Positions 1 to 64,000 of a DNA stretch of 64,000 nucleotides are shown here, piece after piece (the first letter of the stretch is position 1; each line of letters opens with the position of its first letter). The position numbers and the translations under genes are program-made. The DNA comes from Thermoanaerobaculia bacterium (GTDB taxonomy: Bacteria > Acidobacteriota > Thermoanaerobaculia > UBA5066): contig JAJVIN010000020.1 of the NCBI GenBank assembly GCA_022071945.1, forward strand, positions 1-64,000, in the 5' to 3' direction. The notes under the pieces are model-generated. The model did no database searches, had not been told where the DNA came from, and was given only the letters and a program-made list of their open reading frames with translations.

Positions 1-42
1 CGCCCCATTCGCCTTCCTTCGCCTCTCGATGCCCTCACCCAT
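1..42 (-). CDS. Start of an unidentified gene (5' partial)
   Basis: An ATG at 42-40 on the minus strand is preceded, 8 bases upstream, by a strong Shine-Dalgarno (AAGGAGG). It opens 14 codons without a stop (MGEGIERRRKANGA), which run off the left edge of the window. The genes upstream on the same strand are a membrane coiled-coil protein and a solute-binding/VWA protein. In other bacteria such genes are often followed by a toxic-anion-resistance (TelA-like) gene, but nothing in these 14 residues identifies the product. Confidence 0.5.
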   Translation of the reverse strand, partial: MGEGIERRRKANGA

Positions 43-130
43 TGGGTGATCCTCCTTCGCTCCGTACCCCGTTCTTCTTCAACACTTTACCGTGTTTTCC
101 CCGTCAGCTCTGCGGTTTCTAGGTTCAGAC

Positions 131-148
131 CTGCGCCCGAGGGCGCAG
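131..148 (-). terminator. Small GC-rich hairpin after the 54-residue gene
   Basis: The arms CTGCGCC and GGCGCAG form a 7-bp perfect stem with a 4-base loop, 17 bases after the stop at 165 on the minus strand. There is no T-run, so it may be a weak terminator or just an RNA structure between two genes of one operon. Confidence 0.3.
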
Positions 149-164
149 ACCGAGCCCCGCTTCT

Positions 165-329
165 CTACTTCCGCATCGCGGCGATGAGGGATTCCATGTG
201 GTCGAGGTAGGTCTTCAACGCGCGGCTTCCCTTCTCCATCGTCTCCCTTATGAAGCGGAGATTCCCTTCGACGTGTCGATCGAGGGGAAGAACCGGTGCG
301 ACCGGCTTGCGCAGGGGCTGACTCCTCAC
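165..329 (-). CDS. 54-residue charged small protein
   Basis: A GTG at 329 opens 54 codons ending in TAG at 165. The product begins MRSQPLRKPVAPVLPLDRH and ends LDHMESLIAAMRK. The C-terminal 35 residues look like an amphipathic helix (HVEGNLRFIRETMEKGSR), as in a real protein and unlike GC-rich noise. It lies 59 bases after the stop of the coiled-coil gene. The same frame stays open upstream past position 389, so it could also be the displaced tail of that gene after a frameshift. No obvious Shine-Dalgarno precedes the GTG. Function unknown. Confidence 0.45.
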   Translation of the reverse strand: MRSQPLRKPVAPVLPLDRHVEGNLRFIRETMEKGSRALKTYLDHMESLIAAMRK

Positions 330-388
330 GCACCCATCATCGGCGCGAGCCGCTCCGCGGGCAAGGCCGCAGGCTGAAGGCGGCCCGC

Positions 389-1213
389 TCAGCGGCTCGT
401 GGAGAGTCGCGCCGGGCGCCGAATCGGGGCCCTGCGGTCGTCCTGGACGAGCTGATCGAGCTCTCTGGAGGTGCGGTCCGCGACTTCCACCTCGTGGAAG
501 AGGCCCTCGAGGCTCTCCTTGATACCCGTCGCGGGCTCCTGGGAGCCGTCCCGCGAGACCCGGCCCTGCACGAGGCGGACTCTCAGATTCGTCAGGGCCG
601 AGGCGAGACTGAGAAGCTGGGCTTCGACCCGCTCCCGATGGCGAGACAGCTCGGAGATGCGGGCTTCCTCGTCTTTCTTGTGCTGGAGAGCCAGCGTCAG
701 GCTCTCCCGGGCGATCGGATCCGTCGAGCGCTCGATCTGACGCTCGAGATCCTCGATGGAGCGTCTCAGGGCGGGGCTGCTCTTTTCCTCGAGCACCGGC
801 TTGAGCTCTTCGAGCCGGGTCAGGAGCTCCTTGTAGGTCCGGACGACGGCCTCGACCTTGCCCGCCACGTCCTCCTGGTCGAGAGCTGTCTCGAGCTCTC
901 TTTTCACGAGCTCAGAGAGGATCCGCGCTTTCTCCTCCAGAAGGGGCTTCAAGCGCGCCCGCTGTTCGGGCGTGCACCCGGCGAGCTCGTCGGGCGGAGG
1001 CAGCGGGGCCGCGGACTCGTGGCCGCCAGCAGAGAGGGCGGCAATGATCCCGCCCGCCGCGAGTCCCATCGGCAGGAGCCACCAGAGACCCGTCGCGAAG
1101 ACCGTCAGGCCCGAAGCGGCCACGACGACGAGCGGGATCGGCCGGAAAAGGGCCTTCACGAACGAATTCACGCCCGCGGCCCCCCACCTGTTCTTGCGCC
1201 CTCGGCTCTCCAC
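389..1213 (-). CDS. Membrane-anchored coiled-coil protein of unknown function
   Basis: A 274-residue protein starting 4 bases after the stop of the solute-binding/VWA gene, so the two are very likely co-transcribed. Residues about 22-62 form one or two hydrophobic segments (IPLVVVAASGLTVFATGLWW, then a Gly/Ala-rich helix). The rest, about 80-255, is strongly charged and helical with long Glu/Arg/Leu heptad-like stretches. An internal GTG (residue 15) is an alternative start. Membrane-tethered helical proteins beside VWA/solute-binding proteins often belong to TelA-like stress loci, but no family motif is visible here. Confidence 0.7.
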   Translation of the reverse strand: MESRGRKNRWGAAGVNSFVKALFRPIPLVVVAASGLTVFATGLWWLLPMGLAAGGIIAALSAGGHESAAPLPPPDELAGCTPEQRARLKPLLEEKARILSELVKRELETALDQEDVAGKVEAVVRTYKELLTRLEELKPVLEEKSSPALRRSIEDLERQIERSTDPIARESLTLALQHKKDEEARISELSRHRERVEAQLLSLASALTNLRVRLVQGRVSRDGSQEPATGIKESLEGLFHEVEVADRTSRELDQLVQDDRRAPIRRPARLSTSR

Positions 1214-1217
1214 CTCA

Positions 1218-3002
1218 TCAGAAGTTCGCGCTCAGCTCCTTGTAGGTCTTGGCGATGTCCTCGGCCTTGCTCTCGAACAAGCGGGCGTTCGTGCGATTCG
1301 AGATCTCCTTCAGGAGGTCCTTGTCGGCCTGGGCGCCGTACGCAATGGTGTAGATCTTCGGGACCTCCCAGTCTTCCCCCGTGGGCAGCACGTCCATGAA
1401 GTCGTTTCGCTGGGTGCTGCTCGAGGTGTCGCGGCCGTCGGTGAGGACGATGAGACCGTACCTTCTGCCCGGGTCCTTCCTCTTCAGCTCCACGAGCCTT
1501 CGGTACGTCTGCCCCACCACGTCGTAAAGCGCGGTTTCTCCCTCGGCGAAGACGCCTTGCAGTCTCTCCACCGCGCTCTCGCCGCACTCCTTCACCTGGC
1601 ACATCTGGACGAGCGTCGTGACGCGGTGATTGAACACGACGACCTCGAGTTGATCTCGAGCCTTCATGCTTTTGACGAAGAGGACCGAGCCTTCCTTGGC
1701 GTTGTCCATCGGGGTCCCCTTCATGCTGCCCGAGCGGTCGAGCACCAAGATGATCGTGGCGGGGACTTTCACTTCTTCCCAGAGGTCGATGACGCGGCGC
1801 AGGACCTTCTCGTCCGGAACGGTGAACCGCTTGTCGGAAGCGAGCTTCGGGTTGACGCCATGCTCGTCATCGAATGGGCTCCCGAGCGCGACCTCCTTGG
1901 AGATCGGCCTCAGACCGAGCTCCATGGCACGTTTCTGGGCCTGGGCCGAGAGGAGGAAGTCGATGAACTTCCCGGCGGCCTCGGTCTTTTCCGGCGTGGT
2001 CCAGGCTTCCTCGATGGCCACGATCGGATGCGTCGTCCAGATCATTCCTTCCGACGGGTAAACGGCCACGAGCTTGAGGGGCTTGTTCTTGTACTTCTCG
2101 TTCGACTCGATGATGGTGTTCTCGTACTGAACCGCGGCCGACAGGTAGGACGGTCCCTTGAGGTGCATGAGGTCATCGAGCCAGGTGTTCGAGAGGCCGT
2201 AGTGTTCGACCCGCTCCTCGAGCTCCTTCACGAACTTCTTGACCTCGGGCCGGGCGAGATCCTCGGCCGTCAGACCGTCGGTCTTTCCCGCCGCCGCGTA
2301 GACGAGCGAGAGGATCGAGAGGAAGCCCGAGTTCGCGTCGGGGTGAGCGTGGCCCCAGCGGAACTTTCCCCATTCCGGATGCCCGAGGGACTCCCAGCCC
2401 TTGGGGTTGGCGGCGAGCCGGTCGATGTCCTTCCACGAGATGGGTTTCGGATACCCCATCGCGCGGGCCATCGGCTCCCACATCGCCACGACCAGGGGAA
2501 CGTCGACCAGATGCTTGAAGTTCGCAAAGAGCTGCTTTTGCTTGACGAGCTTCCAGTGTTCGGCGGCCAGGCGCAACCAGGACTCGTCGCCCGGGGACCA
2601 GAGGTCCGGCTGGATCTTGCCTTCCTTCATCTGGTCGAGGCTCTCTCCCGAGTTCACGTGGAAGGTCTTGATCCGGATGGGGCGGCCCCCCACCACCGCT
2701 CCGCTATCGTGAAATGCCTTGACCATTTCCTCGGTCCAGGTCTTCTTGGCGCTGGACGAGTAGTAGAGGAGCTCGAGGGCATTTGCCGGGTTCGCGGGAG
2801 CAGCCGCCGGCCCCTGCGGGGCCGAGTCCGCGGCCGGGTGGCTCTTCTTCTGGTTCAGGATGACGATCACGCACAGAGCAATGAACGCGATCGCGACGAG
2901 CGCCCCCAGGACTTGGCCGGACGATGCTCCCCGAACCGGACCGAATGGGCGCCGCCCGCCGTTCCCATGGGAACTCCTTGACGTGAACTGCCTTCCTTGC
3001 AC
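1218..3002 (-). CDS. Solute-binding / von Willebrand factor A fusion protein
   Basis: A 594-residue protein starting at GTG after a GGGGGA Shine-Dalgarno. Residues 28-50 are one transmembrane helix following a basic N-terminus. Residues 70-380 resemble an extracellular solute-binding protein, with motifs such as QPDLWSPGDESWL and YPSEGMIWTTHPIVAIEEAW. Residues 415-590 are a VWA domain with an intact metal-site motif DRSGSMKG (D422, S424, S426), the GETALYD threonine and LTDGRD. The fold predicts a protein held on the outer face of the inner membrane that binds a ligand and a divalent metal. It heads the minus-strand operon that continues off the left edge. The ligand is unknown. Confidence 0.85.
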   Translation of the reverse strand: MQGRQFTSRSSHGNGGRRPFGPVRGASSGQVLGALVAIAFIALCVIVILNQKKSHPAADSAPQGPAAAPANPANALELLYYSSSAKKTWTEEMVKAFHDSGAVVGGRPIRIKTFHVNSGESLDQMKEGKIQPDLWSPGDESWLRLAAEHWKLVKQKQLFANFKHLVDVPLVVAMWEPMARAMGYPKPISWKDIDRLAANPKGWESLGHPEWGKFRWGHAHPDANSGFLSILSLVYAAAGKTDGLTAEDLARPEVKKFVKELEERVEHYGLSNTWLDDLMHLKGPSYLSAAVQYENTIIESNEKYKNKPLKLVAVYPSEGMIWTTHPIVAIEEAWTTPEKTEAAGKFIDFLLSAQAQKRAMELGLRPISKEVALGSPFDDEHGVNPKLASDKRFTVPDEKVLRRVIDLWEEVKVPATIILVLDRSGSMKGTPMDNAKEGSVLFVKSMKARDQLEVVVFNHRVTTLVQMCQVKECGESAVERLQGVFAEGETALYDVVGQTYRRLVELKRKDPGRRYGLIVLTDGRDTSSSTQRNDFMDVLPTGEDWEVPKIYTIAYGAQADKDLLKEISNRTNARLFESKAEDIAKTYKELSANF

Positions 3003-3143
3003 GACGTCCCCCTTTTCAAAGGCCCGTGTTTTCCTGGTCTCTCGGAACTCCCAACGATTGTAGCGCCCGCGTGGAAGGCCTCTCTGTCAGCCGGGCCATT
3101 CGAAACCGTCAGAAGAAAGACGAGCAAGCCGGTCCCGGGGCGT

Positions 3144-4115
3144 TCAGGCCACGAGGCCGTCAGAAGGTGCTTCCAGGAGTTCCGACCTGGCACCGGTCGA
3201 GAAGTCGAGCAGGATGGCCCGCGCCCGTCCGTTCTGCTTCGCTTCGTAGAGGAGCCGGTCCGCCGAGACCATGGCGGAGGAAGCTCCGAGGGGAACCGCC
3301 TCGGGCATCAGGCTGATCACCCCCGCGCTGACGGTGACCCGTTCCACCGTCGGCGAGGCAGCGTGCGCGAGGCCGAGAGCCCTGATCCGGTCGAGGAGGT
3401 CCCTGACGACCGCGCCTGATCCCGCTGGCCCTGAATCCGGCAGGATGAAGGCGAACTCCTCGCCCCCGAAGCGGGCGATGAGATCGGCCGGACGCCTCAG
3501 GGCGGCTGCGGCAGCCTGCGCCACCGCCCGCAGGCAGCGATCGCCTTCCGCGTGGCCGTAGTGGTCGTTGAATTTCTTGAAGTGGTCCACGTCGAGGATC
3601 CCGAGGGTGAGCCATGTCCTGGCCCGATGGGCCCGCTGCCACTCGTGCTCGAGAGCCTCGTCGAAGCGGCGGCGGTTCGCAATGCCGGTCAGGGCGTCGA
3701 GAAGGGCCAGCTGCTCCAGGAGATCACGCGCCGTCTTCAATTCGAGGTGCGTCCTCACGCGGGCCCGCACGATTCCGGGCCGGATCGGCTTGGCGATGTA
3801 GTCCACGCCGCCCACATCGAACCCGCGCGTCTCGTCCTCGGCGTCGCCGAGGGCCGTCACGAAGATCACCGGAATGGCACGAGTGCTCGGCTCTGCCTTC
3901 AGCCGCCGGCAGACTTCGAAGCCGTCCATCCCAGGCATGACGACGTCCAGAAGAACGAGGTCGACTCCCCCGGCAGACGCGAGTTCGAGCGCCTTGGCGC
4001 CGCTCGTGGCAAACGACAGCAGACACTGATCGCGCAGAGCGCTCGCGAGCGCGTGCACGTTCGCCGGCTCGTCGTCGACGATGAGAACTCGCTTCCTCGT
4101 TCCTCCATCTGACAT
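3144..4115 (-). CDS. Response regulator with GGDEF (diguanylate cyclase) output
   Basis: A 323-residue protein counted from the ATG at 4115 (MSDGGTRKRVLIVDDEP). The frame is open 14 codons further up, but those lack receiver homology. Residues 8-120 are a receiver domain with acidic pocket DDE, phosphoacceptor D57, T87 and K109. Residues about 140-305 are a GGDEF domain with signature GGEEF at 217-221, an active variant in many cyclases, and an RxxD inhibitory site (RPAD, 208-211) five residues before it. It should make c-di-GMP when phosphorylated, with product inhibition, in the manner of PleD/WspR. No cognate histidine kinase is adjacent. Confidence 0.92.
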   Translation of the reverse strand: MSDGGTRKRVLIVDDEPANVHALASALRDQCLLSFATSGAKALELASAGGVDLVLLDVVMPGMDGFEVCRRLKAEPSTRAIPVIFVTALGDAEDETRGFDVGGVDYIAKPIRPGIVRARVRTHLELKTARDLLEQLALLDALTGIANRRRFDEALEHEWQRAHRARTWLTLGILDVDHFKKFNDHYGHAEGDRCLRAVAQAAAAALRRPADLIARFGGEEFAFILPDSGPAGSGAVVRDLLDRIRALGLAHAASPTVERVTVSAGVISLMPEAVPLGASSAMVSADRLLYEAKQNGRARAILLDFSTGARSELLEAPSDGLVA

Positions 4116-4181
4116 GACCGAAGGCAAGGATAAGCGAGCCGGGGGAAAAGAGCCCACCCCAAAGCGAAGCTCCCTGCATAG

Positions 4182-4213
4182 GAAGAGGCCCCGCGGAAGA
4201 GCGGGGCCCCTTC
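4182..4213 (-). terminator. Terminator-like hairpin downstream of the small secreted protein gene
   Basis: GGCCCCGC (4187-4194) pairs with GCGGGGCC (4201-4208) around a six-base loop. After one mismatch the stem extends by GAAG/CTTC. It lies 95 bases after the stop at 4308 on the minus strand. There is no long U-tract. Confidence 0.5.
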
Positions 4214-4307
4214 GAACCTGAATGGGCAGTTTCGACGCGGCGCCAGACGAGCCAGCGGTGCCCGGACCTTCAGCGCCGGGACCCCGGCGTTGCCGGCTGC
4301 CGCCCTC

Positions 4308-4700
4308 CTACCAGCCTTGACACTTCAAGAGGTCGTTGTTGGTGATGACCCACTTCTCCGAGTCGCCGCAGAGGTCGATGTCCTCGACGATGCACTCGTC
4401 GCCATCCTCGTCCACGAGCCTGATGTCGTACCAGTCGCAATCGATGTCGGTAAGCGTGAACGACTCGCCCGGTTCGATCGTGTCCTTGCCAAGCTGATCC
4501 GGTCCCCAGTTCCTGTCGTCCCAGTAGGCCAGGTAGAAGTGGTGCAGACCGTACTTGGACTTGTTCACGATCGTGACCGACGCCTTATCCTTCTTCCCCT
4601 TCTTCTTGTGCTGGGGCTCTGGCCCGGGCGAAGCCATGACGGACCCCGCGAGAATCGAAAACGAAACGAATAGAACGAGCGCACTCAAAGCCTTCTTCAT
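4308..4700 (-). CDS. Small secreted acidic protein, function unknown
   Basis: The ATG at 4700 (MKKALSALVLF) follows AAGGAG ten bases upstream and gives 130 residues. The frame is open 21 codons further up, but that part does not look like protein. Residues 1-25 are a clear signal peptide ending near VMASPG, followed by a Lys-rich stretch (KKKGKKDK). The mature part carries a recurring pattern in which a beta-strand TIVNKS segment precedes WGPDQLG, PGESFTLTDI, VDEDGDECIVED and a terminal Cys. This resembles a family of small exported bacterial proteins without known function, sometimes misnamed by annotation pipelines. It is probably periplasmic. Confidence 0.75.
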   Translation of the reverse strand: MKKALSALVLFVSFSILAGSVMASPGPEPQHKKKGKKDKASVTIVNKSKYGLHHFYLAYWDDRNWGPDQLGKDTIEPGESFTLTDIDCDWYDIRLVDEDGDECIVEDIDLCGDSEKWVITNNDLLKCQGW

Positions 4701-4744
4701 CTGAAGGTGTCTCCTTGAGAAATAGGTTAGTTTAGCGGATCGGC

Positions 4745-4773
4745 GACCTACTTCAGATCCCACCCATTGTCAA
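4745..4773 (-). promoter_or_regulatory. Possible sigma70 promoter of the small secreted protein gene
   Basis: A perfect TTGACA (minus strand, 4773-4768) is followed after 17 bases by TAGGTC, a poor -10 match. It lies about 45-70 bases upstream of the ATG at 4700. Only the -35 is convincing. Confidence 0.25.
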
Positions 4774-4963
4774 GCCGAAAACTTTCCCTCGGCACTGAGA
4801 ACCACCCCTTGCCCGCTCTCGCGGGGCGAGGGCACGCCCCCGCCACCATTCAGCCGTACAGCCGGAGCCCCCATCCCTCGGCCTCTTCCCCCTCGAGTGC
4901 GAGAGAAGGGGGAATCGAGCCCGTCGCCGTTTCGCCGCCGGGCGACCCTCTAGACTCGGCCAG

Positions 4964-6127
4964 ATGACGAGAACGATCTGGCCAGAGGCCGAGCTCCTCG
5001 GGATTGCCCGGAGCTTCGACCTCCCCGGAACGCCCCGGGGCGTCCGGCCCCTCGGGTCGGGCCACATCAACGACACATTTCGAGTCGTCTCCGGGCGCGG
5101 GCCCCGGACATTCAGCCACATCCTGCAGCGCCTCAACACGAACGTCTTCGCCAACCCCGAAGCGGTCATGGCCAACATCGCGCGCGTCACGGAACACGTG
5201 AGGGCGAGCCTCGTCGCGGAGGGTCGAACAGACGTAGCCCGCCGGTGCCTCTCGCTCGTTCCTTCTCGAGACGGGAAGGCCTTCTTTCGCGATGCGACCG
5301 GCGGGGCGTGGCGCGTCTACGAGGAGATCCGTGGAGCCCTGAGCGTCGACAGGGTCGAGAACTTGGGTCAGGCCCGCGAGGCGGCGCGGGCCTTCTCCGG
5401 CTTTTCCCGCCGCCTTTCGGACTTACCGGTTTCCGCGCTGTCGGAGACGATTCCGGCATTCCACGACACTCGCTCAAGGTTCGCGGCGTTTCTGGCAGCC
5501 CTTCAGCAGGATCCAGTGGGAAGAGCCCGCGAGACGGCCAGCGAAATCGAGGCCTTCGCCAAGAGAGAGCCCCTCGCCGCGTGCCTGGAGGACCCGCTCG
5601 CAAGGGGCCTCATCGAACGGCAGGCCGCGCACAACGACACGAAGGTCAACAACATCCTCTTCGACGCGACTTCGGGCGAGGCCCTGGCAGTCGTCGATCT
5701 CGACACCGTCATGCCCGGTCTCTTCCTTCACGATTTCGGGGATCTCGTCCGCAGCGCCGCCAACTCCGCCCGCGAGGACGAGACCGAGCCTTCGAAGGCC
5801 GTCCTGTCCGAGCCGGTTTTCTCCGCCCTTGTCGAAGGGACGCTGGAGGGGCTGGGCCGGCCCCTCCGGGATGCGGAGCGCGGTCTCCTCGTCTCATCCG
5901 CGATGGTGCTGACCTTCGAGCTCGGCCTGAGGTTCCTGACCGACTACCTCCTGGGCGACACCTACTTCAGGACGAACAGGCAAGGCCAGAACCTCGACCG
6001 CGCAAGGGTTCACCTCTCTCTCCTGATGTCGATGGAGGACAGACGCGACGCCCTGGAGGCCGCCGTCGAGAAGGCCTCAGTCGATGCGCTTGCCTTCGAC
6101 GTCTCCGGGGAGCGGCGGGGCCGGTGA
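4964..6127 (+). CDS. NahK-like sugar 1-kinase (aminoglycoside phosphotransferase fold)
   Basis: A 387-residue phosphotransferase of the APH/choline kinase fold. Residues 27-60 hold the nucleotide-binding segment (GSGHINDTFRV). H223-N224-D225 begin the catalytic loop HNDTKVNNILF, D245 lies in VVDLDTVMPG, and HDFGDLVR (256-263) is the metal-binding part. The combination HNDTKxNN...DLDTVMPG...DFGD is typical of N-acetylhexosamine 1-kinase and its relatives, so the likely reaction is ATP-dependent phosphorylation of a free sugar at C1. Substrate is not determined. Its 3' end overlaps the convergent small membrane gene by 51 bases. Confidence 0.82.
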   Translation: MTRTIWPEAELLGIARSFDLPGTPRGVRPLGSGHINDTFRVVSGRGPRTFSHILQRLNTNVFANPEAVMANIARVTEHVRASLVAEGRTDVARRCLSLVPSRDGKAFFRDATGGAWRVYEEIRGALSVDRVENLGQAREAARAFSGFSRRLSDLPVSALSETIPAFHDTRSRFAAFLAALQQDPVGRARETASEIEAFAKREPLAACLEDPLARGLIERQAAHNDTKVNNILFDATSGEALAVVDLDTVMPGLFLHDFGDLVRSAANSAREDETEPSKAVLSEPVFSALVEGTLEGLGRPLRDAERGLLVSSAMVLTFELGLRFLTDYLLGDTYFRTNRQGQNLDRARVHLSLLMSMEDRRDALEAAVEKASVDALAFDVSGERRGR

Positions 6128-6349
6128 CGTCTCTTCTTTCTTCTTGCGCCAGAGACCGAAGAGCGTCGTCAGAAGCGCGAGAACGATCTCGTCCACGAAT
6201 GGAATGAAGTCCGGCACGAAGAGATCCACCACGAGAATGACGGAAAGGAGCAGGAAGAGGCCGGGAAAACGGAGCCCGAGCCGCGAGATCAGGGACTCGA
6301 TTCGTCCACGGCGAGCAGCCTTCTCTTCGGTGGAAAGGGGCGCATTCAC
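6077..6349 (-). CDS. Small membrane protein (90 residues), last gene of the riboswitch operon
   Basis: The product begins MNAPLSTEEKAARRGRIESL. Two hydrophobic helices follow (about 29-47, FPGLFLLLSVILVVDLFVPD, and about 50-66), then a KKKEE-rich tail. Similar short proteins of unknown function occur widely in proteobacteria. Its start is 7 bases after the kinase stop on the same strand, so it is probably transcribed with the transporter operon. Its last 51 bases are antisense to the end of the sugar kinase gene. Confidence 0.7.
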   Translation of the reverse strand: MNAPLSTEEKAARRGRIESLISRLGLRFPGLFLLLSVILVVDLFVPDFIPFVDEIVLALLTTLFGLWRKKKEETSPAPPLPGDVEGKRID

Positions 6350-6356
6350 GACTCGA

Positions 6357-6923
6357 TTATCGCCCCATTGGCCTTTCTGGCGGCCTTCCGCCGCAACTGT
6401 CCCGAGACAGGCTCCTCACAGCCCGGACAGCGCTCTCCTCCCTCTCTCGCCAGGCTCCCTGGATCGGGCACCACGCAATCGAGAGCTCCCGAAGGAGGGC
6501 CTCGAAGAGCCCGTGCATCTCCTCCCGCCGGTCGCCCCTGTCGCGGATCCCGTCGCCCACCCACGGAACGTCGGGGCAGCACAGGAGGTAGAGGTCTCCC
6601 TGGCGCGCCCGCGCCGATCGCTCGACCCACTCCGGACACGAGCCATAGTAGTGCCGCGCGTACAGGACGGTCGAGACGAGATCCGTGTCGAGAATGAGAA
6701 GGGAGGGCTCTCCATCCATCGCGGCGTCTTCTCGCGCCATCTGGCCGCGGGCGATCGGTTCGACGTCCTCCCCGGACAGCGGGGAGAGCTTTGTCGCCGC
6801 ATAGAGGCGGGAGAACTCCGGAACGACACCCACACCGAATCGAGCCGACAGAGCCCCCGCGAGGGTCGTCTTCCCGGTGCACTCCGAGCCCGTCACGACA
6901 ACACGCAGCGGCCGCCTCGTCAT
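6357..6923 (-). CDS. NadR-type P-loop vitamin/nucleoside kinase
   Basis: A 188-residue protein starting at the ATG (6923) that overlaps the transporter stop as ATGA. The longer frame upstream is only a shadow of the transporter. Walker A is GSECTGKTT (residues 10-18). EFSR, the aspartate motif LDTDLVSTVLYARHYYG and WVGDGIRDRG match the ribosylnicotinamide kinase domain of NadR in order and spacing. The family phosphorylates nicotinamide riboside. Here, however, the operon is headed by a TPP riboswitch, so the true substrate may be thiamine or a related precursor brought in by the adjacent PnuC-like protein. Such kinases trap the transported vitamin. Confidence 0.8.
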   Translation of the reverse strand: MTRRPLRVVVTGSECTGKTTLAGALSARFGVGVVPEFSRLYAATKLSPLSGEDVEPIARGQMAREDAAMDGEPSLLILDTDLVSTVLYARHYYGSCPEWVERSARARQGDLYLLCCPDVPWVGDGIRDRGDRREEMHGLFEALLRELSIAWCPIQGAWREREESAVRAVRSLSRDSCGGRPPERPMGR

Positions 6924-7492
6924 GCCGGCGCTCCCTTCTCCGCCAGCGAGCGGCTCCAGGAACGCCACCCCAGGACCGCCAAGACGAGAAAGCCCGCATA
7001 GAGGCCGGCCGTCAGCCTGAGATCCTTGGCCAGATAGATCCCGATGTAGACGGCATCCACGACGATCCAGACGATCCAGTTCTCGATCCACTTTCTCGTC
7101 TGGAGAAATTGCGCGACCAGGCTCCCGCTCGTCGTTCCCGAATCCCAGAAGGGAAACGAGGCGTCCGTGCGGTGCCTCAGTGTCAGACCCAGGGCGGCTG
7201 CTGCGAGGGTGCCGGCGAGGAGACACAAGACGGCCACCCGCACGGGTGTCCGCGCGACCTTGAGGGCTTCACCGCCCGACCCGCCGCGCAACCAGGCCCA
7301 CCAGCCATAGACGCAGAGAACGGCATAGACGACCTGCAGGCCCGCATCGGCATACAGCTTTGCCCGGAAGAACACGACGGTGAACAGGAGGACGTTCACG
7401 AGCCCGATCGGCCAGCACCACGGGTTCTGTCGAGTCGTCAGCCAGACGGCGACGACGCCGGTCAGGACCCCTGCTATCTCGAGCGGGTCCAC
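6920..7492 (-). CDS. pnuC: PnuC-family vitamin transporter (PnuT-like, probably thiamine)
   Basis: A 190-residue integral membrane protein with about seven hydrophobic helices. It carries PnuC hallmarks: WLTTRQNPWCWPIGLVNV near the N-terminus, VYAVLCVYGWWAW in the middle and NWIVWIVVDAVYIGIYLAKD near the C-terminus. PnuC proteins are facilitators for nicotinamide riboside. TPP-riboswitch-linked relatives (PnuT) are known or predicted thiamine transporters. The gene lies between a TonB receptor (stop one base upstream of its start) and a NadR-type kinase (ATGA overlap). The riboswitch upstream of the receptor favours thiamine as substrate. Family certain, substrate inferred. Confidence 0.88.
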   Translation of the reverse strand: MDPLEIAGVLTGVVAVWLTTRQNPWCWPIGLVNVLLFTVVFFRAKLYADAGLQVVYAVLCVYGWWAWLRGGSGGEALKVARTPVRVAVLCLLAGTLAAAALGLTLRHRTDASFPFWDSGTTSGSLVAQFLQTRKWIENWIVWIVVDAVYIGIYLAKDLRLTAGLYAGFLVLAVLGWRSWSRSLAEKGAPA

Positions 7493-7493
7493 G

Positions 7494-9977
7494 TCAGAAG
7501 CTCACGTCGAGAACCGCCTGGAACGAGCGGGTGGCCATGGGAAAGAGATAGGGGATTCCCTCCAGCGTTTCCCGGCCTGCGTCGTCTCGCGTCGCGTAGA
7601 GGTAGCTGTAGCCGCTGGGCCGGATTCCGTGGTCATCGAGGACGTTGTCGACGAGGAGGCGGAGGTGGGGGTTGCCCGCCCTCACGATCCCGGTCAGATC
7701 GAAATTCGCGGAGGCATCGACCTTCCACCAGCCCGGCGTGGACAGTTTCCCGGCGTTCGTGTTGTCGAGCCACCCGCGGCTGACGTGGCGGACCGAGGCG
7801 CCGAGGCCGAGCCAGGGCAAGGGCGAAGCGTCCACCGAGAGGTTCCCGACGAAGGCGGGGGAAAGGACGGGCTCGACATCCTGGTAGGTGCGGCTCGTCG
7901 ATCCCGTCCAGTTGCCGGTCGAGTCGTAGACATCGTAGAACTGGGTCCACGACTCGATCCGGTTCCAGCTCCAGTTTCCGGTGAACCTCACGGATACCGG
8001 GTCGGAGGGCCTGTAGGAAAGGTCCCATTCCAGGCCCCTGCGGAAGCTCCGGCCGGCATTCCGGCGGATCGAGAGGCCGACCTCCGACTGTTCTCCCGTC
8101 AGCACGATCTCGTCTCGGAACTCCATCGTGTAGACGTTCAGCTGCGCATTCCAGGGCCCGCGCGCGATCGTGGTCCCGAGCTCGATGGCCACGGCCTTCT
8201 CGGGCTTCACCGCCGTCAGGTCGTGGACAACGGTGGCGTTTTCCTCACCCGAGAGAAGGTCGCCGCGTCCGGGTTCCCGGCTCGTCATCCCCGCCGAGAT
8301 GTAGGCCGAGACCCCGGACCCGAGATCCCTGCGAACTCCGATGCGGGGATTGACGAACGTCCACGACACGGACCCGAGGTCGAGGTCGCCCTCGTAGCGA
8401 AACCGTGCCCAGCGAACCTGGACGTCACCATACGGGTACCACAGCCCTGTCTGCTTCGCCAGCTTGACGAAGGTGGAGACCTCGCTCTTGTGGCCATAGT
8501 TGAGGTAGGTCCTCTCCCCGCCAATGACGTCCCTGGTCCTTCGGCTCGTGAAGTCGCTCCCGTGGCCACCCCAGGTGAATCGCCAGGATCCGAAGGCCGT
8601 GCCGTAGTTGAGGGAAGCCCCCAGATTCGTCCAGTCGAGACCGTACTCTCGGAGCGCCGTCTTCGCGGAGTTCCACAGCCGGTACCAGCCTCCCGCGTCG
8701 TTGACGTAGAGCTGTCCGGCCAGAGTCGTCTCGTCACTGAGAAACCGGGTGTACTGGGCCTGGGCAAAGCGCTGCCCGAAGTTGTCCTTCTCCTCTTCTG
8801 TCAGAGGGTTGTACGTCAGGTTCTCGTCGAGGATCCAGGGCTCGACCGCGTAGTAGGCCGACTGCGACTTCTCGTCACCGATGAAGCCAAAGAACTTGAA
8901 ATACCCCTTGTCGCTCTCGTGCGAGAGGCCCGCATAGACGCTCTTCTGCAGGATCGCCGAGTTGTCGCGGAATCCGTCCGTCGACTGGTAGCTCGCCCGG
9001 ACATAGGCCTTCAACCCCGAATCTCCCAGGCGGCCGGACTGGATTCCGGCCGTGGCCCTTTTCGTCCCGAACGATCCAAGGACCATCCGGGCGGAAGTCT
9101 GGAAGGAATCCGAGAGGTCGACGCTCGCGAAGTTGACCGAGCCCGCGAAGCTCGCCACGCCGGCGGAGGTCGTGCCCACTCCGCGCTGGACCTGGAGGCT
9201 CGAGAGAGAGCTCGCGAGGTCGGCAAAGTCGACGAAGTAAAGGGTCGAGTCCTCCGGCTCGTTCAGCGGTGCTCCATCGAGCGTGAAGTTGATGCGAGTC
9301 GGGCCGATTCCGCGCATCGACACGTACGTGTAGCCGTTGCCGGTCCCCGTGTCCGACGTGTACGTGATCGAGGGGACCTCCTTCAGGAGCTCGGGGATTT
9401 CCTGGCCGGTGCTCTTCGCCTCGAGTTCTTCCCGATCCATGCCGGTCTTGGTCACGGGAGTCTCTGGATCCGCGCGAACGGCCTTGACGACGACCTCCTC
9501 GCTCTTGCGAGAAGGCGGGGGCAACGTGATTTCCAAGCGGGCCGGTTCCCTCCCCGTAGCCACTCGAATCCTCTGAAACGCGGGGTGTGAGATCTCGAGC
9601 TCCTTGACCGGTACGGGCGAGTGGAGGACAAAGCTGCCATCCGGCCCCGTCACGGCCGTCTGGTCCCCCGCCCGCACGACGGCGCCCCCGACCGGCCGTT
9701 TCGCCTGGTCGGTGACTCGCCCCTTCACCTCGACGAGGCTCGAACCCTCGAGGCTCGACGCTTCGAGGCTCGAACCCTCGAGGCTCGACGCTTCGAGGCT
9801 CGAACCCTCGAGGCTCGACGCTTCGAGGCTCGAACCCTCGAGGCTCGACGCTTCGAGGCTCGAACCCTCGAGGCTCGACGCTTCGAGGTCCCAAGCCGAC
9901 GCGGACAATGAGATGACGAAGGCCACGACGGGAACGACCGATCGGGACCAGCCTTGCCGGAATGAAGACCGAGACAT
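7494..9977 (-). CDS. TonB-dependent outer-membrane receptor with tandem-repeat leader
   Basis: An 827-residue protein with ATG at 9977 and GGAGGAGG nine bases upstream. Residues 1-28 form a signal peptide (VVPVVAFVISLSASA). Next comes a unique segment of five copies of EASSLEGSSL, then a carboxypeptidase-regulatory-like beta domain (VEVKGRVTDQAKRPVGG). The plug domain includes RGIGPTRINFTLDGAPLNEP and VQRGVGTTSAGVASFAGSVN, and a 22-strand-type barrel ends in the expected aromatic residue (QAVLDVSF). It should import a scarce ligand with TonB energy. The TPP riboswitch upstream and the PnuC-type transporter downstream suggest thiamine or a thiamine compound. Confidence 0.92.
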   Translation of the reverse strand: MSRSSFRQGWSRSVVPVVAFVISLSASAWDLEASSLEGSSLEASSLEGSSLEASSLEGSSLEASSLEGSSLEASSLEGSSLVEVKGRVTDQAKRPVGGAVVRAGDQTAVTGPDGSFVLHSPVPVKELEISHPAFQRIRVATGREPARLEITLPPPSRKSEEVVVKAVRADPETPVTKTGMDREELEAKSTGQEIPELLKEVPSITYTSDTGTGNGYTYVSMRGIGPTRINFTLDGAPLNEPEDSTLYFVDFADLASSLSSLQVQRGVGTTSAGVASFAGSVNFASVDLSDSFQTSARMVLGSFGTKRATAGIQSGRLGDSGLKAYVRASYQSTDGFRDNSAILQKSVYAGLSHESDKGYFKFFGFIGDEKSQSAYYAVEPWILDENLTYNPLTEEEKDNFGQRFAQAQYTRFLSDETTLAGQLYVNDAGGWYRLWNSAKTALREYGLDWTNLGASLNYGTAFGSWRFTWGGHGSDFTSRRTRDVIGGERTYLNYGHKSEVSTFVKLAKQTGLWYPYGDVQVRWARFRYEGDLDLGSVSWTFVNPRIGVRRDLGSGVSAYISAGMTSREPGRGDLLSGEENATVVHDLTAVKPEKAVAIELGTTIARGPWNAQLNVYTMEFRDEIVLTGEQSEVGLSIRRNAGRSFRRGLEWDLSYRPSDPVSVRFTGNWSWNRIESWTQFYDVYDSTGNWTGSTSRTYQDVEPVLSPAFVGNLSVDASPLPWLGLGASVRHVSRGWLDNTNAGKLSTPGWWKVDASANFDLTGIVRAGNPHLRLLVDNVLDDHGIRPSGYSYLYATRDDAGRETLEGIPYLFPMATRSFQAVLDVSF
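9735..9884. repeat. Five perfect 30-bp tandem repeats inside the TonB receptor gene
   Basis: The unit starts at 9735, 9765, 9795, 9825 and 9855 with no visible mismatch. Each consists of two similar 15-bp halves (GAGGCTCGAACCCTC and GAGGCTCGACGCTTC). It encodes EASSLEGSSL on the minus strand, directly after the signal peptide. Because 30 is a multiple of three and no stop occurs, all six frames stay open across it, which creates spurious long frames. Copy-number change would lengthen or shorten the periplasmic leader without a frameshift. Confidence 0.95.
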
Positions 9978-10040
9978 GATGCGCCTCCTCCCGCGGCCAG
10001 AACCACGGGCACTGAAGCGGACCCTGGAGTTGAGATTGAA

Positions 10041-10059
10041 TGGGAAGCCGATCTTCCCA
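10041..10059 (-). terminator. Hairpin of the riboswitch expression platform
   Basis: TGGGAAG and CTTCCCA pair perfectly (7 bp, five-base loop) immediately after the TPP aptamer on the minus strand. The following transcript is only moderately U-rich (UUCAAUCUCAA). It may work as a conditional terminator, though the weak U-tract leaves other mechanisms open. Confidence 0.5.
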
Positions 10060-10145
10060 GTCGCCGTTCCCTCCGCCGGTATGACCCGGTTCAGGTTCGA
10101 GGGTGTGATCTCAGGCCGGTCTCCCGGCCACCCCTAGGCTCCGGA
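10060..10145 (-). promoter_or_regulatory. TPP riboswitch (THI element)
   Basis: Read on the minus strand, the THI consensus blocks occur in order: AGGGGTGG, a small GC hairpin (CCGGGAGACCGG), CTGAGATCACACCC, GAACCTGAACCGGGTCATACC, then GGCGGAGGGAA. These correspond to the pyrimidine- and pyrophosphate-sensing arms of the thiamine pyrophosphate aptamer. It lies 83-168 bases upstream of the TonB receptor start and precedes the whole receptor-transporter-kinase operon. High TPP should shut expression off. Confidence 0.93.
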
Positions 10146-10288
10146 CGCGCCGGAGGATATCTCCAAACTCCCTTCGAGATCAAAGAGGCGCTCTTCCCGG
10201 TCTCCTGACGCTCGCGGGACACCGGTGTTTCACGCCGCACCCCTGCCGGCTGGCCACGAGGCGCGCGGGATGAAACAATCCCAGCCCC

Positions 10289-11389
10289 ATGACAGAGGAC
10301 ATCGACGGCCAGGCCAAGGCGAGCGGGCACGAGGCGGAGCTCGCGAAGCTCCGGCGCGAGGTGGAGCGGCTTTCGCTCTTCCACGAAGTCGGGAAGGAAC
10401 TGGCGGCAAGCCTGGACGTCTCCCGGGTTCTGCAGACGATCATGGAGAAGCTCAGCGAGCTTCTTCATCCCTCCAGCTGGTCGCTCCTGCTTCTCGACGA
10501 ACGCACGGACGAGCTCCAGTTCGAGATCGCCGTTGGAGAGGGAGCCGGCGCACTCCGTGATGTGAGGATCAAGCGCGGAGTGGGGATCGCTGGCGCCTGC
10601 GCGGCCAGCTCTACTCCCGTCGTCGTGAAGGATGCCGCGAACGACCCTCGCTTCGATGCGGCTTTCGACGCGCTGACGGGAATCGTCACGAAGACCGTCG
10701 TGTGCGTCCCGATCGCCGGCCGCGAGAAGACCCACGGAGTCATCGAGCTCGTCAACATCCCCATCGGTGACCGGTTCGAGCTCGAGGAACTGCCGCTCCT
10801 CGTCAATCTGGCCGAGTACGCCGCCATCGCCCTGGACAACGCCCACTACGTGGCCCGAATCCACGAGCTGACGATCACCGACGACGCGACGCGCCTGTAC
10901 AACGCCCGGCATCTTGCATTCGTTCTCGACTCCGAGATCTACCGGGCGTCGCGCTACGGCTACAAGCTGTCGCTCGTCTTCGTGGATCTCGACCGGTTCA
11001 AGGAAGTCAACGACCGCTACGGCCACCAGATCGGTTCCAAGCTCCTCTTCCGCGTCGCGGAGCTCTTGAAGGGACACATTCGCCTGATCGACTCGGCGTT
11101 TCGCTATGGGGGGGACGAATTCGTCCTCGTCTTTCCGCAAACGTCCAAGCTCGACGCGCTGATCGCGGTGCGAAGGCTCCGCGAGCTCCTAAAGTCGAGA
11201 AGCTTCCTGGCGGAGGACGGCATCGATCACTGCCTGACTGCGAGTTTCGGAATCGCGTCGTTCCCGGAGGACGGGACCTCACGAGAGGGACTGATTGCTG
11301 CCGCGGACGAGGCGATGTATCAGGCCAAGGGCCGGGACAGGGACGAGATCGTTCTCGCGGGAGCCAGCTCGGGCGCAAGAGTCGAGTAA
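10289..11389 (+). CDS. GAF-GGDEF diguanylate cyclase
   Basis: A 366-residue soluble protein. Residues 14-40 are a short coiled coil, about 30-185 a GAF sensor domain, and about 195-355 a GGDEF domain. The active-site signature GGDEF is intact at 274-278. An RxxD product-inhibition site (RLID, 265-268) sits five residues before it, and FVDLDRFKEVNDRYGH carries the metal and substrate residues. It is predicted to make c-di-GMP in response to a small ligand or redox signal sensed by GAF. It stands alone, divergent from the riboswitch operon, with a hairpin at its stop codon. Confidence 0.93.
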   Translation: MTEDIDGQAKASGHEAELAKLRREVERLSLFHEVGKELAASLDVSRVLQTIMEKLSELLHPSSWSLLLLDERTDELQFEIAVGEGAGALRDVRIKRGVGIAGACAASSTPVVVKDAANDPRFDAAFDALTGIVTKTVVCVPIAGREKTHGVIELVNIPIGDRFELEELPLLVNLAEYAAIALDNAHYVARIHELTITDDATRLYNARHLAFVLDSEIYRASRYGYKLSLVFVDLDRFKEVNDRYGHQIGSKLLFRVAELLKGHIRLIDSAFRYGGDEFVLVFPQTSKLDALIAVRRLRELLKSRSFLAEDGIDHCLTASFGIASFPEDGTSREGLIAAADEAMYQAKGRDRDEIVLAGASSGARVE

Positions 11390-11422
11390 GGCCCGGCGAG
11401 GCTCGTCAGCCGGACGGGCCTT
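11388..11422 (+). terminator. Hairpin at the end of the GAF-GGDEF gene
   Basis: AAGGCCCG (11388-11395) pairs with CGGGCCTT (11415-11422), an 8-bp perfect stem that begins in the stop codon. It probably terminates the plus-strand transcript before the convergent kinase gene. Confidence 0.5.
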
Positions 11423-11482
11423 GCGATCCGGCCAAAAGCCGAAACGATTCTCGAGGCCAACGCGGCCGTAACTGGATCCTCT

Positions 11483-11500
11483 CCCGGGGACATCCCCGGG
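11483..11500 (-). terminator. Hairpin directly after the propeller-kinase gene
   Basis: CCCGGGG and CCCCGGG form a 7-bp stem with a four-base loop, starting one base after the stop at 11502 on the minus strand. No U-tract is seen. Confidence 0.35.
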
Positions 11501-11501
11501 G

Positions 11502-14500
11502 TCAGAATCTTCTTGGAGCTCGAACGCGGGCCTGCGCGACGGCGAGGAGCTCTTCTTCTTGAGCCGGCCAGCCCGGAAACGGCGGATCGAGCGTCTGGAG
11601 CTCGGCGGCCAGTCTGCCCGCCCATTCCCCGATGGCGGCGGGCCGGAACGTCCGGTCCTTTTGGAGGGCTTCCCCGAGCAGGACGTCGACCGCGGGCGTC
11701 AGGTACGAACAGGATGCAGAGAGGCTCGGAGCCGGGGCGTTCACGACGGCGACCATGGCGGCGCCCGCATCGTTGTCGGCCACGAGCGGCTGGGCCGACA
11801 GGGCCTCGAAGACGACCGCCGCGAAGGAGTAGACGTCGGAGCGGGAATCCAGGGGCTCCCCGCGGACTTGCTCCGGCGACATGTAAGCCGGAGTTCCAAC
11901 GATCATGCCGCTGACGGTCGCGCTCCTGTCGACCTGCAGGGACTTCGCCAGACCAAAGTCGAGGATCTTCACGCCCAGACCCGCGGGGGTGACGTGCATG
12001 AAGATGTTCCCGGGTTTCAGGTCGCGGTGGACAACCCCGGCCGCGTGGGCGGCCCCGATGGCCGAGGCGGCCTCGAGCACGAGCTCCGCGATCTGGCGAG
12101 GGTGCCCGGGGCCGAACTCGCGCAAGAGGGCCGTCACGTCGCAGCCCGTCAGCCGTTCCATGACGAGATAGGCGGAACCATCCTCGAGTTCGCCGATGTC
12201 GTGGATCGCGACGACTCCCGGATGGGCGATCCTGGCAACCGTCCGGGCTTCATGCTCGAACCTCGAGCGAACCGCCTGGTCATCGAAGAGGTCGGAGCGG
12301 ATGAGCTTGATGGCGACGTCCCGGTTCAGGCGCTCGTCCCGCGCAGCCAGGACGATGCCCATGCCTCCCGAGCCCAGGAACCTCTCGAAGCGGTAGCGGC
12401 CCTCGAGGCGAAAAGGCAAGGGACGGGGCACCCAGAGCTTCTGGCCGTCGTCCGGACAGACCGGGATCTCGTGGCTCTCGCACCGGCCGCATTCCGGGCA
12501 GATCTGAAGAGTCTCGATCCCTTTCTTTTGCAGTTCGAGAAGGGTCTGCTCGCGCCTGCGGGAAGCGGTTGCGAGCTCGTCGCTCAACCGCCGGACCTCG
12601 AGGGCCCCGCCGAGCTGGTTCGCGAATCCGGCCACCAGCCGCCGCTCCGCCTCCTGCAGACGAGGCCGGGTGGCGAAAACCACGACCCCCTCCAGCTGCC
12701 CTCCGAGCCCTGGCACCGCCGCATATGTCTGTCCCTTGACATCCAGAAACCGGGCCGCGCCTGGACGGGACAGCTCCTCGAGAATCCCCCCTCCTGGTTC
12801 GGCGCTCGAGTGGCCCGCGACCCTCTCGAGTTGCCGGCCCCTTCGATCCCCCCCGGCATCCGGCCGGAAGATGAAGACTGCAACCTCGTCCACCTGCAAG
12901 GCCTGCTCGAGATCTCGCGCCACCTTCTGGGCCCAGGCCGAAAGATCCCCGGCAGCCTCGGGGGGAGAGTCGAGAAGCTGGCCGAGCTTCTTCTGCGTCT
13001 CGAGAAGCTCCCGTTCCCTCTCTTCCAGCCGGAGCTTGGCAACCTCGAGCTCGGCCGTTCGCCTCTCGACGGTTCGCTCGAGGTGCCGGGACCGCTGGGC
13101 CAGTGCTTGAGAGCGGAGGCGGATCGCGCCCCCCATCAGGCCTGCGAGGCCCAGGAAGTAGAAGGCATAGGCCCAGACGGTGCGCCACGGTGCTTCCTCG
13201 ATCTGGAACTGAAGGGATACCGGCCCGGCCTCCTGGCCATACCCGTCGCGCGCCCAACCCGTGAAGGTGTACGCCCCGGCGGGCAGCCTCTCGAGAACGA
13301 AACGCCTCTCCTCCGTCCACTCGGATGGGACCTTCTCCAGAGGCACGAGCTGGGTCCGGTACCGCACCGCGTGCTCCCGCCCCTGCGCCAGCAGGGCGAG
13401 ATCGAACCGGACGGTGGTGTCCCGGTGCGAGAGAACCGCTCCACTCGTCATCGGCACCTCTCCCCGGGTCCCCGCTCCGGCCCGCAGGATCACGAGCGCG
13501 GGAGCGCTCTTCGGAACCGGCTCCGCGTAGGGGTCGAGGACGGATGCTCCGCCGACCGACCCGCCCCAGATCCGTCCCGAGGGGTCGACCCAGGAGGCGC
13601 GGTTGAACTCGAGGGATCCGAGCCCGTCCTCGAGGCCGAAGGTGTAAACCGCCATCCGAGTGAGAAGGGCGGGTCCCGGACCCCTCGGAGTGAGCCGCAC
13701 GACTCCACGGTTCGTGAAGAGGTAGGCTCGCCCGCCTCGATCGTGCCGGATCTGGTAGACCATCGGGTCGGGAAGAGGCGGCACGCTCGCTGGGGTCAGC
13801 GCCTCGCACGTCGTCTCGGGTTTTTCGATCTCGAATCTCCGGATGCCAAAGCTGGTGCCCACCCAGAGCATGGCCGGGCCGCCGGGCTCCGTTCGCGCTT
13901 CTGCGTGGTTCACGGAGAAGCCGGCGGTACACGGGACGATTCCGGACGACCCGCTGCCCAGCCGAAGCAGTCCGTCGGAGGTCCCGGCCCAGATGGTCTG
14001 GGCGGTTCCCGTTCCGGTCACGAGGACGGAGCGGATGGGTCCCCTGGCCCGCGGCTCCAGAATCGGGGTGGACTCGCCCGCGGGGACCCGCACCAGCCCT
14101 CCGAGGGTTCCTGCCCAGATGTCTCCGTCGGGGCTCGCCGCGATCGCGATCACCCTCTCGTCCGGCATCGCGGAGTTGTCCTTCCTGAGGGCCCGCCACT
14201 CGCCCTTCCAGGAGGAGAGAAGCCCTTTCCCCGTCGCCACCCAGGTCACCCGAGGTCCCGATCGCGATTCGACGCTCACCATCCCATAGACAAGAGGAGA
14301 CTCGGACTGCCCGAGGCGTTCCTCCACGAGGCGTCCGTTCTCGATCCGGGAAAGACCGCCGATCGTCCCGATGAAGGGCGAACGCCGCCCGTCTGGCGGG
14401 AACTCCCCTTCGCCGACCCCGATCACCACGTTGTGCGGAAGTCCCCGGCGCGTGTCGAACGTGTACCAGCGGCCGGGATCGAGCCTGGCGACACCGCTGC

Positions 14501-15443
14501 TGGCGGTTCCGAGCCAGAGCCTCCGGCCTCGCTCGCTGAAGTGGAGGGAGTACACATAGTTTTCCGGGAGTCCCTGGCGAGAGTCGTAGCGGACTCCCGT
14601 GCCGTCCGGTCCGAATCGGATGAGGCAGACGGGGTTGATGCCCACCCAGACGCTGCCATCGGGCTCCTCGGCCATTGCCGTGACCTGGCCTTCGGGAAAC
14701 CCTTCTTCCTGCCCCATCACGTTCCATGACCCAGCTCGAAGAAGCGCGATCCCCCGGGAAGCTGACCCGGCCCAGAGATCCCCCCGTCTGGAGACCAGAA
14801 GACTCCTCACCTGGAGATCCTCCCTCACCAGGACGGGAGGGCCGTCTGGATTCGGAAGCCGCCAGAGACCGCGGCGAGATCCCACCCAGACCGCATCCCC
14901 CTGACGCGCCAGCGCCGAGACAGGCCTCCCGCTGAGCTCCGCGACGGGGGCGCAACGAGCGGCCGCGCACCGGAATAGCCCCGAAGCTGTCCCGGCAAGG
15001 ACTTCCCCGCTTCGTCCGCTCGGGGCCAGCGCTTCCACGGACTTGGGCAGCCCCTCTTTCTCACCCAGGGTCGTCCACGTTTCCCCGCATCGGCGCATCA
15101 GGCCGAAGCCACGGGTTGCCGCCCAGAGACACCCGTCGAGATCGGGCAACAACGAGGAGATCTCGACGGGCTGGAGCATCCCGAACGGCATCATCCGTTC
15201 GAACCGGATCCCATCCCAGCGGGCGATGCCGGCCTGCGTCCCCACCCAGACGAACCCGTCACGATCCTCCGCCAGAGCGAATGCGGTGTGCTGCGGAAGA
15301 CCGTCGAAGGTCCCGAAGACCCGGAAGGTCAAGAACTGCTCAGGTCCCGGCAGACCGGTCCGAAGGGGGCCGGGGTCCGCCGAGACGGGGCCGGAGCCCA
15401 GGAGGGCCACGACCAAGAAGACGAGTCGAACTCGCCGGAGCAT
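11502..15443 (-). CDS. Two-component-type beta-propeller sensor fused to GAF and Ser/Thr protein kinase
   Basis: A 1313-residue protein. Residues 1-22 are a signal peptide. About 40-640 holds repeated propeller blades (DGFVWVGTQAGIARWDG, GDLWAGSASRGIALL, GDIWAGTLGGLVRVP). About 645-750 is a Y_Y_Y-like immunoglobulin domain (LPAGAYTFTGWARDGYG), 755-775 one transmembrane helix, 778-825 a coiled coil, 830-955 a GAF-like domain. Residues 982-998 are a four-Cys zinc-ribbon-like knuckle (CPECGRC...CPDDG). About 1015-1290 is a Hanks kinase with GSGGMG, K1046, HRDLKPGN (D1141) and DFG (1162-1164). In most relatives the same propeller drives a histidine kinase. The periplasmic ligand is unknown, with polysaccharide fragments common for this sensor class. 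Confidence 0.92.
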   Translation of the reverse strand: MLRRVRLVFLVVALLGSGPVSADPGPLRTGLPGPEQFLTFRVFGTFDGLPQHTAFALAEDRDGFVWVGTQAGIARWDGIRFERMMPFGMLQPVEISSLLPDLDGCLWAATRGFGLMRRCGETWTTLGEKEGLPKSVEALAPSGRSGEVLAGTASGLFRCAAARCAPVAELSGRPVSALARQGDAVWVGSRRGLWRLPNPDGPPVLVREDLQVRSLLVSRRGDLWAGSASRGIALLRAGSWNVMGQEEGFPEGQVTAMAEEPDGSVWVGINPVCLIRFGPDGTGVRYDSRQGLPENYVYSLHFSERGRRLWLGTASSGVARLDPGRWYTFDTRRGLPHNVVIGVGEGEFPPDGRRSPFIGTIGGLSRIENGRLVEERLGQSESPLVYGMVSVESRSGPRVTWVATGKGLLSSWKGEWRALRKDNSAMPDERVIAIAASPDGDIWAGTLGGLVRVPAGESTPILEPRARGPIRSVLVTGTGTAQTIWAGTSDGLLRLGSGSSGIVPCTAGFSVNHAEARTEPGGPAMLWVGTSFGIRRFEIEKPETTCEALTPASVPPLPDPMVYQIRHDRGGRAYLFTNRGVVRLTPRGPGPALLTRMAVYTFGLEDGLGSLEFNRASWVDPSGRIWGGSVGGASVLDPYAEPVPKSAPALVILRAGAGTRGEVPMTSGAVLSHRDTTVRFDLALLAQGREHAVRYRTQLVPLEKVPSEWTEERRFVLERLPAGAYTFTGWARDGYGQEAGPVSLQFQIEEAPWRTVWAYAFYFLGLAGLMGGAIRLRSQALAQRSRHLERTVERRTAELEVAKLRLEERERELLETQKKLGQLLDSPPEAAGDLSAWAQKVARDLEQALQVDEVAVFIFRPDAGGDRRGRQLERVAGHSSAEPGGGILEELSRPGAARFLDVKGQTYAAVPGLGGQLEGVVVFATRPRLQEAERRLVAGFANQLGGALEVRRLSDELATASRRREQTLLELQKKGIETLQICPECGRCESHEIPVCPDDGQKLWVPRPLPFRLEGRYRFERFLGSGGMGIVLAARDERLNRDVAIKLIRSDLFDDQAVRSRFEHEARTVARIAHPGVVAIHDIGELEDGSAYLVMERLTGCDVTALLREFGPGHPRQIAELVLEAASAIGAAHAAGVVHRDLKPGNIFMHVTPAGLGVKILDFGLAKSLQVDRSATVSGMIVGTPAYMSPEQVRGEPLDSRSDVYSFAAVVFEALSAQPLVADNDAGAAMVAVVNAPAPSLSASCSYLTPAVDVLLGEALQKDRTFRPAAIGEWAGRLAAELQTLDPPFPGWPAQEEELLAVAQARVRAPRRF

Positions 15444-15572
15444 TCTGGCGATCGATCATAGCCGTGGCTGCACCAGCTCTGAACGCAGAGCCATGGAACC
15501 CGTCCCTCGCGGCCAGGCGGCCCGGCCGACCCGCCGAGGTGTGTAAGCTCCCCGCTGGAGAGCCGGAGAAAC

Positions 15573-17888
15573 ATGCCGACAGCCCGTAAGACCACGAGGG
15601 TCCTCCTCGTATCAGCCGTGACCGTATTCGTGCTCGCCCTCGTCGTCTGGTTCGGCGGGCGCGCCGTCCTCTCCCGCTCGGTCAGCCCCCATTCGGGAGA
15701 AGTCAGGGGCGCTGACCTTTCCAAACCGGTCGAGGTCTCGTTCGACGCCAGGGCCGTGCCCCGCATCTGGGCCGAGACAGACTCCGACCTCCGTTTTGCC
15801 CTCGGTTACGTCCATGCCTCCGAACGGCTCTTCCAGATGGAACTGATCCGCCGGATGGCGCGCGGAGACCTCTCCGAGGTCTTCGGAAAGCTCGCCTTCG
15901 ACGTCGACCTGCGGCAGCGAAGAATCGGGTTCGGCAGAAAGGCGGAACGGGACGTGGCGACCCTCTCTCAAAAAGGGCGTGAGACCCTCGAGCGGTACGT
16001 CGCCGGCATCAATGCCTGGATCGAGTCCGCCCCCATCCTGCCCCCCGAATTCGTGATCCTGCGGTTTCGTCCTCGCCCCTGGACGCCCGCCGACTGCCTG
16101 GCCATCGCCCTCTACCAGACGTGGTTTTCCCACGAGTTGATGGACGCGGACGAGTCGTTCCAGAGGCTCAGAGAGCTGGGTGGGGAGAAGGTCTTGCCGT
16201 CGCTTCGGGTTTCCTTCCCCTGGTCGCCCGCGACCGTGCCCGATGGACCGCTTTCGGAGCTCCTCGGAGGGGACCCGTACCCGTGGCGAGTCACGGCGGC
16301 CTCGAACTCGTGGGCCGTCGCTCCATCCCGGACGAAATCGGGGAAGGCGATCCACGCGTCTGACCCTCACCTCGCCATCAATCAGGCTCCGGGTCTGTGG
16401 TACCTGGCGGCCATCCATTCGTCCGAGGGCATCGACGCGGCCGGAGTCACGCAGCCCGGCCTCCCGTTCGTCCTCATGGGCCACAACGCCGAGATCAGCT
16501 TCGCCTTCACCGTCTCGTCGGTCGACATCCTGGACTCCTTCGACGAGGAGCTCAGCGGCCCAGACGGCTCGCTGGTCGAGACGGCGGACGGCCCCCGCCC
16601 CCTCGAGAAGTTCGTGGAGGAGATCCGGGTCAAGGGCGAGGAGCTCCGGCGCGTCACGGTCGAGGCAACCCCGCACGGACCTCTCCTGAAAAAGGAAGGA
16701 TCGAGGGGGATCTCGTTCCACTGGGCCGGTTTCGACTTTCCCCTCGGTGATCTCGTCGACGCGGCCCTGAGGCTGGAGCGAGCCCGGGATTTCGAGGAGT
16801 TCCGAAGATCGGTCACGTCATTCGGCGCGCTCGATGCGAACTGGGTCTATTCGGACAGGGCGGGGAACATCGGTTACCAGCTCGGCGTGCCCATCCCGCT
16901 TCGCGACTACGAGGACACCTACGCCCGCCACCCGGGAAAAGCACCGTCGAGCCGGTGGAAGGGGTACCGGCCCCTTCCGGAAACTCCCCACGTGTTGAAC
17001 CCGGCGGCGGGGTTCGTCGCCAGCTGCAACAACCAGCCCGTCGCGGCGAGCTGGCCGTATCCCCTCCCCGGCTTCTACGATCCTTACCGGATCACCCGCG
17101 CCACCACCCTCCTCGCCAAGGGGACGGACTGGACGCGCGAAAAGAGCGAAGAGATGCAGCTCGATCTCGTTTCGGGCCGGGCGCTGAGGTGGAAGGACCT
17201 CTGCGCCCAGGGCGCGGAGAAGATCGGCCAGGCGGATGTCGCCAGAGAGCTGCAGGCCTGGGATGGCGCGGTCGCGACGCCTTCACGGCCCGCGGCCCTC
17301 TTCCAGCTCTGCTGGATCGAGCTGACGAGGGCTCTCTTCGAGGACGACTTCGGCTCCGACTGGAAGAAGGCCCGAACCATTCAAGAGCAGGTCCTGTCTG
17401 GCTCGGCGCCCGGATTGATCGACGACCGGCGTACCCCCGAGATCGAGACGGCCGCCGAGGTGGCGGCCTCGGCGATGACGAGGGCGATCTCGACAGGCGG
17501 GAACCGCACTTATGGCGAGCTCAACACCCTCACGGTGTCTCACCCTCTCTCGAGCGTGCGCCTCCTGGACAGGTGGCTCCGCCTCTCCCGGGGACCCGTC
17601 CCGGTGGGTGGGGACGCGGGGTCGCTCAACGCCAACTTCAACGGCTGGGACGAGAAGACGCGGGAATTCCGTTCCCAGATCGGCCCCAGCATGCGCTTCG
17701 TCCTCGACTGGTCAGACCCCGATTCGTTCACGATCAACGGCGCTCTTGGCCAGTCGGGGAATCCTCTCAGCCCCCACTACGACGACTTCTTCCTCCCGTC
17801 GCTCCGAGGGGAACGGTGGACTCTCCCGTTCTCTCGGGAAAAGCAGAGAGCCAGCGAGGTCGCGAGACTCCGTCTCGTGCCGGGCTAA
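15573..17888 (+). CDS. Penicillin acylase-family N-terminal nucleophile hydrolase
   Basis: A 771-residue protein with an N-terminal signal or membrane helix (residues 9-30). Residues about 55-235 correspond to the alpha chain (RFALGYVHASERLFQMEL). The maturation point is before S244 in AASNSWAVAP, giving an N-terminal serine nucleophile for the beta chain, with SDPHL and VLMGHNAEISFAFT following as in penicillin G acylase and acyl-homoserine-lactone acylases. The SLNANFNGW and QSGNPLSPHY blocks near the C-terminus also fit. It is expected to autocleave in the periplasm and hydrolyse an amide bond, substrate unknown. No operon partner is evident. Confidence 0.92.
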   Translation: MPTARKTTRVLLVSAVTVFVLALVVWFGGRAVLSRSVSPHSGEVRGADLSKPVEVSFDARAVPRIWAETDSDLRFALGYVHASERLFQMELIRRMARGDLSEVFGKLAFDVDLRQRRIGFGRKAERDVATLSQKGRETLERYVAGINAWIESAPILPPEFVILRFRPRPWTPADCLAIALYQTWFSHELMDADESFQRLRELGGEKVLPSLRVSFPWSPATVPDGPLSELLGGDPYPWRVTAASNSWAVAPSRTKSGKAIHASDPHLAINQAPGLWYLAAIHSSEGIDAAGVTQPGLPFVLMGHNAEISFAFTVSSVDILDSFDEELSGPDGSLVETADGPRPLEKFVEEIRVKGEELRRVTVEATPHGPLLKKEGSRGISFHWAGFDFPLGDLVDAALRLERARDFEEFRRSVTSFGALDANWVYSDRAGNIGYQLGVPIPLRDYEDTYARHPGKAPSSRWKGYRPLPETPHVLNPAAGFVASCNNQPVAASWPYPLPGFYDPYRITRATTLLAKGTDWTREKSEEMQLDLVSGRALRWKDLCAQGAEKIGQADVARELQAWDGAVATPSRPAALFQLCWIELTRALFEDDFGSDWKKARTIQEQVLSGSAPGLIDDRRTPEIETAAEVAASAMTRAISTGGNRTYGELNTLTVSHPLSSVRLLDRWLRLSRGPVPVGGDAGSLNANFNGWDEKTREFRSQIGPSMRFVLDWSDPDSFTINGALGQSGNPLSPHYDDFFLPSLRGERWTLPFSREKQRASEVARLRLVPG

Positions 17889-17924
17889 TGCCCGCACGCG
17901 AATCCTTCGAATCGCCAAGGGGCG

Positions 17925-18863
17925 ATGTATTCTGATGTCGTGAATCAGGGAACACGGACGGTGTGGCCCCGCCGTTTCTGGTTGTTCGGGCCGGTTGTCG
18001 GGATCGCGCTCCTCATGAGTTCGGCTTCTTCCCTCATCGCCGCCGAGCCAGGCTCGATCATCGTCCGCAAGCCCGGAAAGGGCTCGCTTTCTCTCCTCAC
18101 CGAGTCGCTCTCTGGTGAGATCAAGAAGAAGCCGGGAGCGGGGGCCCCGATCCTCGTCGACCTCAGCGGCGACCCCATCGCCGACGGAGCCCTCGTCGGA
18201 CGCGAGGCGAAGAAGGCCTCGGTCGTCTACACCATGGGGGCGGACGCGACGTCCCTGGCCGCAAACATCCCGAACGCGTCCGTCATCGCCCTGGGGATCG
18301 CCAACCCGGCCAAGGTGAACACGTCCGGGACCTACCTCTCGGTCTATCCGAGGCTCGACCGCGTCTTCGCCTTCCTGCAGGAAAAGCTGAGCGCCAAGCG
18401 AGTCGGGTTCTTGCACACTCCCGCGCAAAACGCCGAGATGGCCCTCCTCTTCGCGAAGTCCGCGCAGTCGAAGGCGGTCGGATTCGACCCGATCGCGGTC
18501 TCTTCGCCCGGAGAGCTAGCACGCTCGATGAAGGAAGTGCTGCCGAGGGTCGACGTTCTCGTGCTTGCGGTCGATCCCCTCATTCTCGATCCGCGAAGCG
18601 TGGACCTGATCGTGGAGCAGACGATCGCGCAGAAGAAGCCGGCCGTCGGATTCCTCGGGGAGCTCGCGTCGCTCGGCGTCGCCGTCTGTATCGTCGCCGC
18701 GCCGAACGACGTGGCGGCCAAGGCCGTCGAGCTCTCCGAGTTCTCGGGAATCAAGGGCAAGAAACGAGTCGAGGTCGATAGCACCGTGATCGTCCTCTCG
18801 AAGAAGGCTGCCGAGCCGCTCAAGCTCGACAAGGCCCGGCTCGGAGCCACCGATGTCCGCTAG
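17925..18863 (+). CDS. ABC-type substrate-binding protein (PF04392-like)
   Basis: A 312-residue protein with signal peptide (about residues 17-40, WLFGPVVGIALLMSSASSLIAAEP). The mature part alternates beta-alpha elements of a periplasmic-binding fold: SVVYTMGADATSLAANIPN, RVGFLHTPAQNAEMALLFA, VDVLVLAVDPLILDPRSVD. This is close to the TrpX/PF04392 group. No ABC permease or ATPase is near. Instead the last 11 bases overlap the start of a TonB receptor, so the two are translationally coupled. It may hand a ligand to, or work with, that receptor. The start could also be one of the GTG codons shortly after the ATG. Confidence 0.82.
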   Translation: MYSDVVNQGTRTVWPRRFWLFGPVVGIALLMSSASSLIAAEPGSIIVRKPGKGSLSLLTESLSGEIKKKPGAGAPILVDLSGDPIADGALVGREAKKASVVYTMGADATSLAANIPNASVIALGIANPAKVNTSGTYLSVYPRLDRVFAFLQEKLSAKRVGFLHTPAQNAEMALLFAKSAQSKAVGFDPIAVSSPGELARSMKEVLPRVDVLVLAVDPLILDPRSVDLIVEQTIAQKKPAVGFLGELASLGVAVCIVAAPNDVAAKAVELSEFSGIKGKKRVEVDSTVIVLSKKAAEPLKLDKARLGATDVR

Positions 18864-20934
18864 ACCGCTCTCGCTCGGAACCGTGGCCCTCCTTCTCTCC
18901 TCTTGCCTGTCCCTACCGGCCGCGGGCCAGTCGGACTTCTTCGAAGAGGCGAAGGGGTACTTCCTCTCCCGGACCATCGAGGGCGCCTCGAAGCACACCG
19001 AGGCGCTCTCGGAAACCCCGGCGACCGCCACGATCATCACGCGCGAGGACATCGAGCGCTACGGCTTCCGGACGGTGGCGGATGTCTTGAACTTCGCCGT
19101 TCCTGGATACACGGCCGCGACGGACCGGACCTGGGACTTCGCGGGCGGCCGCGGCCTCACCCTGTTCGAGGACTACAACACCCGCATCCTCGTGATGATG
19201 GACGGGCATCCGTTGAACGAGCCCTGGAACAACTTCTCGGGCATCGGGCGAGAGATGTTCGTGCCTCTCGACCTCGTCGAGCGAATCGAGGTCATCCACG
19301 GACCGTCGTCGCTTCTCTACGGCGGGTACAGCCTCTTCGGCATGGTGAACGTCGTCACGAGCAACGGCGAGAGCCTGACCGGCGCGAGGGTCCGCGTTTC
19401 CGGCGGCACATGGGACACCTACGAGGGAGTGGCCTCGTACGGCATCTCGGGTGTCATCCCGGGAGCGAGCGAGGACGACCCGGGAACGCCCTGGAACATC
19501 TTCGCGGCGGCCGGCACCTACCGTTCCCGCGGCGAGAACCTCGATTTCCCGCTGGTCAACGTCTTTGAGCCCGTCGACCTTTCCGGCGGGACCTTCTGGG
19601 GAGGCCCGCAATCGGGAACCGACTTCGAACGAGCCCCCTTTGGATTCCTCAAGGCCCAGCGCGGGCCGTTTTCCCTCCTGGCGCGGGTCGGGTACCGCGA
19701 CCACGGCGAGGTTTTCGCCGAGAACCTGGCCCTTTATGGCGACCCCTCTTCCGTCCGCCGCGACACGAAGAACTTCGTCGAGCTCAAGTGGCGGCCGAAG
19801 ATCGGGTCGTACGTCGAGGGGTTCGTCCGCGCCTTCGCCGATTCATACAAGTACTGGGGGCAGTCTCCCTACGCCGCAGATCTCTACTACCCGGGGAGGG
19901 AGGCGTTCTTCGGGGTGGTTTCGGCCAGCACGTGGGACGTGGGCGGAGAGGCGAGCTTCACCTACAAGCGCGGTGTCCACCTCCTCACCTTCGGCGTCGA
20001 GTACCGTTACCGTCAGGTGAAGGACGTCTACGTCGAGGAGGACTGGAACTCCCACGAAGTCCTCTACCAGGGCGACGAAACTCGGACCAGCGGCCACCTT
20101 CTCGTCGCGTACCTGCAGGAGGAGTGGCGGCCCGTCAACAGCCTGTCGTTCGTCGCCGGGGCGACTTTCGCCGATACCGAACCCGGCGGGCAGACCTTCC
20201 TCCCTCGCTTCGCGGTCATCTTCAAGCCGCGCCCCAGCCTCTCCATCAAGGCTCTCTACGGCTTCGGATTCCGCGCCCCGTCGCTCTACGAGGCCGCCAA
20301 CGCCTACGTGGACCTTTCCGGACAGGTAGCCGAGCTGCCTCCCGAGGAGATGCGGTCCGCCGAGCTGTCGCTCCTGTGGGAACTCTCGAGCGCGGTCTCG
20401 GTGCAGGCCTACGCCTTCGACAGCCGCCTCAGCGGGCTCATTCGCAACCGGGCAATAGCCTCGGGCGGGGGAGGATACGAGGCCCTCGATGATGCGCCCG
20501 GCCGGGGTGCGGGCCTTTCCGTGACGGGCCGGACCGGCCCCCTTCGCGGCTACCTGAACGTTGCCTACGCGAAGGCCCACCTGGAAAGGCCCAACACCCC
20601 GGACCAGGAAATCCCGGGAAGCTCGAAATGGCTCGCCTCGGGCGGGCTGTCATTCGACGCCGGAGACGTGACGGCGTCCCTCCTCGGACGCTACGTCGGA
20701 AGACAGGAACTGGACCCCGCCTTCTACGAGGAAGGAACGGCCGGCGACTTCATCGAGGCCAACGCCCGGCTTTTGTGGAAAACACGGATCGCTCTCTACC
20801 CGCTCACGCTGTCCCTGGACATCCGAAACATCTTCGACTCGGAAGGCACGCTCTCTGCCAGCCCGACTCAGGTCATCTCTTACGTCCCCATTCCGGGCCG
20901 GACGGCCCTTCTGGGCTGCGAGATCAGATTCTGA
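18853..20934 (+). CDS. TonB-dependent outer-membrane receptor (partner of the binding protein)
   Basis: A 693-residue protein. Residues 1-25 are a signal peptide (LSLPAAGQ). The plug domain is about 50-170 (TATIITREDIERYGFRTVADVL, ILVMMDGHPLNEPW, LVERIEVIHGPSSLLYGGYS), and a barrel with alternating aromatic strands ends in GRTALLGCEIRF with terminal Phe. It lacks the carboxypeptidase-like domain and tandem repeats of the first receptor. It begins within the end of the solute-binding gene (11-base overlap), so one mRNA makes both. The ligand is unknown. The DxxHPLNEPW plug resembles colicin I/vitamin B12-type receptors. Confidence 0.93.
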   Translation: MSARPLSLGTVALLLSSCLSLPAAGQSDFFEEAKGYFLSRTIEGASKHTEALSETPATATIITREDIERYGFRTVADVLNFAVPGYTAATDRTWDFAGGRGLTLFEDYNTRILVMMDGHPLNEPWNNFSGIGREMFVPLDLVERIEVIHGPSSLLYGGYSLFGMVNVVTSNGESLTGARVRVSGGTWDTYEGVASYGISGVIPGASEDDPGTPWNIFAAAGTYRSRGENLDFPLVNVFEPVDLSGGTFWGGPQSGTDFERAPFGFLKAQRGPFSLLARVGYRDHGEVFAENLALYGDPSSVRRDTKNFVELKWRPKIGSYVEGFVRAFADSYKYWGQSPYAADLYYPGREAFFGVVSASTWDVGGEASFTYKRGVHLLTFGVEYRYRQVKDVYVEEDWNSHEVLYQGDETRTSGHLLVAYLQEEWRPVNSLSFVAGATFADTEPGGQTFLPRFAVIFKPRPSLSIKALYGFGFRAPSLYEAANAYVDLSGQVAELPPEEMRSAELSLLWELSSAVSVQAYAFDSRLSGLIRNRAIASGGGGYEALDDAPGRGAGLSVTGRTGPLRGYLNVAYAKAHLERPNTPDQEIPGSSKWLASGGLSFDAGDVTASLLGRYVGRQELDPAFYEEGTAGDFIEANARLLWKTRIALYPLTLSLDIRNIFDSEGTLSASPTQVISYVPIPGRTALLGCEIRF

Positions 20935-21079
20935 ATGGCGCCTGCTCTTCTTGGGGGAGAGCACCGCGCTCGCTTCGGAGTTGCCCTCGGGGTCCTGCTC
21001 GTACTAGTTTGACTTCCTGAAGTTCCCCGTACCCGATCCGTTGACTGGTTCCCGGTCACCACCAACAGGAGGCTCCAGC

Positions 21080-24000
21080 ATGTCCGTGACATCAGATCCG
21101 CACCGGTTCTTCACCCGTCGACTCGTCGGAGCCGTTGCCGCCACCGTCCTCCTGGCAGGGGCGCTGGCGTCGAGTCCGGCACGGGCGATCCCGCCAGCCG
21201 AGCGGACCGCGCTGATCGACCTCTACACCAACACGAACGGGGCGGGCTGGGCCACCCAGACCGGATGGGACACGCAGACGCCCGGAACGGAGTGCACCTG
21301 GTTTGGCGTCTGCTGCTGGGACGGCGCCACGTGCTCCGGAGGCACCAACGTCACGAGTCTCAACCTGAATGCCAATGGCCTCAGCGGGACCCTTCCGTCA
21401 ACGATAGGAGATCTGACGGCGATCCAGTACCTGAGGTTGAACAGCAACGCGCTGACGGGAAGCCTCCCGGCATCGATCTCGAATCTGAGCGCCCTGATCG
21501 AGTTCGAAGCCGCGGGCAACTCGCTCAGCGGGAGCATCCCGTCGGGAATCGGGGGCAAGCCGAGCCTTCAGCTTCTCGTCCTCTCGGGGAATCAGTTCTC
21601 CGGCTCGATTCCGCCAGAGATCTGGGGACTCACGAACCTTCAGATTCTCGCGCTGGCCGCCAACCAGCTCACGGGGACCATCGATGCAGGAGTCGGAAAC
21701 CTCACGAACCTCCAGGAGCTGTACCTTCGCTACAACTTCCTGAGCGGGCCGATCCCGACGGAGATCGGGAACCTCACGAGCCTCCAGTTCCTCAGCCTGG
21801 ATGGCAACAGCCTGGTATCCCCGATCCCGACATCGATGACGAACTTGACCGCGCTCGTGGCGGGTGGACTGGACATCTCCTTCAACGCCCTCGACACCAC
21901 GGACGGCCCCCTGATCGCGTTTCTGAACTCCAAGCAGTACGGCGGAGACTGGCAGAGTACCCAGACCATCCCGCCGCCGGGGCTGGCCACTTCGAACCCG
22001 ACCGACACCACGATCGATCTCTCGTGGACATCCATCCCCTTCAACGGAAGCTCCGGCTACTACGAGATCCAGTCGAGCACCACGATGGGGGGTCCGTACT
22101 CGTACGTCGGACAGACCGCGGACAAGCTTGCGACGGGAATCGTCGTCTCGGGACTCAACCCCGTGACGACCTACTACTTCGTCGTCCGAACGGTGACGGA
22201 CCCCCTGGGTCCCCCGTTCAATCCGGGAACCGTCACCAGCGAGTTCACCGCGGAGGTTTCAGGCACGACGCTGTCCTCGTGCACCTACGCCCTCATCCCG
22301 GCTTCCTCCTCGCCGCCTGCCGGGGGCGGAACGGGGCTGACCTTCCAGGTTTCGACCCTACCCGGGTGCCCGTGGTCCGCCGCCACAAACGACAGCTGGA
22401 TCCAGGTCACGGGCGGCACTCCTGGCGTGGGCACCGGAACGGTCACCTATGACGTCGACCCGAACACGGGGCCCGCCCGCCAGGGCTTCATCGACGCCGG
22501 CGGCGAGATCTTCACGGTCAACCAGGCAGAGGGCTGCACCGCGAACTCCTCATTCGTGCCAACAAGCGCGAACCCGCCAGCTTCCGGCGCGACGGGCCTC
22601 GGGTTCTCGCTCTCGACGGATGGCGCCTGCTCCTGGGAGCTCGTTCCGAGCGACCTCTGGATCACGATCACGAGCGGTCTCTCGGGGTCCGGACCAGCGG
22701 CCGTCTCCTTCGACGTGGCCGCAAACCCTGGTCCAGCTCGAGTGGGAACGATCACGGCTCTGGGGCAGACCTTCACGATCAATCAGGATGATGGCTGCGC
22801 CTCGAACACGACCCTCAACCCAACCAGCGCCACCCCCCCGGCTGCAGGAGCCGCTGGTCAGACCTTCGATGTCTTGACCCCGGGAGCCTGCCCCTGGACG
22901 GCGGTCGCGAATGACCCCTGGCTCCACATCACCGGGGGGGCCTCGGGCCTCGGGAACGGGACCGTCACTTACAGCGTCGACGCCAACGTGGGACCGCTCC
23001 GAGTCGGGACTATCACGGCCGGCGGGCAGACCTTCACGGTCACCCAGGCCGACGGCTGCGCGTTCTCTCTCGTGCCGGCCAGCGCGAATCCCCCGGCAAC
23101 AGGTGCCACCGGGCTCACTTTCCAGGTTCAGACAGGGGCCGGGTGCCCCTGGACCGCGGTTTCGAACGATGCCTGGATCACCCTGACGGGCGGAGCCTCC
23201 GGGAATGGCCCCGGAACCGTCACCTATGACGTGGCGGCCAACGTCGGGCCCGTCCGCGTCGGGACCCTCACGGCCGGCGGGCAGACCTTCACGGTCACCC
23301 AGGCCGACGGTTGCGTGTTCTCTCTCGTGCCGGCCAGCGCGAATCCTCCGGCAGCGGGTGTCTCGGGCCTCACCTTCCAGGTTCAGACAGGGGCCGGGTG
23401 CCCCTGGACCGCGGTTTCGAACGATGCCTGGATCACCCTGACGGGCGGAGCCTCCGGGAATGGCCCCGGAACCGTCACCTATGACGTGGCGGCCAACGTC
23501 GGGCCCGTCCGCGTCGGGACTCTCACGGCCGGCGGGCAGACCTTCACGGTCACCCAGGCCGACGGCTGCGCGTTCTCTCTCGTGCCGGCCAGCGCGAATC
23601 CCCCGGCAACAGGCGCCACCGGGCTCACTTTCCAGGTTCAGACTGGAGCCGGGTGCCCCTGGACCGCGGTATCGAACGATGCCTGGCTCACCTTGACAGG
23701 AGGCGCTTCCGGGAATGGCCCCGGAACCGTCACCTATGACGTGGCGGCCAACCCGGGCCCCCAGCGCGTCGGGACCCTCACGGCCGGCGGGCAGACCTTC
23801 ACGGTCACCCAGGCCGACGGCTGCAACGCCAGCACCACACTGTTCCCGACGAGCGCCAACCCACCGGCCTCCGGAGCGACAGGCTTGACGTTCCAGGTCC
23901 AGACGACCGCGGGGTGTTCCTGGACAGCTGTCTCCAACGCAGCCTGGATCACGATCACGGCAGGGTCCGCCGGAACTGGAAACGGGACCGTCACTTACGA

Positions 24001-27000
24001 CGTCGCCGCGAACCCGAGTCCGGCCCGGGTCGGCACGATCACCGCCGGAGGGCAGACCTTCACGGTCAATCAGGCGGACGGCTGCGCCGCCAATACCAGC
24101 CTCGTGCCCTCGAGCGCGAACCACCCGGCAAGCGGAGCGTCCAGTCAGGCCTTCCAGATTCAGACGGGCGCGGGATGCCCGTGGACGGCGGTCTCGAATG
24201 CCAGCTGGATCACTCTCACGTCGAGCGGTTCCGGGAGCGGCCCCGCGAGCGTCGTCTACAACATCGCCGCCAACCCCGGCCCAGCCAGGAATGGCACGGT
24301 CACCGCGGCTGGCCTGACTTTCACGGTCAACCAGGCGGATGGGTGCACTCTCAACACGACGCTCCTCCCCACAGGCGCCAGTCAACCGGCTGCCGGGGCT
24401 ACGGGCCAGGGCTTCCAGGTCCAGGCCGCTGTCGGCTGCAGCTGGACAGCCGTTTCCAATGCCGCCTGGATCACGATCACAGCCGGCGCCGCGGGCTCGG
24501 GTCCGGGCGGCGTCACCTATGACGTTGCCGCAAACTCAGGGCCCGCCCGGAACGGAACGATCACGGCCGGCGGTCAGACGTTCACGGTGACACAGGCGGA
24601 CGGATGTCTCGCCAACACCACCCTCGCTCCCACCAGCGCCTCTCCCCCGTCGGCTGGCGCCACCGGATCGACATTCCAGGTTCAAACCGCCGCCGGATGT
24701 GCCTGGACGGCGGTCTCTAACGCCGCCTGGATCACCATCACCGCCGGCTCATCCGGAACGGGTCCGGGGACGGTGACCTACAACGTCGCCGCGAATGTGG
24801 GCCCGGATCGCACCGGGACTCTCACCGCGGCAGGGAAGACCTTCACGGTCACCCAGACGGACGGCTGCAACGCCAACTCCACACTCACCCCCGCGAGCTC
24901 TTCCCCGCCCGCGGAGGGCGCGGCGGGCCTGGCCTTCCAGGTCCAGACGGCACCGTCGTGCGCCTGGACGGCCGTTTCCAACGTGGCCTGGATCACGATC
25001 ACGGCCGGCGCCTCCGGCACGGGTCCCGGCACCGTCGCCTATAGCGTCGCGGCGAACGCGGGTCCTGCCCGGACCGGCACGATCACCGCCGCGGGGCAGA
25101 CCTTCACGGTCAACCAGCCCAACACCTGCACCTCGGGCACGGTTCTCTCCCCCGGCTCCGCGACGATCCCGGCGGCCGGGGCCACCGGACAGAGCTTCCA
25201 GATCCAGACGTTTGCGGCCTGCCCGTGGACGGCGGTCTCCAATACTCCGTGGATCTCCATCACGTCCGCGACAGCGGGAACAGGCCCGGGGACCATCACC
25301 TTCGACGTGGCTTCCAACCCGGGACTCGGCAGGACGGGCACGATCACTACCGCCGGCCAGACCTTCTCCGTCATCCAGGGTGAGGGTTGCCAGGCTGGCG
25401 CGGCCCTGACTCCGGCGAGCTCGTCCGCCCCGGCGGCGGGAGCCACGGGCCAGGTGCTCAACCTCTCGATTGCGGAGGGCTGCCCCTGGACCGCCTCGGC
25501 CCTGGACCCGTGGATCACTCTCACTTCGGAAACCTCGGGCGCCGGCAATGCGACCCTGAGGTTCAGCGTCGATCGAAATACGGGGAGAGCGCGGAGCGGC
25601 CGGATCTCGGCAGCTGGTCTCTTCCATACGGTCAACCAGGAAGACGGCTGCGCAGAGGGCACCACCCTCTCTTCGCCGGGCGCGAGCGTGCCCGCCGCGG
25701 GGGCCGTGGGGCAGAGCTTCTCGATCGCGGCTTCGCCGGATTGCTCCTGGACGGCGGTCTCCGATGCCGCCTGGATCTCGATCCTGTCGGGGACCCCGGG
25801 AAGCGGCGCCGGCACGATCGTCTATAGCGTTGCGGCGAACGCAGGCCCGGAAAGGTCCGGCACGATCACGGCAGGTGGAAAGACATTCACCATTACGCAG
25901 GCCGATTCCTGCACGGCGGGAGCGACCCTCAACCCGTCGAGCGCATCGGTTCCGGTCGCCGGAGCCTCCGGCCTGACCTTCCAGGTCGCCACCTCGGCCG
26001 CTTGCCCGTGGATGGCCGTCGCGGAGGACCCCTGGATCACGATCACCGCGGGCGCTTCTGGCACCGGAAACGGAACCGTGACCTTTAGCGTCGCCCCCAA
26101 CGATGGGCCAGACAGGACGGGCACGATCACCGTCGCCGGTACCGCCTTCACCATCAATCAGGCTCCTGGATGCTTCACTCCCTCGGTCCCGCGCATCTCG
26201 AGCCACCCGGTCGCCCCGGTCCTGGCCGGGAACAGCTTCACCGTCGCCTGGGACCCCGTTCTCGACCTTCCGAGCACGGGCTTCTACCGCCTCCACATCG
26301 CGAACAACGCGGCGTGCGCCTCACCCGTCTCGAGCACCACCACGGGTCTGTCGGTCACGGTGCCCACCGAGCCCGGCAAGGTGGTCACGTACTGCATCCA
26401 GATCCAATCCGTCGCGGGAGGCATCTGCCCGCCCGCGAACACATCTCCCCTGTCGGAGCCGGTCCTCGTCGAGGTCCGCCCGCTGCCTGCCTCGTTCACT
26501 GTCATTCAAGGTCAGCTCCCGGCTGCCCGGACCAACGTCAACGGTCCTCCGCCATCCGGATCGACCGTCGTCTTCCGCAACATCGGAGAGTCGGCCGGAA
26601 CGTTGACGCTCTCCGCGACGGGCGGGTTCTTCTCCATCGCGCGCCAGAACGTTCTGGAGGTCGCCGCCGGGACGGATCTCGAGGTCGGCCTCCTGTTCAC
26701 CACCGCCAACACCACGGTCGAGGGCATCCAGAGCGGCGAACTCACCGGCACATGGAGCGTCGCGGGAGAAGCACTCTCGGTGTCGACCCCGATCACGCTG
26801 ACGGTCCTTGCCGGATCGAGCCAGCCGACGGGTGGGATGAAGCTCGAGCCGGTCGGCTCGGCCACCATCACCTTCAGCCTGCCCGCCGGACCGGCTTCTG
26901 TCCGGTTCGGCCAGAACGTCCTCAACCCAGCGCCGCAAGACGTGCTCATCAGGAACACCGGATCCCTTCCCGTCAGGATCTCTCCGACGATCGGGCCGGG

Positions 27001-28894
27001 AGGGACGTGGCTTTCCATTTCCGGGGACTTCACGACGCCCATTCCGGCTTACACCGAGCGGACCTTCACGCTCTCCGTGGATCGAAGCCGCCGGACATCC
27101 GAGGAAGGCGCGCCGCCGCTCTCCACCATCCTGAGAATCGAGAACGTCGATGGCAACCCGGACGACGCGGCGGTCTTCGAGGTCATCGACGAGGAACCGC
27201 CCCCGCCCGTCTCCGGCACGAACCGGGCGGAGCTCCTCGACACGGAGTACTCGCTCATCGTCGGCTCTTCCGTCAGCACGAGCTCGTCTCCGGCCGGCGG
27301 CAAGAGCTGGCTCTTCGGAGCCCCCGAGAACACCCAGTACCAGTCCGACGGCTGGATCCGGAATCGAAGCTCCGACCAGATCTCCGTCGACCTCTACTAC
27401 ACCCCTGACAGCGCTCAGGGACTCACCGACCCGGGCGTCAAGAAGAACACGGTCACCCTCGACGGATACCGGAGCTACCGGCTCTCGGACTTCGTGAAGA
27501 GCCTCTTCGCCGAGAACGGGAGCGGACTCGTCGAGGTCCGCTCGAGGCAGCTGCCCCAGCTCTCGATCCGGCAGATCGTCGACTCCGTCACGATCCGGAA
27601 CGGAATCCCCTACAACAACGGCGCTGAGTTCCCGCTCGTCGTCTCGGGAGAAGGCGTCTCCGCGCAGGGTTCCGCCGGCACGGGGGACCGCATCATTCTG
27701 GCGGGAATGAAGGGTCCGAAGGCGGGATTCAGGACCAATCTGATCTTCTCCGAGACCATCGGCAAGCCGGTCGCGGTGAGGGCCCGCCTCTACGGAACCG
27801 ACGGCCGCAAGCTGGGCGAGAAGAAAGTCGCCATCAACCCCTACTCCAAGACCCAGGTCAACGGCGGGGATCCCGAGCTTTTCCCCATCCCCTACGACAA
27901 CGCAACGGTCGTCGTCGAACCCCTCTCGGGAGAGGGCTTCGTTTCGGTCGTGGCCACAGTGATCGACAACGCCTCGGGGAGCTACTTCATCCGGCTCGGA
28001 ACGGTTTCCGCAAGGCCCGCGCAGGCCACCCGCACGTCAAAGGCGGTCACATCCGGGTTTTTGCCGGTCGTCAGCCGGGAGGAAAGCCCGGACACCTTCT
28101 ACACGACACGGCTCTCGGTCACCAACGCCTCCGAGTCGGATGCCACGATCAACGTCACGTTCCTGCCCGAGAAGGGCTACGGAGTTCCCAGCGAACCGGT
28201 GACCGTTGTCGTCCCGAAAAAGGAAAGCGGCGAGGGCGAGGATGGCCCCAAGTCCGTGACCTTCGGGAACGTCCTGGAGGAGCTCCTCGGGATCCAGTCC
28301 AATGCGCGCGGAATGTTGAAGATCGAAGGTGAGCTCGAGTCGCTCGTCTTCGCCACGGAGACCTCGACTCCCCTCGACAAGACGGACCCGGAAGCGGGCC
28401 GCTCCCTATCCTCTTTCAATCTGGCGCCTGGCTCGGACGCGAAGTTCGCCGGGGCCTTCTCGATCAACTCTCCAGAAGTGACGGGTATCCGGCAGACCGA
28501 GAGCGACACGGCCAAGGCGGAGGTCTCGGTGCCGGCGATCGAGGAGGGCTCCCAGTACCGGACCAACCTGATCCTGGCCGAGCTCGCGGGCGAGAAGGGC
28601 AAGGTCAAGGTCATCCTGAGAAAACCCGGCGGCGCGGCCCTCGGGGAGCCCCTCGTCGTCGAGCTCGCGCCCTTCGAGAGGAAACAGATCGACCGGGTCA
28701 TCACGACGATCGTGAAGCCGCCCAGCGGGACGGGTGAGTACAAGGACATCGAGATCATCGTTCAGGCGCTCGAGGGGAAGGCCAAGTCGATCGCCCTCGT
28801 CTCGCGGGTCGCATCCGACCCGAAATCGAGACGGCTCGACACCTACGTCCTCGGGCCCAGCACGAGCGGGAGCGCGAAGAAGGCGAAGAAGTAA
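21080..28894 (+). CDS. Giant secreted protein with plant-type LRRs, 15 BACON modules and shared C-terminal module
   Basis: A 2604-residue protein. ATG 21080 follows AGGAGG by seven bases and gives a good signal peptide (VGAVAATVLLAGALASSPARA). Residues about 40-85 form a Cys/Trp cap (ECTWFGVCCWDGATC). About 85-285 are LRRs of the plant LxGxIPxxIGNLTxL type. About 300-390 is a fibronectin-III-like domain. Residues about 399-1696 hold 15 BACON-like modules of about 85 residues, each with CPWTAVSNxxWITIT...GxGTVTYDVAANxGPxRxGTITAGGQTFTVxQADG. About 1697-1800 is another FnIII-like domain, and about 1800-2604 is a module also found at 34775 and 63225. It is probably a cell-surface or released carbohydrate- or protein-binding adhesin. 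A perfect palindrome follows the stop. Confidence 0.9.
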   Translation: MSVTSDPHRFFTRRLVGAVAATVLLAGALASSPARAIPPAERTALIDLYTNTNGAGWATQTGWDTQTPGTECTWFGVCCWDGATCSGGTNVTSLNLNANGLSGTLPSTIGDLTAIQYLRLNSNALTGSLPASISNLSALIEFEAAGNSLSGSIPSGIGGKPSLQLLVLSGNQFSGSIPPEIWGLTNLQILALAANQLTGTIDAGVGNLTNLQELYLRYNFLSGPIPTEIGNLTSLQFLSLDGNSLVSPIPTSMTNLTALVAGGLDISFNALDTTDGPLIAFLNSKQYGGDWQSTQTIPPPGLATSNPTDTTIDLSWTSIPFNGSSGYYEIQSSTTMGGPYSYVGQTADKLATGIVVSGLNPVTTYYFVVRTVTDPLGPPFNPGTVTSEFTAEVSGTTLSSCTYALIPASSSPPAGGGTGLTFQVSTLPGCPWSAATNDSWIQVTGGTPGVGTGTVTYDVDPNTGPARQGFIDAGGEIFTVNQAEGCTANSSFVPTSANPPASGATGLGFSLSTDGACSWELVPSDLWITITSGLSGSGPAAVSFDVAANPGPARVGTITALGQTFTINQDDGCASNTTLNPTSATPPAAGAAGQTFDVLTPGACPWTAVANDPWLHITGGASGLGNGTVTYSVDANVGPLRVGTITAGGQTFTVTQADGCAFSLVPASANPPATGATGLTFQVQTGAGCPWTAVSNDAWITLTGGASGNGPGTVTYDVAANVGPVRVGTLTAGGQTFTVTQADGCVFSLVPASANPPAAGVSGLTFQVQTGAGCPWTAVSNDAWITLTGGASGNGPGTVTYDVAANVGPVRVGTLTAGGQTFTVTQADGCAFSLVPASANPPATGATGLTFQVQTGAGCPWTAVSNDAWLTLTGGASGNGPGTVTYDVAANPGPQRVGTLTAGGQTFTVTQADGCNASTTLFPTSANPPASGATGLTFQVQTTAGCSWTAVSNAAWITITAGSAGTGNGTVTYDVAANPSPARVGTITAGGQTFTVNQADGCAANTSLVPSSANHPASGASSQAFQIQTGAGCPWTAVSNASWITLTSSGSGSGPASVVYNIAANPGPARNGTVTAAGLTFTVNQADGCTLNTTLLPTGASQPAAGATGQGFQVQAAVGCSWTAVSNAAWITITAGAAGSGPGGVTYDVAANSGPARNGTITAGGQTFTVTQADGCLANTTLAPTSASPPSAGATGSTFQVQTAAGCAWTAVSNAAWITITAGSSGTGPGTVTYNVAANVGPDRTGTLTAAGKTFTVTQTDGCNANSTLTPASSSPPAEGAAGLAFQVQTAPSCAWTAVSNVAWITITAGASGTGPGTVAYSVAANAGPARTGTITAAGQTFTVNQPNTCTSGTVLSPGSATIPAAGATGQSFQIQTFAACPWTAVSNTPWISITSATAGTGPGTITFDVASNPGLGRTGTITTAGQTFSVIQGEGCQAGAALTPASSSAPAAGATGQVLNLSIAEGCPWTASALDPWITLTSETSGAGNATLRFSVDRNTGRARSGRISAAGLFHTVNQEDGCAEGTTLSSPGASVPAAGAVGQSFSIAASPDCSWTAVSDAAWISILSGTPGSGAGTIVYSVAANAGPERSGTITAGGKTFTITQADSCTAGATLNPSSASVPVAGASGLTFQVATSAACPWMAVAEDPWITITAGASGTGNGTVTFSVAPNDGPDRTGTITVAGTAFTINQAPGCFTPSVPRISSHPVAPVLAGNSFTVAWDPVLDLPSTGFYRLHIANNAACASPVSSTTTGLSVTVPTEPGKVVTYCIQIQSVAGGICPPANTSPLSEPVLVEVRPLPASFTVIQGQLPAARTNVNGPPPSGSTVVFRNIGESAGTLTLSATGGFFSIARQNVLEVAAGTDLEVGLLFTTANTTVEGIQSGELTGTWSVAGEALSVSTPITLTVLAGSSQPTGGMKLEPVGSATITFSLPAGPASVRFGQNVLNPAPQDVLIRNTGSLPVRISPTIGPGGTWLSISGDFTTPIPAYTERTFTLSVDRSRRTSEEGAPPLSTILRIENVDGNPDDAAVFEVIDEEPPPPVSGTNRAELLDTEYSLIVGSSVSTSSSPAGGKSWLFGAPENTQYQSDGWIRNRSSDQISVDLYYTPDSAQGLTDPGVKKNTVTLDGYRSYRLSDFVKSLFAENGSGLVEVRSRQLPQLSIRQIVDSVTIRNGIPYNNGAEFPLVVSGEGVSAQGSAGTGDRIILAGMKGPKAGFRTNLIFSETIGKPVAVRARLYGTDGRKLGEKKVAINPYSKTQVNGGDPELFPIPYDNATVVVEPLSGEGFVSVVATVIDNASGSYFIRLGTVSARPAQATRTSKAVTSGFLPVVSREESPDTFYTTRLSVTNASESDATINVTFLPEKGYGVPSEPVTVVVPKKESGEGEDGPKSVTFGNVLEELLGIQSNARGMLKIEGELESLVFATETSTPLDKTDPEAGRSLSSFNLAPGSDAKFAGAFSINSPEVTGIRQTESDTAKAEVSVPAIEEGSQYRTNLILAELAGEKGKVKVILRKPGGAALGEPLVVELAPFERKQIDRVITTIVKPPSGTGEYKDIEIIVQALEGKAKSIALVSRVASDPKSRRLDTYVLGPSTSGSAKKAKK
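23057..23821 (+). repeat. Three near-identical 255-bp BACON repeats
   Basis: Modules 4, 5 and 6 of the giant protein begin at 23057, 23312 and 23567 (TGCGCGTTCTCTCTCGTGCC or one base different), exactly 255 bases apart. They differ at only scattered positions, while the surrounding modules diverged much further. This looks like recent duplication or gene conversion. Confidence 0.9.
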
Positions 28895-28905
28895 GCTCCA
28901 CGCCC

Positions 28906-28937
28906 CCTCTGGCCGCCCGGATCCGGGCGGCCAGAGG
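28906..28937 (+). terminator. Perfect 32-bp palindrome after the giant secreted protein
   Basis: CCTCTGGCCGCCCGGA is followed immediately by its exact reverse complement, 11 bases after the stop codon. As RNA it would form a roughly 14-bp stem with a tiny loop. It probably ends the 7.8-kb transcript. No U-run follows. Confidence 0.7.
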
Positions 28938-29039
28938 CCCGCTCCGGTCTCGTTCGCCGGGATTTCGGGCCCGCGAAAACTGATATCCTGGAACGGTGAG
29001 AACCGATTGCAGGCGCTTGCCGTCCGGAGCGTGGCCCGC

Positions 29040-30590
29040 ATGATCAAGTTCTTCGGGCGGGTCGCGATCCGCTGGAAGATCATCCTCGTTGCGCTTCTCA
29101 CGACGGTCGCGGTTCTCGTTGCCGTTGCCGCGGCCATCTTCACCTATGACAGCGTCTCTTTCCGCCGCCGGATGGTGCGGGACACGATCGTCCTGGCGAA
29201 CATGCTGGAGGTCTCCTGCGCCCAGGCGGTCGTTTTCGACGATCCGCGCAGTGCCGAGGAGGCGCTTTCGACCCTGAAGGCCCAGTCACAGGTCGTCGCG
29301 GCGGCCGTCTACGGCAAGGAAGGGAACGTCTTCGCGACCTACATGCGGAGCGGCCTGACGGGGTGGGAGCCCCCCAAGGTGGAGCGAAGCGGCCACCGCT
29401 TCGAGAAGGATCACCTTGCCCTCTTCAAGACCATGGAGTTCGGCCGGAAGGAAGTCGGCTCTGTCTACCTTTTCCTGGACATGACGGCCCTGGCTGCGAG
29501 AAAGGCCGACTACGCCAAGATCCTCACCGTCGATCTGCTCGCTGCCATCCTTCTGGCGTTCTTCCTTTCCTCGAAGCTGCAACACCTCATCTCCGGCCCG
29601 ATCCTCAGGCTCGTCGGTGTCACGAAGGAGGTCTCCGAGAAGAAGGACTACTCCCTTCGCGCCCAGAAGGAAACCTCGGACGAGATCGGCCTTCTGATGG
29701 ACGGCTTCAACCACATGCTGGTGGAGGTCGAGAAGAGAGATGTGGACCTGCAAGACAAGAACGAGAAGCTCCGGGAGCAGGGCGAGGAACTTCGGCAGAA
29801 AAACGAGCAGATCCTCGACAGCATTCGCTATGCCCAGCACATCCAGGCATCGATTCTGCCCCTGCCGGAGTACCTCTCGGCCGCGCTGCCCGACCACTTC
29901 GTCATCTTCCGGCCCTGCCACATCGTCTCGGGGGATTTCTACTGGTGCCACAGGAGCAATGGCCGGGTGTTCCTCGCCGTGGTCGACTGCACGGGACACG
30001 GAGTCCCGGGCGCGTTCATGTCGATGATCGGCGGAAGCCTCCTCCGGGGCGTCGTCGTCGAGAAGGGGCTGACGGATCCCGCGAAGATCCTGGAGCACCT
30101 GAACACGGGTGTTCGCGAGACCCTGCAGCAGACCGTGGAACACCTCGGCGCGCAGGACGGCATGGACGTCTGTCTCTGCGTCGTCGATGAAGAGTCGGGA
30201 AGCGTCAGCTTCGCCGGGGCGAAAAGACCGCTGTACGTCGTCAAGGTCAAGGGTGATGCAGAGCCGGAGCTCGTCGAGCTGAAGGGGGACAGATCGTCGA
30301 TCGGAGGCCGGGGAGAGACACGCTCGTACTCGACCAAGATCGTCGAGACCGCTCCCGGGGACATGATCTATCTGACGACGGACGGCTATTCGGATCAAAA
30401 CGGAACCACCGGGAAGCGATTCGGAGCCGAGCCGTTCAAGACCCTGTTGAGGTCGATCGCAAAAGGTCCAGCAGCCGATCAACGTCAGAGATTAGAATTG
30501 GCTCTCGATACTCACCAGGGGACGGAAAAGCAGCGGGACGACATTACTGTCGTCGGGGTCAGAATCCAGCCAGGTAAAGGGACCCCCTGA
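29040..30590 (+). CDS. siaA: SiaA-like membrane sensor with HAMP and SpoIIE/PP2C phosphatase
   Basis: A 516-residue protein from ATG 29040 (MIKFFGRVAIRWKIILVALL). The frame is open upstream but non-protein-like. TM1 is about 12-34, the periplasmic sensor about 35-150 (CHASE8-like, SFRRRMVRDTIVLANMLEVS), TM2 about 158-178, HAMP about 180-235, a coiled coil follows, and PP2C is about 300-510. The phosphatase keeps SGDFYW, VDCTGHGVPGAFMS, LTTDGYSDQ and RDDITVVGV, which include the metal aspartates. In Pseudomonas aeruginosa SiaA dephosphorylates SiaC. The next two genes here are SiaB- and SiaC-like, so the same role is likely. Confidence 0.88.
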   Translation: MIKFFGRVAIRWKIILVALLTTVAVLVAVAAAIFTYDSVSFRRRMVRDTIVLANMLEVSCAQAVVFDDPRSAEEALSTLKAQSQVVAAAVYGKEGNVFATYMRSGLTGWEPPKVERSGHRFEKDHLALFKTMEFGRKEVGSVYLFLDMTALAARKADYAKILTVDLLAAILLAFFLSSKLQHLISGPILRLVGVTKEVSEKKDYSLRAQKETSDEIGLLMDGFNHMLVEVEKRDVDLQDKNEKLREQGEELRQKNEQILDSIRYAQHIQASILPLPEYLSAALPDHFVIFRPCHIVSGDFYWCHRSNGRVFLAVVDCTGHGVPGAFMSMIGGSLLRGVVVEKGLTDPAKILEHLNTGVRETLQQTVEHLGAQDGMDVCLCVVDEESGSVSFAGAKRPLYVVKVKGDAEPELVELKGDRSSIGGRGETRSYSTKIVETAPGDMIYLTTDGYSDQNGTTGKRFGAEPFKTLLRSIAKGPAADQRQRLELALDTHQGTEKQRDDITVVGVRIQPGKGTP

Positions 30591-30617
30591 AGGAAGCTCG
30601 AGGAGCGAGGAGCGGCA

Positions 30618-31247
30618 ATGGATCGTACGAGCCTTTACGCGCACTACCAGACGATGGGACAGGACGGGATCGTCTTCATGTTCAAGGGGAGCATGTCCCA
30701 GGCGCTCCTCGTGAAGTTCGGCGACATGATCCGCGAGGACCTCTTCACGACGTCCAAGAAGATGTCGGAAATCCGGGCCGTCTTCTCGGTCTTCATCGAG
30801 CTCGCCCAGAACATCAACCGCTATTCGGCCGAGAGGGTGGAAGCCGGCGGAGAATCCGAGACGGGCAGCGGCATCATCGTCGTGAGCGAGAGTGAGGGGC
30901 GGTACACGGTCGCCTCCGGAAACAAGATCGAGAATAGCCGCCTCAGCTACATCGTCCCGCGCCTGGAAATGATGAAGGGTCTCAGCTCCGAGGCGCTCAG
31001 GAAGCTCTATCGCGAACAGATCAAGGCCACCGCGCCCCCCGAGGGGAGCGTCGGGGCCGGCCTCGGTCTCTTTGACATCGCCAAGAAATCCGGCGGTGGA
31101 CTCAACTACCTGGTCCATCCCATCAACGAGGAGTTTTCCTTCATCGAGCTCTTCGTCGAAATCAGAAAAGAGAACAGCTCGCTGTCGCAGGCCATTTCGT
31201 CTCAGGACGTCATCAAGGGGATCGAACGTGGACAGACTAAGGATTGA
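30618..31247 (+). CDS. siaB: SiaB-family protein kinase
   Basis: A 209-residue protein. It matches the SiaB family by FMFKGSMSQALL near the N-terminus, a helix SVFIELAQNINRYSAE holding the GHKL-type N box, GIIVVSESEGRYTVASGNKI, and the Gly-rich GAGLGLFDIAKKSGG near 150. SiaB phosphorylates SiaC and so keeps it inactive in Pseudomonas, opposing SiaA. It lies 27 bases after the siaA-like stop and its end overlaps the siaC-like start by 20 bases, which favours balanced co-expression. Confidence 0.87.
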   Translation: MDRTSLYAHYQTMGQDGIVFMFKGSMSQALLVKFGDMIREDLFTTSKKMSEIRAVFSVFIELAQNINRYSAERVEAGGESETGSGIIVVSESEGRYTVASGNKIENSRLSYIVPRLEMMKGLSSEALRKLYREQIKATAPPEGSVGAGLGLFDIAKKSGGGLNYLVHPINEEFSFIELFVEIRKENSSLSQAISSQDVIKGIERGQTKD

Positions 31248-31602
31248 AAGAACCAAGTACACCCTGGAAATCGACCTGGACCCCGTTTCGGGAAAACTCC
31301 AGCTGACGGGAGAGTCTTACCCCGAGAACGCCCGCGCCTTTTTTGCGCCCGTCTTCTCCTGGCTCGACCAGTACCTCAAGACAAACCCAGAGAACGTGAA
31401 TGCCGAGCTCAGCCTCGACTACCTCAACACCAGCTCGACCAAGTGCCTCCTGGATTTCCTGGAGGTTCTCGAGAAGTTCCGGAGCGGCGGGGGGACGGTC
31501 AACGTCACCTGGTTCTACTCCAAGGACGATGAGGACACCCTGACGATGGGCCAGGACATCGCCGAGGACACGGAGCTGCCCATCCAGTTCGTCGAGAGAT
31601 AA
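31228..31602 (+). CDS. siaC: SiaC-like phospho-regulated switch protein (DUF1987)
   Basis: A 124-residue protein starting at GTG 31228 with AAGGGG eight bases upstream. The longer in-frame reading upstream is only a shadow of siaB. IDLDPVSGKLQLTGESYPEN and LDYLNTSSTKCLLDFLEVL are typical of the SiaC/DUF1987 family, an anti-sigma-antagonist-like fold. Thr68 in NTSST falls at the site reported as phosphorylated in P. aeruginosa SiaC. In that system unphosphorylated SiaC binds the stalk of the diguanylate cyclase SiaD and activates it. Here the following gene is a class III cyclase with an N-terminal coiled coil. Confidence 0.88.
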   Translation: MDRLRIERTKYTLEIDLDPVSGKLQLTGESYPENARAFFAPVFSWLDQYLKTNPENVNAELSLDYLNTSSTKCLLDFLEVLEKFRSGGGTVNVTWFYSKDDEDTLTMGQDIAEDTELPIQFVER

Positions 31603-32868
31603 GTGGAAACACGAACGGAAAGCCCCGAACGGGAGGAACTCTTCTCCAAGGAGATGGAGATCCTCGAGAAGGCGAAGTCTTCGCTGAAGGCCGCGGAGCA
31701 GGCTTCTCAAGAGAGCCTCTCGGACTTCGGCACCGTCATCCGCCAGTACGAGAAACTCCTCAAGCAAGCCACCAAGCTCACCCGGCTGGGCGACGGATAC
31801 CAGAGGAAGATGCTCCTGGCCTACGAGGAGATCGAGAGGCAGAAGCTCGTCCTGCAGGAGAATGAACGTCAGCTCGAGATCAGGAACCGCTTCATCCGCG
31901 AGACGTTCGGCCGCTACCTGTCGGACGACGTCGTCACGGGCCTTCTCGAGGCTCCAGAGGGCCTCGCGCTCGGTGGAGAGAAGCGGACGGTCACCATCAT
32001 GATGACCGACCTGAGAGGCTTTTCCGCCCTGGCCGACGGCCTCGACCCGGCGGAGGTCGTCACCCTCCTCAACGGTTACCTCGAGGTGATGACGGGCATC
32101 ATCCAGAAGTGGGCCGGCACCATCGACGAGTTCATCGGCGATGCCATCCTCGGACTCTTCGGCGCACCGCTCCTGCGTCCAGACGACCACGTTCGCGCGG
32201 CCGCGTGCGCACTCGAAATGCAGCTCGCGATCCCCGGCGTCAACGCCATGAACAAGGAGAAGGGGCTGCCCGCCATCGAGATGGGAATCGGCCTGCACAC
32301 CGGCGAGGTCGTCGTCGGAAACATCGGCTCCAAGCTCCGCGCCAAGTACGGCGTCGTCGGCCGAGCGGTCAACTTCGCTTCTCGAGTCGAGTCGTACACG
32401 GTGGGTGGACAGGTCCTCATCTCGCGGGAGCTCCGCGAGGCCCTGGGCCCTCTCGCCATCATCGGCTCCGAGATGCAGGTGCACCCCAAGGGAATGCAGC
32501 CCGTGACCATCTACGACCTCGTGGGCCTCTCCGGCGACAACGGGATCCGCCTGGAACAAAAGAACGTCTCGAGGGAAAAGATGAAGACCGAACTCCCCGC
32601 GACGTTCATCGTGGTCGAGGGCAAGGACGCCCGCGGAGACGAACACCACGCCACCTTCGTGGCCGTGTCCGAGGAGTTGCTCGAGGCCGAAGTCAACAGC
32701 GACATCCCGCTCAAGCCGCTTTCGAACCTCCGATTCCGCCTCCAGGCCGCCCCGTCCACCGACGTCTACGCGAAGGTCCTGGCGGGTGAGGCGGGCCACG
32801 GCACTTTCATCATCCGGTTCACGTCGCTCCCCGAGACGGCCAAGAACATCATCGCCGCGGCTCGGTAG
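31603..32868 (+). CDS. Class III nucleotidyl cyclase in the SiaD position
   Basis: A 421-residue protein with GTG start abutting the siaC stop. Residues about 8-100 are a charged coiled-coil stalk. About 125-305 is a class III cyclase domain with metal aspartates D136 (MTDLRGFS) and D180 (EFIGDAIL) and transition-state N257 and R261 (GRAVNFASRVES). The usual purine-selecting Lys is Glu here (E176), as in some guanylate cyclases, so ATP versus GTP cannot be assigned. About 325-420 is a PilZ-like beta domain without a clear RxxxR motif. Its place after siaABC suggests activation by SiaC through the stalk. Confidence 0.88.
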   Translation: METRTESPEREELFSKEMEILEKAKSSLKAAEQASQESLSDFGTVIRQYEKLLKQATKLTRLGDGYQRKMLLAYEEIERQKLVLQENERQLEIRNRFIRETFGRYLSDDVVTGLLEAPEGLALGGEKRTVTIMMTDLRGFSALADGLDPAEVVTLLNGYLEVMTGIIQKWAGTIDEFIGDAILGLFGAPLLRPDDHVRAAACALEMQLAIPGVNAMNKEKGLPAIEMGIGLHTGEVVVGNIGSKLRAKYGVVGRAVNFASRVESYTVGGQVLISRELREALGPLAIIGSEMQVHPKGMQPVTIYDLVGLSGDNGIRLEQKNVSREKMKTELPATFIVVEGKDARGDEHHATFVAVSEELLEAEVNSDIPLKPLSNLRFRLQAAPSTDVYAKVLAGEAGHGTFIIRFTSLPETAKNIIAAAR

Positions 32869-32877
32869 GAGCGCCGG

Positions 32878-33735
32878 GTGCCCAGAAGCCAGAAGATCTC
32901 GCCCTGCCTCTGGTTCGACGGGAACGCCGAGGAGGCTGCTTCCTTCTACGTCTCGCTCTTTCCTGGCTCCGCAATCGTGAAGCGCTCCGCTTTCGGTGGG
33001 GACAACCCCGTCACGGTCGCCTTCGAGCTCGATGGCACCTCGATCGTGGCGCTCAACGGGGGACCGCAGTTCAAGTTCACGCCGGCGATCTCGCTCTTCG
33101 TCATGTGCGAGAGCCGCGATGAGATCGACACCCTCTGGGCACGGCTGACCGACGGGGGCAGCGCGATGATGCCCCTCGACACCTACCCGTGGAGCGAGCG
33201 CTACGGCTGGGCCATTGACCGGTTCGGCATGACGTGGCAGCTGATGCTCGGCCCGGTCGCGGACGTCGGACAGAAGGTCGCCCCTTGCCTTCTCTTCGTT
33301 GGCGGCGTTTTCGGACGCGGCGAGGAGGCTCTGCGCCTCTACACATCCCTGTTCCCGGACTCCGCAATCGACGGGATCCTGCACTACGGCCCGAACGAGG
33401 ACGGCCGTGAGGGTACGGTCAAGCACGCCCAGTTCGCCCTGGCCGGATGCAAGTTCATGGTCATGGACGGCCCCGGCGAACACGCCTTCACGTTCAACGA
33501 GGCCGTGTCGCTCATCATCCACTGTCACGATCAGGCCGAGATCGACCGTTTCTGGTCCCAACTGACCGCGAACGGGGGCACCGAGAGCATGTGCGGATGG
33601 TTGAAGGATCCCTTCGGAGTCTCCTGGCAGGTCGTCCCCGAGAAAATCTCGGAGCTCCTGGCCCGCCCGGAGGCCATCCAGGCGATGTTCGGGATGAAGA
33701 AACTCGACATCGCGGCGTTGAAGAACGCCCACTGA
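32878..33735 (+). CDS. Tandem VOC (PhnB-like) protein
   Basis: A 285-residue protein from GTG 32878 with AGGAG just upstream. Two similar halves, about 5-125 (ISPCLWFDGNAEEAASFYVS) and about 135-270 (VAPCLLFVGGVFGRGEEALR), each carry the 3-demethylubiquinone-like VOC fold, including DRFGMTWQL and KDPFGVSWQV at their ends. PhnB-like VOC proteins are small metalloenzyme-fold proteins of mostly unknown activity. It follows the cyclase by 9 bases but no functional link is evident. Confidence 0.85.
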   Translation: MPRSQKISPCLWFDGNAEEAASFYVSLFPGSAIVKRSAFGGDNPVTVAFELDGTSIVALNGGPQFKFTPAISLFVMCESRDEIDTLWARLTDGGSAMMPLDTYPWSERYGWAIDRFGMTWQLMLGPVADVGQKVAPCLLFVGGVFGRGEEALRLYTSLFPDSAIDGILHYGPNEDGREGTVKHAQFALAGCKFMVMDGPGEHAFTFNEAVSLIIHCHDQAEIDRFWSQLTANGGTESMCGWLKDPFGVSWQVVPEKISELLARPEAIQAMFGMKKLDIAALKNAH

Positions 33736-33753
33736 AGAAGGCCTAGTCGAGGC

Positions 33754-34638
33754 TCACCGGTCCGGCTCGACCCCAGCGACCTGCAACCTTCCACTCCAGC
33801 CAAACCGCAGGAGAACCCGGTAGTCGACGGCGGATTCGAGATCGACGTCCACGTCGGTCCGGGTCCAGGCGGTTCGACAGAACAGCGACAGGGTGTGCGC
33901 GCCAGGGCTGACCTCGACCCATTCCCGCGGCCCCTTCTCCCAGAAGCGCGGAACGTCGAGATCGAAGACCTTCACCCCTGGAAAGTCATCGCGAAACGAA
34001 GGGTGTGGCCTGTACCCCTCGCCCCCCTTCAAGACTTTGATGGGTCCCGCGTAGTCGATCACGGCCACACACCGCTCCGGGGCCCCTGACGAGTAGCCCG
34101 ACTCATCGGAGGCATCCTGAGACGCGGAGAGTCGAATTCTGGAGGTCTCTTTCCCGCTCGATGCCGGAGCCGGCGCGGGTGTCGGGCCCGAGCGGACGGC
34201 GGGCACGGGAGACGGGACAACCGGAGCGGCCGCCGGAGTCGCGGCCGGCAGAACGGCCGGCGCCGTCTGGGCTTGCGGCGCCGCGAGAGTCCCGGCTGCC
34301 GGCTTTGCGGAAGCGGGAGCCGGAACCGCCGCGGCAGCAGGGCCGGCAGGGACAGCAGGGACCGGATTCGCGGGACCCGTTCTCTGGCAATCGATGGCCG
34401 CCGCGAGAACCTCCGCCGGAACCTGCTTGGACAGTTCCAGGACGGCCGCCGCGTCCAGGGTGAAACCGACACAGTCCTTCTTGACGAGGGCGACGATCAC
34501 CTTCGAGTCGACACCCTCCGTGACCAGCCGCAAGAGCTGCTGCCGGGTGATCGGCTCGGCCGTGGCGCTGACGGACAGCCACCCGATTGCCCAGACCACC
34601 GCCACCCGCCCGAGATTCCGTGCCCCGCTCGCTCCCAT
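33754..34638 (-). CDS. Secreted Ala/Pro-rich linker protein of unknown function
   Basis: A 294-residue protein from ATG 34638 (AAGGAG six bases upstream). Residues 1-27 are a signal peptide ending SVSATAEP. About 28-85 is a helical domain (ITRQQLLRLVTEGVDSKVIV). About 90-180 is a low-complexity Ala/Pro linker. About 205-294 is a beta-rich domain (CVAVIDYAGPIKVLKGGEGY, WVEVSPGAHTLSLFCRTAW) resembling PEGA/surface-array beta sandwiches. It converges with the VOC gene. Likely periplasmic or surface-attached, family not recognised. Confidence 0.72.
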   Translation of the reverse strand: MGASGARNLGRVAVVWAIGWLSVSATAEPITRQQLLRLVTEGVDSKVIVALVKKDCVGFTLDAAAVLELSKQVPAEVLAAAIDCQRTGPANPVPAVPAGPAAAAVPAPASAKPAAGTLAAPQAQTAPAVLPAATPAAAPVVPSPVPAVRSGPTPAPAPASSGKETSRIRLSASQDASDESGYSSGAPERCVAVIDYAGPIKVLKGGEGYRPHPSFRDDFPGVKVFDLDVPRFWEKGPREWVEVSPGAHTLSLFCRTAWTRTDVDVDLESAVDYRVLLRFGWSGRLQVAGVEPDR

Positions 34639-34774
34639 TCCCGTCTCCTTCCGGCTGCGTCCTTCAAACCCGAACCAATTATGGCTCGCGCCCAGCGAGG
34701 AGTCGCCCCGCGGGAACCTGGGACACTCCATCGTCGCCCGGAAGGTCCGTCCTCCTCAACGAAGCAGAGCGCCG

Positions 34775-37700
34775 TCAGTTGTCCGGTGAGAGGGGAGAGC
34801 CGCCGCAGGCTCCCCCGAGCGTGAAGATGTCGGCTCTCTTCGACGACGGGTTGTTGTCGATCTTCGTGACGAGAGCGAGGACCCTTCCCTTCCCCTCCAC
34901 GGCATGGATTTCGACCTGGATGTCCTGGAAGTCGGCCGCACCCGAGTCGACTTGAAGAACATCGCGGATCACTCTGTTGATCTGGAGCCGTTCGTTGCGA
35001 TCCAGCGGATAGACCTTCTCGCCGATCGCGGCACCGGAACCCGGACGAACGAGCCTGACCTTGACCACGAGAGGCTCGCCAGCCAGTTCGGCCAGGATGA
35101 GATTCGTCCGGAAGGCGTATCCCTCCTCGATCGCCGGGAGCGTGACGATGGAAGCGGATGACCCAGAGGCTTCGGTTCCAACGACTTCGGTGGCGCTCGG
35201 AGAATAGACTCCGAAGGGGTCTCCCTCTGGTTTGCAGGGCGCCGGATTCAGAGCCGACAGGGAGCGTCCGCGCGAGGGGTTCTTCGGATCGATGGGCGTC
35301 GAGGTCTCGCTCGCCACGGTCAGCGGGGCGAGATCCCCCTCGAGCTTGACCATCCCGGCGGAGTCCTGGGTGATCTCGAAAAGCTCGGTCACCACGTCCT
35401 GGAAGACGACCGCCCGAGGTCCTTCTGCCCTGGGGGGAATCGTGATTCGCCTCGCGATGGACGCCTGCTGGTACTTCTTGTCGGGGAGGTAGGTCGCCGT
35501 CAGGGAGATCGCGACTCTCGCAATGTTCGCGATGGTGACCCGCGTCGTGTAGAAGGAGTCATTCGCCGCCACGGACCGGGTCGCCGCTGGAATGAACGCC
35601 GGTTCGGCCGACCGCGGAGAAGGAGCCCTCGAAACCGCACGCAGCGCGTCGTTCACGCGAAAGACCTCGCCGGCCCTCGTCGCGAAGCTCTGGGAGGCGT
35701 TGTCAATGACGGTGGCAAAGACGGCCACCGTTCCACTCCCGATCTTCGGAAGCACCTCGACAGTCCCGCCATCGAACCTTTTGCCGGTGCCGAAGAGTTC
35801 CACATCGGTCGAGTTGACCTGGCTCTTCGAATAGGCAGGCACGTAGACCAGCTTCTCTCCGACAGGGCTCCCCTCCACGTCGTAGACCCGGGCGAGAACC
35901 GTCGCTTCCTTGCCGGTCGTCTCGGCGAAGTGGAGGTTCGTCCGGTATCCGGCGTGCGAATCACGGATCCCGGGAATCAACACGATGGCGTCTCCCACGC
36001 TCGCAGTTCCGCTGCGCGCCACCTGCGGCTGGCGCGCCAACTGCGGCTGGCGCGTCTTCGGTCCCTTTCCGACACCGCTTCCCGACACCACGAGCGGGAT
36101 CTCCGTTCCATATCGAGCGATGACGTCATCGAGAGACCGGATCGAGTCGGTCGTCGCGCGAACGGAGAGCTGGGCAAGCCGCGTCGACCGGATCTCGACC
36201 TGGCCACTGACGTTGCCGGTCTGGAAGAGGCTCCCGACGAGGTCCGAGAGGCGGTAGCTGGCGTAACCCGCTATCGAGAGCCGGTTCTTCCGAACGCCGC
36301 CTCCCGACAGACCGTCCTCGCCGCCCGGTGTCCAGTAGAGGTCGACCGCTTCCTCCGACGAGCCCTGATTCCGGATCCAGCCATCCGAGATGAAAGCTGT
36401 TCCCCCAGAGCCAGGAGCGTTCACGGCCGAGCCGAGAATCAGCGAGAACTCCCCCTCTTTCAGAACCGGCCGGCCTGGGGCGGGAGCGGGAGCCGGCGGC
36501 TCCTCATCGATGACTTGGGCATAGGCCGAGTCCTCCGGATTCCCGTCGACGTTGACGATGATGAGGCCGGTCACGAGCGGCGGCGGTCCATCACTGCTCG
36601 ACCTCTTTCTTCTGTCGACGGCAACCGTGAACTCCCTCGTGGCTCCCGGGGACAGTACGGACGAGAAGTCGCCTCCGACCGAAAGCCAGCCGCCCCCCGG
36701 TCCGATCCGGGAGGCCAATCTGACGGGCGATTCCCCCGTGTTCACGACGGTCACCTGCTGGGGAGGCGGATTCCCCGAACCCGCCTGCCGGAAGGAAAAC
36801 TGATTCGCCGGGAAGAACTGGAGTCGAGATCCCCGGCTATCGATCGGTGCCCCTTCCAGAACCGTCAGCGAGACGGGGCTCGCCAGGGTGCGCGGAATCC
36901 CCCCTTCGAGCCAGGCCGCGACGAGGTTCGCTGTTTTCAATCCCGGCTCCGCTGACGCTCCTGGCGAAAAGACCACGTCGACCCGGACGTCTTCTCCCGG
37001 CCGGACCGAGCCGAAACCTCTCGGGCTCGGTTCGAACAGGGGTCCATTCGAGCTGACGGAGAGACTCCCCGTGGCACTCCCGATGTTCCGGATCACGACC
37101 TCCACGTTGGACGGGAGGGCGGCCCCTTTCTCCACTGTCTGCGCCGGAGCCGCGGCCACGACGACGAACTCGGCGGGCGCGGCCCTGACGGTCGAAAGGA
37201 GAGGCCCTGAAAAGGAACTCGAGCAGCCCTGGCCCGAGACCGCTCTCACGCGGAAGCAGAGTGTCGCGCTCACGCCGCTCGTTGTCGGTATGGTCGCGAA
37301 TGGGGCCCGCGTCTCGATCGTCCTCGGGTTGGCGCAGGCGCCGTTTTCGGAAACCTGAAGCTCGTAGTGCCCCGTCGCGTCTTGCCCCAGTGCCGCGGTC
37401 CACGAGACAGTCACGGGGCTTCCCGCCGTGACTTCCCCCCCGGGCGAGGAGGTGAAGACGGGCGCCGGTGGCGGCACGCACTCGACGACCTCGAGGGAGG
37501 TGGAACGGCTTCCGGGACACCCGCGAGCGTCCGTGGCGACGACCGTCAGGGAGAAGGTGCCGGTCTCGGTCGGGACGCCCGAAAGCGTCCCGCCTTCGAA
37601 CGTCATTCCCGGCGGAAGGGTTCCGGTCTGACTCCATACGTAGGGTGAAGTGCCGCCGGTGGCCGAAAAGACGGCCGAGTAGTCGAGGCCCTTCACCGCT

Positions 37701-39367
37701 CTGTTCAGCGATGCGGGCTCGATCGCGATCTCGGGGCAGTTGAAGCCGGCCTGGTTGATCGAGAAGACGGCCACGCCCGCCACGGTGATCTGGCCACTTC
37801 TCGACTGCGGCGAGCCGTTCGGTCCGACCGAGTAGGTGACCGGGCCTGGTCCGCTGCCGCTGGATCCCGATTGAAGGACGATCCACGCCTGACCGGAACT
37901 CGCTGTCCACGGGCACCCGGCGGCGGTCACCACCGAGAAACGCAGGTTGCTGGCGCCGGAAGCCGGAATGGACGTGCCGGCTGGATCCACCGAATACGTG
38001 CACCCTGCCTGGGTCACGGTGAAGGTCTGACCGCCCGCTGTGATCGTCCCGACACGAGACGAGCCTCCCGTGTTGGACGCCACGGAATAGGTCACGGTGC
38101 CGTTTCCGGAACCACTGGCCCCGCCGGTGACTGTGATCCAGGCGTTATTGGATACCGCTGTCCAGGTGCAGCCCGTCCCCGCCGTCACCGCGAACGTCTG
38201 CCCCGACGCACCCGTTACCGGGATGGACGCGCTCGAGGGCGCAAGGACGTATGTACAGCCCGCCTGGGTCACGGTAAAGGTCTGACCGCCCGCCGTGATC
38301 GTCCCGACGCGAGACGAGCCTCCCGTGTTGGATGCCACGGAATAGGTCACGGTGCCGCTGCCAGAACCGCTGGCCCCGCCGGTGACTGTGATCCACGTGT
38401 TGTTCGAAACCGCCGTCCAGGCGCAACCTGTCGCGGTTGTTACTCCGAAGGTCTGTCCGGACGCCCCCCCGGCCGGGAGCTGGGCCCCGGAGGATGTGAG
38501 GGAGTAGGTACAGCCCACTACCGTCGAGACGACGTTCGAATAGACATCTGGCACGAAGTCGCTGTGATCGAGTCGCAACCGGTACCGTTGCGTTCCAGGC
38601 GGCTGGTTCTGCACCGTGAAGCGGCCCGTGGCACCGGCCGGGCACGCCCTCTCGATCACGCCGCCCAGCGGGGTCCACGTGACCCCGTCTGCCGAGCGCT
38701 CCAGACCCAAGTAGGCAAACTGATCGCTGGCGAGCGTGTGGCTCACAGTGACGGTCGTGCCGGCCGAGGTGGCGGATAGAATCGCCGCGGCGGCCGCCTG
38801 TTGGGCGAAGGTGCCATCCCCCCAGTACGAATTCGAGTTGCTACCGCCGGGGTTATAGAGACTACAGTTCTTGACCTTGATGTGGAAGTTGTAGGACCGA
38901 TTCAGTGGAACCCAAACCGTCGACGACAGACTCGACGTCTCAGCGACGAGAGTCTCGGGACCACTGCTCGAGCAGTATCCCGCACCCTGGAAGGCGTAAA
39001 TCTGATAGACAGTTCCGGCATCCGCGCCCGTCGGCGCTGGCCAGCTGATATCGAGGAGTTGCGTGGCGGGGTTGTAGGTGTAGTAGGGGTAGTCCCAGGG
39101 GAGAGTCGGGCAGGCCAGCTCGGGCTGTGCCTGATCTTGGCGGCTCCGCTCACCGGCCGGGAAGGCCGCTTCGTCGCGGACACGGGTTCCAGCTTCGAGC
39201 ACGCGGGTGACTCCGCCTTCACCATCCGGGCGCAGGAGTTCGATGACCACCACGCCGCCAGATTCACAGGATGGACCGGGTTGACTCGGCAACGAAAGCG
39301 AGTCGGAGCCATTCAGGAAAACACCCGTCGCCAAGAAGGCCAAGGCCAGTCGAAGGGCTCGAACCAT
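34775..39367 (-). CDS. Secreted BACON/Ig/FnIII protein, paralogue of the 2604-residue protein
   Basis: A 1530-residue protein from ATG 39367 with GGGAGGG seven bases upstream. The signal peptide is ALRLALAFLATGVFLNGS. About 230-310 is an FnIII-like region and about 310-570 holds three BACON modules (CTYSLTSSG, CTYVLAPSS, CTYSVDPAG). About 575-665 is a putative Ig domain (LPPGMTFEGGTLSGVPTETG) and about 670-760 an FnIII-like domain. From about 790 to the end it follows the C-terminal module of the 21080 protein block by block (RNIGSATGSLSVS, PVRLASRIGPGGGWLS, SEEAVDLYWTPGG, TETSTPIDPKNPSRGRSLS, IEEGYAFRTNLILAELAGE). Exported, probably surface-associated. Confidence 0.88.
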   Translation of the reverse strand: MVRALRLALAFLATGVFLNGSDSLSLPSQPGPSCESGGVVVIELLRPDGEGGVTRVLEAGTRVRDEAAFPAGERSRQDQAQPELACPTLPWDYPYYTYNPATQLLDISWPAPTGADAGTVYQIYAFQGAGYCSSSGPETLVAETSSLSSTVWVPLNRSYNFHIKVKNCSLYNPGGSNSNSYWGDGTFAQQAAAAAILSATSAGTTVTVSHTLASDQFAYLGLERSADGVTWTPLGGVIERACPAGATGRFTVQNQPPGTQRYRLRLDHSDFVPDVYSNVVSTVVGCTYSLTSSGAQLPAGGASGQTFGVTTATGCAWTAVSNNTWITVTGGASGSGSGTVTYSVASNTGGSSRVGTITAGGQTFTVTQAGCTYVLAPSSASIPVTGASGQTFAVTAGTGCTWTAVSNNAWITVTGGASGSGNGTVTYSVASNTGGSSRVGTITAGGQTFTVTQAGCTYSVDPAGTSIPASGASNLRFSVVTAAGCPWTASSGQAWIVLQSGSSGSGPGPVTYSVGPNGSPQSRSGQITVAGVAVFSINQAGFNCPEIAIEPASLNRAVKGLDYSAVFSATGGTSPYVWSQTGTLPPGMTFEGGTLSGVPTETGTFSLTVVATDARGCPGSRSTSLEVVECVPPPAPVFTSSPGGEVTAGSPVTVSWTAALGQDATGHYELQVSENGACANPRTIETRAPFATIPTTSGVSATLCFRVRAVSGQGCSSSFSGPLLSTVRAAPAEFVVVAAAPAQTVEKGAALPSNVEVVIRNIGSATGSLSVSSNGPLFEPSPRGFGSVRPGEDVRVDVVFSPGASAEPGLKTANLVAAWLEGGIPRTLASPVSLTVLEGAPIDSRGSRLQFFPANQFSFRQAGSGNPPPQQVTVVNTGESPVRLASRIGPGGGWLSVGGDFSSVLSPGATREFTVAVDRRKRSSSDGPPPLVTGLIIVNVDGNPEDSAYAQVIDEEPPAPAPAPGRPVLKEGEFSLILGSAVNAPGSGGTAFISDGWIRNQGSSEEAVDLYWTPGGEDGLSGGGVRKNRLSIAGYASYRLSDLVGSLFQTGNVSGQVEIRSTRLAQLSVRATTDSIRSLDDVIARYGTEIPLVVSGSGVGKGPKTRQPQLARQPQVARSGTASVGDAIVLIPGIRDSHAGYRTNLHFAETTGKEATVLARVYDVEGSPVGEKLVYVPAYSKSQVNSTDVELFGTGKRFDGGTVEVLPKIGSGTVAVFATVIDNASQSFATRAGEVFRVNDALRAVSRAPSPRSAEPAFIPAATRSVAANDSFYTTRVTIANIARVAISLTATYLPDKKYQQASIARRITIPPRAEGPRAVVFQDVVTELFEITQDSAGMVKLEGDLAPLTVASETSTPIDPKNPSRGRSLSALNPAPCKPEGDPFGVYSPSATEVVGTEASGSSASIVTLPAIEEGYAFRTNLILAELAGEPLVVKVRLVRPGSGAAIGEKVYPLDRNERLQINRVIRDVLQVDSGAADFQDIQVEIHAVEGKGRVLALVTKIDNNPSSKRADIFTLGGACGGSPLSPDN
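37990..38510 (-). repeat. 255-bp tandem BACON modules in the second secreted protein
   Basis: The block beginning TGATCGTCCCGAC at 38041 recurs at 38296, again a 255-base period. It includes GAGACGAGCCTCCCGTGTTGGA in both copies. The period equals that of modules 4-6 in the 21080 gene, although the sequence differs. Confidence 0.8.
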
Positions 39368-39526
39368 GGACTCCCTCCCCTCACCCCGAAGCAGCCTAAC
39401 GAGACCACTCGGAGAACCGTGCGGGTCGAACGCAGAGCGCGATTTGTCATCAAGCATGCGAGGGTGCTCTTCCGATGTCAAGAAAACGTGAGCCGGGATC
39501 AGCCCCTCTTTCCCGAGCTGCCGGCC

Positions 39527-39556
39527 CTGCCATCCGACCCCCTGGATCCCTATAAT
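39527..39556 (+). promoter_or_regulatory. Candidate sigma70 promoter of the purine cluster
   Basis: A perfect TATAAT at 39551-39556 is preceded, with an 18-base spacer, by CTGCCA (four of six bases of TTGACA). It lies 88 bases upstream of the xdhD start in a GC-rich gap between divergent genes, where a chance TATAAT is unlikely. Confidence 0.5.
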
Positions 39557-39643
39557 CCTCCCCTGGGCAAGGAGAAGACCGGGAGTCCCAGGAATTCAGG
39601 CCCTTCCCCACGCCCTCGGCTCGAAAAGGGCCCGAGGAGGCTT

Positions 39644-42301
39644 ATGGATCTCGTTCTCGAAACCGCGTCCCCCGAACGCAAGCTCGCTGTCGTGTTCACC
39701 CTCAACGGACAGCAGAGAACGTACGACGCCGACCCGGCCCTGAACCTCCTCACTTACATCCGAGACGTGGCAGGCCTCATCAGCCCCAAGGACGGCTGTT
39801 CGGGAGAGGGTGTCTGCGGGTGCTGCACGATCCTCGTCGATGGCACGCCCCGCCTGAGCTGCCGGATGACCGTCAAGGACATCGCGGGCAAGAACGTGCT
39901 CACGCTCGAGGGGTTGCCCCCGGCCGAGAGAAACGCGTTCGCGGACGCCTTCGTCTTGAAGGGCGGCGTCCAGTGCGGGTTCTGCACGCCCGGCATCGTC
40001 ATGAAGGCGAAGGCCCTCATCGCGAGAAACCCCGACCCGACCCGCCAGCAGGTACTCGACGGCATCACCACGAACCTCTGCCGCTGCACCGGCTACCACA
40101 AGGTCGTCGACTCGATCCAGTGCGCGGCCGAGGCCATCCGCGAAAACAAGCTGATCGAGTTCCCCTCGGGCACCGGCGGGGTTGGCACGCGGCACCCCAA
40201 GGTCACCGGCCGCGAGGCCGTCCTCGGCGAGCGCGTCTTCGTCGCCGATATGAAGGAGCCCGGAATGCTCTACGGGGCTCTCCGGTTCTCCGATCACCCT
40301 CGCGCCCGCATCCTCGGGATCGACCTTTCGGAGGCTCTCCGTGTTCCCGGCGTCGAGCGAATCCTGACCGCGAAAGACATCCCCGGCAGGCGCGTCATCG
40401 GCATGATCTTCAAGGACTGGCCCGTCCTCATCGACGAGGGGGAAGAGACCCGCTACATCGGTGACGTCCTGGCCGAGGTGGCGGCGACGACCGAAGACGC
40501 CGCGCGCAAGGCCGCATCGTTGATCAAGGTCGACTACGAGGTCCTACCGCCCGTCACGGACGTCTTCGAGGCCCTGAAGCCCGAGGCTCCACGGCTCACC
40601 GAGAACGGAAACGTCCTCTGGATCTCGAAGGTCAAGGTGGGGAACGCCGAGGAAGCTCTTTCGAGGGCGAAACACGTCGTCAGGCAGCGCTTCACGACGC
40701 AGCGGATCGAGCATGCCTTCATGGAGATGGAAGCCACGCTCGCGCTCCCGTGGGAGAAGGACGGCGAGAAGGGCGTCAAGGTCTACGACTGCGGGCAGGG
40801 CGTCTACGAGGACCGGAAGCAGCTCGCCGAGCTCCTCGGCCTTCCCGAAAGGCTCGTGAACGTCGTCCAGGTGCAGAACGGCGGCGGATTCGGCGGCAAG
40901 GAGGACATCTCCACGCAGGGCCACGCAGCCCTCCTCTCGTGGTTCACCGACAGGCCCGTGATGGTCCGCCTGACGCGCGCCGAATCGCTCCGGATGCACC
41001 CCAAGCGCCACCCGTTCGTCATGGACTACGCACTCGGTTGCGACGAGAACGGCAAGCTCACCGCCCTCGTCGCGACGATGCACGCCGACTCGGGCGCTTA
41101 CGCGAGCGTGGGAATGAAGGTCATCGAACGGGCGGTCGCGCACGCGGCGGGCGCCTACACCATTCCCAACGTCGACGTCGTCGGGACGGCCGTCATCACG
41201 AACAACGTCCCGTGCGGGGCCATGCGCGGCTTTGGCGTCAACCAGTCGTGCTTCGCCATGGAATCCTGCATGGACGAGCTCGCCAAACTCGGCGGCTTCG
41301 ACCGCTGGCAGTTCCGCTGGGAGAACGCCCTCGTGGAAGGAGCCACGATCGCCACCGGCCAGAAGCTCGAAGGGGGCGTCGGTGTGAGGGCCTGCCTGGA
41401 GGCCTTGAAGGACCGCTTCTACCAGGCGAAGTTCGCCGGGATCGCCGCGGGAATCAAGAACACCGGCATCGGATGCGGAATGCCGGACGTGGGGCGCGCC
41501 AAGATCGTCATCGAGGCCGCCGACCACGTCGTCATCCACCACGGCTGGTGCGAGATGGGTCAGGGGGTCTACACGATGGCGCTCCAGACCCTCGTGGAGG
41601 AGACCGGGATCGACCCACGTTTCATCGAAGTCCGTGTCGAGACCGACGAGGAGGTCCCGGCCGGGATGACGACGGCCTCGCGCGGGACCTCGCTCCTCTC
41701 CCACGCCGTTCGCGTCGCCTCTCAGGACTTGAAGAAGGACCTCGGAAGCGGCAAGACACTCGCCGACCTCGCCGGCAAGGAGTACCGCGGCGAATGGCTC
41801 TGCGACTGGACGACCAAGGTGGGACACGAGCCGCCGCCGGGAAAGAAGGTCGTGACCCACTACTCGTTCGGCTTCGCCGCGCAGCTCGTCGAGCTCGACG
41901 ACACCGGCAAGATCACTCGGATCACGGCCGCTCACGATGCGGGCCGGATCATGAACCCGACGCTCTTCGAAGGGCAGATCGAGGGCTCGGTCCACATGGG
42001 ACTCGGCTACGCCATTACCGAGGACTTCCCTTCCAGGGACGGATGGCCTGTCTCTTTCAAGATGGCCGACCTCGGCATCCTCCGCTCGCGCGAGATGCCT
42101 CCGGTCGAGGTGATCGGCGTCGAGGTCGCGGACCCGAACGGGCCTTACGGCGCCAAGGGTGTCGGCGAGATCGGTCTCGTCCCGACCGCGGCGGCCGTGG
42201 CCAACGCGCTCTGCCAGCTCGACGGGGTTCGCCGCACCTCCCTCCCCATGCGCGAAATGAAGCTTCTTGGCAAGAAATCGAAAGGAACCCCGAATGTCTG
42301 A
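39644..42301 (+). CDS. xdhD: Fused Fe-S/molybdopterin xanthine dehydrogenase-type hydroxylase (XdhD-like)
   Basis: An 885-residue protein from ATG 39644 behind GAGGAGG. The much longer open frame upstream is antisense to the secreted protein. Residues 12-90 are a plant-type 2Fe-2S domain (C52, C58, C60/C61, C73, one residue more than usual between the first Cys pair). About 95-165 is the second 2Fe-2S domain (CGFCTPG, CRCTGY). About 185-880 is the molybdopterin part with GGGFGGKEDIS and catalytic Glu in KGVGEIGL. This matches E. coli XdhD, linked to selenium-dependent purine hydroxylases. There is no in-frame TGA; selenium in this family sits in the cofactor. First gene of the cluster. Confidence 0.9.
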   Translation: MDLVLETASPERKLAVVFTLNGQQRTYDADPALNLLTYIRDVAGLISPKDGCSGEGVCGCCTILVDGTPRLSCRMTVKDIAGKNVLTLEGLPPAERNAFADAFVLKGGVQCGFCTPGIVMKAKALIARNPDPTRQQVLDGITTNLCRCTGYHKVVDSIQCAAEAIRENKLIEFPSGTGGVGTRHPKVTGREAVLGERVFVADMKEPGMLYGALRFSDHPRARILGIDLSEALRVPGVERILTAKDIPGRRVIGMIFKDWPVLIDEGEETRYIGDVLAEVAATTEDAARKAASLIKVDYEVLPPVTDVFEALKPEAPRLTENGNVLWISKVKVGNAEEALSRAKHVVRQRFTTQRIEHAFMEMEATLALPWEKDGEKGVKVYDCGQGVYEDRKQLAELLGLPERLVNVVQVQNGGGFGGKEDISTQGHAALLSWFTDRPVMVRLTRAESLRMHPKRHPFVMDYALGCDENGKLTALVATMHADSGAYASVGMKVIERAVAHAAGAYTIPNVDVVGTAVITNNVPCGAMRGFGVNQSCFAMESCMDELAKLGGFDRWQFRWENALVEGATIATGQKLEGGVGVRACLEALKDRFYQAKFAGIAAGIKNTGIGCGMPDVGRAKIVIEAADHVVIHHGWCEMGQGVYTMALQTLVEETGIDPRFIEVRVETDEEVPAGMTTASRGTSLLSHAVRVASQDLKKDLGSGKTLADLAGKEYRGEWLCDWTTKVGHEPPPGKKVVTHYSFGFAAQLVELDDTGKITRITAAHDAGRIMNPTLFEGQIEGSVHMGLGYAITEDFPSRDGWPVSFKMADLGILRSREMPPVEVIGVEVADPNGPYGAKGVGEIGLVPTAAAVANALCQLDGVRRTSLPMREMKLLGKKSKGTPNV

Positions 42302-43913
42302 TCCGCTGACACTCTCCCCCGCCCCCGACACCCCGGCACTCGCCCAGGCTCCCGAGATGCACCTCCTGGGCGCGACCGGCCTCGATCTGCGAGTTGCCGA
42401 GCTCGCGCTTCGGTACCGCCCACTCGCGGCGGAGATGTTGAAGGAAGTGATCCGCATCCCGGCCGACTACGTCGACAGGCCGGTCGATCAGGGAGGCGAT
42501 CCGCTCTGCGGACTCTCCAATCACGAGTTCCCGCGTCTGGAGTACCTCCGCAAGAAGATCATCGAGATCGGCGCGGTGAGGAAACCGGAAGACGTCGGAT
42601 ATGACGGCTTTGGCAATCTCGTCTGGGTCGTGGAGGACCCCGGCGACGGGATCCCGGCTGCGGAAAAGAAGGTCGTCTACTTGGACGGCCACTCCGATAC
42701 GGTCCGCGCCCTGCGGCCGCAGTGGATCGAGAAGACCGGCGGCGGCATCGATTCCTACAACGGCATGATCGCGCCCGAAAAGGTCAACAAGGAGTTCCTG
42801 AAGAGAGAGCTCGGATGGCTGCCGCCCGACCCCGAGTGGGATCACCTCGTCTTCGGGCGCGGTTCCGCGGACCAGCTGAGCGGCGTCATCGCCGAAGCGG
42901 TCGCCGCCAAGATCCTTCTCGAGCTCGCCCCGGAAGGGGCGCTCAAAGGCGTGATCGTCCGGGCCTACGCAACCGCCTGCGAGGAGGACAACGACGGCGC
43001 GGGTCCCATGTTCGTCATGAGAAACGTGCTTCCCGGAGCCAGGCCCGAGCTCATCCCGGATGTCGTCATCCTCACGGAGGGGACGGGCTGCTCGAAGAAG
43101 GGCGCGATGGGGATCTATCGCGGCCAGCGCGGCCGGATGCAGATCGAGGTCAAGGTCACCGGCCGCTCCTGCCACGGTTCGATGCCCTGGGAAGGTCTGA
43201 ACCCGCTCGAGTACGGCGGGGCGATCGTCAGGGAGGCCGCGGACCGCTACAACAAGCGAGAGGGCTTCCTCGATCACGCCTTTCTGGGACACGGCACCCG
43301 CACGGCCTCCTGGGCTCAGCTCGACACCCCGAGCGACTGTGCCGTTCCGGAACGGTTCACGATCCGGTTCGACCGTCGCCTGACTGTCGGTGAAACGCCC
43401 GAGCAGGCCGTCGCGGACGTCGAGACACTGACGGCCGTGAAGACCGCCCGCGAGGCCGGCCTTTCCGTCGAGGTTTCGGTCCCGACGTACGACCAGGCGT
43501 CCTGGAAGGGCTACGTCCTCAACAACCCGCAGATCTACCTCGGGTGGGTGACGCCCGAAGAGCACCCGGCCATTCAGGCCGCGGTCGCGACCTACAAGGG
43601 CGTCATCAGCCCCCATGTGACCGGCCAGCGCGGCGAGGGGGGAACGATTCCCAGGGAGCCGCGCGTCGAGCGGTGGATCTTCTCCACCGACGGGGTCGGG
43701 TTCCCCGTGCCGAAGGACGACACGTCGATCCCTGTCGGCGAGGCGAAGCAGTGGGTTCTCTCGGGAGCCTACAAGCACCCCGCCATGTTCGGAATCGGGC
43801 CGGGGATCGAGCAGAACACCCACAAGATCGGCGAGTGCGTCGACCTGCGCGAGCTGCAGCACACGATCGCGTTCCTCTCGCGCTTCCCGAGCGTCCTGGC
43901 CGCCGCCCGCTGA
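42294..43913 (+). CDS. ygeY: YgeY-family M20 metallohydrolase
   Basis: A 539-residue protein from ATG 42294, overlapping the xdhD stop by eight bases. M20 metal residues are visible: His/Asp in LDGHSDTV, Asp in GRGSADQLSG, Glu pair in ACEEDNDG, Glu in LTEGTGCSKKG, late His near GIEQNTHKIGE. The family accompanies selenium-dependent molybdenum hydroxylases and probably cleaves an amide or ureido intermediate of purine breakdown. It is longer than E. coli YgeY (about 403 residues) owing to an N-terminal extension of some 35 residues and an insertion of about 45 residues between GHSDTV and GRGSADQ. Confidence 0.88.
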   Translation: MSDPLTLSPAPDTPALAQAPEMHLLGATGLDLRVAELALRYRPLAAEMLKEVIRIPADYVDRPVDQGGDPLCGLSNHEFPRLEYLRKKIIEIGAVRKPEDVGYDGFGNLVWVVEDPGDGIPAAEKKVVYLDGHSDTVRALRPQWIEKTGGGIDSYNGMIAPEKVNKEFLKRELGWLPPDPEWDHLVFGRGSADQLSGVIAEAVAAKILLELAPEGALKGVIVRAYATACEEDNDGAGPMFVMRNVLPGARPELIPDVVILTEGTGCSKKGAMGIYRGQRGRMQIEVKVTGRSCHGSMPWEGLNPLEYGGAIVREAADRYNKREGFLDHAFLGHGTRTASWAQLDTPSDCAVPERFTIRFDRRLTVGETPEQAVADVETLTAVKTAREAGLSVEVSVPTYDQASWKGYVLNNPQIYLGWVTPEEHPAIQAAVATYKGVISPHVTGQRGEGGTIPREPRVERWIFSTDGVGFPVPKDDTSIPVGEAKQWVLSGAYKHPAMFGIGPGIEQNTHKIGECVDLRELQHTIAFLSRFPSVLAAAR

Positions 43914-43960
43914 CGTCCCCTCTCCCCAGGCGGCGCGGAGGCGCCGAGACAAGGAGCACC

Positions 43961-46900
43961 ATGGAGAAGGCTTTCCGCCCCGCGCCCCTCGAGAGAATCG
44001 CGCACTGGATCTTCGACGGCTTCGACAGTCGCGACACCATCCTGGGGATCCCGAAGCGGAATTTCCAGGTGCCTGATCGGAGGTTCTCCCGGCAGATGTT
44101 CGGGAGAACCCTCTCCGCGCCCCTCGGGGTCGCCGCCGGGCCGCACACGCAGCTCTCGCAGAACATCGTCGCCAGCTGGCTCTGCGGAGCGCGCTTCATC
44201 GAGCTGAAGACGGTCCAGGTTCTCGACGAGCTCGAGATCAGCCGCCCCTGCATCGACGCCGCCGACGAGACCTACAACTGTGAGTGGTCCCAGGAACTGA
44301 AGCTCGAGCAGTCCTTCGACGAGTACCTCAACGCCTGGGTTCTCGTCCATGCGCTCGCCCACAAGCTCGGCCTGGACAGCCCCGGGATGCTCTTCGCAAT
44401 GAGCGTCGGCTACAACCTCGAAGGGATCCAGTCGGCCCGCGTTCAACACTTCATCGCGTCGATGAGAGACGCAGGATCCGCCCTCGACAACGCTGTGAGG
44501 ACAGTCGCGAGGGTTTACCCCGCCATCCGGGACATCGACATCCCGAAGGAGATGTCGAACCACATCACGCTCTCGACGATGCACGGCTGTCCGCCCGCGG
44601 AGATCGAGCGGATCGCCCGCTTCCTCCTGACAGAGACCGGGGTTCACACGTGGGTCAAGCTGAACCCGACACTTCTCGGCGCGGACGTGCTCCGGCCGCT
44701 TCTCAACGAGACGCTCGGCTTTGACATCGACGTCCCCGACATCGCCTTTGCTCACGACCCCCGATTCGACGACGCCATGGCAATGGTGCGAAACCTCGAG
44801 GCGGTCGCGAAGGGCCGGGATCAGACGTTCGGCCTCAAGCTCTCCAACACGCTCGAGGTCGTCAACAGGCGCCGGATCTTCCCCCCCAACGAGAAGATGA
44901 TGTACCTCTCGGGACGGGCGCTCCACCCGCTCACGCTGAGGCTTGCCGCAATGATCGACACGACGCTCGGCGGGACGGTCGCGATCAGCTTCTGCGGCGG
45001 CGCGGATGCCCGGAACTTCAGTTCCCTCGTGGCCGATGGACTGTCCCCGGTCACCGTCTGCACCGATCTCCTCAAGCCAGGCGGGTACGCGCGCCTGCAG
45101 CAGTACCTCGTCAACCTCGCGGACGAGTTCGATCGCGCCGGCGCCTCCTCGATCGACGCTTACATCGAGGCGACGTCTGCCGGAAAAGGCGCGGCCCACA
45201 ACCTCGCCGAGCACGCCAGGATCGTCGCCGACGACACGCACTACTCGCGGCGCGAACGTCCCCTCGTCTTCAAGGATTCCCGCCGCCTCGGGCACTTCGA
45301 CTGCATCGCGCCCCCCTGCCAGGAGGCCTGTCCGACCCACCAGAACATCCCGGATTACATCTGGCACATCGGGCACGGCGAGCCCGGAAAGGCCCTCGAC
45401 GTCATCCTTCGAACGAACCCGCAGCCCGGCGTCACGGGATGCGTCTGCGACCGGCCCTGCGTGGAGCGCTGCGTCAGGAACTTCTACGACGCGCCCGTCG
45501 CCATCCGCGAACTGAAGCGCTACGCGACGGAAGAGGGCGCCGCGACTCCACCCATTCCGAAACCAAAGAACGGCATCCCCGTCGCCGTCGTGGGCGCGGG
45601 CCCCGCGGGACTCTCCGCCGCGTACTACCTCGCCCTCGCCGGGTTCTCTCCCGAGATCTTCGAGGCGAAGGAAAGTCTGGGCGGCATGGTGAGCGGCGTC
45701 ATTCCGGGCTATCGCCTCGACGCGAGCGTGATCGAGGGCGACCTTTCGCGCGTGAAGGAGCTCGGCGTCCCGATTCACCTCGGCAAGGCTCTCGGCAGCG
45801 ACATCTCGCTCGACGCCCTGAGGAAGGAATTCCCCTACGTCTTCCTGGGTGTCGGCGCGCAGAAGGGCAAGCGGCTCGGAATCCCGGGCGAGACGACTCC
45901 GGGCGTGATCGACGCCCTCGACTTCCTCGAGAAGGTCAACAGCCACGCGCCCATCGACCTCGGGACGCGGGTTCTGATCATAGGGGGCGGCAACTCCGCC
46001 ATGGATGCCGCCCGCTCCGCCCGCCGTCTCGTTTCCGACGGGGACGTCACGATCGTCTATCGCCGCACGCGCGCGGAGATGCCGGCCGACGCCGCCGAGG
46101 TTCACGACTGCATCGAGGAGAACATCGGGATCCGGCCGCTCCTCGCTCCCGACCGGGTCGCCGAGAAGAACGGGAGGGTCGCCGGGCTGGTCTGCAAGAA
46201 GATGCGGCTCGGCGAGCCGGACGCCTCGGGCCGGCCGAGGCCCATTCCGATCGAGGGAAGCGAGGAGTTCCTCGTGACCGACACGATCATCACCGCCATC
46301 AGCCAGGACACCATCCTCGACTTTCTCGGCGGACTTGACGCGCGCGTGACCAGGGGTGGCCGCCTGGTGGTGAATCCCGCGACGTCCGAGACCAGCATCG
46401 AGGGCCTCTTCGCAGGAGGCGACGCCGTCCACGGCCCCGACTCGATCATCCAGGCCATCGCCGACGGACGCTTCGCCGCCGAGGAGATCGCTCGCAGGCA
46501 CGGAATCTCGTTCGATCCCGAACCCGTTCTCGACAAGCACGTCGCGACCACGCAGTTCATGGAGAAGAAGTCCCGGCAGATCGAGCCCCAGACTGTTCCG
46601 ACGCTTCCGGTCCACTCGCGCAAGGGTTTCATCGAGGTGCAGGGCTCGTTCAGCCGCGAGGCCGCGATGGCGGAGGCCGAACGCTGCCTGGACTGCGACG
46701 ACGTCTGCAGCCTGTGCGTGACCGTCTGCCCCAACCGGGCGAACATGGCCTATGCGACGGCCCCGCTCGCGCTGACTTTGCCGAAGCTGGCGTTTCGCTC
46801 CGGCCGCCTCGTGGAGACGGGCTCGGCTCCCTTCGCGGTCGAGCAGAGCGTCCAGATCGTCAACATCGGCGACTTCTGCAACGAGTGCGGGAACTGCACG

Positions 46901-47347
46901 ACCTTCTGTCCCACGTCGGGCGAGCCGTACAAGGACAAGCCTCGGTTCTGGATCGATCCCGACGGGTTCAGGGAGGCAAAGGGAGACGCCTTCCGGCTCG
47001 AGCGGCAGGACGGAACCGTCTTTGTGCAGGCCCGCCTCGAGGGACGGCCCCATTCGCTCCGCCTGCGGGACGGCATTGCCCGCTACGACTCGGACCGTGT
47101 CAGGGCAACTCTCGACCTCGCCTCCGGGTTGCTCCTCGACTACGGTGCCACGGGGCCGCTTCAAGAAGGCGAGGAAATCGACCTTTCTCCGCTGGCGACC
47201 CTCGTCGCCCTGCTGCCGTCCGAACCCGTGCTCCCCAAGATTCCCGGCGACAACGTGCCCGAGACGGACGAGGACGCGGCGCAGGGCGTCCCTGCACTCG
47301 CCTCCGTTCCTTCCGAATCGGCGCATGAGACAAGGAGACCCGCGTGA
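43961..47347 (+). CDS. ygfK: YgfK-like multidomain Fe-S flavoprotein (putative selenate reductase family)
   Basis: A 1128-residue protein from ATG 43961 with AAGGAG four bases upstream. Residues about 40-440 resemble a dihydroorotate-dehydrogenase-type barrel. About 450-525 is a Cys-rich cluster domain (CQEACPTHQNIPDY, CVCDRPCVERCVRN). About 540-850 is a GltD-like NAD(P)/FAD domain with GAGPAGLSAAYYLALAG and GGGNSAMDAARSARR. About 900-990 holds two 4Fe-4S motifs (CDDVCSLCVTVCP, CNECGNCTTFCP). YgfK is named a selenate reductase subunit but belongs to the anaerobic uric acid cluster of gut bacteria. It is probably the electron-transfer reductase here. Its C-terminal tail, about 100 residues, exceeds E. 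coli YgfK. Confidence 0.9.
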   Translation: MEKAFRPAPLERIAHWIFDGFDSRDTILGIPKRNFQVPDRRFSRQMFGRTLSAPLGVAAGPHTQLSQNIVASWLCGARFIELKTVQVLDELEISRPCIDAADETYNCEWSQELKLEQSFDEYLNAWVLVHALAHKLGLDSPGMLFAMSVGYNLEGIQSARVQHFIASMRDAGSALDNAVRTVARVYPAIRDIDIPKEMSNHITLSTMHGCPPAEIERIARFLLTETGVHTWVKLNPTLLGADVLRPLLNETLGFDIDVPDIAFAHDPRFDDAMAMVRNLEAVAKGRDQTFGLKLSNTLEVVNRRRIFPPNEKMMYLSGRALHPLTLRLAAMIDTTLGGTVAISFCGGADARNFSSLVADGLSPVTVCTDLLKPGGYARLQQYLVNLADEFDRAGASSIDAYIEATSAGKGAAHNLAEHARIVADDTHYSRRERPLVFKDSRRLGHFDCIAPPCQEACPTHQNIPDYIWHIGHGEPGKALDVILRTNPQPGVTGCVCDRPCVERCVRNFYDAPVAIRELKRYATEEGAATPPIPKPKNGIPVAVVGAGPAGLSAAYYLALAGFSPEIFEAKESLGGMVSGVIPGYRLDASVIEGDLSRVKELGVPIHLGKALGSDISLDALRKEFPYVFLGVGAQKGKRLGIPGETTPGVIDALDFLEKVNSHAPIDLGTRVLIIGGGNSAMDAARSARRLVSDGDVTIVYRRTRAEMPADAAEVHDCIEENIGIRPLLAPDRVAEKNGRVAGLVCKKMRLGEPDASGRPRPIPIEGSEEFLVTDTIITAISQDTILDFLGGLDARVTRGGRLVVNPATSETSIEGLFAGGDAVHGPDSIIQAIADGRFAAEEIARRHGISFDPEPVLDKHVATTQFMEKKSRQIEPQTVPTLPVHSRKGFIEVQGSFSREAAMAEAERCLDCDDVCSLCVTVCPNRANMAYATAPLALTLPKLAFRSGRLVETGSAPFAVEQSVQIVNIGDFCNECGNCTTFCPTSGEPYKDKPRFWIDPDGFREAKGDAFRLERQDGTVFVQARLEGRPHSLRLRDGIARYDSDRVRATLDLASGLLLDYGATGPLQEGEEIDLSPLATLVALLPSEPVLPKIPGDNVPETDEDAAQGVPALASVPSESAHETRRPA

Positions 47348-49584
47348 TCGGCGCTCCCATCACAAGAAGAGAGGGCCGGGCAAAACTCCTCGGCCAGCCT
47401 CTCTACACCGACGACAAGATCCTGCCTGGAGAGATCCGGGGCGTCACGGTCCGGACACACATCCCTCGAGGCATTCTGAAGGGCATCTCCTTCGGCGAGG
47501 GGATCCCGTGGGAGGAGTTCACGGTCGTGACGGCCGCGGACATCCCGGGGAAGAACCTGGTCGCCTCGATCGTTCACGACCAGCCGTTCCTCGTGGAAAT
47601 CGGCGGCACGATCTCACATCCCGAGCAGCCTGTCGTCCTTCTGGCCCACCCGGACCGCTCCCTCCTCGAGAAGGCTCGCCGCGCCATCCGGCTCGACGTC
47701 GAGGAGCTCCCGCCGGTTCTCGACATCGAGAGTGCTATCGAGAAGGCGCAGGTGATCCACGGATCGAACAACATCCTGAAGGAAATCCTGATCGACAAGG
47801 GCGACCCGGGCCCAGTCTTCTGCTCCGCGGTGAAGGTCGTCGAGGGCGAATACCGCACGGGCGCCCAGGAGCACGCCTACATCGAGCCGAACGGCATGCT
47901 GGCCGAGGTCGGAAGAGAGGGCGAGCGGCTGACAGTCACTGTCTATGGCTCGCTCCAGTGCCCCTACTATGTTCACGAGGCCGTGAAGCAACTGTTCGGC
48001 CTCCCCGGCGATCAGGTGCGTGTCGTCGCGATGGAGATGGGCGGGGCCTTCGGAGGCAAGGAAGACTACCCTTCCGTCAATGCCGGTCACGCGGCTCTCC
48101 TGGCCTGGAAGTCTGGCAAGCCCGTGAAGCTCATCTACGACAGGGAAGAGGACATGGCCGCGACGACGAAGCGGCACCCGTCCCGGACGCGCATCAAGTC
48201 CGCATTCGACAGGGACGGCCTTCTCCTGGCGCTCGACATCGACTTCGTCCTGGATGGCGGAGCATTCGTGACCCTTTCCCCCGTCGTCCTCAGTCGCGGA
48301 GCCCTGCACGCCGCCAGCGTCTACAAGTGTCCGAACGTCAGGATCCACGCTCGCGCCGTCGCGACGAACGTCCCGCCTCACGGCGCGTTCCGGGGCTTCG
48401 GGGCTCCCCAGAGCCTCTTCGCCATCGAGAGACACATGGACGTCTGCGCACGCGAGCTCGGTCTCACCCCTCTCGAGCTGCGCCGGAGGAACTTCCTCGC
48501 CATCGGTGACAGGATGTCGACGGGCCAGGTGGTCAAGGAGACGGTCGACCTCGAGGCCATCGTGAGCCGCGCCCTCTCGGAAATCGGGTACGAGGAGAAG
48601 CGGCGGTCGTTCGACGCTCACAATTCCTCACAAAGCCCGATCAAGCGTGGAGTCGGTTTCTCGGTCTTCCTTCACGGGTGCGGCTTCACCGGCGGCGGCG
48701 AGACGTATCTCGCGTCCGTCGCCGGCGTGAAGGGCCTTCCTGACGGAAGAGTCTCCGTCCTCGCCGCCAACACCGAGATGGGTCAGGGCAAGACGACCGT
48801 CTTCGCGCAGATCGTCGCGTCCGCCCTGAAGCTGCCCGTCGACATGGTCGACGTGTGGTCCGCCGACACCGCCGAGGTCCCCAACAGCGGCCCGACCGTC
48901 GCCTCCCGCAGCACGATGATCGTCGGCAAGCTGATCGAGGACGCGGCCTATGGCCTCAAGCAGTCGCTCATCCAGCAAGGGCTGCTCGAGATGACCTACA
49001 CGCCCGAGGAGTTCCGTGAGGCAGTGAAAACGGCCGTCGCCAGGCATGGATCGCTAAAGTGCTACTCCCAGTATCACAAGCCGCCCCACATCGTCTGGGA
49101 CGACACGACGTACAAGGGGGACGCCTACCCGACCTTCTCCTGGGCGTGCTATGCGGCCGGAGTCTCGGTCGACATGGTCACGTACGAGGTGAAGGTCGAC
49201 GATTTCGTCGCCGTGCAGGAGGTTGGGCGCGTCGTCAATCCGATGCTGGCGACGGGCCAGATCGAGGGCGGCGTCGCCCAGGGGATCGGATGGGGATTGT
49301 GGGAAGAGGTCCAGTGGAAGGACGGCCGCATGGTGAACAACCAGATGACGAACTACATCATCCCGACCAGTGTGGACCTGCCCAGGATCCGCGTCGCCTT
49401 CCTCGAGAATCCTCATCCGGCGGGACCCGGCGGCGCGAAGGGGATAGGAGAGCTCCCGATGGACGGGCCCGCTCCGGCCGTTCTGAACGCTCTCGCCCAC
49501 GCGCTCGGTCCCATCCGGCTCGACGAGATCCCGATGACACCCGAGCGGATCCTCGCCCGGCTGGAGGAGGCTGACCGTGGCTAG
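47344..49584 (+). CDS. xdhA: Xanthine dehydrogenase molybdenum-binding subunit
   Basis: A 746-residue protein, close to E. coli XdhA (752), from GTG overlapping the ygfK stop as GTGA. Molybdopterin-contact motifs are GGAFGGKEDYPSV, RGFGAPQ and NTEMGQGKTTVFAQI, and catalytic Glu lies in KGIGELPMDGP. No Fe-S domain is fused. The small Fe-S and FAD subunits are the next two genes, each overlapping the previous one, which gives a standard XdhA-C-B heterotrimer for hydroxylating hypoxanthine/xanthine or another purine. It is a second molybdenum hydroxylase in addition to the fused XdhD-like one. Confidence 0.9.
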   Translation: MIGAPITRREGRAKLLGQPLYTDDKILPGEIRGVTVRTHIPRGILKGISFGEGIPWEEFTVVTAADIPGKNLVASIVHDQPFLVEIGGTISHPEQPVVLLAHPDRSLLEKARRAIRLDVEELPPVLDIESAIEKAQVIHGSNNILKEILIDKGDPGPVFCSAVKVVEGEYRTGAQEHAYIEPNGMLAEVGREGERLTVTVYGSLQCPYYVHEAVKQLFGLPGDQVRVVAMEMGGAFGGKEDYPSVNAGHAALLAWKSGKPVKLIYDREEDMAATTKRHPSRTRIKSAFDRDGLLLALDIDFVLDGGAFVTLSPVVLSRGALHAASVYKCPNVRIHARAVATNVPPHGAFRGFGAPQSLFAIERHMDVCARELGLTPLELRRRNFLAIGDRMSTGQVVKETVDLEAIVSRALSEIGYEEKRRSFDAHNSSQSPIKRGVGFSVFLHGCGFTGGGETYLASVAGVKGLPDGRVSVLAANTEMGQGKTTVFAQIVASALKLPVDMVDVWSADTAEVPNSGPTVASRSTMIVGKLIEDAAYGLKQSLIQQGLLEMTYTPEEFREAVKTAVARHGSLKCYSQYHKPPHIVWDDTTYKGDAYPTFSWACYAAGVSVDMVTYEVKVDDFVAVQEVGRVVNPMLATGQIEGGVAQGIGWGLWEEVQWKDGRMVNNQMTNYIIPTSVDLPRIRVAFLENPHPAGPGGAKGIGELPMDGPAPAVLNALAHALGPIRLDEIPMTPERILARLEEADRG

Positions 49585-50056
49585 GACGATCGAGCTCGAA
49601 CTGACGGTCAATGGCACCTTGCGCCGTGCAGAGGTCCACCCCGCCGCCCGGCTCCTCGACATCCTGCGCGACGAGTTCCGCCTCGTGGGAACGAAGGAGG
49701 GCTGCGGGGAGGGGGAATGCGGCGCCTGCGCCGTCCTCCTCGACGGAAAGATCGTCAACAGTTGCCTCGTACCCGCCATCCAGGCCCGCGGCTCGGAGGT
49801 CGTCACCGTGGAAGGGCTGGCGGTGGAGGGACAGCCGGGGCACCTGCAGGCGGCCTTCGAGACGGCGAACGCCGCGCAGTGCGGCTTCTGTACCCCGGGG
49901 ATGCTCGTCGCGGCCGCGGATCTGCTCCACCGCTGTGACCGGCCGGGAGAGACGGAGACACGCGATGCGCTGGCAGGCACGCTGTGCCGCTGCACGGGCT
50001 ACGTGAAGTTCGTGGATGCCGTCGTCATGGCCGGTGGAACGCGAGGCGGGAAATGA
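49577..50056 (+). CDS. xdhC: Xanthine dehydrogenase 2Fe-2S subunit
   Basis: A 159-residue protein, the same length as E. coli XdhC, from GTG 49577 within the end of xdhA. All eight cysteines of the two 2Fe-2S clusters are present: KEGCGEGECGACAV with a later SC, then CGFCTPGM and CRCTGYVKFVDA. It carries electrons from the molybdenum centre to the FAD subunit. Confidence 0.92.
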   Translation: MARTIELELTVNGTLRRAEVHPAARLLDILRDEFRLVGTKEGCGEGECGACAVLLDGKIVNSCLVPAIQARGSEVVTVEGLAVEGQPGHLQAAFETANAAQCGFCTPGMLVAAADLLHRCDRPGETETRDALAGTLCRCTGYVKFVDAVVMAGGTRGGK

Positions 50057-50931
50057 GAGCCTACCTTCCCGACTACGACATCCAGTCTCCAGAAACGCTC
50101 GACGAAGCCCTGACACTCCTGTCCAGAGAGCCCGGAAAGTGGCGCCCGATCGCGGGCGGGACGGACCTCATGGTTCTCCTCAATGCTGGCCGGCTGTCCG
50201 ACTTGAATCTCCTCGACATTTCTCGTCTCACGGAGCTCCGAGGCATCTCGGAGAACGGTCCGTCCGTCACGTTCGGAGCTCTGACGACCTACAGTGAGCT
50301 CCGCCAGCATCCCGCCGTTCGGGAACACCTCCCGAACGTCGTCGAAAGCGCCCGCGTGACCGGCGCCCAGGCGATCCAGAATCGCGGGACTCTCGGCGGC
50401 AACATCGTGAATGCGAGCCCCGCAGCCGACACGCCGCCTAGCCTCCTGGCCTACGGAGCCGAGATCGAGCTCGTTTCCGTCCGCGGCAAGCGGCGGGTTC
50501 CCTACGAGTCGTTCCACAAGGGCTACAAGAAGATGGACCTTGCCCCGGACGAGCTCCTCCATTCGATCCACGTCCCGATTCCGAAGGGGAGCGGCTTTCA
50601 CTTCTACCGCAAGGTGGGAACCCGGCAAGCTCAGGCGATCAGCAAGACATGCCTCGCCGCGCATGCCCGCATCGAGAACGGAGTCGTTGAGGAGCTGAGG
50701 ATTGGTCTCGGGTCCGTCGCCCCGGTACCGGCACGGGCGCGAAGCGCGGAAGCCGTGATCCTGGGAAAGGCCGTGGATTTTCTCCCTATAGAGGATGCGG
50801 TTAAGGCCATTCAGTCGGATATCAGCCCGATCGACGACATCCGCTCGACGGCGCGCTACAGACGGGTCGTGACCGCAAACGTCCTGAGACAGGCCCTGGA
50901 AGAGCTCGCGAGGACCGGAAGGGCCTCATGA
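50053..50931 (+). CDS. xdhB: Xanthine dehydrogenase FAD subunit
   Basis: A 292-residue protein from ATG 50053 overlapping the xdhC stop (ATGA); an open frame upstream is a shadow of xdhC. FAD-binding motifs are IAGGTDLMVLLNAGR and NRGTLGGNIVNASPAAD. DDIRSTARYRRVVTANVLR near the C-terminus is also standard. It passes electrons to NAD or another acceptor and completes the trimer. Length equals E. coli XdhB. Confidence 0.92.
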   Translation: MRAYLPDYDIQSPETLDEALTLLSREPGKWRPIAGGTDLMVLLNAGRLSDLNLLDISRLTELRGISENGPSVTFGALTTYSELRQHPAVREHLPNVVESARVTGAQAIQNRGTLGGNIVNASPAADTPPSLLAYGAEIELVSVRGKRRVPYESFHKGYKKMDLAPDELLHSIHVPIPKGSGFHFYRKVGTRQAQAISKTCLAAHARIENGVVEELRIGLGSVAPVPARARSAEAVILGKAVDFLPIEDAVKAIQSDISPIDDIRSTARYRRVVTANVLRQALEELARTGRAS

Positions 50932-52151
50932 CTCCGTTCCACTACCGCTGCACGGACTGCGGAAAGACCTACTCGCGGGATCAGGTCCGCTATCTCTGTC
51001 TCGACTGCGGGAAGAAGTACCGGCCGGGGATCCCGCTCGTGGGCGTTCTCGAGGCCGTGTTCGACTACGCGGCGATCGCGAGCTCGTTCCGGAAGGACCA
51101 CCCGGACTGGAACCTCTTCTGCGCGGTGGAGCCGGAGTTTCATCCTCCGCTCCCGGTGGGCGGAACTCCCCTTGCGACGGTCGATCGCCTCGCGAGCGAG
51201 CTCGGGCTCTTTGCCCTGAGCGTGAAGAACGACGGCCTGAACCCGAGCGGGAGCTTGAAGGACCGGGCCTCCTTCCTCGTCGTGGCGGAGGCGAGGCGGC
51301 TGGGCGAGCCGATGGTGGTCGCCGCCTCGACCGGCAACGCGGCGTCCGCATTGACGACGCTCTGCGCCTCGGCGGGCCTGAAGGCGCTGATATTCGTGCC
51401 CGAAAAGGCACCTCGCGCCAAGCTGGTCCAGATGGTCCTGTCGGGAGCAAGGGTCGTTCCCGTGAAGGGCACTTACGATGACGCCTTCAGGCTCAGCCTC
51501 GAGTACACGACGGAGCGCGGCGGGTTGAACCGGAACACGGCCTACCACCCGCTGACGATCGAGGGAAAGAAGACCGTGGGCCTGGAGATCTGGAGCCAGC
51601 TCGGCTACGAGGTGCCCGGCGCGATCCTCGTCTCCGTTGGCGACGGCGTCATCCTGGGGGGAGTCCACAAGGCGTTCGTCGACCTGAAGCGTGCCGGACT
51701 CATCGATCGCCTGCCGCGGCTGATCGGTGTTCAGGCCGAGAACAGCGACGCGATCCATCGATACGTGCAGAACGGGACCTACGCGGATGCGCCGAATCCT
51801 GACACGGTCGCGGATTCGATCTCCGTCGTCTGCCCGAGCAACGCCCACGGCGCGCGCCGCGCAATCCTCGAGAGCGAGGGGCTCACGCTGACAGTTTCTG
51901 ATGACGAGATTCTCGAGGCCCAAGGCATTCTCGCGAGCCGCACAGGCATCTTCACCGAGCCCGCCGGGGCCACGGCCGTCGCCGGCCTGATCAAGCTCCA
52001 GTCGAGCTCCTCGCGGCTCCCGGAGAACACTCGCGCGGTTGTCCTGGCGACCGGTCACGGCCTGAAGGACATCGACGCTCCGCTGTCTCGCATCTCCATC
52101 CCCCCGGCAATCGAACCACGGCTGGAAGCGGTCATGGAGGCAGGCCGATGA
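50928..52151 (+). CDS. Threonine synthase-like PLP enzyme with N-terminal zinc ribbon
   Basis: A 407-residue fold-type-II PLP protein overlapping the xdhB stop (ATGA). Four cysteines (C8, C11, C24, C27; CTDCGKTY...CLDCGKKY) form a zinc ribbon. K111 in NPSGSLKDRAS is the cofactor lysine, ASTGNAASAL the substrate loop and VSVGDGVILGG the phosphate-binding glycines. Threonine synthases share this layout, but a position inside a purine-degradation operon argues for a catabolic amino-acid lyase. E. coli has YgeX (2,3-diaminopropionate ammonia-lyase) in its cluster; this protein is not clearly YgeX. Reaction unknown. Confidence 0.8.
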   Translation: MTPFHYRCTDCGKTYSRDQVRYLCLDCGKKYRPGIPLVGVLEAVFDYAAIASSFRKDHPDWNLFCAVEPEFHPPLPVGGTPLATVDRLASELGLFALSVKNDGLNPSGSLKDRASFLVVAEARRLGEPMVVAASTGNAASALTTLCASAGLKALIFVPEKAPRAKLVQMVLSGARVVPVKGTYDDAFRLSLEYTTERGGLNRNTAYHPLTIEGKKTVGLEIWSQLGYEVPGAILVSVGDGVILGGVHKAFVDLKRAGLIDRLPRLIGVQAENSDAIHRYVQNGTYADAPNPDTVADSISVVCPSNAHGARRAILESEGLTLTVSDDEILEAQGILASRTGIFTEPAGATAVAGLIKLQSSSSRLPENTRAVVLATGHGLKDIDAPLSRISIPPAIEPRLEAVMEAGR

Positions 52152-53512
52152 ACGCCGGCGCCAAGCACACCGTCATCAAGAACGGCCGGGTCGTAAGCGA
52201 GGGAGAGGTTCGCGTCACCGATGTGCGGATCGAAGGCGATCGGATCGCCGCGATCGGGCCCTTCGATGGCGAACCAGCAGACCGCGTCATCGATGCGTCC
52301 GGTTGCTATGTGCTCCCGGGCTTTGTCGACTTTCATGTTCACCTCGACGACCGCATTGGCCGCTTCTATCTCGCCGATACCTACGAGTCCGGATCGCGGA
52401 TCGCTCTCCAGAACGGCATCACGACGATCTGCAGCTTCGTCACGCAGGGTCCGGGCCAGTCGCTGAGGGAGGCGATCCGAATCGCGCGCGAGAAAGCCGG
52501 GGGGGAGACTCACTGCGACCTCTTGTGGCACCTCACGCCGACGACCTTTGCCGAGCCGGATTGGACGGACATCCAGGAGTTCCTCGCAAGCGGTTACCGG
52601 ACAATCAAGCTCTACACCACATATAAGCCCGCCGGAATCTTCGCGGATCAGGCCCGTTTGCAGGAGGTCTTCGAGAAGCTCGGACCGCTCGGTGCCACGT
52701 TCCTTCTCCATTGTGAGGACGACGACGTCATCGCCGGCATCGATCTGCCGCCGCTCGAGCTCGCGCACGCCTTTTCTCACACCCGGTTGCGACCCGAGGA
52801 GGCCGAGGTGCTGGCGGTCGAACGGCTCCTGGCCCTGGCCCTTCGCACGGGAGCAAGGCTCCACGTCGTTCACGTCTCCACATCCGAGGCCGCTTCGAGA
52901 ATCCGGATCGCGAGGGAAACCCAGGACGTCACGTCCGAAACGTGCCCCCAGTACCTGTGGCTCGATCACGGCTGGCTGACCCGGGAGGATGGCCACCGCT
53001 GGCTGTGCTCTCCACCTCTCAGAGGCGGCCGCGAGGCCTTCCGCGACCTCGCGGCCTCGGGCACCTTCGACTTCTTCACCACCGATCACTGTGCCTTTCG
53101 CTGCGCCGACAAGGACGACTGGGACCGTCGCGACATCCGTGGCGTGGCCAACGGTCTCGCCGGGCTCGGCGCCCTGCCCCACCTCGTGTGGCGACTCTGG
53201 AGTGACGACCCGGACCGCGCAGCAGTGGAGATGGCGCTTCGATTGTCCCGAAACCCGGCCCAGAGGGCCGGAATCGGCGCCCGAAAGGGGTCCCTCGAGC
53301 CCGGTTTCGACGCGGACGTCGTCGTCCTGGATCCGAACGGACCGGATCATCCGGTTCGCTCGAGTCTTGCCGACGCGGTCGAGACCTACCCCGGGTTCAC
53401 CTCCCCGCTGTCCTTCCGGCACGTCCTGCTCCGAGGCAGACCCGCCGTCGCCGGCTCACAGCTGACCTCGCCGGGCGAACCTGCTGGCCAGATCCTTCAG
53501 GAACCGGTGTGA
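52148..53512 (+). CDS. hyuA: HyuA/dihydropyrimidinase-like amidohydrolase
   Basis: A 454-residue protein overlapping the previous stop by ATGA. Metal and catalytic residues of the dihydroorotase/hydantoinase family are present: DFHVHLDD, the lysine for carboxylation in TIKLYTTY, LHCEDD, HVVHVST and TTDHCAF. The family opens cyclic ureides (dihydropyrimidines, hydantoins). In this cluster it probably hydrolyses a ring produced from urate. Length agrees with E. coli HyuA (461). Confidence 0.87.
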   Translation: MNAGAKHTVIKNGRVVSEGEVRVTDVRIEGDRIAAIGPFDGEPADRVIDASGCYVLPGFVDFHVHLDDRIGRFYLADTYESGSRIALQNGITTICSFVTQGPGQSLREAIRIAREKAGGETHCDLLWHLTPTTFAEPDWTDIQEFLASGYRTIKLYTTYKPAGIFADQARLQEVFEKLGPLGATFLLHCEDDDVIAGIDLPPLELAHAFSHTRLRPEEAEVLAVERLLALALRTGARLHVVHVSTSEAASRIRIARETQDVTSETCPQYLWLDHGWLTREDGHRWLCSPPLRGGREAFRDLAASGTFDFFTTDHCAFRCADKDDWDRRDIRGVANGLAGLGALPHLVWRLWSDDPDRAAVEMALRLSRNPAQRAGIGARKGSLEPGFDADVVVLDPNGPDHPVRSSLADAVETYPGFTSPLSFRHVLLRGRPAVAGSQLTSPGEPAGQILQEPV

Positions 53513-53564
53513 ACCGGTCTCTCCTTTCTCATCCTCACCGACCTCATCTCGCAAGGAGTGTTTG

Positions 53565-54758
53565 ATGCCGTCTCCCGCCATTCATGATCTCGCCGCCGCC
53601 TTCCAGGGCCTCCACACCGGCCTCTTCCAGAAGGACTTCCTTCTGACCTGGGAGCACTCTGACCAGGAGATCGAAGCCGTTCTGACTCTGGCCGAGACTC
53701 TCAAGCGGCTCCACCAGGAGGGCTACTCGTACCGGGTCTTCGACACAGGGCTCGCGATCTCGATCTTCCGCGACCACTCCACCCGGACCCGGTTCTCGTT
53801 CGCCTCGGCCACGAGCGCGCTCGGGCTTTCCCTTTCCGAGCTCGACGAAGCGAAAAGCCAGGTCGCTCACGGCGAGACGGTTCGCGAGACCGCGAACATG
53901 ATCAGCTTTCTCGCCGAGGTCATCGGCATTCGGGACGACATGTTCCTGGGCGAGGGCAACACGTACATGCGCGAGGTCGGCGACGCCCTCACGGACGGCA
54001 CGAAGCAGGGAGTTCTTCACCGCCGTCCGAGCATCATCAACCTCCAGTGCGACATCGACCATCCCACGCAGTCCCTCGCCGACCTCGCCTGGCTGCGATC
54101 CCACTTCGGGAGCCTCGAGAACCTGAAGGGGAAGAAGATCGCCATGACTTGGGCCTACTCGCCCAGCTACGGCAAGCCGCTCTCCGTCCCACAAGGCGTG
54201 ATCGGGCTGATGACGCGGTTCGGGATGAACGTCTCCCTCGCCTACCCGGAGGGTTACGGCCTCATCCCAGATGTCGTCGAGCTCGCCGGGAGGAACGCCG
54301 CCGCATCCGGCGGGTCCTTCGAGGCCGTCAACAGCATGGAGGCCGCTTTCGAAGGAGCGGACATCGTCTACCCGAAGTCGTGGGCGCCCTATCACGTCAT
54401 GCAGCGCCGCACGGAACTCCTGCGGAAGTCCGACAAGGAGGGACTGAAGGAGCTCGAGAAGGAATGCCTCGCCAACAACGCGAAGTTCAAGAGCTGGGAG
54501 TGTGACCGGGCGAAGATGAACATGACGAAGGGCGGAAAGGCCCTCTACATGCACTGCCTGCCCGCGGACATCACGGACGTCAGCTGCAAGGCCGGCGAGG
54601 TCAGCGCCGAGGTCTTCGAGGAGTACCGGATTCCGACCTATCACGAGGCCAGCTACAAGCCGTTCGTCATCAGCGCGCTGATGTTCCTCACGAGGCTGCC
54701 GAATCCGGGCCGGACCCTCGGCGAGATCATCGAACGCGCCCGCCGTCTGAGCCTCTGA
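53565..54758 (+). CDS. ygeW: YgeW-family knotted carbamoyltransferase
   Basis: A 397-residue protein, matching YgeW (396). ATG 53565 follows AAGGAG by 8 bases. Carbamoyl-phosphate motif FRDHSTRTRFSF, then CDIDHPTQSLADL and MHCLPADI are the carbamoyltransferase signatures. In E. coli YgeW has no assigned substrate, but it accompanies the purine/urate genes. It may run in the catabolic direction, transferring carbamoyl from a ureido compound to phosphate, which would feed carbamate kinase ATP. No carbamate kinase is in the window. Confidence 0.93.
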   Translation: MPSPAIHDLAAAFQGLHTGLFQKDFLLTWEHSDQEIEAVLTLAETLKRLHQEGYSYRVFDTGLAISIFRDHSTRTRFSFASATSALGLSLSELDEAKSQVAHGETVRETANMISFLAEVIGIRDDMFLGEGNTYMREVGDALTDGTKQGVLHRRPSIINLQCDIDHPTQSLADLAWLRSHFGSLENLKGKKIAMTWAYSPSYGKPLSVPQGVIGLMTRFGMNVSLAYPEGYGLIPDVVELAGRNAAASGGSFEAVNSMEAAFEGADIVYPKSWAPYHVMQRRTELLRKSDKEGLKELEKECLANNAKFKSWECDRAKMNMTKGGKALYMHCLPADITDVSCKAGEVSAEVFEEYRIPTYHEASYKPFVISALMFLTRLPNPGRTLGEIIERARRLSL

Positions 54759-54775
54759 GAATCGAGGAGACCAAG

Positions 54776-56233
54776 ATGTCACGAATCGTCAAGTCGATCC
54801 GGGAGGATGTGCGAAAGCGGACGGCGAAGCGCTGCCGCGAACGTGGAATCGTCATTCCCACCTTCGAGCAGATGCGGCACCCCGAGCTCGTTCCCGACAC
54901 CGTCAAGTCGAAGCTCGCCTCTGTGGGGCTCTGGGACGTCAACCCCGCGAACCTCTTCCGCATCACATGGAAGAACGACGTGAAGACGGGACTCTTCGGG
55001 GGACCAAATGCGCTGGAGATCCCTCGCGAGATCACGGGGGTGAAGGCCCGGATCATCGGCATGATCGGGAAGTACTTCCCCACCGGGGCACACAAGGTCG
55101 GGGCTGCATTTGGCTGCCTCGTTCCCCGCCTGGTCAGCGGCGAGTTCGACCCCGAGACGCACAAGGCGGTCTGGCCCTCGACGGGCAACTACTGCCGGGG
55201 CGGAGCGTTCGACAGCGCGATCCTCGGTTGCACATCGGTCGCCATCCTGCCCGAGAACATGTCGAAGGAGCGGTTCCGCTGGCTCGCCGAAATCGGCTCG
55301 GAAGTGATCGCGACACCCGGGTGCGAATCGAACGTCAAGGAGATCTACGACAAGTGCTGGGAGCTGAAGAAGGATCCCGTGCACATGATCTTCAACCAGT
55401 TCGAGGAGTTCGGGAACCCGATCTGGCACTACAACGTCACCGGACCGGCCATCGACGAGGCCTTCGAGATGATCAAGGGCCAAAAGGGCCGCCTCTCCGG
55501 CTACGTCAGCGCCACGGGCAGCGCCGGAACGATCGCCGCCGGCGACTATCTGAAGAAGCGCCATCCCGCGATGAAGGTCGTCGCGACCGAGGCCCTCCAG
55601 TGCCCCACCCTCCTCCTGAACGGCTTCGGCGACCACCGGATCGAGGGGATCGGCGACAAGCACGTTCCCTGGGTCCACAACGTGAGGAACACCGACGCCG
55701 TCGCCGCCATCGACGACGAGGACTGCATGCGGCTCCTCCGGCTCTTCAACGAGCCCGAAGGCCAGAAGTACCTCGAGGCGATGGGAGCCCGCCAGGAGGA
55801 CGTTGCGAGGCTCGGCCTCCTGGGCATCAGTTGCATCTGCAACCTCCTCGCCGCCATCAAGGCCGCCAAGTACTGGGAGCTCACCGAGAACGACGTCATC
55901 TTCACCATCTTCACCGACAGCCTCGAGATGTACCGCTCCCGCCTGGAGGAACTGACCGCCGAGCGCGGTGCGTTCTCTCTCGTCGATGCGGCCCGCGCTC
56001 ACACCGGCTCCATCGAGAGGCAGTCGATCGACTTCTTCAAGGAGTTGACGCACCTCGACCGCAAGCAGATCCACAACCTCAAGTACTACACGTGGGTCGA
56101 GCAGCAAGGGAAGACGTACGAGGAGATCTGCGCTCAGTGGGATCCGGAGTACTGGCACGGCCTCTTCGAGGAGGAGGTCGCGGAGTTCGACAAGCTGATC
56201 GAGTCCTTCAACCAGGAGGCAGCCGCCAGCTGA
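54776..56233 (+). CDS. Large fold-type-II PLP enzyme (cysteine synthase/TrpB-like), not YgeX
   Basis: A 485-residue protein 17 bases after ygeW. K107 in PTGAHKVGAAFG is the likely cofactor lysine, STGNYCRGGAF the substrate loop and SATGSAGTIAAG the phosphate-binding glycines. A C-terminal helical extension of about 120 residues (after LAAIKAAKYWELTEN) is unusual for the family. E. coli YgeX (about 398 residues) does not share these blocks. Its position between ygeW and ssnA suggests deamination or cleavage of a diamino-acid-type intermediate. Activity not established. Confidence 0.8.
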   Translation: MSRIVKSIREDVRKRTAKRCRERGIVIPTFEQMRHPELVPDTVKSKLASVGLWDVNPANLFRITWKNDVKTGLFGGPNALEIPREITGVKARIIGMIGKYFPTGAHKVGAAFGCLVPRLVSGEFDPETHKAVWPSTGNYCRGGAFDSAILGCTSVAILPENMSKERFRWLAEIGSEVIATPGCESNVKEIYDKCWELKKDPVHMIFNQFEEFGNPIWHYNVTGPAIDEAFEMIKGQKGRLSGYVSATGSAGTIAAGDYLKKRHPAMKVVATEALQCPTLLLNGFGDHRIEGIGDKHVPWVHNVRNTDAVAAIDDEDCMRLLRLFNEPEGQKYLEAMGARQEDVARLGLLGISCICNLLAAIKAAKYWELTENDVIFTIFTDSLEMYRSRLEELTAERGAFSLVDAARAHTGSIERQSIDFFKELTHLDRKQIHNLKYYTWVEQQGKTYEEICAQWDPEYWHGLFEEEVAEFDKLIESFNQEAAAS

Positions 56234-56238
56234 GACCC

Positions 56239-57570
56239 ATGACGGAGAGCATCCTGATCCAGAACGGGACAGTCCTGACGTTCGGACGGCCCTGCCGCGT
56301 GCTCGAGGGACACGGCGTCCTTCTCGCCGATGGAAAGATCGGCCGCGTGGCACCCCTGGCCGAGATCACCGAGCCCCACGACAGGATCCTGGATGCCGCC
56401 GGGAAGGTCGTGATGCCCGGCTTCGTGAACGCCCACATGCACTTCTATTCCACGCTGGTGCGCGGCCTGACGAAGGCCGCGCCCAGCCGGGACTTCCAGG
56501 ACGTCCTACGGAATCTCTGGTGGCGGCTCGACCGCGTTCTCTCGCTCGATGATGTCGAGATCAGCGCGCGCGTCATCCTCCTGGATGCGATCCGGAAAGG
56601 CACCACGACGCTCGTCGACCACCACGCGAGCCCGGGCGCCGTGCGCGGATCTCTCGAACGCATTGCCTCGGCGGTGAAGGGGTCCGGCCTCCGGGCGTGC
56701 CTGTGCTACGAGGTCTCCGACAGGGATGGAGAAGGCATCGCCGAGGAGGGGCTCGAGGAGAACACCGCCTTCATCGAGCGTTGTCGAAGAGACCGCGACC
56801 CTCAACTCCGCGCGCTCTTCGGGCTTCACGCCGCCTTCACGCTCTCGGACGTCACCCTGAATCGGGCCGCGCGTCTGGGCCAGAGCCTCGGCACTGGCTT
56901 CCATGTGCACGTGGCGGAAGCCGCCTCCGATGTCCTCTTCAACCGCGAGCACCACGGCCTGAGCTCCGTGGCACGTCTCGACCGCTTCGGACTCCTGGGG
57001 CCGGGCTCGGTCGCCGCTCACGCTGTTCACGTGGATGACGCCGACATGGAGATACTCGCGAAAACGGGAACCTTCGTCGCCCACAATCCCCAGTCGAACC
57101 TCAACAACTCGGTGGGAATCGCCGACGTCGCCGGGCTGGTGCAGAAGGGTATTCGCGTCGGGCTCGGCACGGACGCGATGACGGTCAACATGCTCGAGGA
57201 ACTACGCGTCGCACTGTGGGCCCAGCACCTCCGGCAAGACTGTCCGAGTACGGGTTTCCTCGAGGTCACGGACGCCCTCTTCGTCCGCAATCCCGAGCTC
57301 GCGAGCCAGCTGTGGGGCTTCCCGATCGGAACGATCGAGGAGGGGGCGGCGGCGGACGTGATCCTTCTCGACTACGAGCCCCCGACCCCACTCGACGAGG
57401 GGACGGTTCTCGGGCACCTGGTCTTCGGCATTTCCCAGGCTCCCGTCGATACGACCATCTGCCGCGGTGAGGTCCTCATGGAGGGAAAGGTCCTCGCCGC
57501 CGGAATCGACGAACGCGAGCTCGCGGCCAGGAGCCGCGAGCTCGCCCGCAAACTCTGGGAAAGGTTCTGA
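56239..57570 (+). CDS. ssnA: SsnA-like aminohydrolase
   Basis: A 443-residue metallo-dependent amidohydrolase from ATG 56239; E. coli SsnA has 442. The longer frame upstream is a shadow of the PLP gene. Metal motifs are NAHMHFYST, HVHVAE, the His of AAHAVHVDD and GLGTDAMTVNM. FVAHNPQSNLNNSVG matches guanine-deaminase-like members. SsnA is part of the uric acid/purine cluster and probably deaminates or hydrolyses an early ring intermediate. It is the last gene of the co-directional run. Confidence 0.9.
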   Translation: MTESILIQNGTVLTFGRPCRVLEGHGVLLADGKIGRVAPLAEITEPHDRILDAAGKVVMPGFVNAHMHFYSTLVRGLTKAAPSRDFQDVLRNLWWRLDRVLSLDDVEISARVILLDAIRKGTTTLVDHHASPGAVRGSLERIASAVKGSGLRACLCYEVSDRDGEGIAEEGLEENTAFIERCRRDRDPQLRALFGLHAAFTLSDVTLNRAARLGQSLGTGFHVHVAEAASDVLFNREHHGLSSVARLDRFGLLGPGSVAAHAVHVDDADMEILAKTGTFVAHNPQSNLNNSVGIADVAGLVQKGIRVGLGTDAMTVNMLEELRVALWAQHLRQDCPSTGFLEVTDALFVRNPELASQLWGFPIGTIEEGAAADVILLDYEPPTPLDEGTVLGHLVFGISQAPVDTTICRGEVLMEGKVLAAGIDERELAARSRELARKLWERF

Positions 57571-57630
57571 ACCCCGGCCGGCCCGGGAAGGCGCCACGGC
57601 GTCCATGCGGCCTGCCCGCCAGGGGAGCCG

Positions 57631-58278
57631 TTATTTCGGTCCGGATCCTGGATGAGAGGCGGGAAGGCCCGCGGCCCGTTCCATTCCGGCCTGCAGCGCC
57701 TTGCTCGGAATCCCCCGCAAGACATGGTCCCAGAACATCTTGATGTCAGGATGCTGGGATTGCTTCTCGTCGTAGATCATCTTCGCCTTCTTGAGGGCGG
57801 CTTGGACCCCCTCGCGCGTGAAGGGAGCGGCGGCCTGCAGCGCCTGCTCGCACTGGAGCCAGCCTGCAACGGCCTTGGCATTCACGGGACGGGCCGCGAC
57901 TCCCGCGTAGACATTCAAGGCGTTCTGCTTGCTTCGCCTCTCGACGTCCACGAGAAACCGCAGCGCCAGGCTCGAGGCCCTCACGCTCGTCGCGTCGTTG
58001 GCCAGGATGAGGTCGGGATTCATCGGGACACCGTAGTGGTCCCAGACCTTGCCCCACCACTTCATCTCGAGCTGCCCGAAGCCCACGGCGGGACCGAATT
58101 GGCCTGCCGTGTCGGACATCTGCCACCGGTTCGTGAAGACCGTCTCCTCCCAGAAGATCGAGATCAGCATCTCGGGGGAAATGAGGTGCCCGCCTCCGTG
58201 AATCTGCTGGACGAGGCCCCACATTTCGCCGAACGTCCTGCTCTCGTTCTTGCTCCAGCCATAGGGGATGACTCCCAT
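57631..58278 (-). CDS. Lysozyme-fold-like protein of unknown function
   Basis: A 215-residue protein with AGGAGA eight bases before the ATG. LISPEMLISIFWEETVFTNRW followed by GPAVGFGQLEMKWW resembles the catalytic-Glu helix and the Gly-Gln motif of lytic transglycosylases/lysozyme fold (candidate E44 or E45). The rest is helical. No signal peptide or membrane segment is visible, unusual for a peptidoglycan enzyme. It might act through a secretion system or be a phage-type hydrolase. Assignment tentative. Confidence 0.65.
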   Translation of the reverse strand: MGVIPYGWSKNESRTFGEMWGLVQQIHGGGHLISPEMLISIFWEETVFTNRWQMSDTAGQFGPAVGFGQLEMKWWGKVWDHYGVPMNPDLILANDATSVRASSLALRFLVDVERRSKQNALNVYAGVAARPVNAKAVAGWLQCEQALQAAAPFTREGVQAALKKAKMIYDEKQSQHPDIKMFWDHVLRGIPSKALQAGMERAAGLPASHPGSGPK

Positions 58279-58642
58279 GTCTCGGGTCTCCTGTTCTCTT
58301 CCTGTGTTTTCTGTACCGTAAACGGGACACGGAGAACTTTTCGCTGACGAAAGTCACAAAGGTGGCGGGGCGGCCATCAGAAGACGCCCACAGGGCCCGG
58401 CCTCCGCGGCACCAGGAAGAAGAACCCTTGACCGGCACATCGGAGCGATCCCCGGGACCAGCTCCGATGGTTCTCCCGAGCGTTGACGAGGACGACGCCG
58501 AAAGACCGGCGCCAGGCCTCTTTTCGTGTGAGGAATCTCACCGGAACCTTCGGCCGGTCTCTCACGTAGATTACCGGGCCCGCGAGGGGCGGAAACGGAC
58601 CCTGGCAGGATCCGGAGAAGAACCGGCAGGGCATCGAGGTGA
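58279..58642. other. Divergent intergenic region, 364 bases
   Basis: Lies between the lysozyme-like gene (minus) and the E1 alpha gene (plus), so it should hold both promoters. The segment 58280-58350 is less GC-rich than its surroundings. I see no convincing -35/-10 pair, riboswitch or small gene; open frames here have poor composition. Confidence 0.6.
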
Positions 58643-59608
58643 ATGATGGACATGGAATCGCGCCGGGAGAGCGCCCGGGCGCTCTTTCAGAGCATGGTGT
58701 TGATACGGGCCTTCGAGGAGAGGGCGGCTGCCGCACAGGCCGAAGGCAAGGCGCCGGGAACGTGCACGTCCGTGGGGCAAGAAGCCTCCGCGGCCGGGGT
58801 CGTGAAGGCGCTTTCTTCGAATGACCTGATCCTGACGAATCACCGCAGCGCGGGACACCTTCTCGCGCGCGGCGCAGACCCGGGCCGGATGATGGCCGAG
58901 GTCCTGGGGAAGGCGACTGGCTACTGCAAGGGCAAGAGCGGGACGCTGCACATCTCCGTGAAGGAGCTCGGCGTCATCCTGACGTCGACCATCGTCGGGG
59001 GCGAGCTCTCCCTTGCCACGGGAGTCGGTCTGTCCGTGTCCATGCAGGGAAGCGACGCCGTCGTCGCTTGCTTCTTCGGCGACGGCGCCGCCTGCGAGGG
59101 AATCTTCCACGAATCGCTGAACCTGGCCTCCCTCTGGAACCTGCCGGTTCTCTACGTCTGCGAAAACAATCAGTGGCAGGCCTTCGTGCACCGCAAGGAG
59201 ACGATGCTGGCCGATCACATCAGCCCGAGGGCCGCCTCGTACGGGATGGACGGCGTCACGGTTGACGGCAACGATGTCGAGGCGGTGAACGAGGCCGCCC
59301 GGGTGGCCATCGCGAAGATCCGGGAGACGAGGAAACCGTTCCTTCTCGAGACCTACACCTACCGGACGAGAGGGCACTACGAGCCGGATGACCAGACATA
59401 CGTCGACCCCGAAGAGCTCGCGAGCTGGAAGGCGAGGGACCCGATCGCGTCGTACAAGAAGAAGCTCCTGGCCGCCGGCACAGTCTCGGAGGCCGATCTC
59501 GCGGCCATCCAGCGCGAGGTCGAAACGACGATCGACGGCGCCTTCCTCTTCGCGAGCGAGTCGCCGTACCCAGCGGCCGAAGAGCTCCTGACCGACGTGT
59601 ATGCGTGA
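58643..59608 (+). CDS. TPP-dependent 2-oxoacid/acetoin dehydrogenase E1 alpha subunit
   Basis: A 321-residue protein. The TPP motif GDGAACEGIFHESLN...NN is complete, with KSGTLHIS and RTRGHYEPD around it as in acetoin/pyruvate dehydrogenase E1 alpha. The start is MM at 58643/58646 with GAGG just upstream. The beta subunit begins 8 bases after its stop. No lipoyl E2 or E3 gene follows, so the E1 would have to share subunits from elsewhere or act alone. Confidence 0.9.
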   Translation: MMDMESRRESARALFQSMVLIRAFEERAAAAQAEGKAPGTCTSVGQEASAAGVVKALSSNDLILTNHRSAGHLLARGADPGRMMAEVLGKATGYCKGKSGTLHISVKELGVILTSTIVGGELSLATGVGLSVSMQGSDAVVACFFGDGAACEGIFHESLNLASLWNLPVLYVCENNQWQAFVHRKETMLADHISPRAASYGMDGVTVDGNDVEAVNEAARVAIAKIRETRKPFLLETYTYRTRGHYEPDDQTYVDPEELASWKARDPIASYKKKLLAAGTVSEADLAAIQREVETTIDGAFLFASESPYPAAEELLTDVYA

Positions 59609-59615
59609 GGGAACG

Positions 59616-60575
59616 ATGAGCACGATAACTGCCCACGAAGCCATCGGCCAGGCACTCGCCGAGGAGATGCGGCGGGACTCCACCGTCATCGCCTTCGGAG
59701 AAGGAGTTGCGACAAAGCGGCACGAACTCGTCGAGGAGTTCGGAAGGGCCCGGGTGCGGAACACGCCGCTCGCGGAGGGCATCATCGCGGGGACGGCCGC
59801 CGGTGCGGCCGCGACCGGCCTGAGGCCCGTCATCGACCTCCTGTTCGCTCCCTTCATCTGTTTCGCGATGGACGAGATCGTCAACAGCGCGGGCAAGCTG
59901 CGGTACATGTCGGGAGGCCAGTTCTCCTTTCCGATGGTGACGCTCGCGATGACGGGAGCCGGCTGGGGAGTCGGCGCTCAGCACAACCACAACAACGAGG
60001 CCTGGTTCGTCCACAGCCCGGGACTGAAGGTGGTGATGCCGTCCAACCCGGCGGACTTCAAGGGGCTTCTGAAGGCCTCCATACGTGACGACAATCCGGT
60101 CGTGTTCTTCCTCGACATCGGACTCCTCTATGTGCCCGGCGAAGTGCCGGAGGGAGAGCATGTCGTTCCCCTTGGCAAGGCCGCGATCCCGCGTGAGGGT
60201 TCGGACGTGACGCTGATCTCGTACGGAAAGACCGTCCACGCGTGCCTTGCGGCAGCGAAGACGCTCGAGGGCGAAGGCATTTCGGCAGAGGTCGTCGATC
60301 TGAGGACGCTCAAGCCCCTCGACGAAGAAGCCTTCCTTGCGTCCGTCAGAAAGACGGGGCGTGCCGTCGTCGTTCATGAGGCGAGCCGCACCTGCGGCGT
60401 CGGAGCCGAAGTCGCGGCGACGATCGCCGAGAAGTCGTTCGCTTCTCTTGCGGGACCCGTCGTCAGAATCGCCGGTCCGGACGTCCCCGCGCCGTCGAGC
60501 TACCCGCTCGAGCAGGCTTTCGTGCCTTCCGCCGCTCAGATCGTGACCTCCGTCCGCGGGCTCGTCGGAAAGTAA
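59616..60575 (+). CDS. TPP-dependent dehydrogenase E1 beta subunit
   Basis: A 319-residue protein from ATG 59616 (GAGGGA just upstream); an ATG at 59601 overlapping the alpha gene is less likely. ITAHEAIGQALAEEMRRDS, FGEGVATKRH, NTPLAEGIIAGTA and VVDLRTLKPLDEEAF are E1 beta hallmarks. It forms the alpha2-beta2 E1 with the preceding gene and binds TPP between subunits. 2-Oxoacid specificity is not evident. Confidence 0.92.
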   Translation: MSTITAHEAIGQALAEEMRRDSTVIAFGEGVATKRHELVEEFGRARVRNTPLAEGIIAGTAAGAAATGLRPVIDLLFAPFICFAMDEIVNSAGKLRYMSGGQFSFPMVTLAMTGAGWGVGAQHNHNNEAWFVHSPGLKVVMPSNPADFKGLLKASIRDDNPVVFFLDIGLLYVPGEVPEGEHVVPLGKAAIPREGSDVTLISYGKTVHACLAAAKTLEGEGISAEVVDLRTLKPLDEEAFLASVRKTGRAVVVHEASRTCGVGAEVAATIAEKSFASLAGPVVRIAGPDVPAPSSYPLEQAFVPSAAQIVTSVRGLVGK

Positions 60576-60589
60576 CCGACCGGTGTTCG

Positions 60590-60621
60590 GCCCCTCGTCC
60601 CCGGGCGGGTGGACGAGGGGC
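60590..60621 (+). terminator. Terminator hairpin after the E1 genes
   Basis: GCCCCTCGTCC and GGACGAGGGGC form a perfect 11-bp stem with a ten-base loop, 14 bases after the E1 beta stop, followed by TCTTC. It may also serve the convergent gene ending at 60691. Confidence 0.75.
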
Positions 60622-60690
60622 TCTTCACGCCGGGTCCGGCCCGTGCAGGCACGAACGGAAGACCGCCTCGCCTCACTTGGCCCGGGGAGA

Positions 60691-63189
60691 TCAGCCGATG
60701 GGCAAGGGCTCCTTGTTTCGTAGCCTCACGGTCCCGGCTGAACCATCCACCTCCACAAGGTCGCCGTCCCTCAAGATCGTGGTCGCGCCACGAACGCCAA
60801 AGACCGACGGCACCCCCATCTCGCGCGCCACCAGAGCGGCGTGGCACATGAGCCCGCCGATTTCCATCACGAGCGCGGCCGCCCTCGGGAAGAGAGGCGT
60901 CCACCCGGGATCCGCGTATTCGACGACGAGAACGTCTCCCTCCGACATCTGACGCGCATCCGGCTCACGCAGGATGCGTACCCGGCCCTCCGCCCGGCCT
61001 GCCGCCACGGCGATCCCGCGAAGAACACCCTCTTCAGCTTGCTCCTCGCTTTCCTCCTCCACCGGGACACCGTCCGAACGAAGCATGTCCGGAGCCTTCT
61101 TCCGTCTGTACAGCTCGAGCCTTCTTCGGCGCTCCTCTATCGCCCCACGCAGATTCGGTGCGGGCTCCTGTCCTGAGGCCAGGCCCACGACTTCCGGCCA
61201 CTCGAGAAAAAAGACGTCCCCTTCTGTCTCGAGAATCCCGCGGTCATGAAACCGCCGACCGAGCTCTCGCGCCGCTCTTCGAATCCTGTCGAAGACGACA
61301 ACCCCGTAGTGCTTGGGAGCCTCTCTGAGAGGCATGTTGAGCGCGAGGAGACGCTTCAGCCTTCGCATCAGGAAGCGCCGCCACAGAGGCGAGGCCGCAA
61401 TCGCGGCGTCAAGGATGCGGTCTCGCTCGGCCGCGAGCCGCTCGATTCGCTCGGCGACCGGAACCCGTCCATGCGAGGCGAGACCTGCCCGGACGAGATC
61501 CACGATCATCGACGGGTCCTCCCACCACCGGCTCGCGCCCACGTCGAACTCCATCGGAGAGCGATGGCCGAACTCTGACAGGAAAGAATCGAGCTGTAAG
61601 AGCCAGGCGTGGCCTTCTGGAGAGGCCCGGAGCCGGCTCTTCAGCGACGGCCAGTCCGTCGTAATGAAGAACGCCTCCTCCAACGATCCCGCGGCATCGA
61701 TGAGGCCGTCGATACCGATCGAGATTCGGGTCGTCGGATTCGCGGGGGTCCCCATCGCGAGCCGGCCCACCGCCTCCGGATGGTGGCGAAAGGCCCAGCG
61801 AGAAAGGCCGAAGACGAGGAGAGCGATGGCCTGCATCTGCATCCCGTCCCGGAGCTCCCTGCAGGCAGGAGAAGACCAGAGATCCATCTCGGCGATCAGC
61901 TCTTCGTCCTTCAGAGTCTCCACTGCCGGGCGCGCGGCGACCGCCGCCGCCCCTCCCTTCAACTTTTCCAGGGATCCCCGCGGGTCCAGAACCTTGATCA
62001 GTCTCAGGGCTGCGGTGAGTCCCGCTCCCAGCATCCGGAGGGTCAGGAGAACTCTCGAGCCCGGCAGCCGGCGGGGCAGGATGATTCCCTCCTCGACGAG
62101 CTTCTCGAGGACTACAGCGGTTCGCGCGTCCATGAAGGAGAGCAAGCGTGGTGTCAGCGGTCCCAGCAAGGGGAACGCCAGCATGGCATTCATGTTGAAG
62201 GTGATGCGGCCATTCACGAGGTCGAGCCCGTTCAGGGCACGGCCGAGCGGCGAGTACCTGGGAATGCCGAAGAGGAGATCCGTGACCATCGGGATGATCA
62301 GATCGCGCCACAGCGTCCAGGCGAGGGGGAAGAGCGGCTGGGGCATCGTCTCCCGCACATTCCAGTTCGACCAGAAGGTGACCGGTCCGTCGTCTGCCTC
62401 CGGGGTGGATCGGGCCGTGTCCCACTCTTCTGGCGCCACAACTGCCGTGATGGGCCGAGCTTGAAGCCACCAGATGTTGCCGGCGCCGTCGATGGCCCAC
62501 TCGAGATCGAGCGGCCTCCCATACCGCGAGGCGAGGTTGCGCGCCGTCACGGCAAGGGCGACAGCTTCGTTCTGGCGAAGGACGCTCTTCGATGCCGTAC
62601 ACCGCGAGTCCCACGTCCCGGCGCCGGAGAGGTACGCACGCCATCGCTCGGGCTCGGACGCCCCGGAGACAAGGGCATCTCCGCGGCCTGCCACCGCCTC
62701 GATGACCACGGCCCTGTCGCGTCCGGCGGGATCAGCCGAAAAGGCCACACCGGCACATCTCGGATCCACCATCCTCTGGACGATGAGGCCCACGGGTTGG
62801 GCCTCGTTCTGGCCGGAATACTGTATGACGCGCGCAGCGCTGCCCGAGCGGATGCACCGGGCGGCTGCCTCCAGGGCTCCCTCGCGCGAGGAGATGCCGA
62901 GAACGGTTTCGAAGAGCCCGGCAAAAGAGCGGGCGGCGGAATCCTCGCCGATTCCTGACGACCGGATGGCAGCAGGTCCCGCCCGCAGGAGGTCTTCCGT
63001 CAGCCGCAGAAAGCGGTGCCGGTCCGCTTCGTCCCAGTCATCTGGCAGTCTCGTGGTTGCCTGCGTACAGAAGCCGCCTGGAAATGGGACCCCCGCCTCC
63101 GCCAGAAACGCGAGTCCGGCAGCCTTCCCGCCAAAAACACCCGGATCGGCGGATGCCGCCGACCCGAGTTCAGCGAACTGGAGAGCCAT
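60691..63189 (-). CDS. Rifampin-phosphotransferase/PEP-synthase-like enzyme
   Basis: An 832-residue protein. Residues about 10-255 are a PPDK/PEP-synthase ATP-grasp domain (IRSSGIGEDSAARSFAGLFE, QARPIT at its end). About 260-700 is a variable, largely helical domain as in rifamycin phosphotransferase. The C-terminal domain (about 715-820) carries the swivelling phosphohistidine (H783 in GGLMCHAALVAREMGVP, with Cys in place of the usual Ser). Length and three-domain order fit rifampin phosphotransferase and its many uncharacterised relatives. Substrate is not predictable. It begins 35 bases after the third secreted paralogue on the same strand. Confidence 0.82.
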   Translation of the reverse strand: MALQFAELGSAASADPGVFGGKAAGLAFLAEAGVPFPGGFCTQATTRLPDDWDEADRHRFLRLTEDLLRAGPAAIRSSGIGEDSAARSFAGLFETVLGISSREGALEAAARCIRSGSAARVIQYSGQNEAQPVGLIVQRMVDPRCAGVAFSADPAGRDRAVVIEAVAGRGDALVSGASEPERWRAYLSGAGTWDSRCTASKSVLRQNEAVALAVTARNLASRYGRPLDLEWAIDGAGNIWWLQARPITAVVAPEEWDTARSTPEADDGPVTFWSNWNVRETMPQPLFPLAWTLWRDLIIPMVTDLLFGIPRYSPLGRALNGLDLVNGRITFNMNAMLAFPLLGPLTPRLLSFMDARTAVVLEKLVEEGIILPRRLPGSRVLLTLRMLGAGLTAALRLIKVLDPRGSLEKLKGGAAAVAARPAVETLKDEELIAEMDLWSSPACRELRDGMQMQAIALLVFGLSRWAFRHHPEAVGRLAMGTPANPTTRISIGIDGLIDAAGSLEEAFFITTDWPSLKSRLRASPEGHAWLLQLDSFLSEFGHRSPMEFDVGASRWWEDPSMIVDLVRAGLASHGRVPVAERIERLAAERDRILDAAIAASPLWRRFLMRRLKRLLALNMPLREAPKHYGVVVFDRIRRAARELGRRFHDRGILETEGDVFFLEWPEVVGLASGQEPAPNLRGAIEERRRRLELYRRKKAPDMLRSDGVPVEEESEEQAEEGVLRGIAVAAGRAEGRVRILREPDARQMSEGDVLVVEYADPGWTPLFPRAAALVMEIGGLMCHAALVAREMGVPSVFGVRGATTILRDGDLVEVDGSAGTVRLRNKEPLPIG

Positions 63190-63224
63190 GGCCGTTCGCC
63201 ACAGTCTAGCAAGGAGCGGCGGCT

Positions 63225-64000
63225 CTACTTCTTCCCTTTCTTGGCGCTGCCCGAGACGGGCGGACCGAGGACGTAGGAATCCATCCGCCTGGATTTGGGG
63301 TCTCTGGAGATTCTGGAGACGAGCGCAAGGGTCCGGCCCTTGCCCTCGACGGCCTGGACGACGATCTCGATGTCCTTGAACTCGGCGCCTCCGCTCGGGG
63401 GCTTGACAGAGGCGAGGATGATGCGGTCGATCTGCTTGCGTTCGCTGGCGGCGAGGTCGATGACCAGGGGTTCGCCGAGCGCGGCGCCGCCTGTCTTTCT
63501 GAGAACCACCTTGACTCGCGCAGGGGCACCGCCGAGCTCGGCCAGGATGAGGTGGGTCTGGTACTGGGAGTTTTCCTCGATTGCCGGCAGCGAGACCTCC
63601 GGCTTGACCGTGTCGGTCTCGGAGAGCTTGACGCCGAGGATCTCACGCGAAGAAACGGAGAAGACCCCCGGGAACATCGGATCGGCTCCGGGCGCCGGGG
63701 TCAGGGACGAGACAGACCGCCCGAGTTCCGGATTCTCGAGATCGAGCGGCGTTGAGGTCTCGGTCGAGAAGACGAGGGAACCGAGGTCGCCCTCGAACTG
63801 GAGCATGCCCCTGGAGCCGTCCTCGATCTCGAACAGCTCCTCGAGGACCTTCTCGAAGACGACCGTGCGGGGGCCCGCGTCTGCTTCCGCCTCGCGGCCG
63901 GGAACCTGAAGCGTCCGCGGCTCTGGAGGCTCGCCGTGGCCGGGCTCCGGGATGAAAGTCACCCGCAGGGCGGCCTCTGATTCCGACGAATTGGTGATGG
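63225..64000 (-). CDS. C-terminus of a third BACON-family secreted paralogue (partial)
   Basis: The reading frame is open to the right edge, so only the last 258 residues are present. They start ITNSSESEAALRVTFIPEPG, matching VTNASESDATINVTFLPEKG of the 21080 protein. TETSTPLDLENPELGRSVSS, LPAIEENSQYQTHLILAELG, ERKQIDRIILASVKPPSG and the tail VLGPPVSGSAKKGKK match its C-terminus almost residue for residue. It is therefore a third copy of the shared C-terminal module. The upstream portion lies outside the window. Confidence 0.9.
   Translation of the reverse strand, partial: ITNSSESEAALRVTFIPEPGHGEPPEPRTLQVPGREAEADAGPRTVVFEKVLEELFEIEDGSRGMLQFEGDLGSLVFSTETSTPLDLENPELGRSVSSLTPAPGADPMFPGVFSVSSREILGVKLSETDTVKPEVSLPAIEENSQYQTHLILAELGGAPARVKVVLRKTGGAALGEPLVIDLAASERKQIDRIILASVKPPSGGAEFKDIEIVVQAVEGKGRTLALVSRISRDPKSRRMDSYVLGPPVSGSAKKGKK

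Follow-up and report, generated by a model that had tools for sequence, protein, structure and literature searches.

The locus

Four genes lie head-to-tail on the forward strand of the window, the 64,000-nucleotide stretch of DNA analysed here, and encode a SiaA-like PP2C phosphatase, a SiaB-family kinase, SiaC and a class III cyclase:

29040..30590, + strand, SiaA-like phosphatase with a CHASE8 sensor, HAMP, a helix and PP2C (SpoIIE), two membrane-spanning segments likely (Pfam and NF models)
30618..31247, + strand, SiaB-family protein kinase (HATPase-like, DUF6272), Glu61 kept (NF038262; PF19788, 1.6e-35)
31228..31602, + strand, SiaC-family phosphoprotein, GTG start (PF09345, 3e-38)
31429..31431, + strand, codon of SiaC Thr68 within YLNTSS, predicted site of phosphorylation (aligned with P. 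aeruginosa SiaC; in alignment A1, T66 of P0003 is an invariant column)
31603..32868, + strand, predicted class III guanylyl cyclase with an N-terminal SiaC-docking stalk, a cyclase transducer element (CTE), a catalytic core and a C-terminal extension, GTG start (PF00211, 2.4e-23)

The four genes form a tight operon. Those for SiaB and SiaC share 20 bp, and the SiaC stop codon TAA directly abuts the GTG of the cyclase with the frame unchanged, so that the last three genes look translationally coupled. An earlier note on this DNA had described contiguous SiaA-like PP2C, SiaB-like and SiaC-like genes with a cyclase as the fourth; the genes are at those coordinates and the Pfam domains match. This is the only SiaC in the genome from which the window comes.

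In the phosphatase, Pfam recognises SpoIIE (6e-25), CHASE8 (8e-15) and HAMP (1e-6), and the PP2C motifs SGDF, DCTGHG, DGMD, TTDG and RDDIT are present, those of the metal site being kept. The SiaA equivalog model NF038263 matches residues 162-510 only (1e-74), and at 252 bits against a cut-off of 700 the test is not met, while the sensor model NF053592 scores above its own cut-off. As judged from these matches, likeness to SiaA is limited to the PP2C half, and the sensor half (CHASE8 and HAMP) is unlike SiaA. The second protein meets the SiaB family test (NF038262, SiaB_fam_kinase; 168 bits, cut-off 85), and its Glu61 (ELAQN at 61) is at the position proposed to be catalytic in P. aeruginosa SiaB. 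The third meets the SiaC family test (PF09345, 130.5 bits against a cut-off of 24.5, plus the acceptor Thr in NTSS) and does not reach the SiaC equivalog model NF038265 (100.9 bits, threshold 150); on these scores it is a member of the SiaC family, not the Pseudomonas-type equivalog. It aligns with the PDB sequence of P. aeruginosa SiaC at 1e-19 with YLNTSS identical, which bears out the earlier assignment of a DUF1987 gene with a conserved Thr68, and its AlphaFold model matches the SiaC of 7e6g and 6k4f (P. aeruginosa) with a TM-score of 0.94-0.95 by target (Foldseek).

A putative SiaC-docking motif on the cyclase stalk

Three features of the N-terminal part of the cyclase bear on its putative input:

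31624..31842, + strand, docking domain, residues 8-80, predicted continuous helix (62% identity, 45/73, to the N-terminus of the L029 histidine kinase; AlphaFold helix)
31774..31803, + strand, core SiaC-docking motif KLTRLGDGYQ, residues 58-67 (GGDEF-only profile, E = 4.9e-11; matches SiaD K77-Q86)
31906..31917, + strand, FGRY of the CTE, residues 102-105 (sequence; FGRY CTE motif per PMC5995499)

The crystal structure of SiaC with SiaD shows SiaC in contact with R74, K77, V78, R80, I81, S82, D83, R84, Y85, Q86 and M88 of the stalk, among others, with Thr68 of SiaC hydrogen-bonding S82 and Q86, and a second motif of SiaD has Gly52 where the first has R84 (PMC8457831). At its two motifs SiaD has LEKVARISDRYQQMM and IARISDGFQS (PDB sequence), the SiaC grip motif being K-V-A-R-I-S-D-R-Y-Q, and residues 55-70 of the window cyclase read QATKLTRLGDGYQRKM. 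SiaD K77, V78, R80, I81, S82, D83, R84, Y85 and Q86 align with K58, L59, R61, L62, G63, D64, G65, Y66 and Q67 of the cyclase; the two proteins share Lys, Arg, Asp, Tyr and Gln, the Val/Leu and Ile/Leu exchanges are conservative, Ser82 is replaced by Gly63 as in many other SiaC-linked targets, and G65 corresponds to G52 of the second SiaD motif. A test for SiaD-type contact residues (S82, D83, Q86 and K77/R80/Y85) is met by K58, R61, G63, D64, Y66 and Q67. The suggestion that the N-terminal coiled coil could serve as a docking surface for SiaC is therefore supported at the level of residues, since KLTRLGDGYQ corresponds to the SiaD contacts and is found at 4.9e-11 by a profile whose only rows are 18 segments from SiaC-adjacent GGDEF proteins (E-values scaled to 40,000 ORFs); interaction and activation remain predicted.

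Structural models add less. AlphaFold, given a read-through chain of SiaC, the TAA as Gly, and the stalk, returned two confident parts (pLDDT 92.7, pTM 0.58) and a single 94-residue helix over cyclase residues 8-101, like the SiaD stalk. A single chain cannot show a dimer, and with a pTM of 0.58 the arrangement of SiaC and stalk is not fixed and their contact is not shown. A Foldseek search with the read-through model found only SiaC again, and a single-sequence search of the PDB with the stalk gave no match. A non-GGDEF profile (A2) placed SiaD third of 177,635 sequences, in register at both motifs at E=2, a ranking that can be taken as supportive only. SiaC residue 71 and the SiaD-82 position seemed to covary, Ile in the one going with Ser in the other (11/11 vs 14/34, Fisher p=5e-4), but this was set aside as confounded by descent.

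Proposed switch

We read the locus as a Sia-type partner switch with a guanylyl cyclase output, in which free SiaC docks on the stalk at KLTRLGDGYQ; in the absence of biochemical data we put the probability of this reading at about three in four. SiaB would phosphorylate SiaC on Thr68 and thereby hold it off its target, and the signal-sensing membrane phosphatase would remove the phosphate. Free SiaC would then bind the stalk with Thr68 facing Gly63, Asp64 and Gln67 and, by analogy with SiaD, may stabilise its parallel dimeric coiled coil. The stalk leads without a break to the FGRY transducer element, by which class III cores are coupled to coiled coils (PMC5995499), and this element would pass on the state of the stalk and set the two catalytic domains for cGMP synthesis. 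The genes, their order, the catalytic residues, the docking motif, its occurrence on different outputs and its tie to SiaC come from the present analysis; the phosphorylation, the geometry and the direction of the effect, that is, activation by unphosphorylated SiaC, are all inferred from P. aeruginosa, and the product is inferred from Cya2.

Activation and inhibition of the cyclase by SiaC cannot be told apart from sequence. The motif fixes a contact and not its consequence, and it also heads kinases and phosphatases with a differing mode of activation, so it may be that SiaC docks as we propose and inhibits the cyclase or merely localises it. We consider this unlikely but not negligible, given that in the one case with measurements the target is activated by SiaC through stabilisation of the dimer (PMC8457831), and that class III cyclases too require a dimer with an ordered coiled coil before the CTE.

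Cyclase core and predicted product

The remainder of the cyclase contains:

31981..32448, + strand, class III catalytic core with metal ligands Asp136 and Asp180 and the transition-state N-R pair in VNFASRVE (Pfam 127-282, alignment)
32128..32130, + strand, Glu176, first purine-specificity residue, Lys in adenylyl cyclases (alignment; E-G pair of Cya2)
32350..32352, + strand, Gly250, second purine-specificity residue, Asp/Thr in adenylyl cyclases (alignment; E-G pair of Cya2)
32548..32865, + strand, C-terminal extension, residues 316-421, present in both REC-cyclase paralogues as well, resembling PilZ by eye alone (reached by the alignments with L003 and L004)

The earlier note had taken the fourth gene for a coiled coil followed by a class III cyclase, and the Guanylate_cyc match (2e-23) agrees, except that the N-terminal helix carries a specific motif and so exceeds a generic coiled coil. 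The SiaD model NF038266 reaches 13.2 bits against 290, over stalk residues 43-71 only, and the GGDEF test is not met, a class III core being present instead. A PilZ identity for the C-terminal domain was rejected for want of a significant Pfam match.

The features of a class III guanylyl cyclase of the Cya2 type, namely the Asp pair, the N-R pair, the Glu-Gly pair and placement in the Cya2 clade, are all met. Both REC-linked paralogues share the Glu-Gly pair with the window enzyme, all three group with Cya2 in the tree (support 100/99), and the nearest solved structure is Cya2-derived. Since a single Glu-to-Lys change converts Cya2 into an adenylyl cyclase (PMC5995499), Glu176 and Gly250 in a member of this clade make cGMP the likely product, which narrows the earlier alternative of cAMP or cGMP to a predicted cGMP; the inference is drawn from Cya2 and no enzyme assay stands behind it. 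Synthesis of cAMP would fit the company that the enzyme keeps, as all nine other SiaC-linked class III cyclases align with Lys and Asp or Thr, the adenylyl pattern, and look like adenylyl cyclases on that basis, yet the Cya2-type pair, in which one residue alone can switch specificity, makes it distinctly improbable here. The genome has 23 matches to cNMP-binding domains, so receivers are available, although the nucleotide bound by each is not established.

The docking motif tracks SiaC

The GGDEF-only profile found other SiaC-adjacent class III cyclases at 3e-9 to 4e-4, and it also matched histidine kinases, Ser/Thr kinases, PP2C phosphatases and short coiled-coil membrane proteins; the segment of one more such cyclase, L118, was matched by a mixed profile only. 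These data also hold nine class III cyclases whose genes do not adjoin SiaC, six being encoded in the genome of the window, and the GGDEF-only profile matched none of the nine. In the mixed alignment of 22 segments from five output classes, the sole invariant columns are an Asp and a Gln, corresponding to D83 and Q86 of SiaD and to Asp64 and Gln67 of the cyclase.

Presence of the docking motif tracks SiaC across the genomes of Acidobacteriota and Spirochaetota. Among 396 Acidobacteriota genomes, the docking profile at E<=1e-3 matched all 14 with SiaC and none of the 382 without. The positives are partly circular because many of the 14 supplied rows of the profile; the 382 negatives, and the five positives that supplied none, are not. 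The 198 Spirochaetota genomes, only one of which contributed a row, had the motif in 10/14 with a strong SiaC and in 1/184 of the others (Fisher 5e-13). Because genomes share ancestry, such p-values overstate independence. One further Acidobacteriota genome gave a match at E 0.005.

This distribution bears on whether the helix is simply a generic coiled coil or signalling helix (S-helix), with the gene order incidental. The helix directly precedes a catalytic domain, as S-helices do, and these are present in guanylyl cyclases too (PMC1592074). The ERT signature is nonetheless absent from residues 8-100, so that membership is not met; S-helices are reported never to lie upstream of Ser/Thr kinases (PMC1592074), where the docking segment does occur (L011, L012); and the segment follows SiaC across genomes and is missing from cyclases away from it. 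An S-helix identity for the stalk was rejected on these grounds, and we give the generic reading very little credence.

Further docking proteins are encoded away from SiaC in some SiaC-positive genomes (L143, L155, L168, L177 and L184). Most Bacteroidota SiaB/SiaC loci have no neighbour with the motif, and an expectation that those genomes would carry it unlinked failed (1/40), the motif being absent genome-wide in 39 of 40 Bacteroidota genomes with SiaB/SiaC and no docking neighbour. SiaC can thus have other partners, and in Bacteroidota either the partner must be of another kind or the motif must have diverged past detection. That SiaC and the cyclase of the window are merely co-transcribed, the true target being encoded elsewhere, could be argued from these unlinked proteins and from the Bacteroidota loci but is scarcely credible, as the mixed profile finds exactly one docking segment in the window's genome up to E=10, that of the cyclase, beside its one SiaC.

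Relation to known systems

The closest parallel to the switch we propose is SiaABCD of P. aeruginosa (PMC7647112, PMC8457831), which likewise has a PP2C phosphatase, SiaB with Glu61, SiaC with Thr68 and a stalked homodimeric cyclase with the same SiaC-contact motif, and which controls the biofilm messenger c-di-GMP via SiaD. The window differs in that its output is a cyclase of the class III guanylyl type in place of the GGDEF protein SiaD, its stalk has one docking motif where SiaD has two, and its phosphatase has a CHASE8 sensor and falls below the SiaA equivalog cut-off. Cya2 of Synechocystis shares the core (52% identical over 188 columns), the Glu-Gly pair, the FGRY CTE and a C-terminal extension, but is driven by a membrane CHASE2 sensor, whereas the predicted input of the window cyclase is the docking stalk. 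In HsbA-HsbD (P. aeruginosa) and BgrV-BgrR (Sinorhizobium) a phosphorylatable STAS-like protein also controls a cyclase; as far as can be told from their citation in PMC8457831, these use STAS rather than a SiaC-family protein, with c-di-GMP as output. The S-helix is similarly a short parallel coiled coil before the catalytic domains of diverse signalling proteins, guanylyl cyclases included, but it has the consensus ERT, is reported to be absent upstream of Ser/Thr kinases and has no linked phosphoprotein partner (PMC1592074).

SiaC has been characterised as the activator of one diguanylate cyclase, with the function of the wider DUF1987 family open and action on adjacent proteins suggested (PMC8457831). 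The SiaC work found in our literature search is solely on P. aeruginosa SiaD, the GGDEF version, and neither a class III cyclase under SiaC control nor a docking code came up in it; subscription papers and preprints lay outside the search, and absence is not proven. If the proposed switch is correct, it would be a rare candidate for control of bacterial cGMP synthesis.

A portable stalk with many outputs

A docking segment is present in a same-strand gene within 2.5 kb for 50 of 133 SiaC genes. The outputs are 19 GGDEF proteins (two being copies of one contig), 10 class III cyclases, 8 histidine kinases (two weak), 5 Ser/Thr kinases, 2 PP2C phosphatases and 6 short or membrane proteins. With one plug shared by signalling enzymes of several further kinds, the switch has the look of a control module that can be reused. 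The nearest SiaC-bearing relative of the window, of the same family and another genus (L029), is 68% identical in SiaB (127/186), 79% in SiaC and 62% in the docking domain (45/73), and carries on that domain a histidine kinase at the position of the cyclase. A non-conserved cyclase neighbour had been named in the earlier note as grounds for refutation. This is half borne out, in that the nearest relative has a different output there, and half not, in that the docking domain is kept; what is conserved is the plug, and the pair would represent a natural output swap between related genomes. Two paralogues in the genome of the window, L003 and L004, are the closest to the cyclase (48% identical); they have a receiver (REC) domain, Pfam-confirmed for L003, and no plug, and align to it only from residue 73 or 76, just past the docking motif. 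The window gene therefore joins a Sia plug to a guanylyl cyclase of the response-regulator type.

We lean, with less assurance, towards a broader reading, in which a single docking code makes SiaC an activator of general use, itself controlled by phosphorylation. A portable stalk, some 75 residues long and bearing [KR][LIVM][TSA]x[LIVM][SG]DxxQ, would place many homodimeric outputs (diguanylate, adenylyl and guanylyl cyclases, histidine kinases, Ser/Thr kinases, PP2C phosphatases and membrane proteins) under the SiaA/SiaB switch, in several copies in some cells, with the window as the cGMP version. A short motif readable in sequence would then predict which proteins SiaC should grip and would bring signalling by cAMP, cGMP, c-di-GMP, two-component systems and Ser/Thr kinases under a single switch, one phosphoprotein setting several second-messenger and kinase pathways simultaneously. 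The stalk may also offer a portable part for phosphorylation control of dimeric enzymes.

The earlier note had proposed a search of genomes for the same four-gene order. The order SiaB-SiaC-class III cyclase recurs in a Leptospiraceae genome (L034), a Cloacimonas genome (L032; Cloacimonadota) and six other Spirochaetota genomes (L113-L118), with a second locus (L131) in the genome of L113; the upstream PP2C gene is visible at several Spirochaetota loci, and contig ends or short flanks truncate others. In a tree of 17 catalytic domains, the SiaC-linked cyclases fall in at least three separate places, so the join of plug and cyclase came about repeatedly, at least three times.

Further cyclases and docking proteins

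The genome encodes two additional cyclases that by sequence are Cya2-type guanylyl cyclases:

C6:16945, Cya2-type cyclase L003, receiver-like domain in front
C9:74250, Cya2-type cyclase L004, receiver-like domain in front

It may therefore hold three cGMP sources, each wired differently, when the window cyclase is included. Both paralogues also have the Glu-Gly pair and C-terminal extension of the window cyclase.

Docking-domain histidine kinases and GAF-cyclases were also seen at a distance from SiaC in SiaC-bearing genomes (loci L143, L155, L168, L177 and L184), which, in the absence of binding data, suggests several targets for one SiaC. For the SiaB/SiaC pairs of Bacteroidota (L036-L107), 39 of 40 genomes showed no docking partner, whether adjacent or at another site; some of these pairs have a coaE-like (dephospho-CoA kinase) gene as a neighbour. 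In Bacteroidota loci L048, L055, L088, L105 and L170, a coiled coil and hydrophobic segments come after the docking motif, and no known catalytic domain is present.

Weak SiaC-like proteins of Spirochaetota (L126-L130, L135, L136 and L139), some arranged in tandem, have YMNSSTIT in place of NTSS and perhaps constitute a separate family near slr1659.

Phosphatase sensor and flanking genes

The sensor region of the phosphatase (29040-29750) matched CHASE8 and, above its cut-off score, NF053592, which describes the sensor of kinases linked to YfiR-like proteins. Giant BACON-repeat proteins lie on either side of the Sia operon:

21104-28894, + strand, giant BACON-repeat protein
34775-39481, - strand, giant BACON-repeat protein

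Their C-terminal halves are alike, and the former additionally contains leucine-rich repeats and an fn3 domain.
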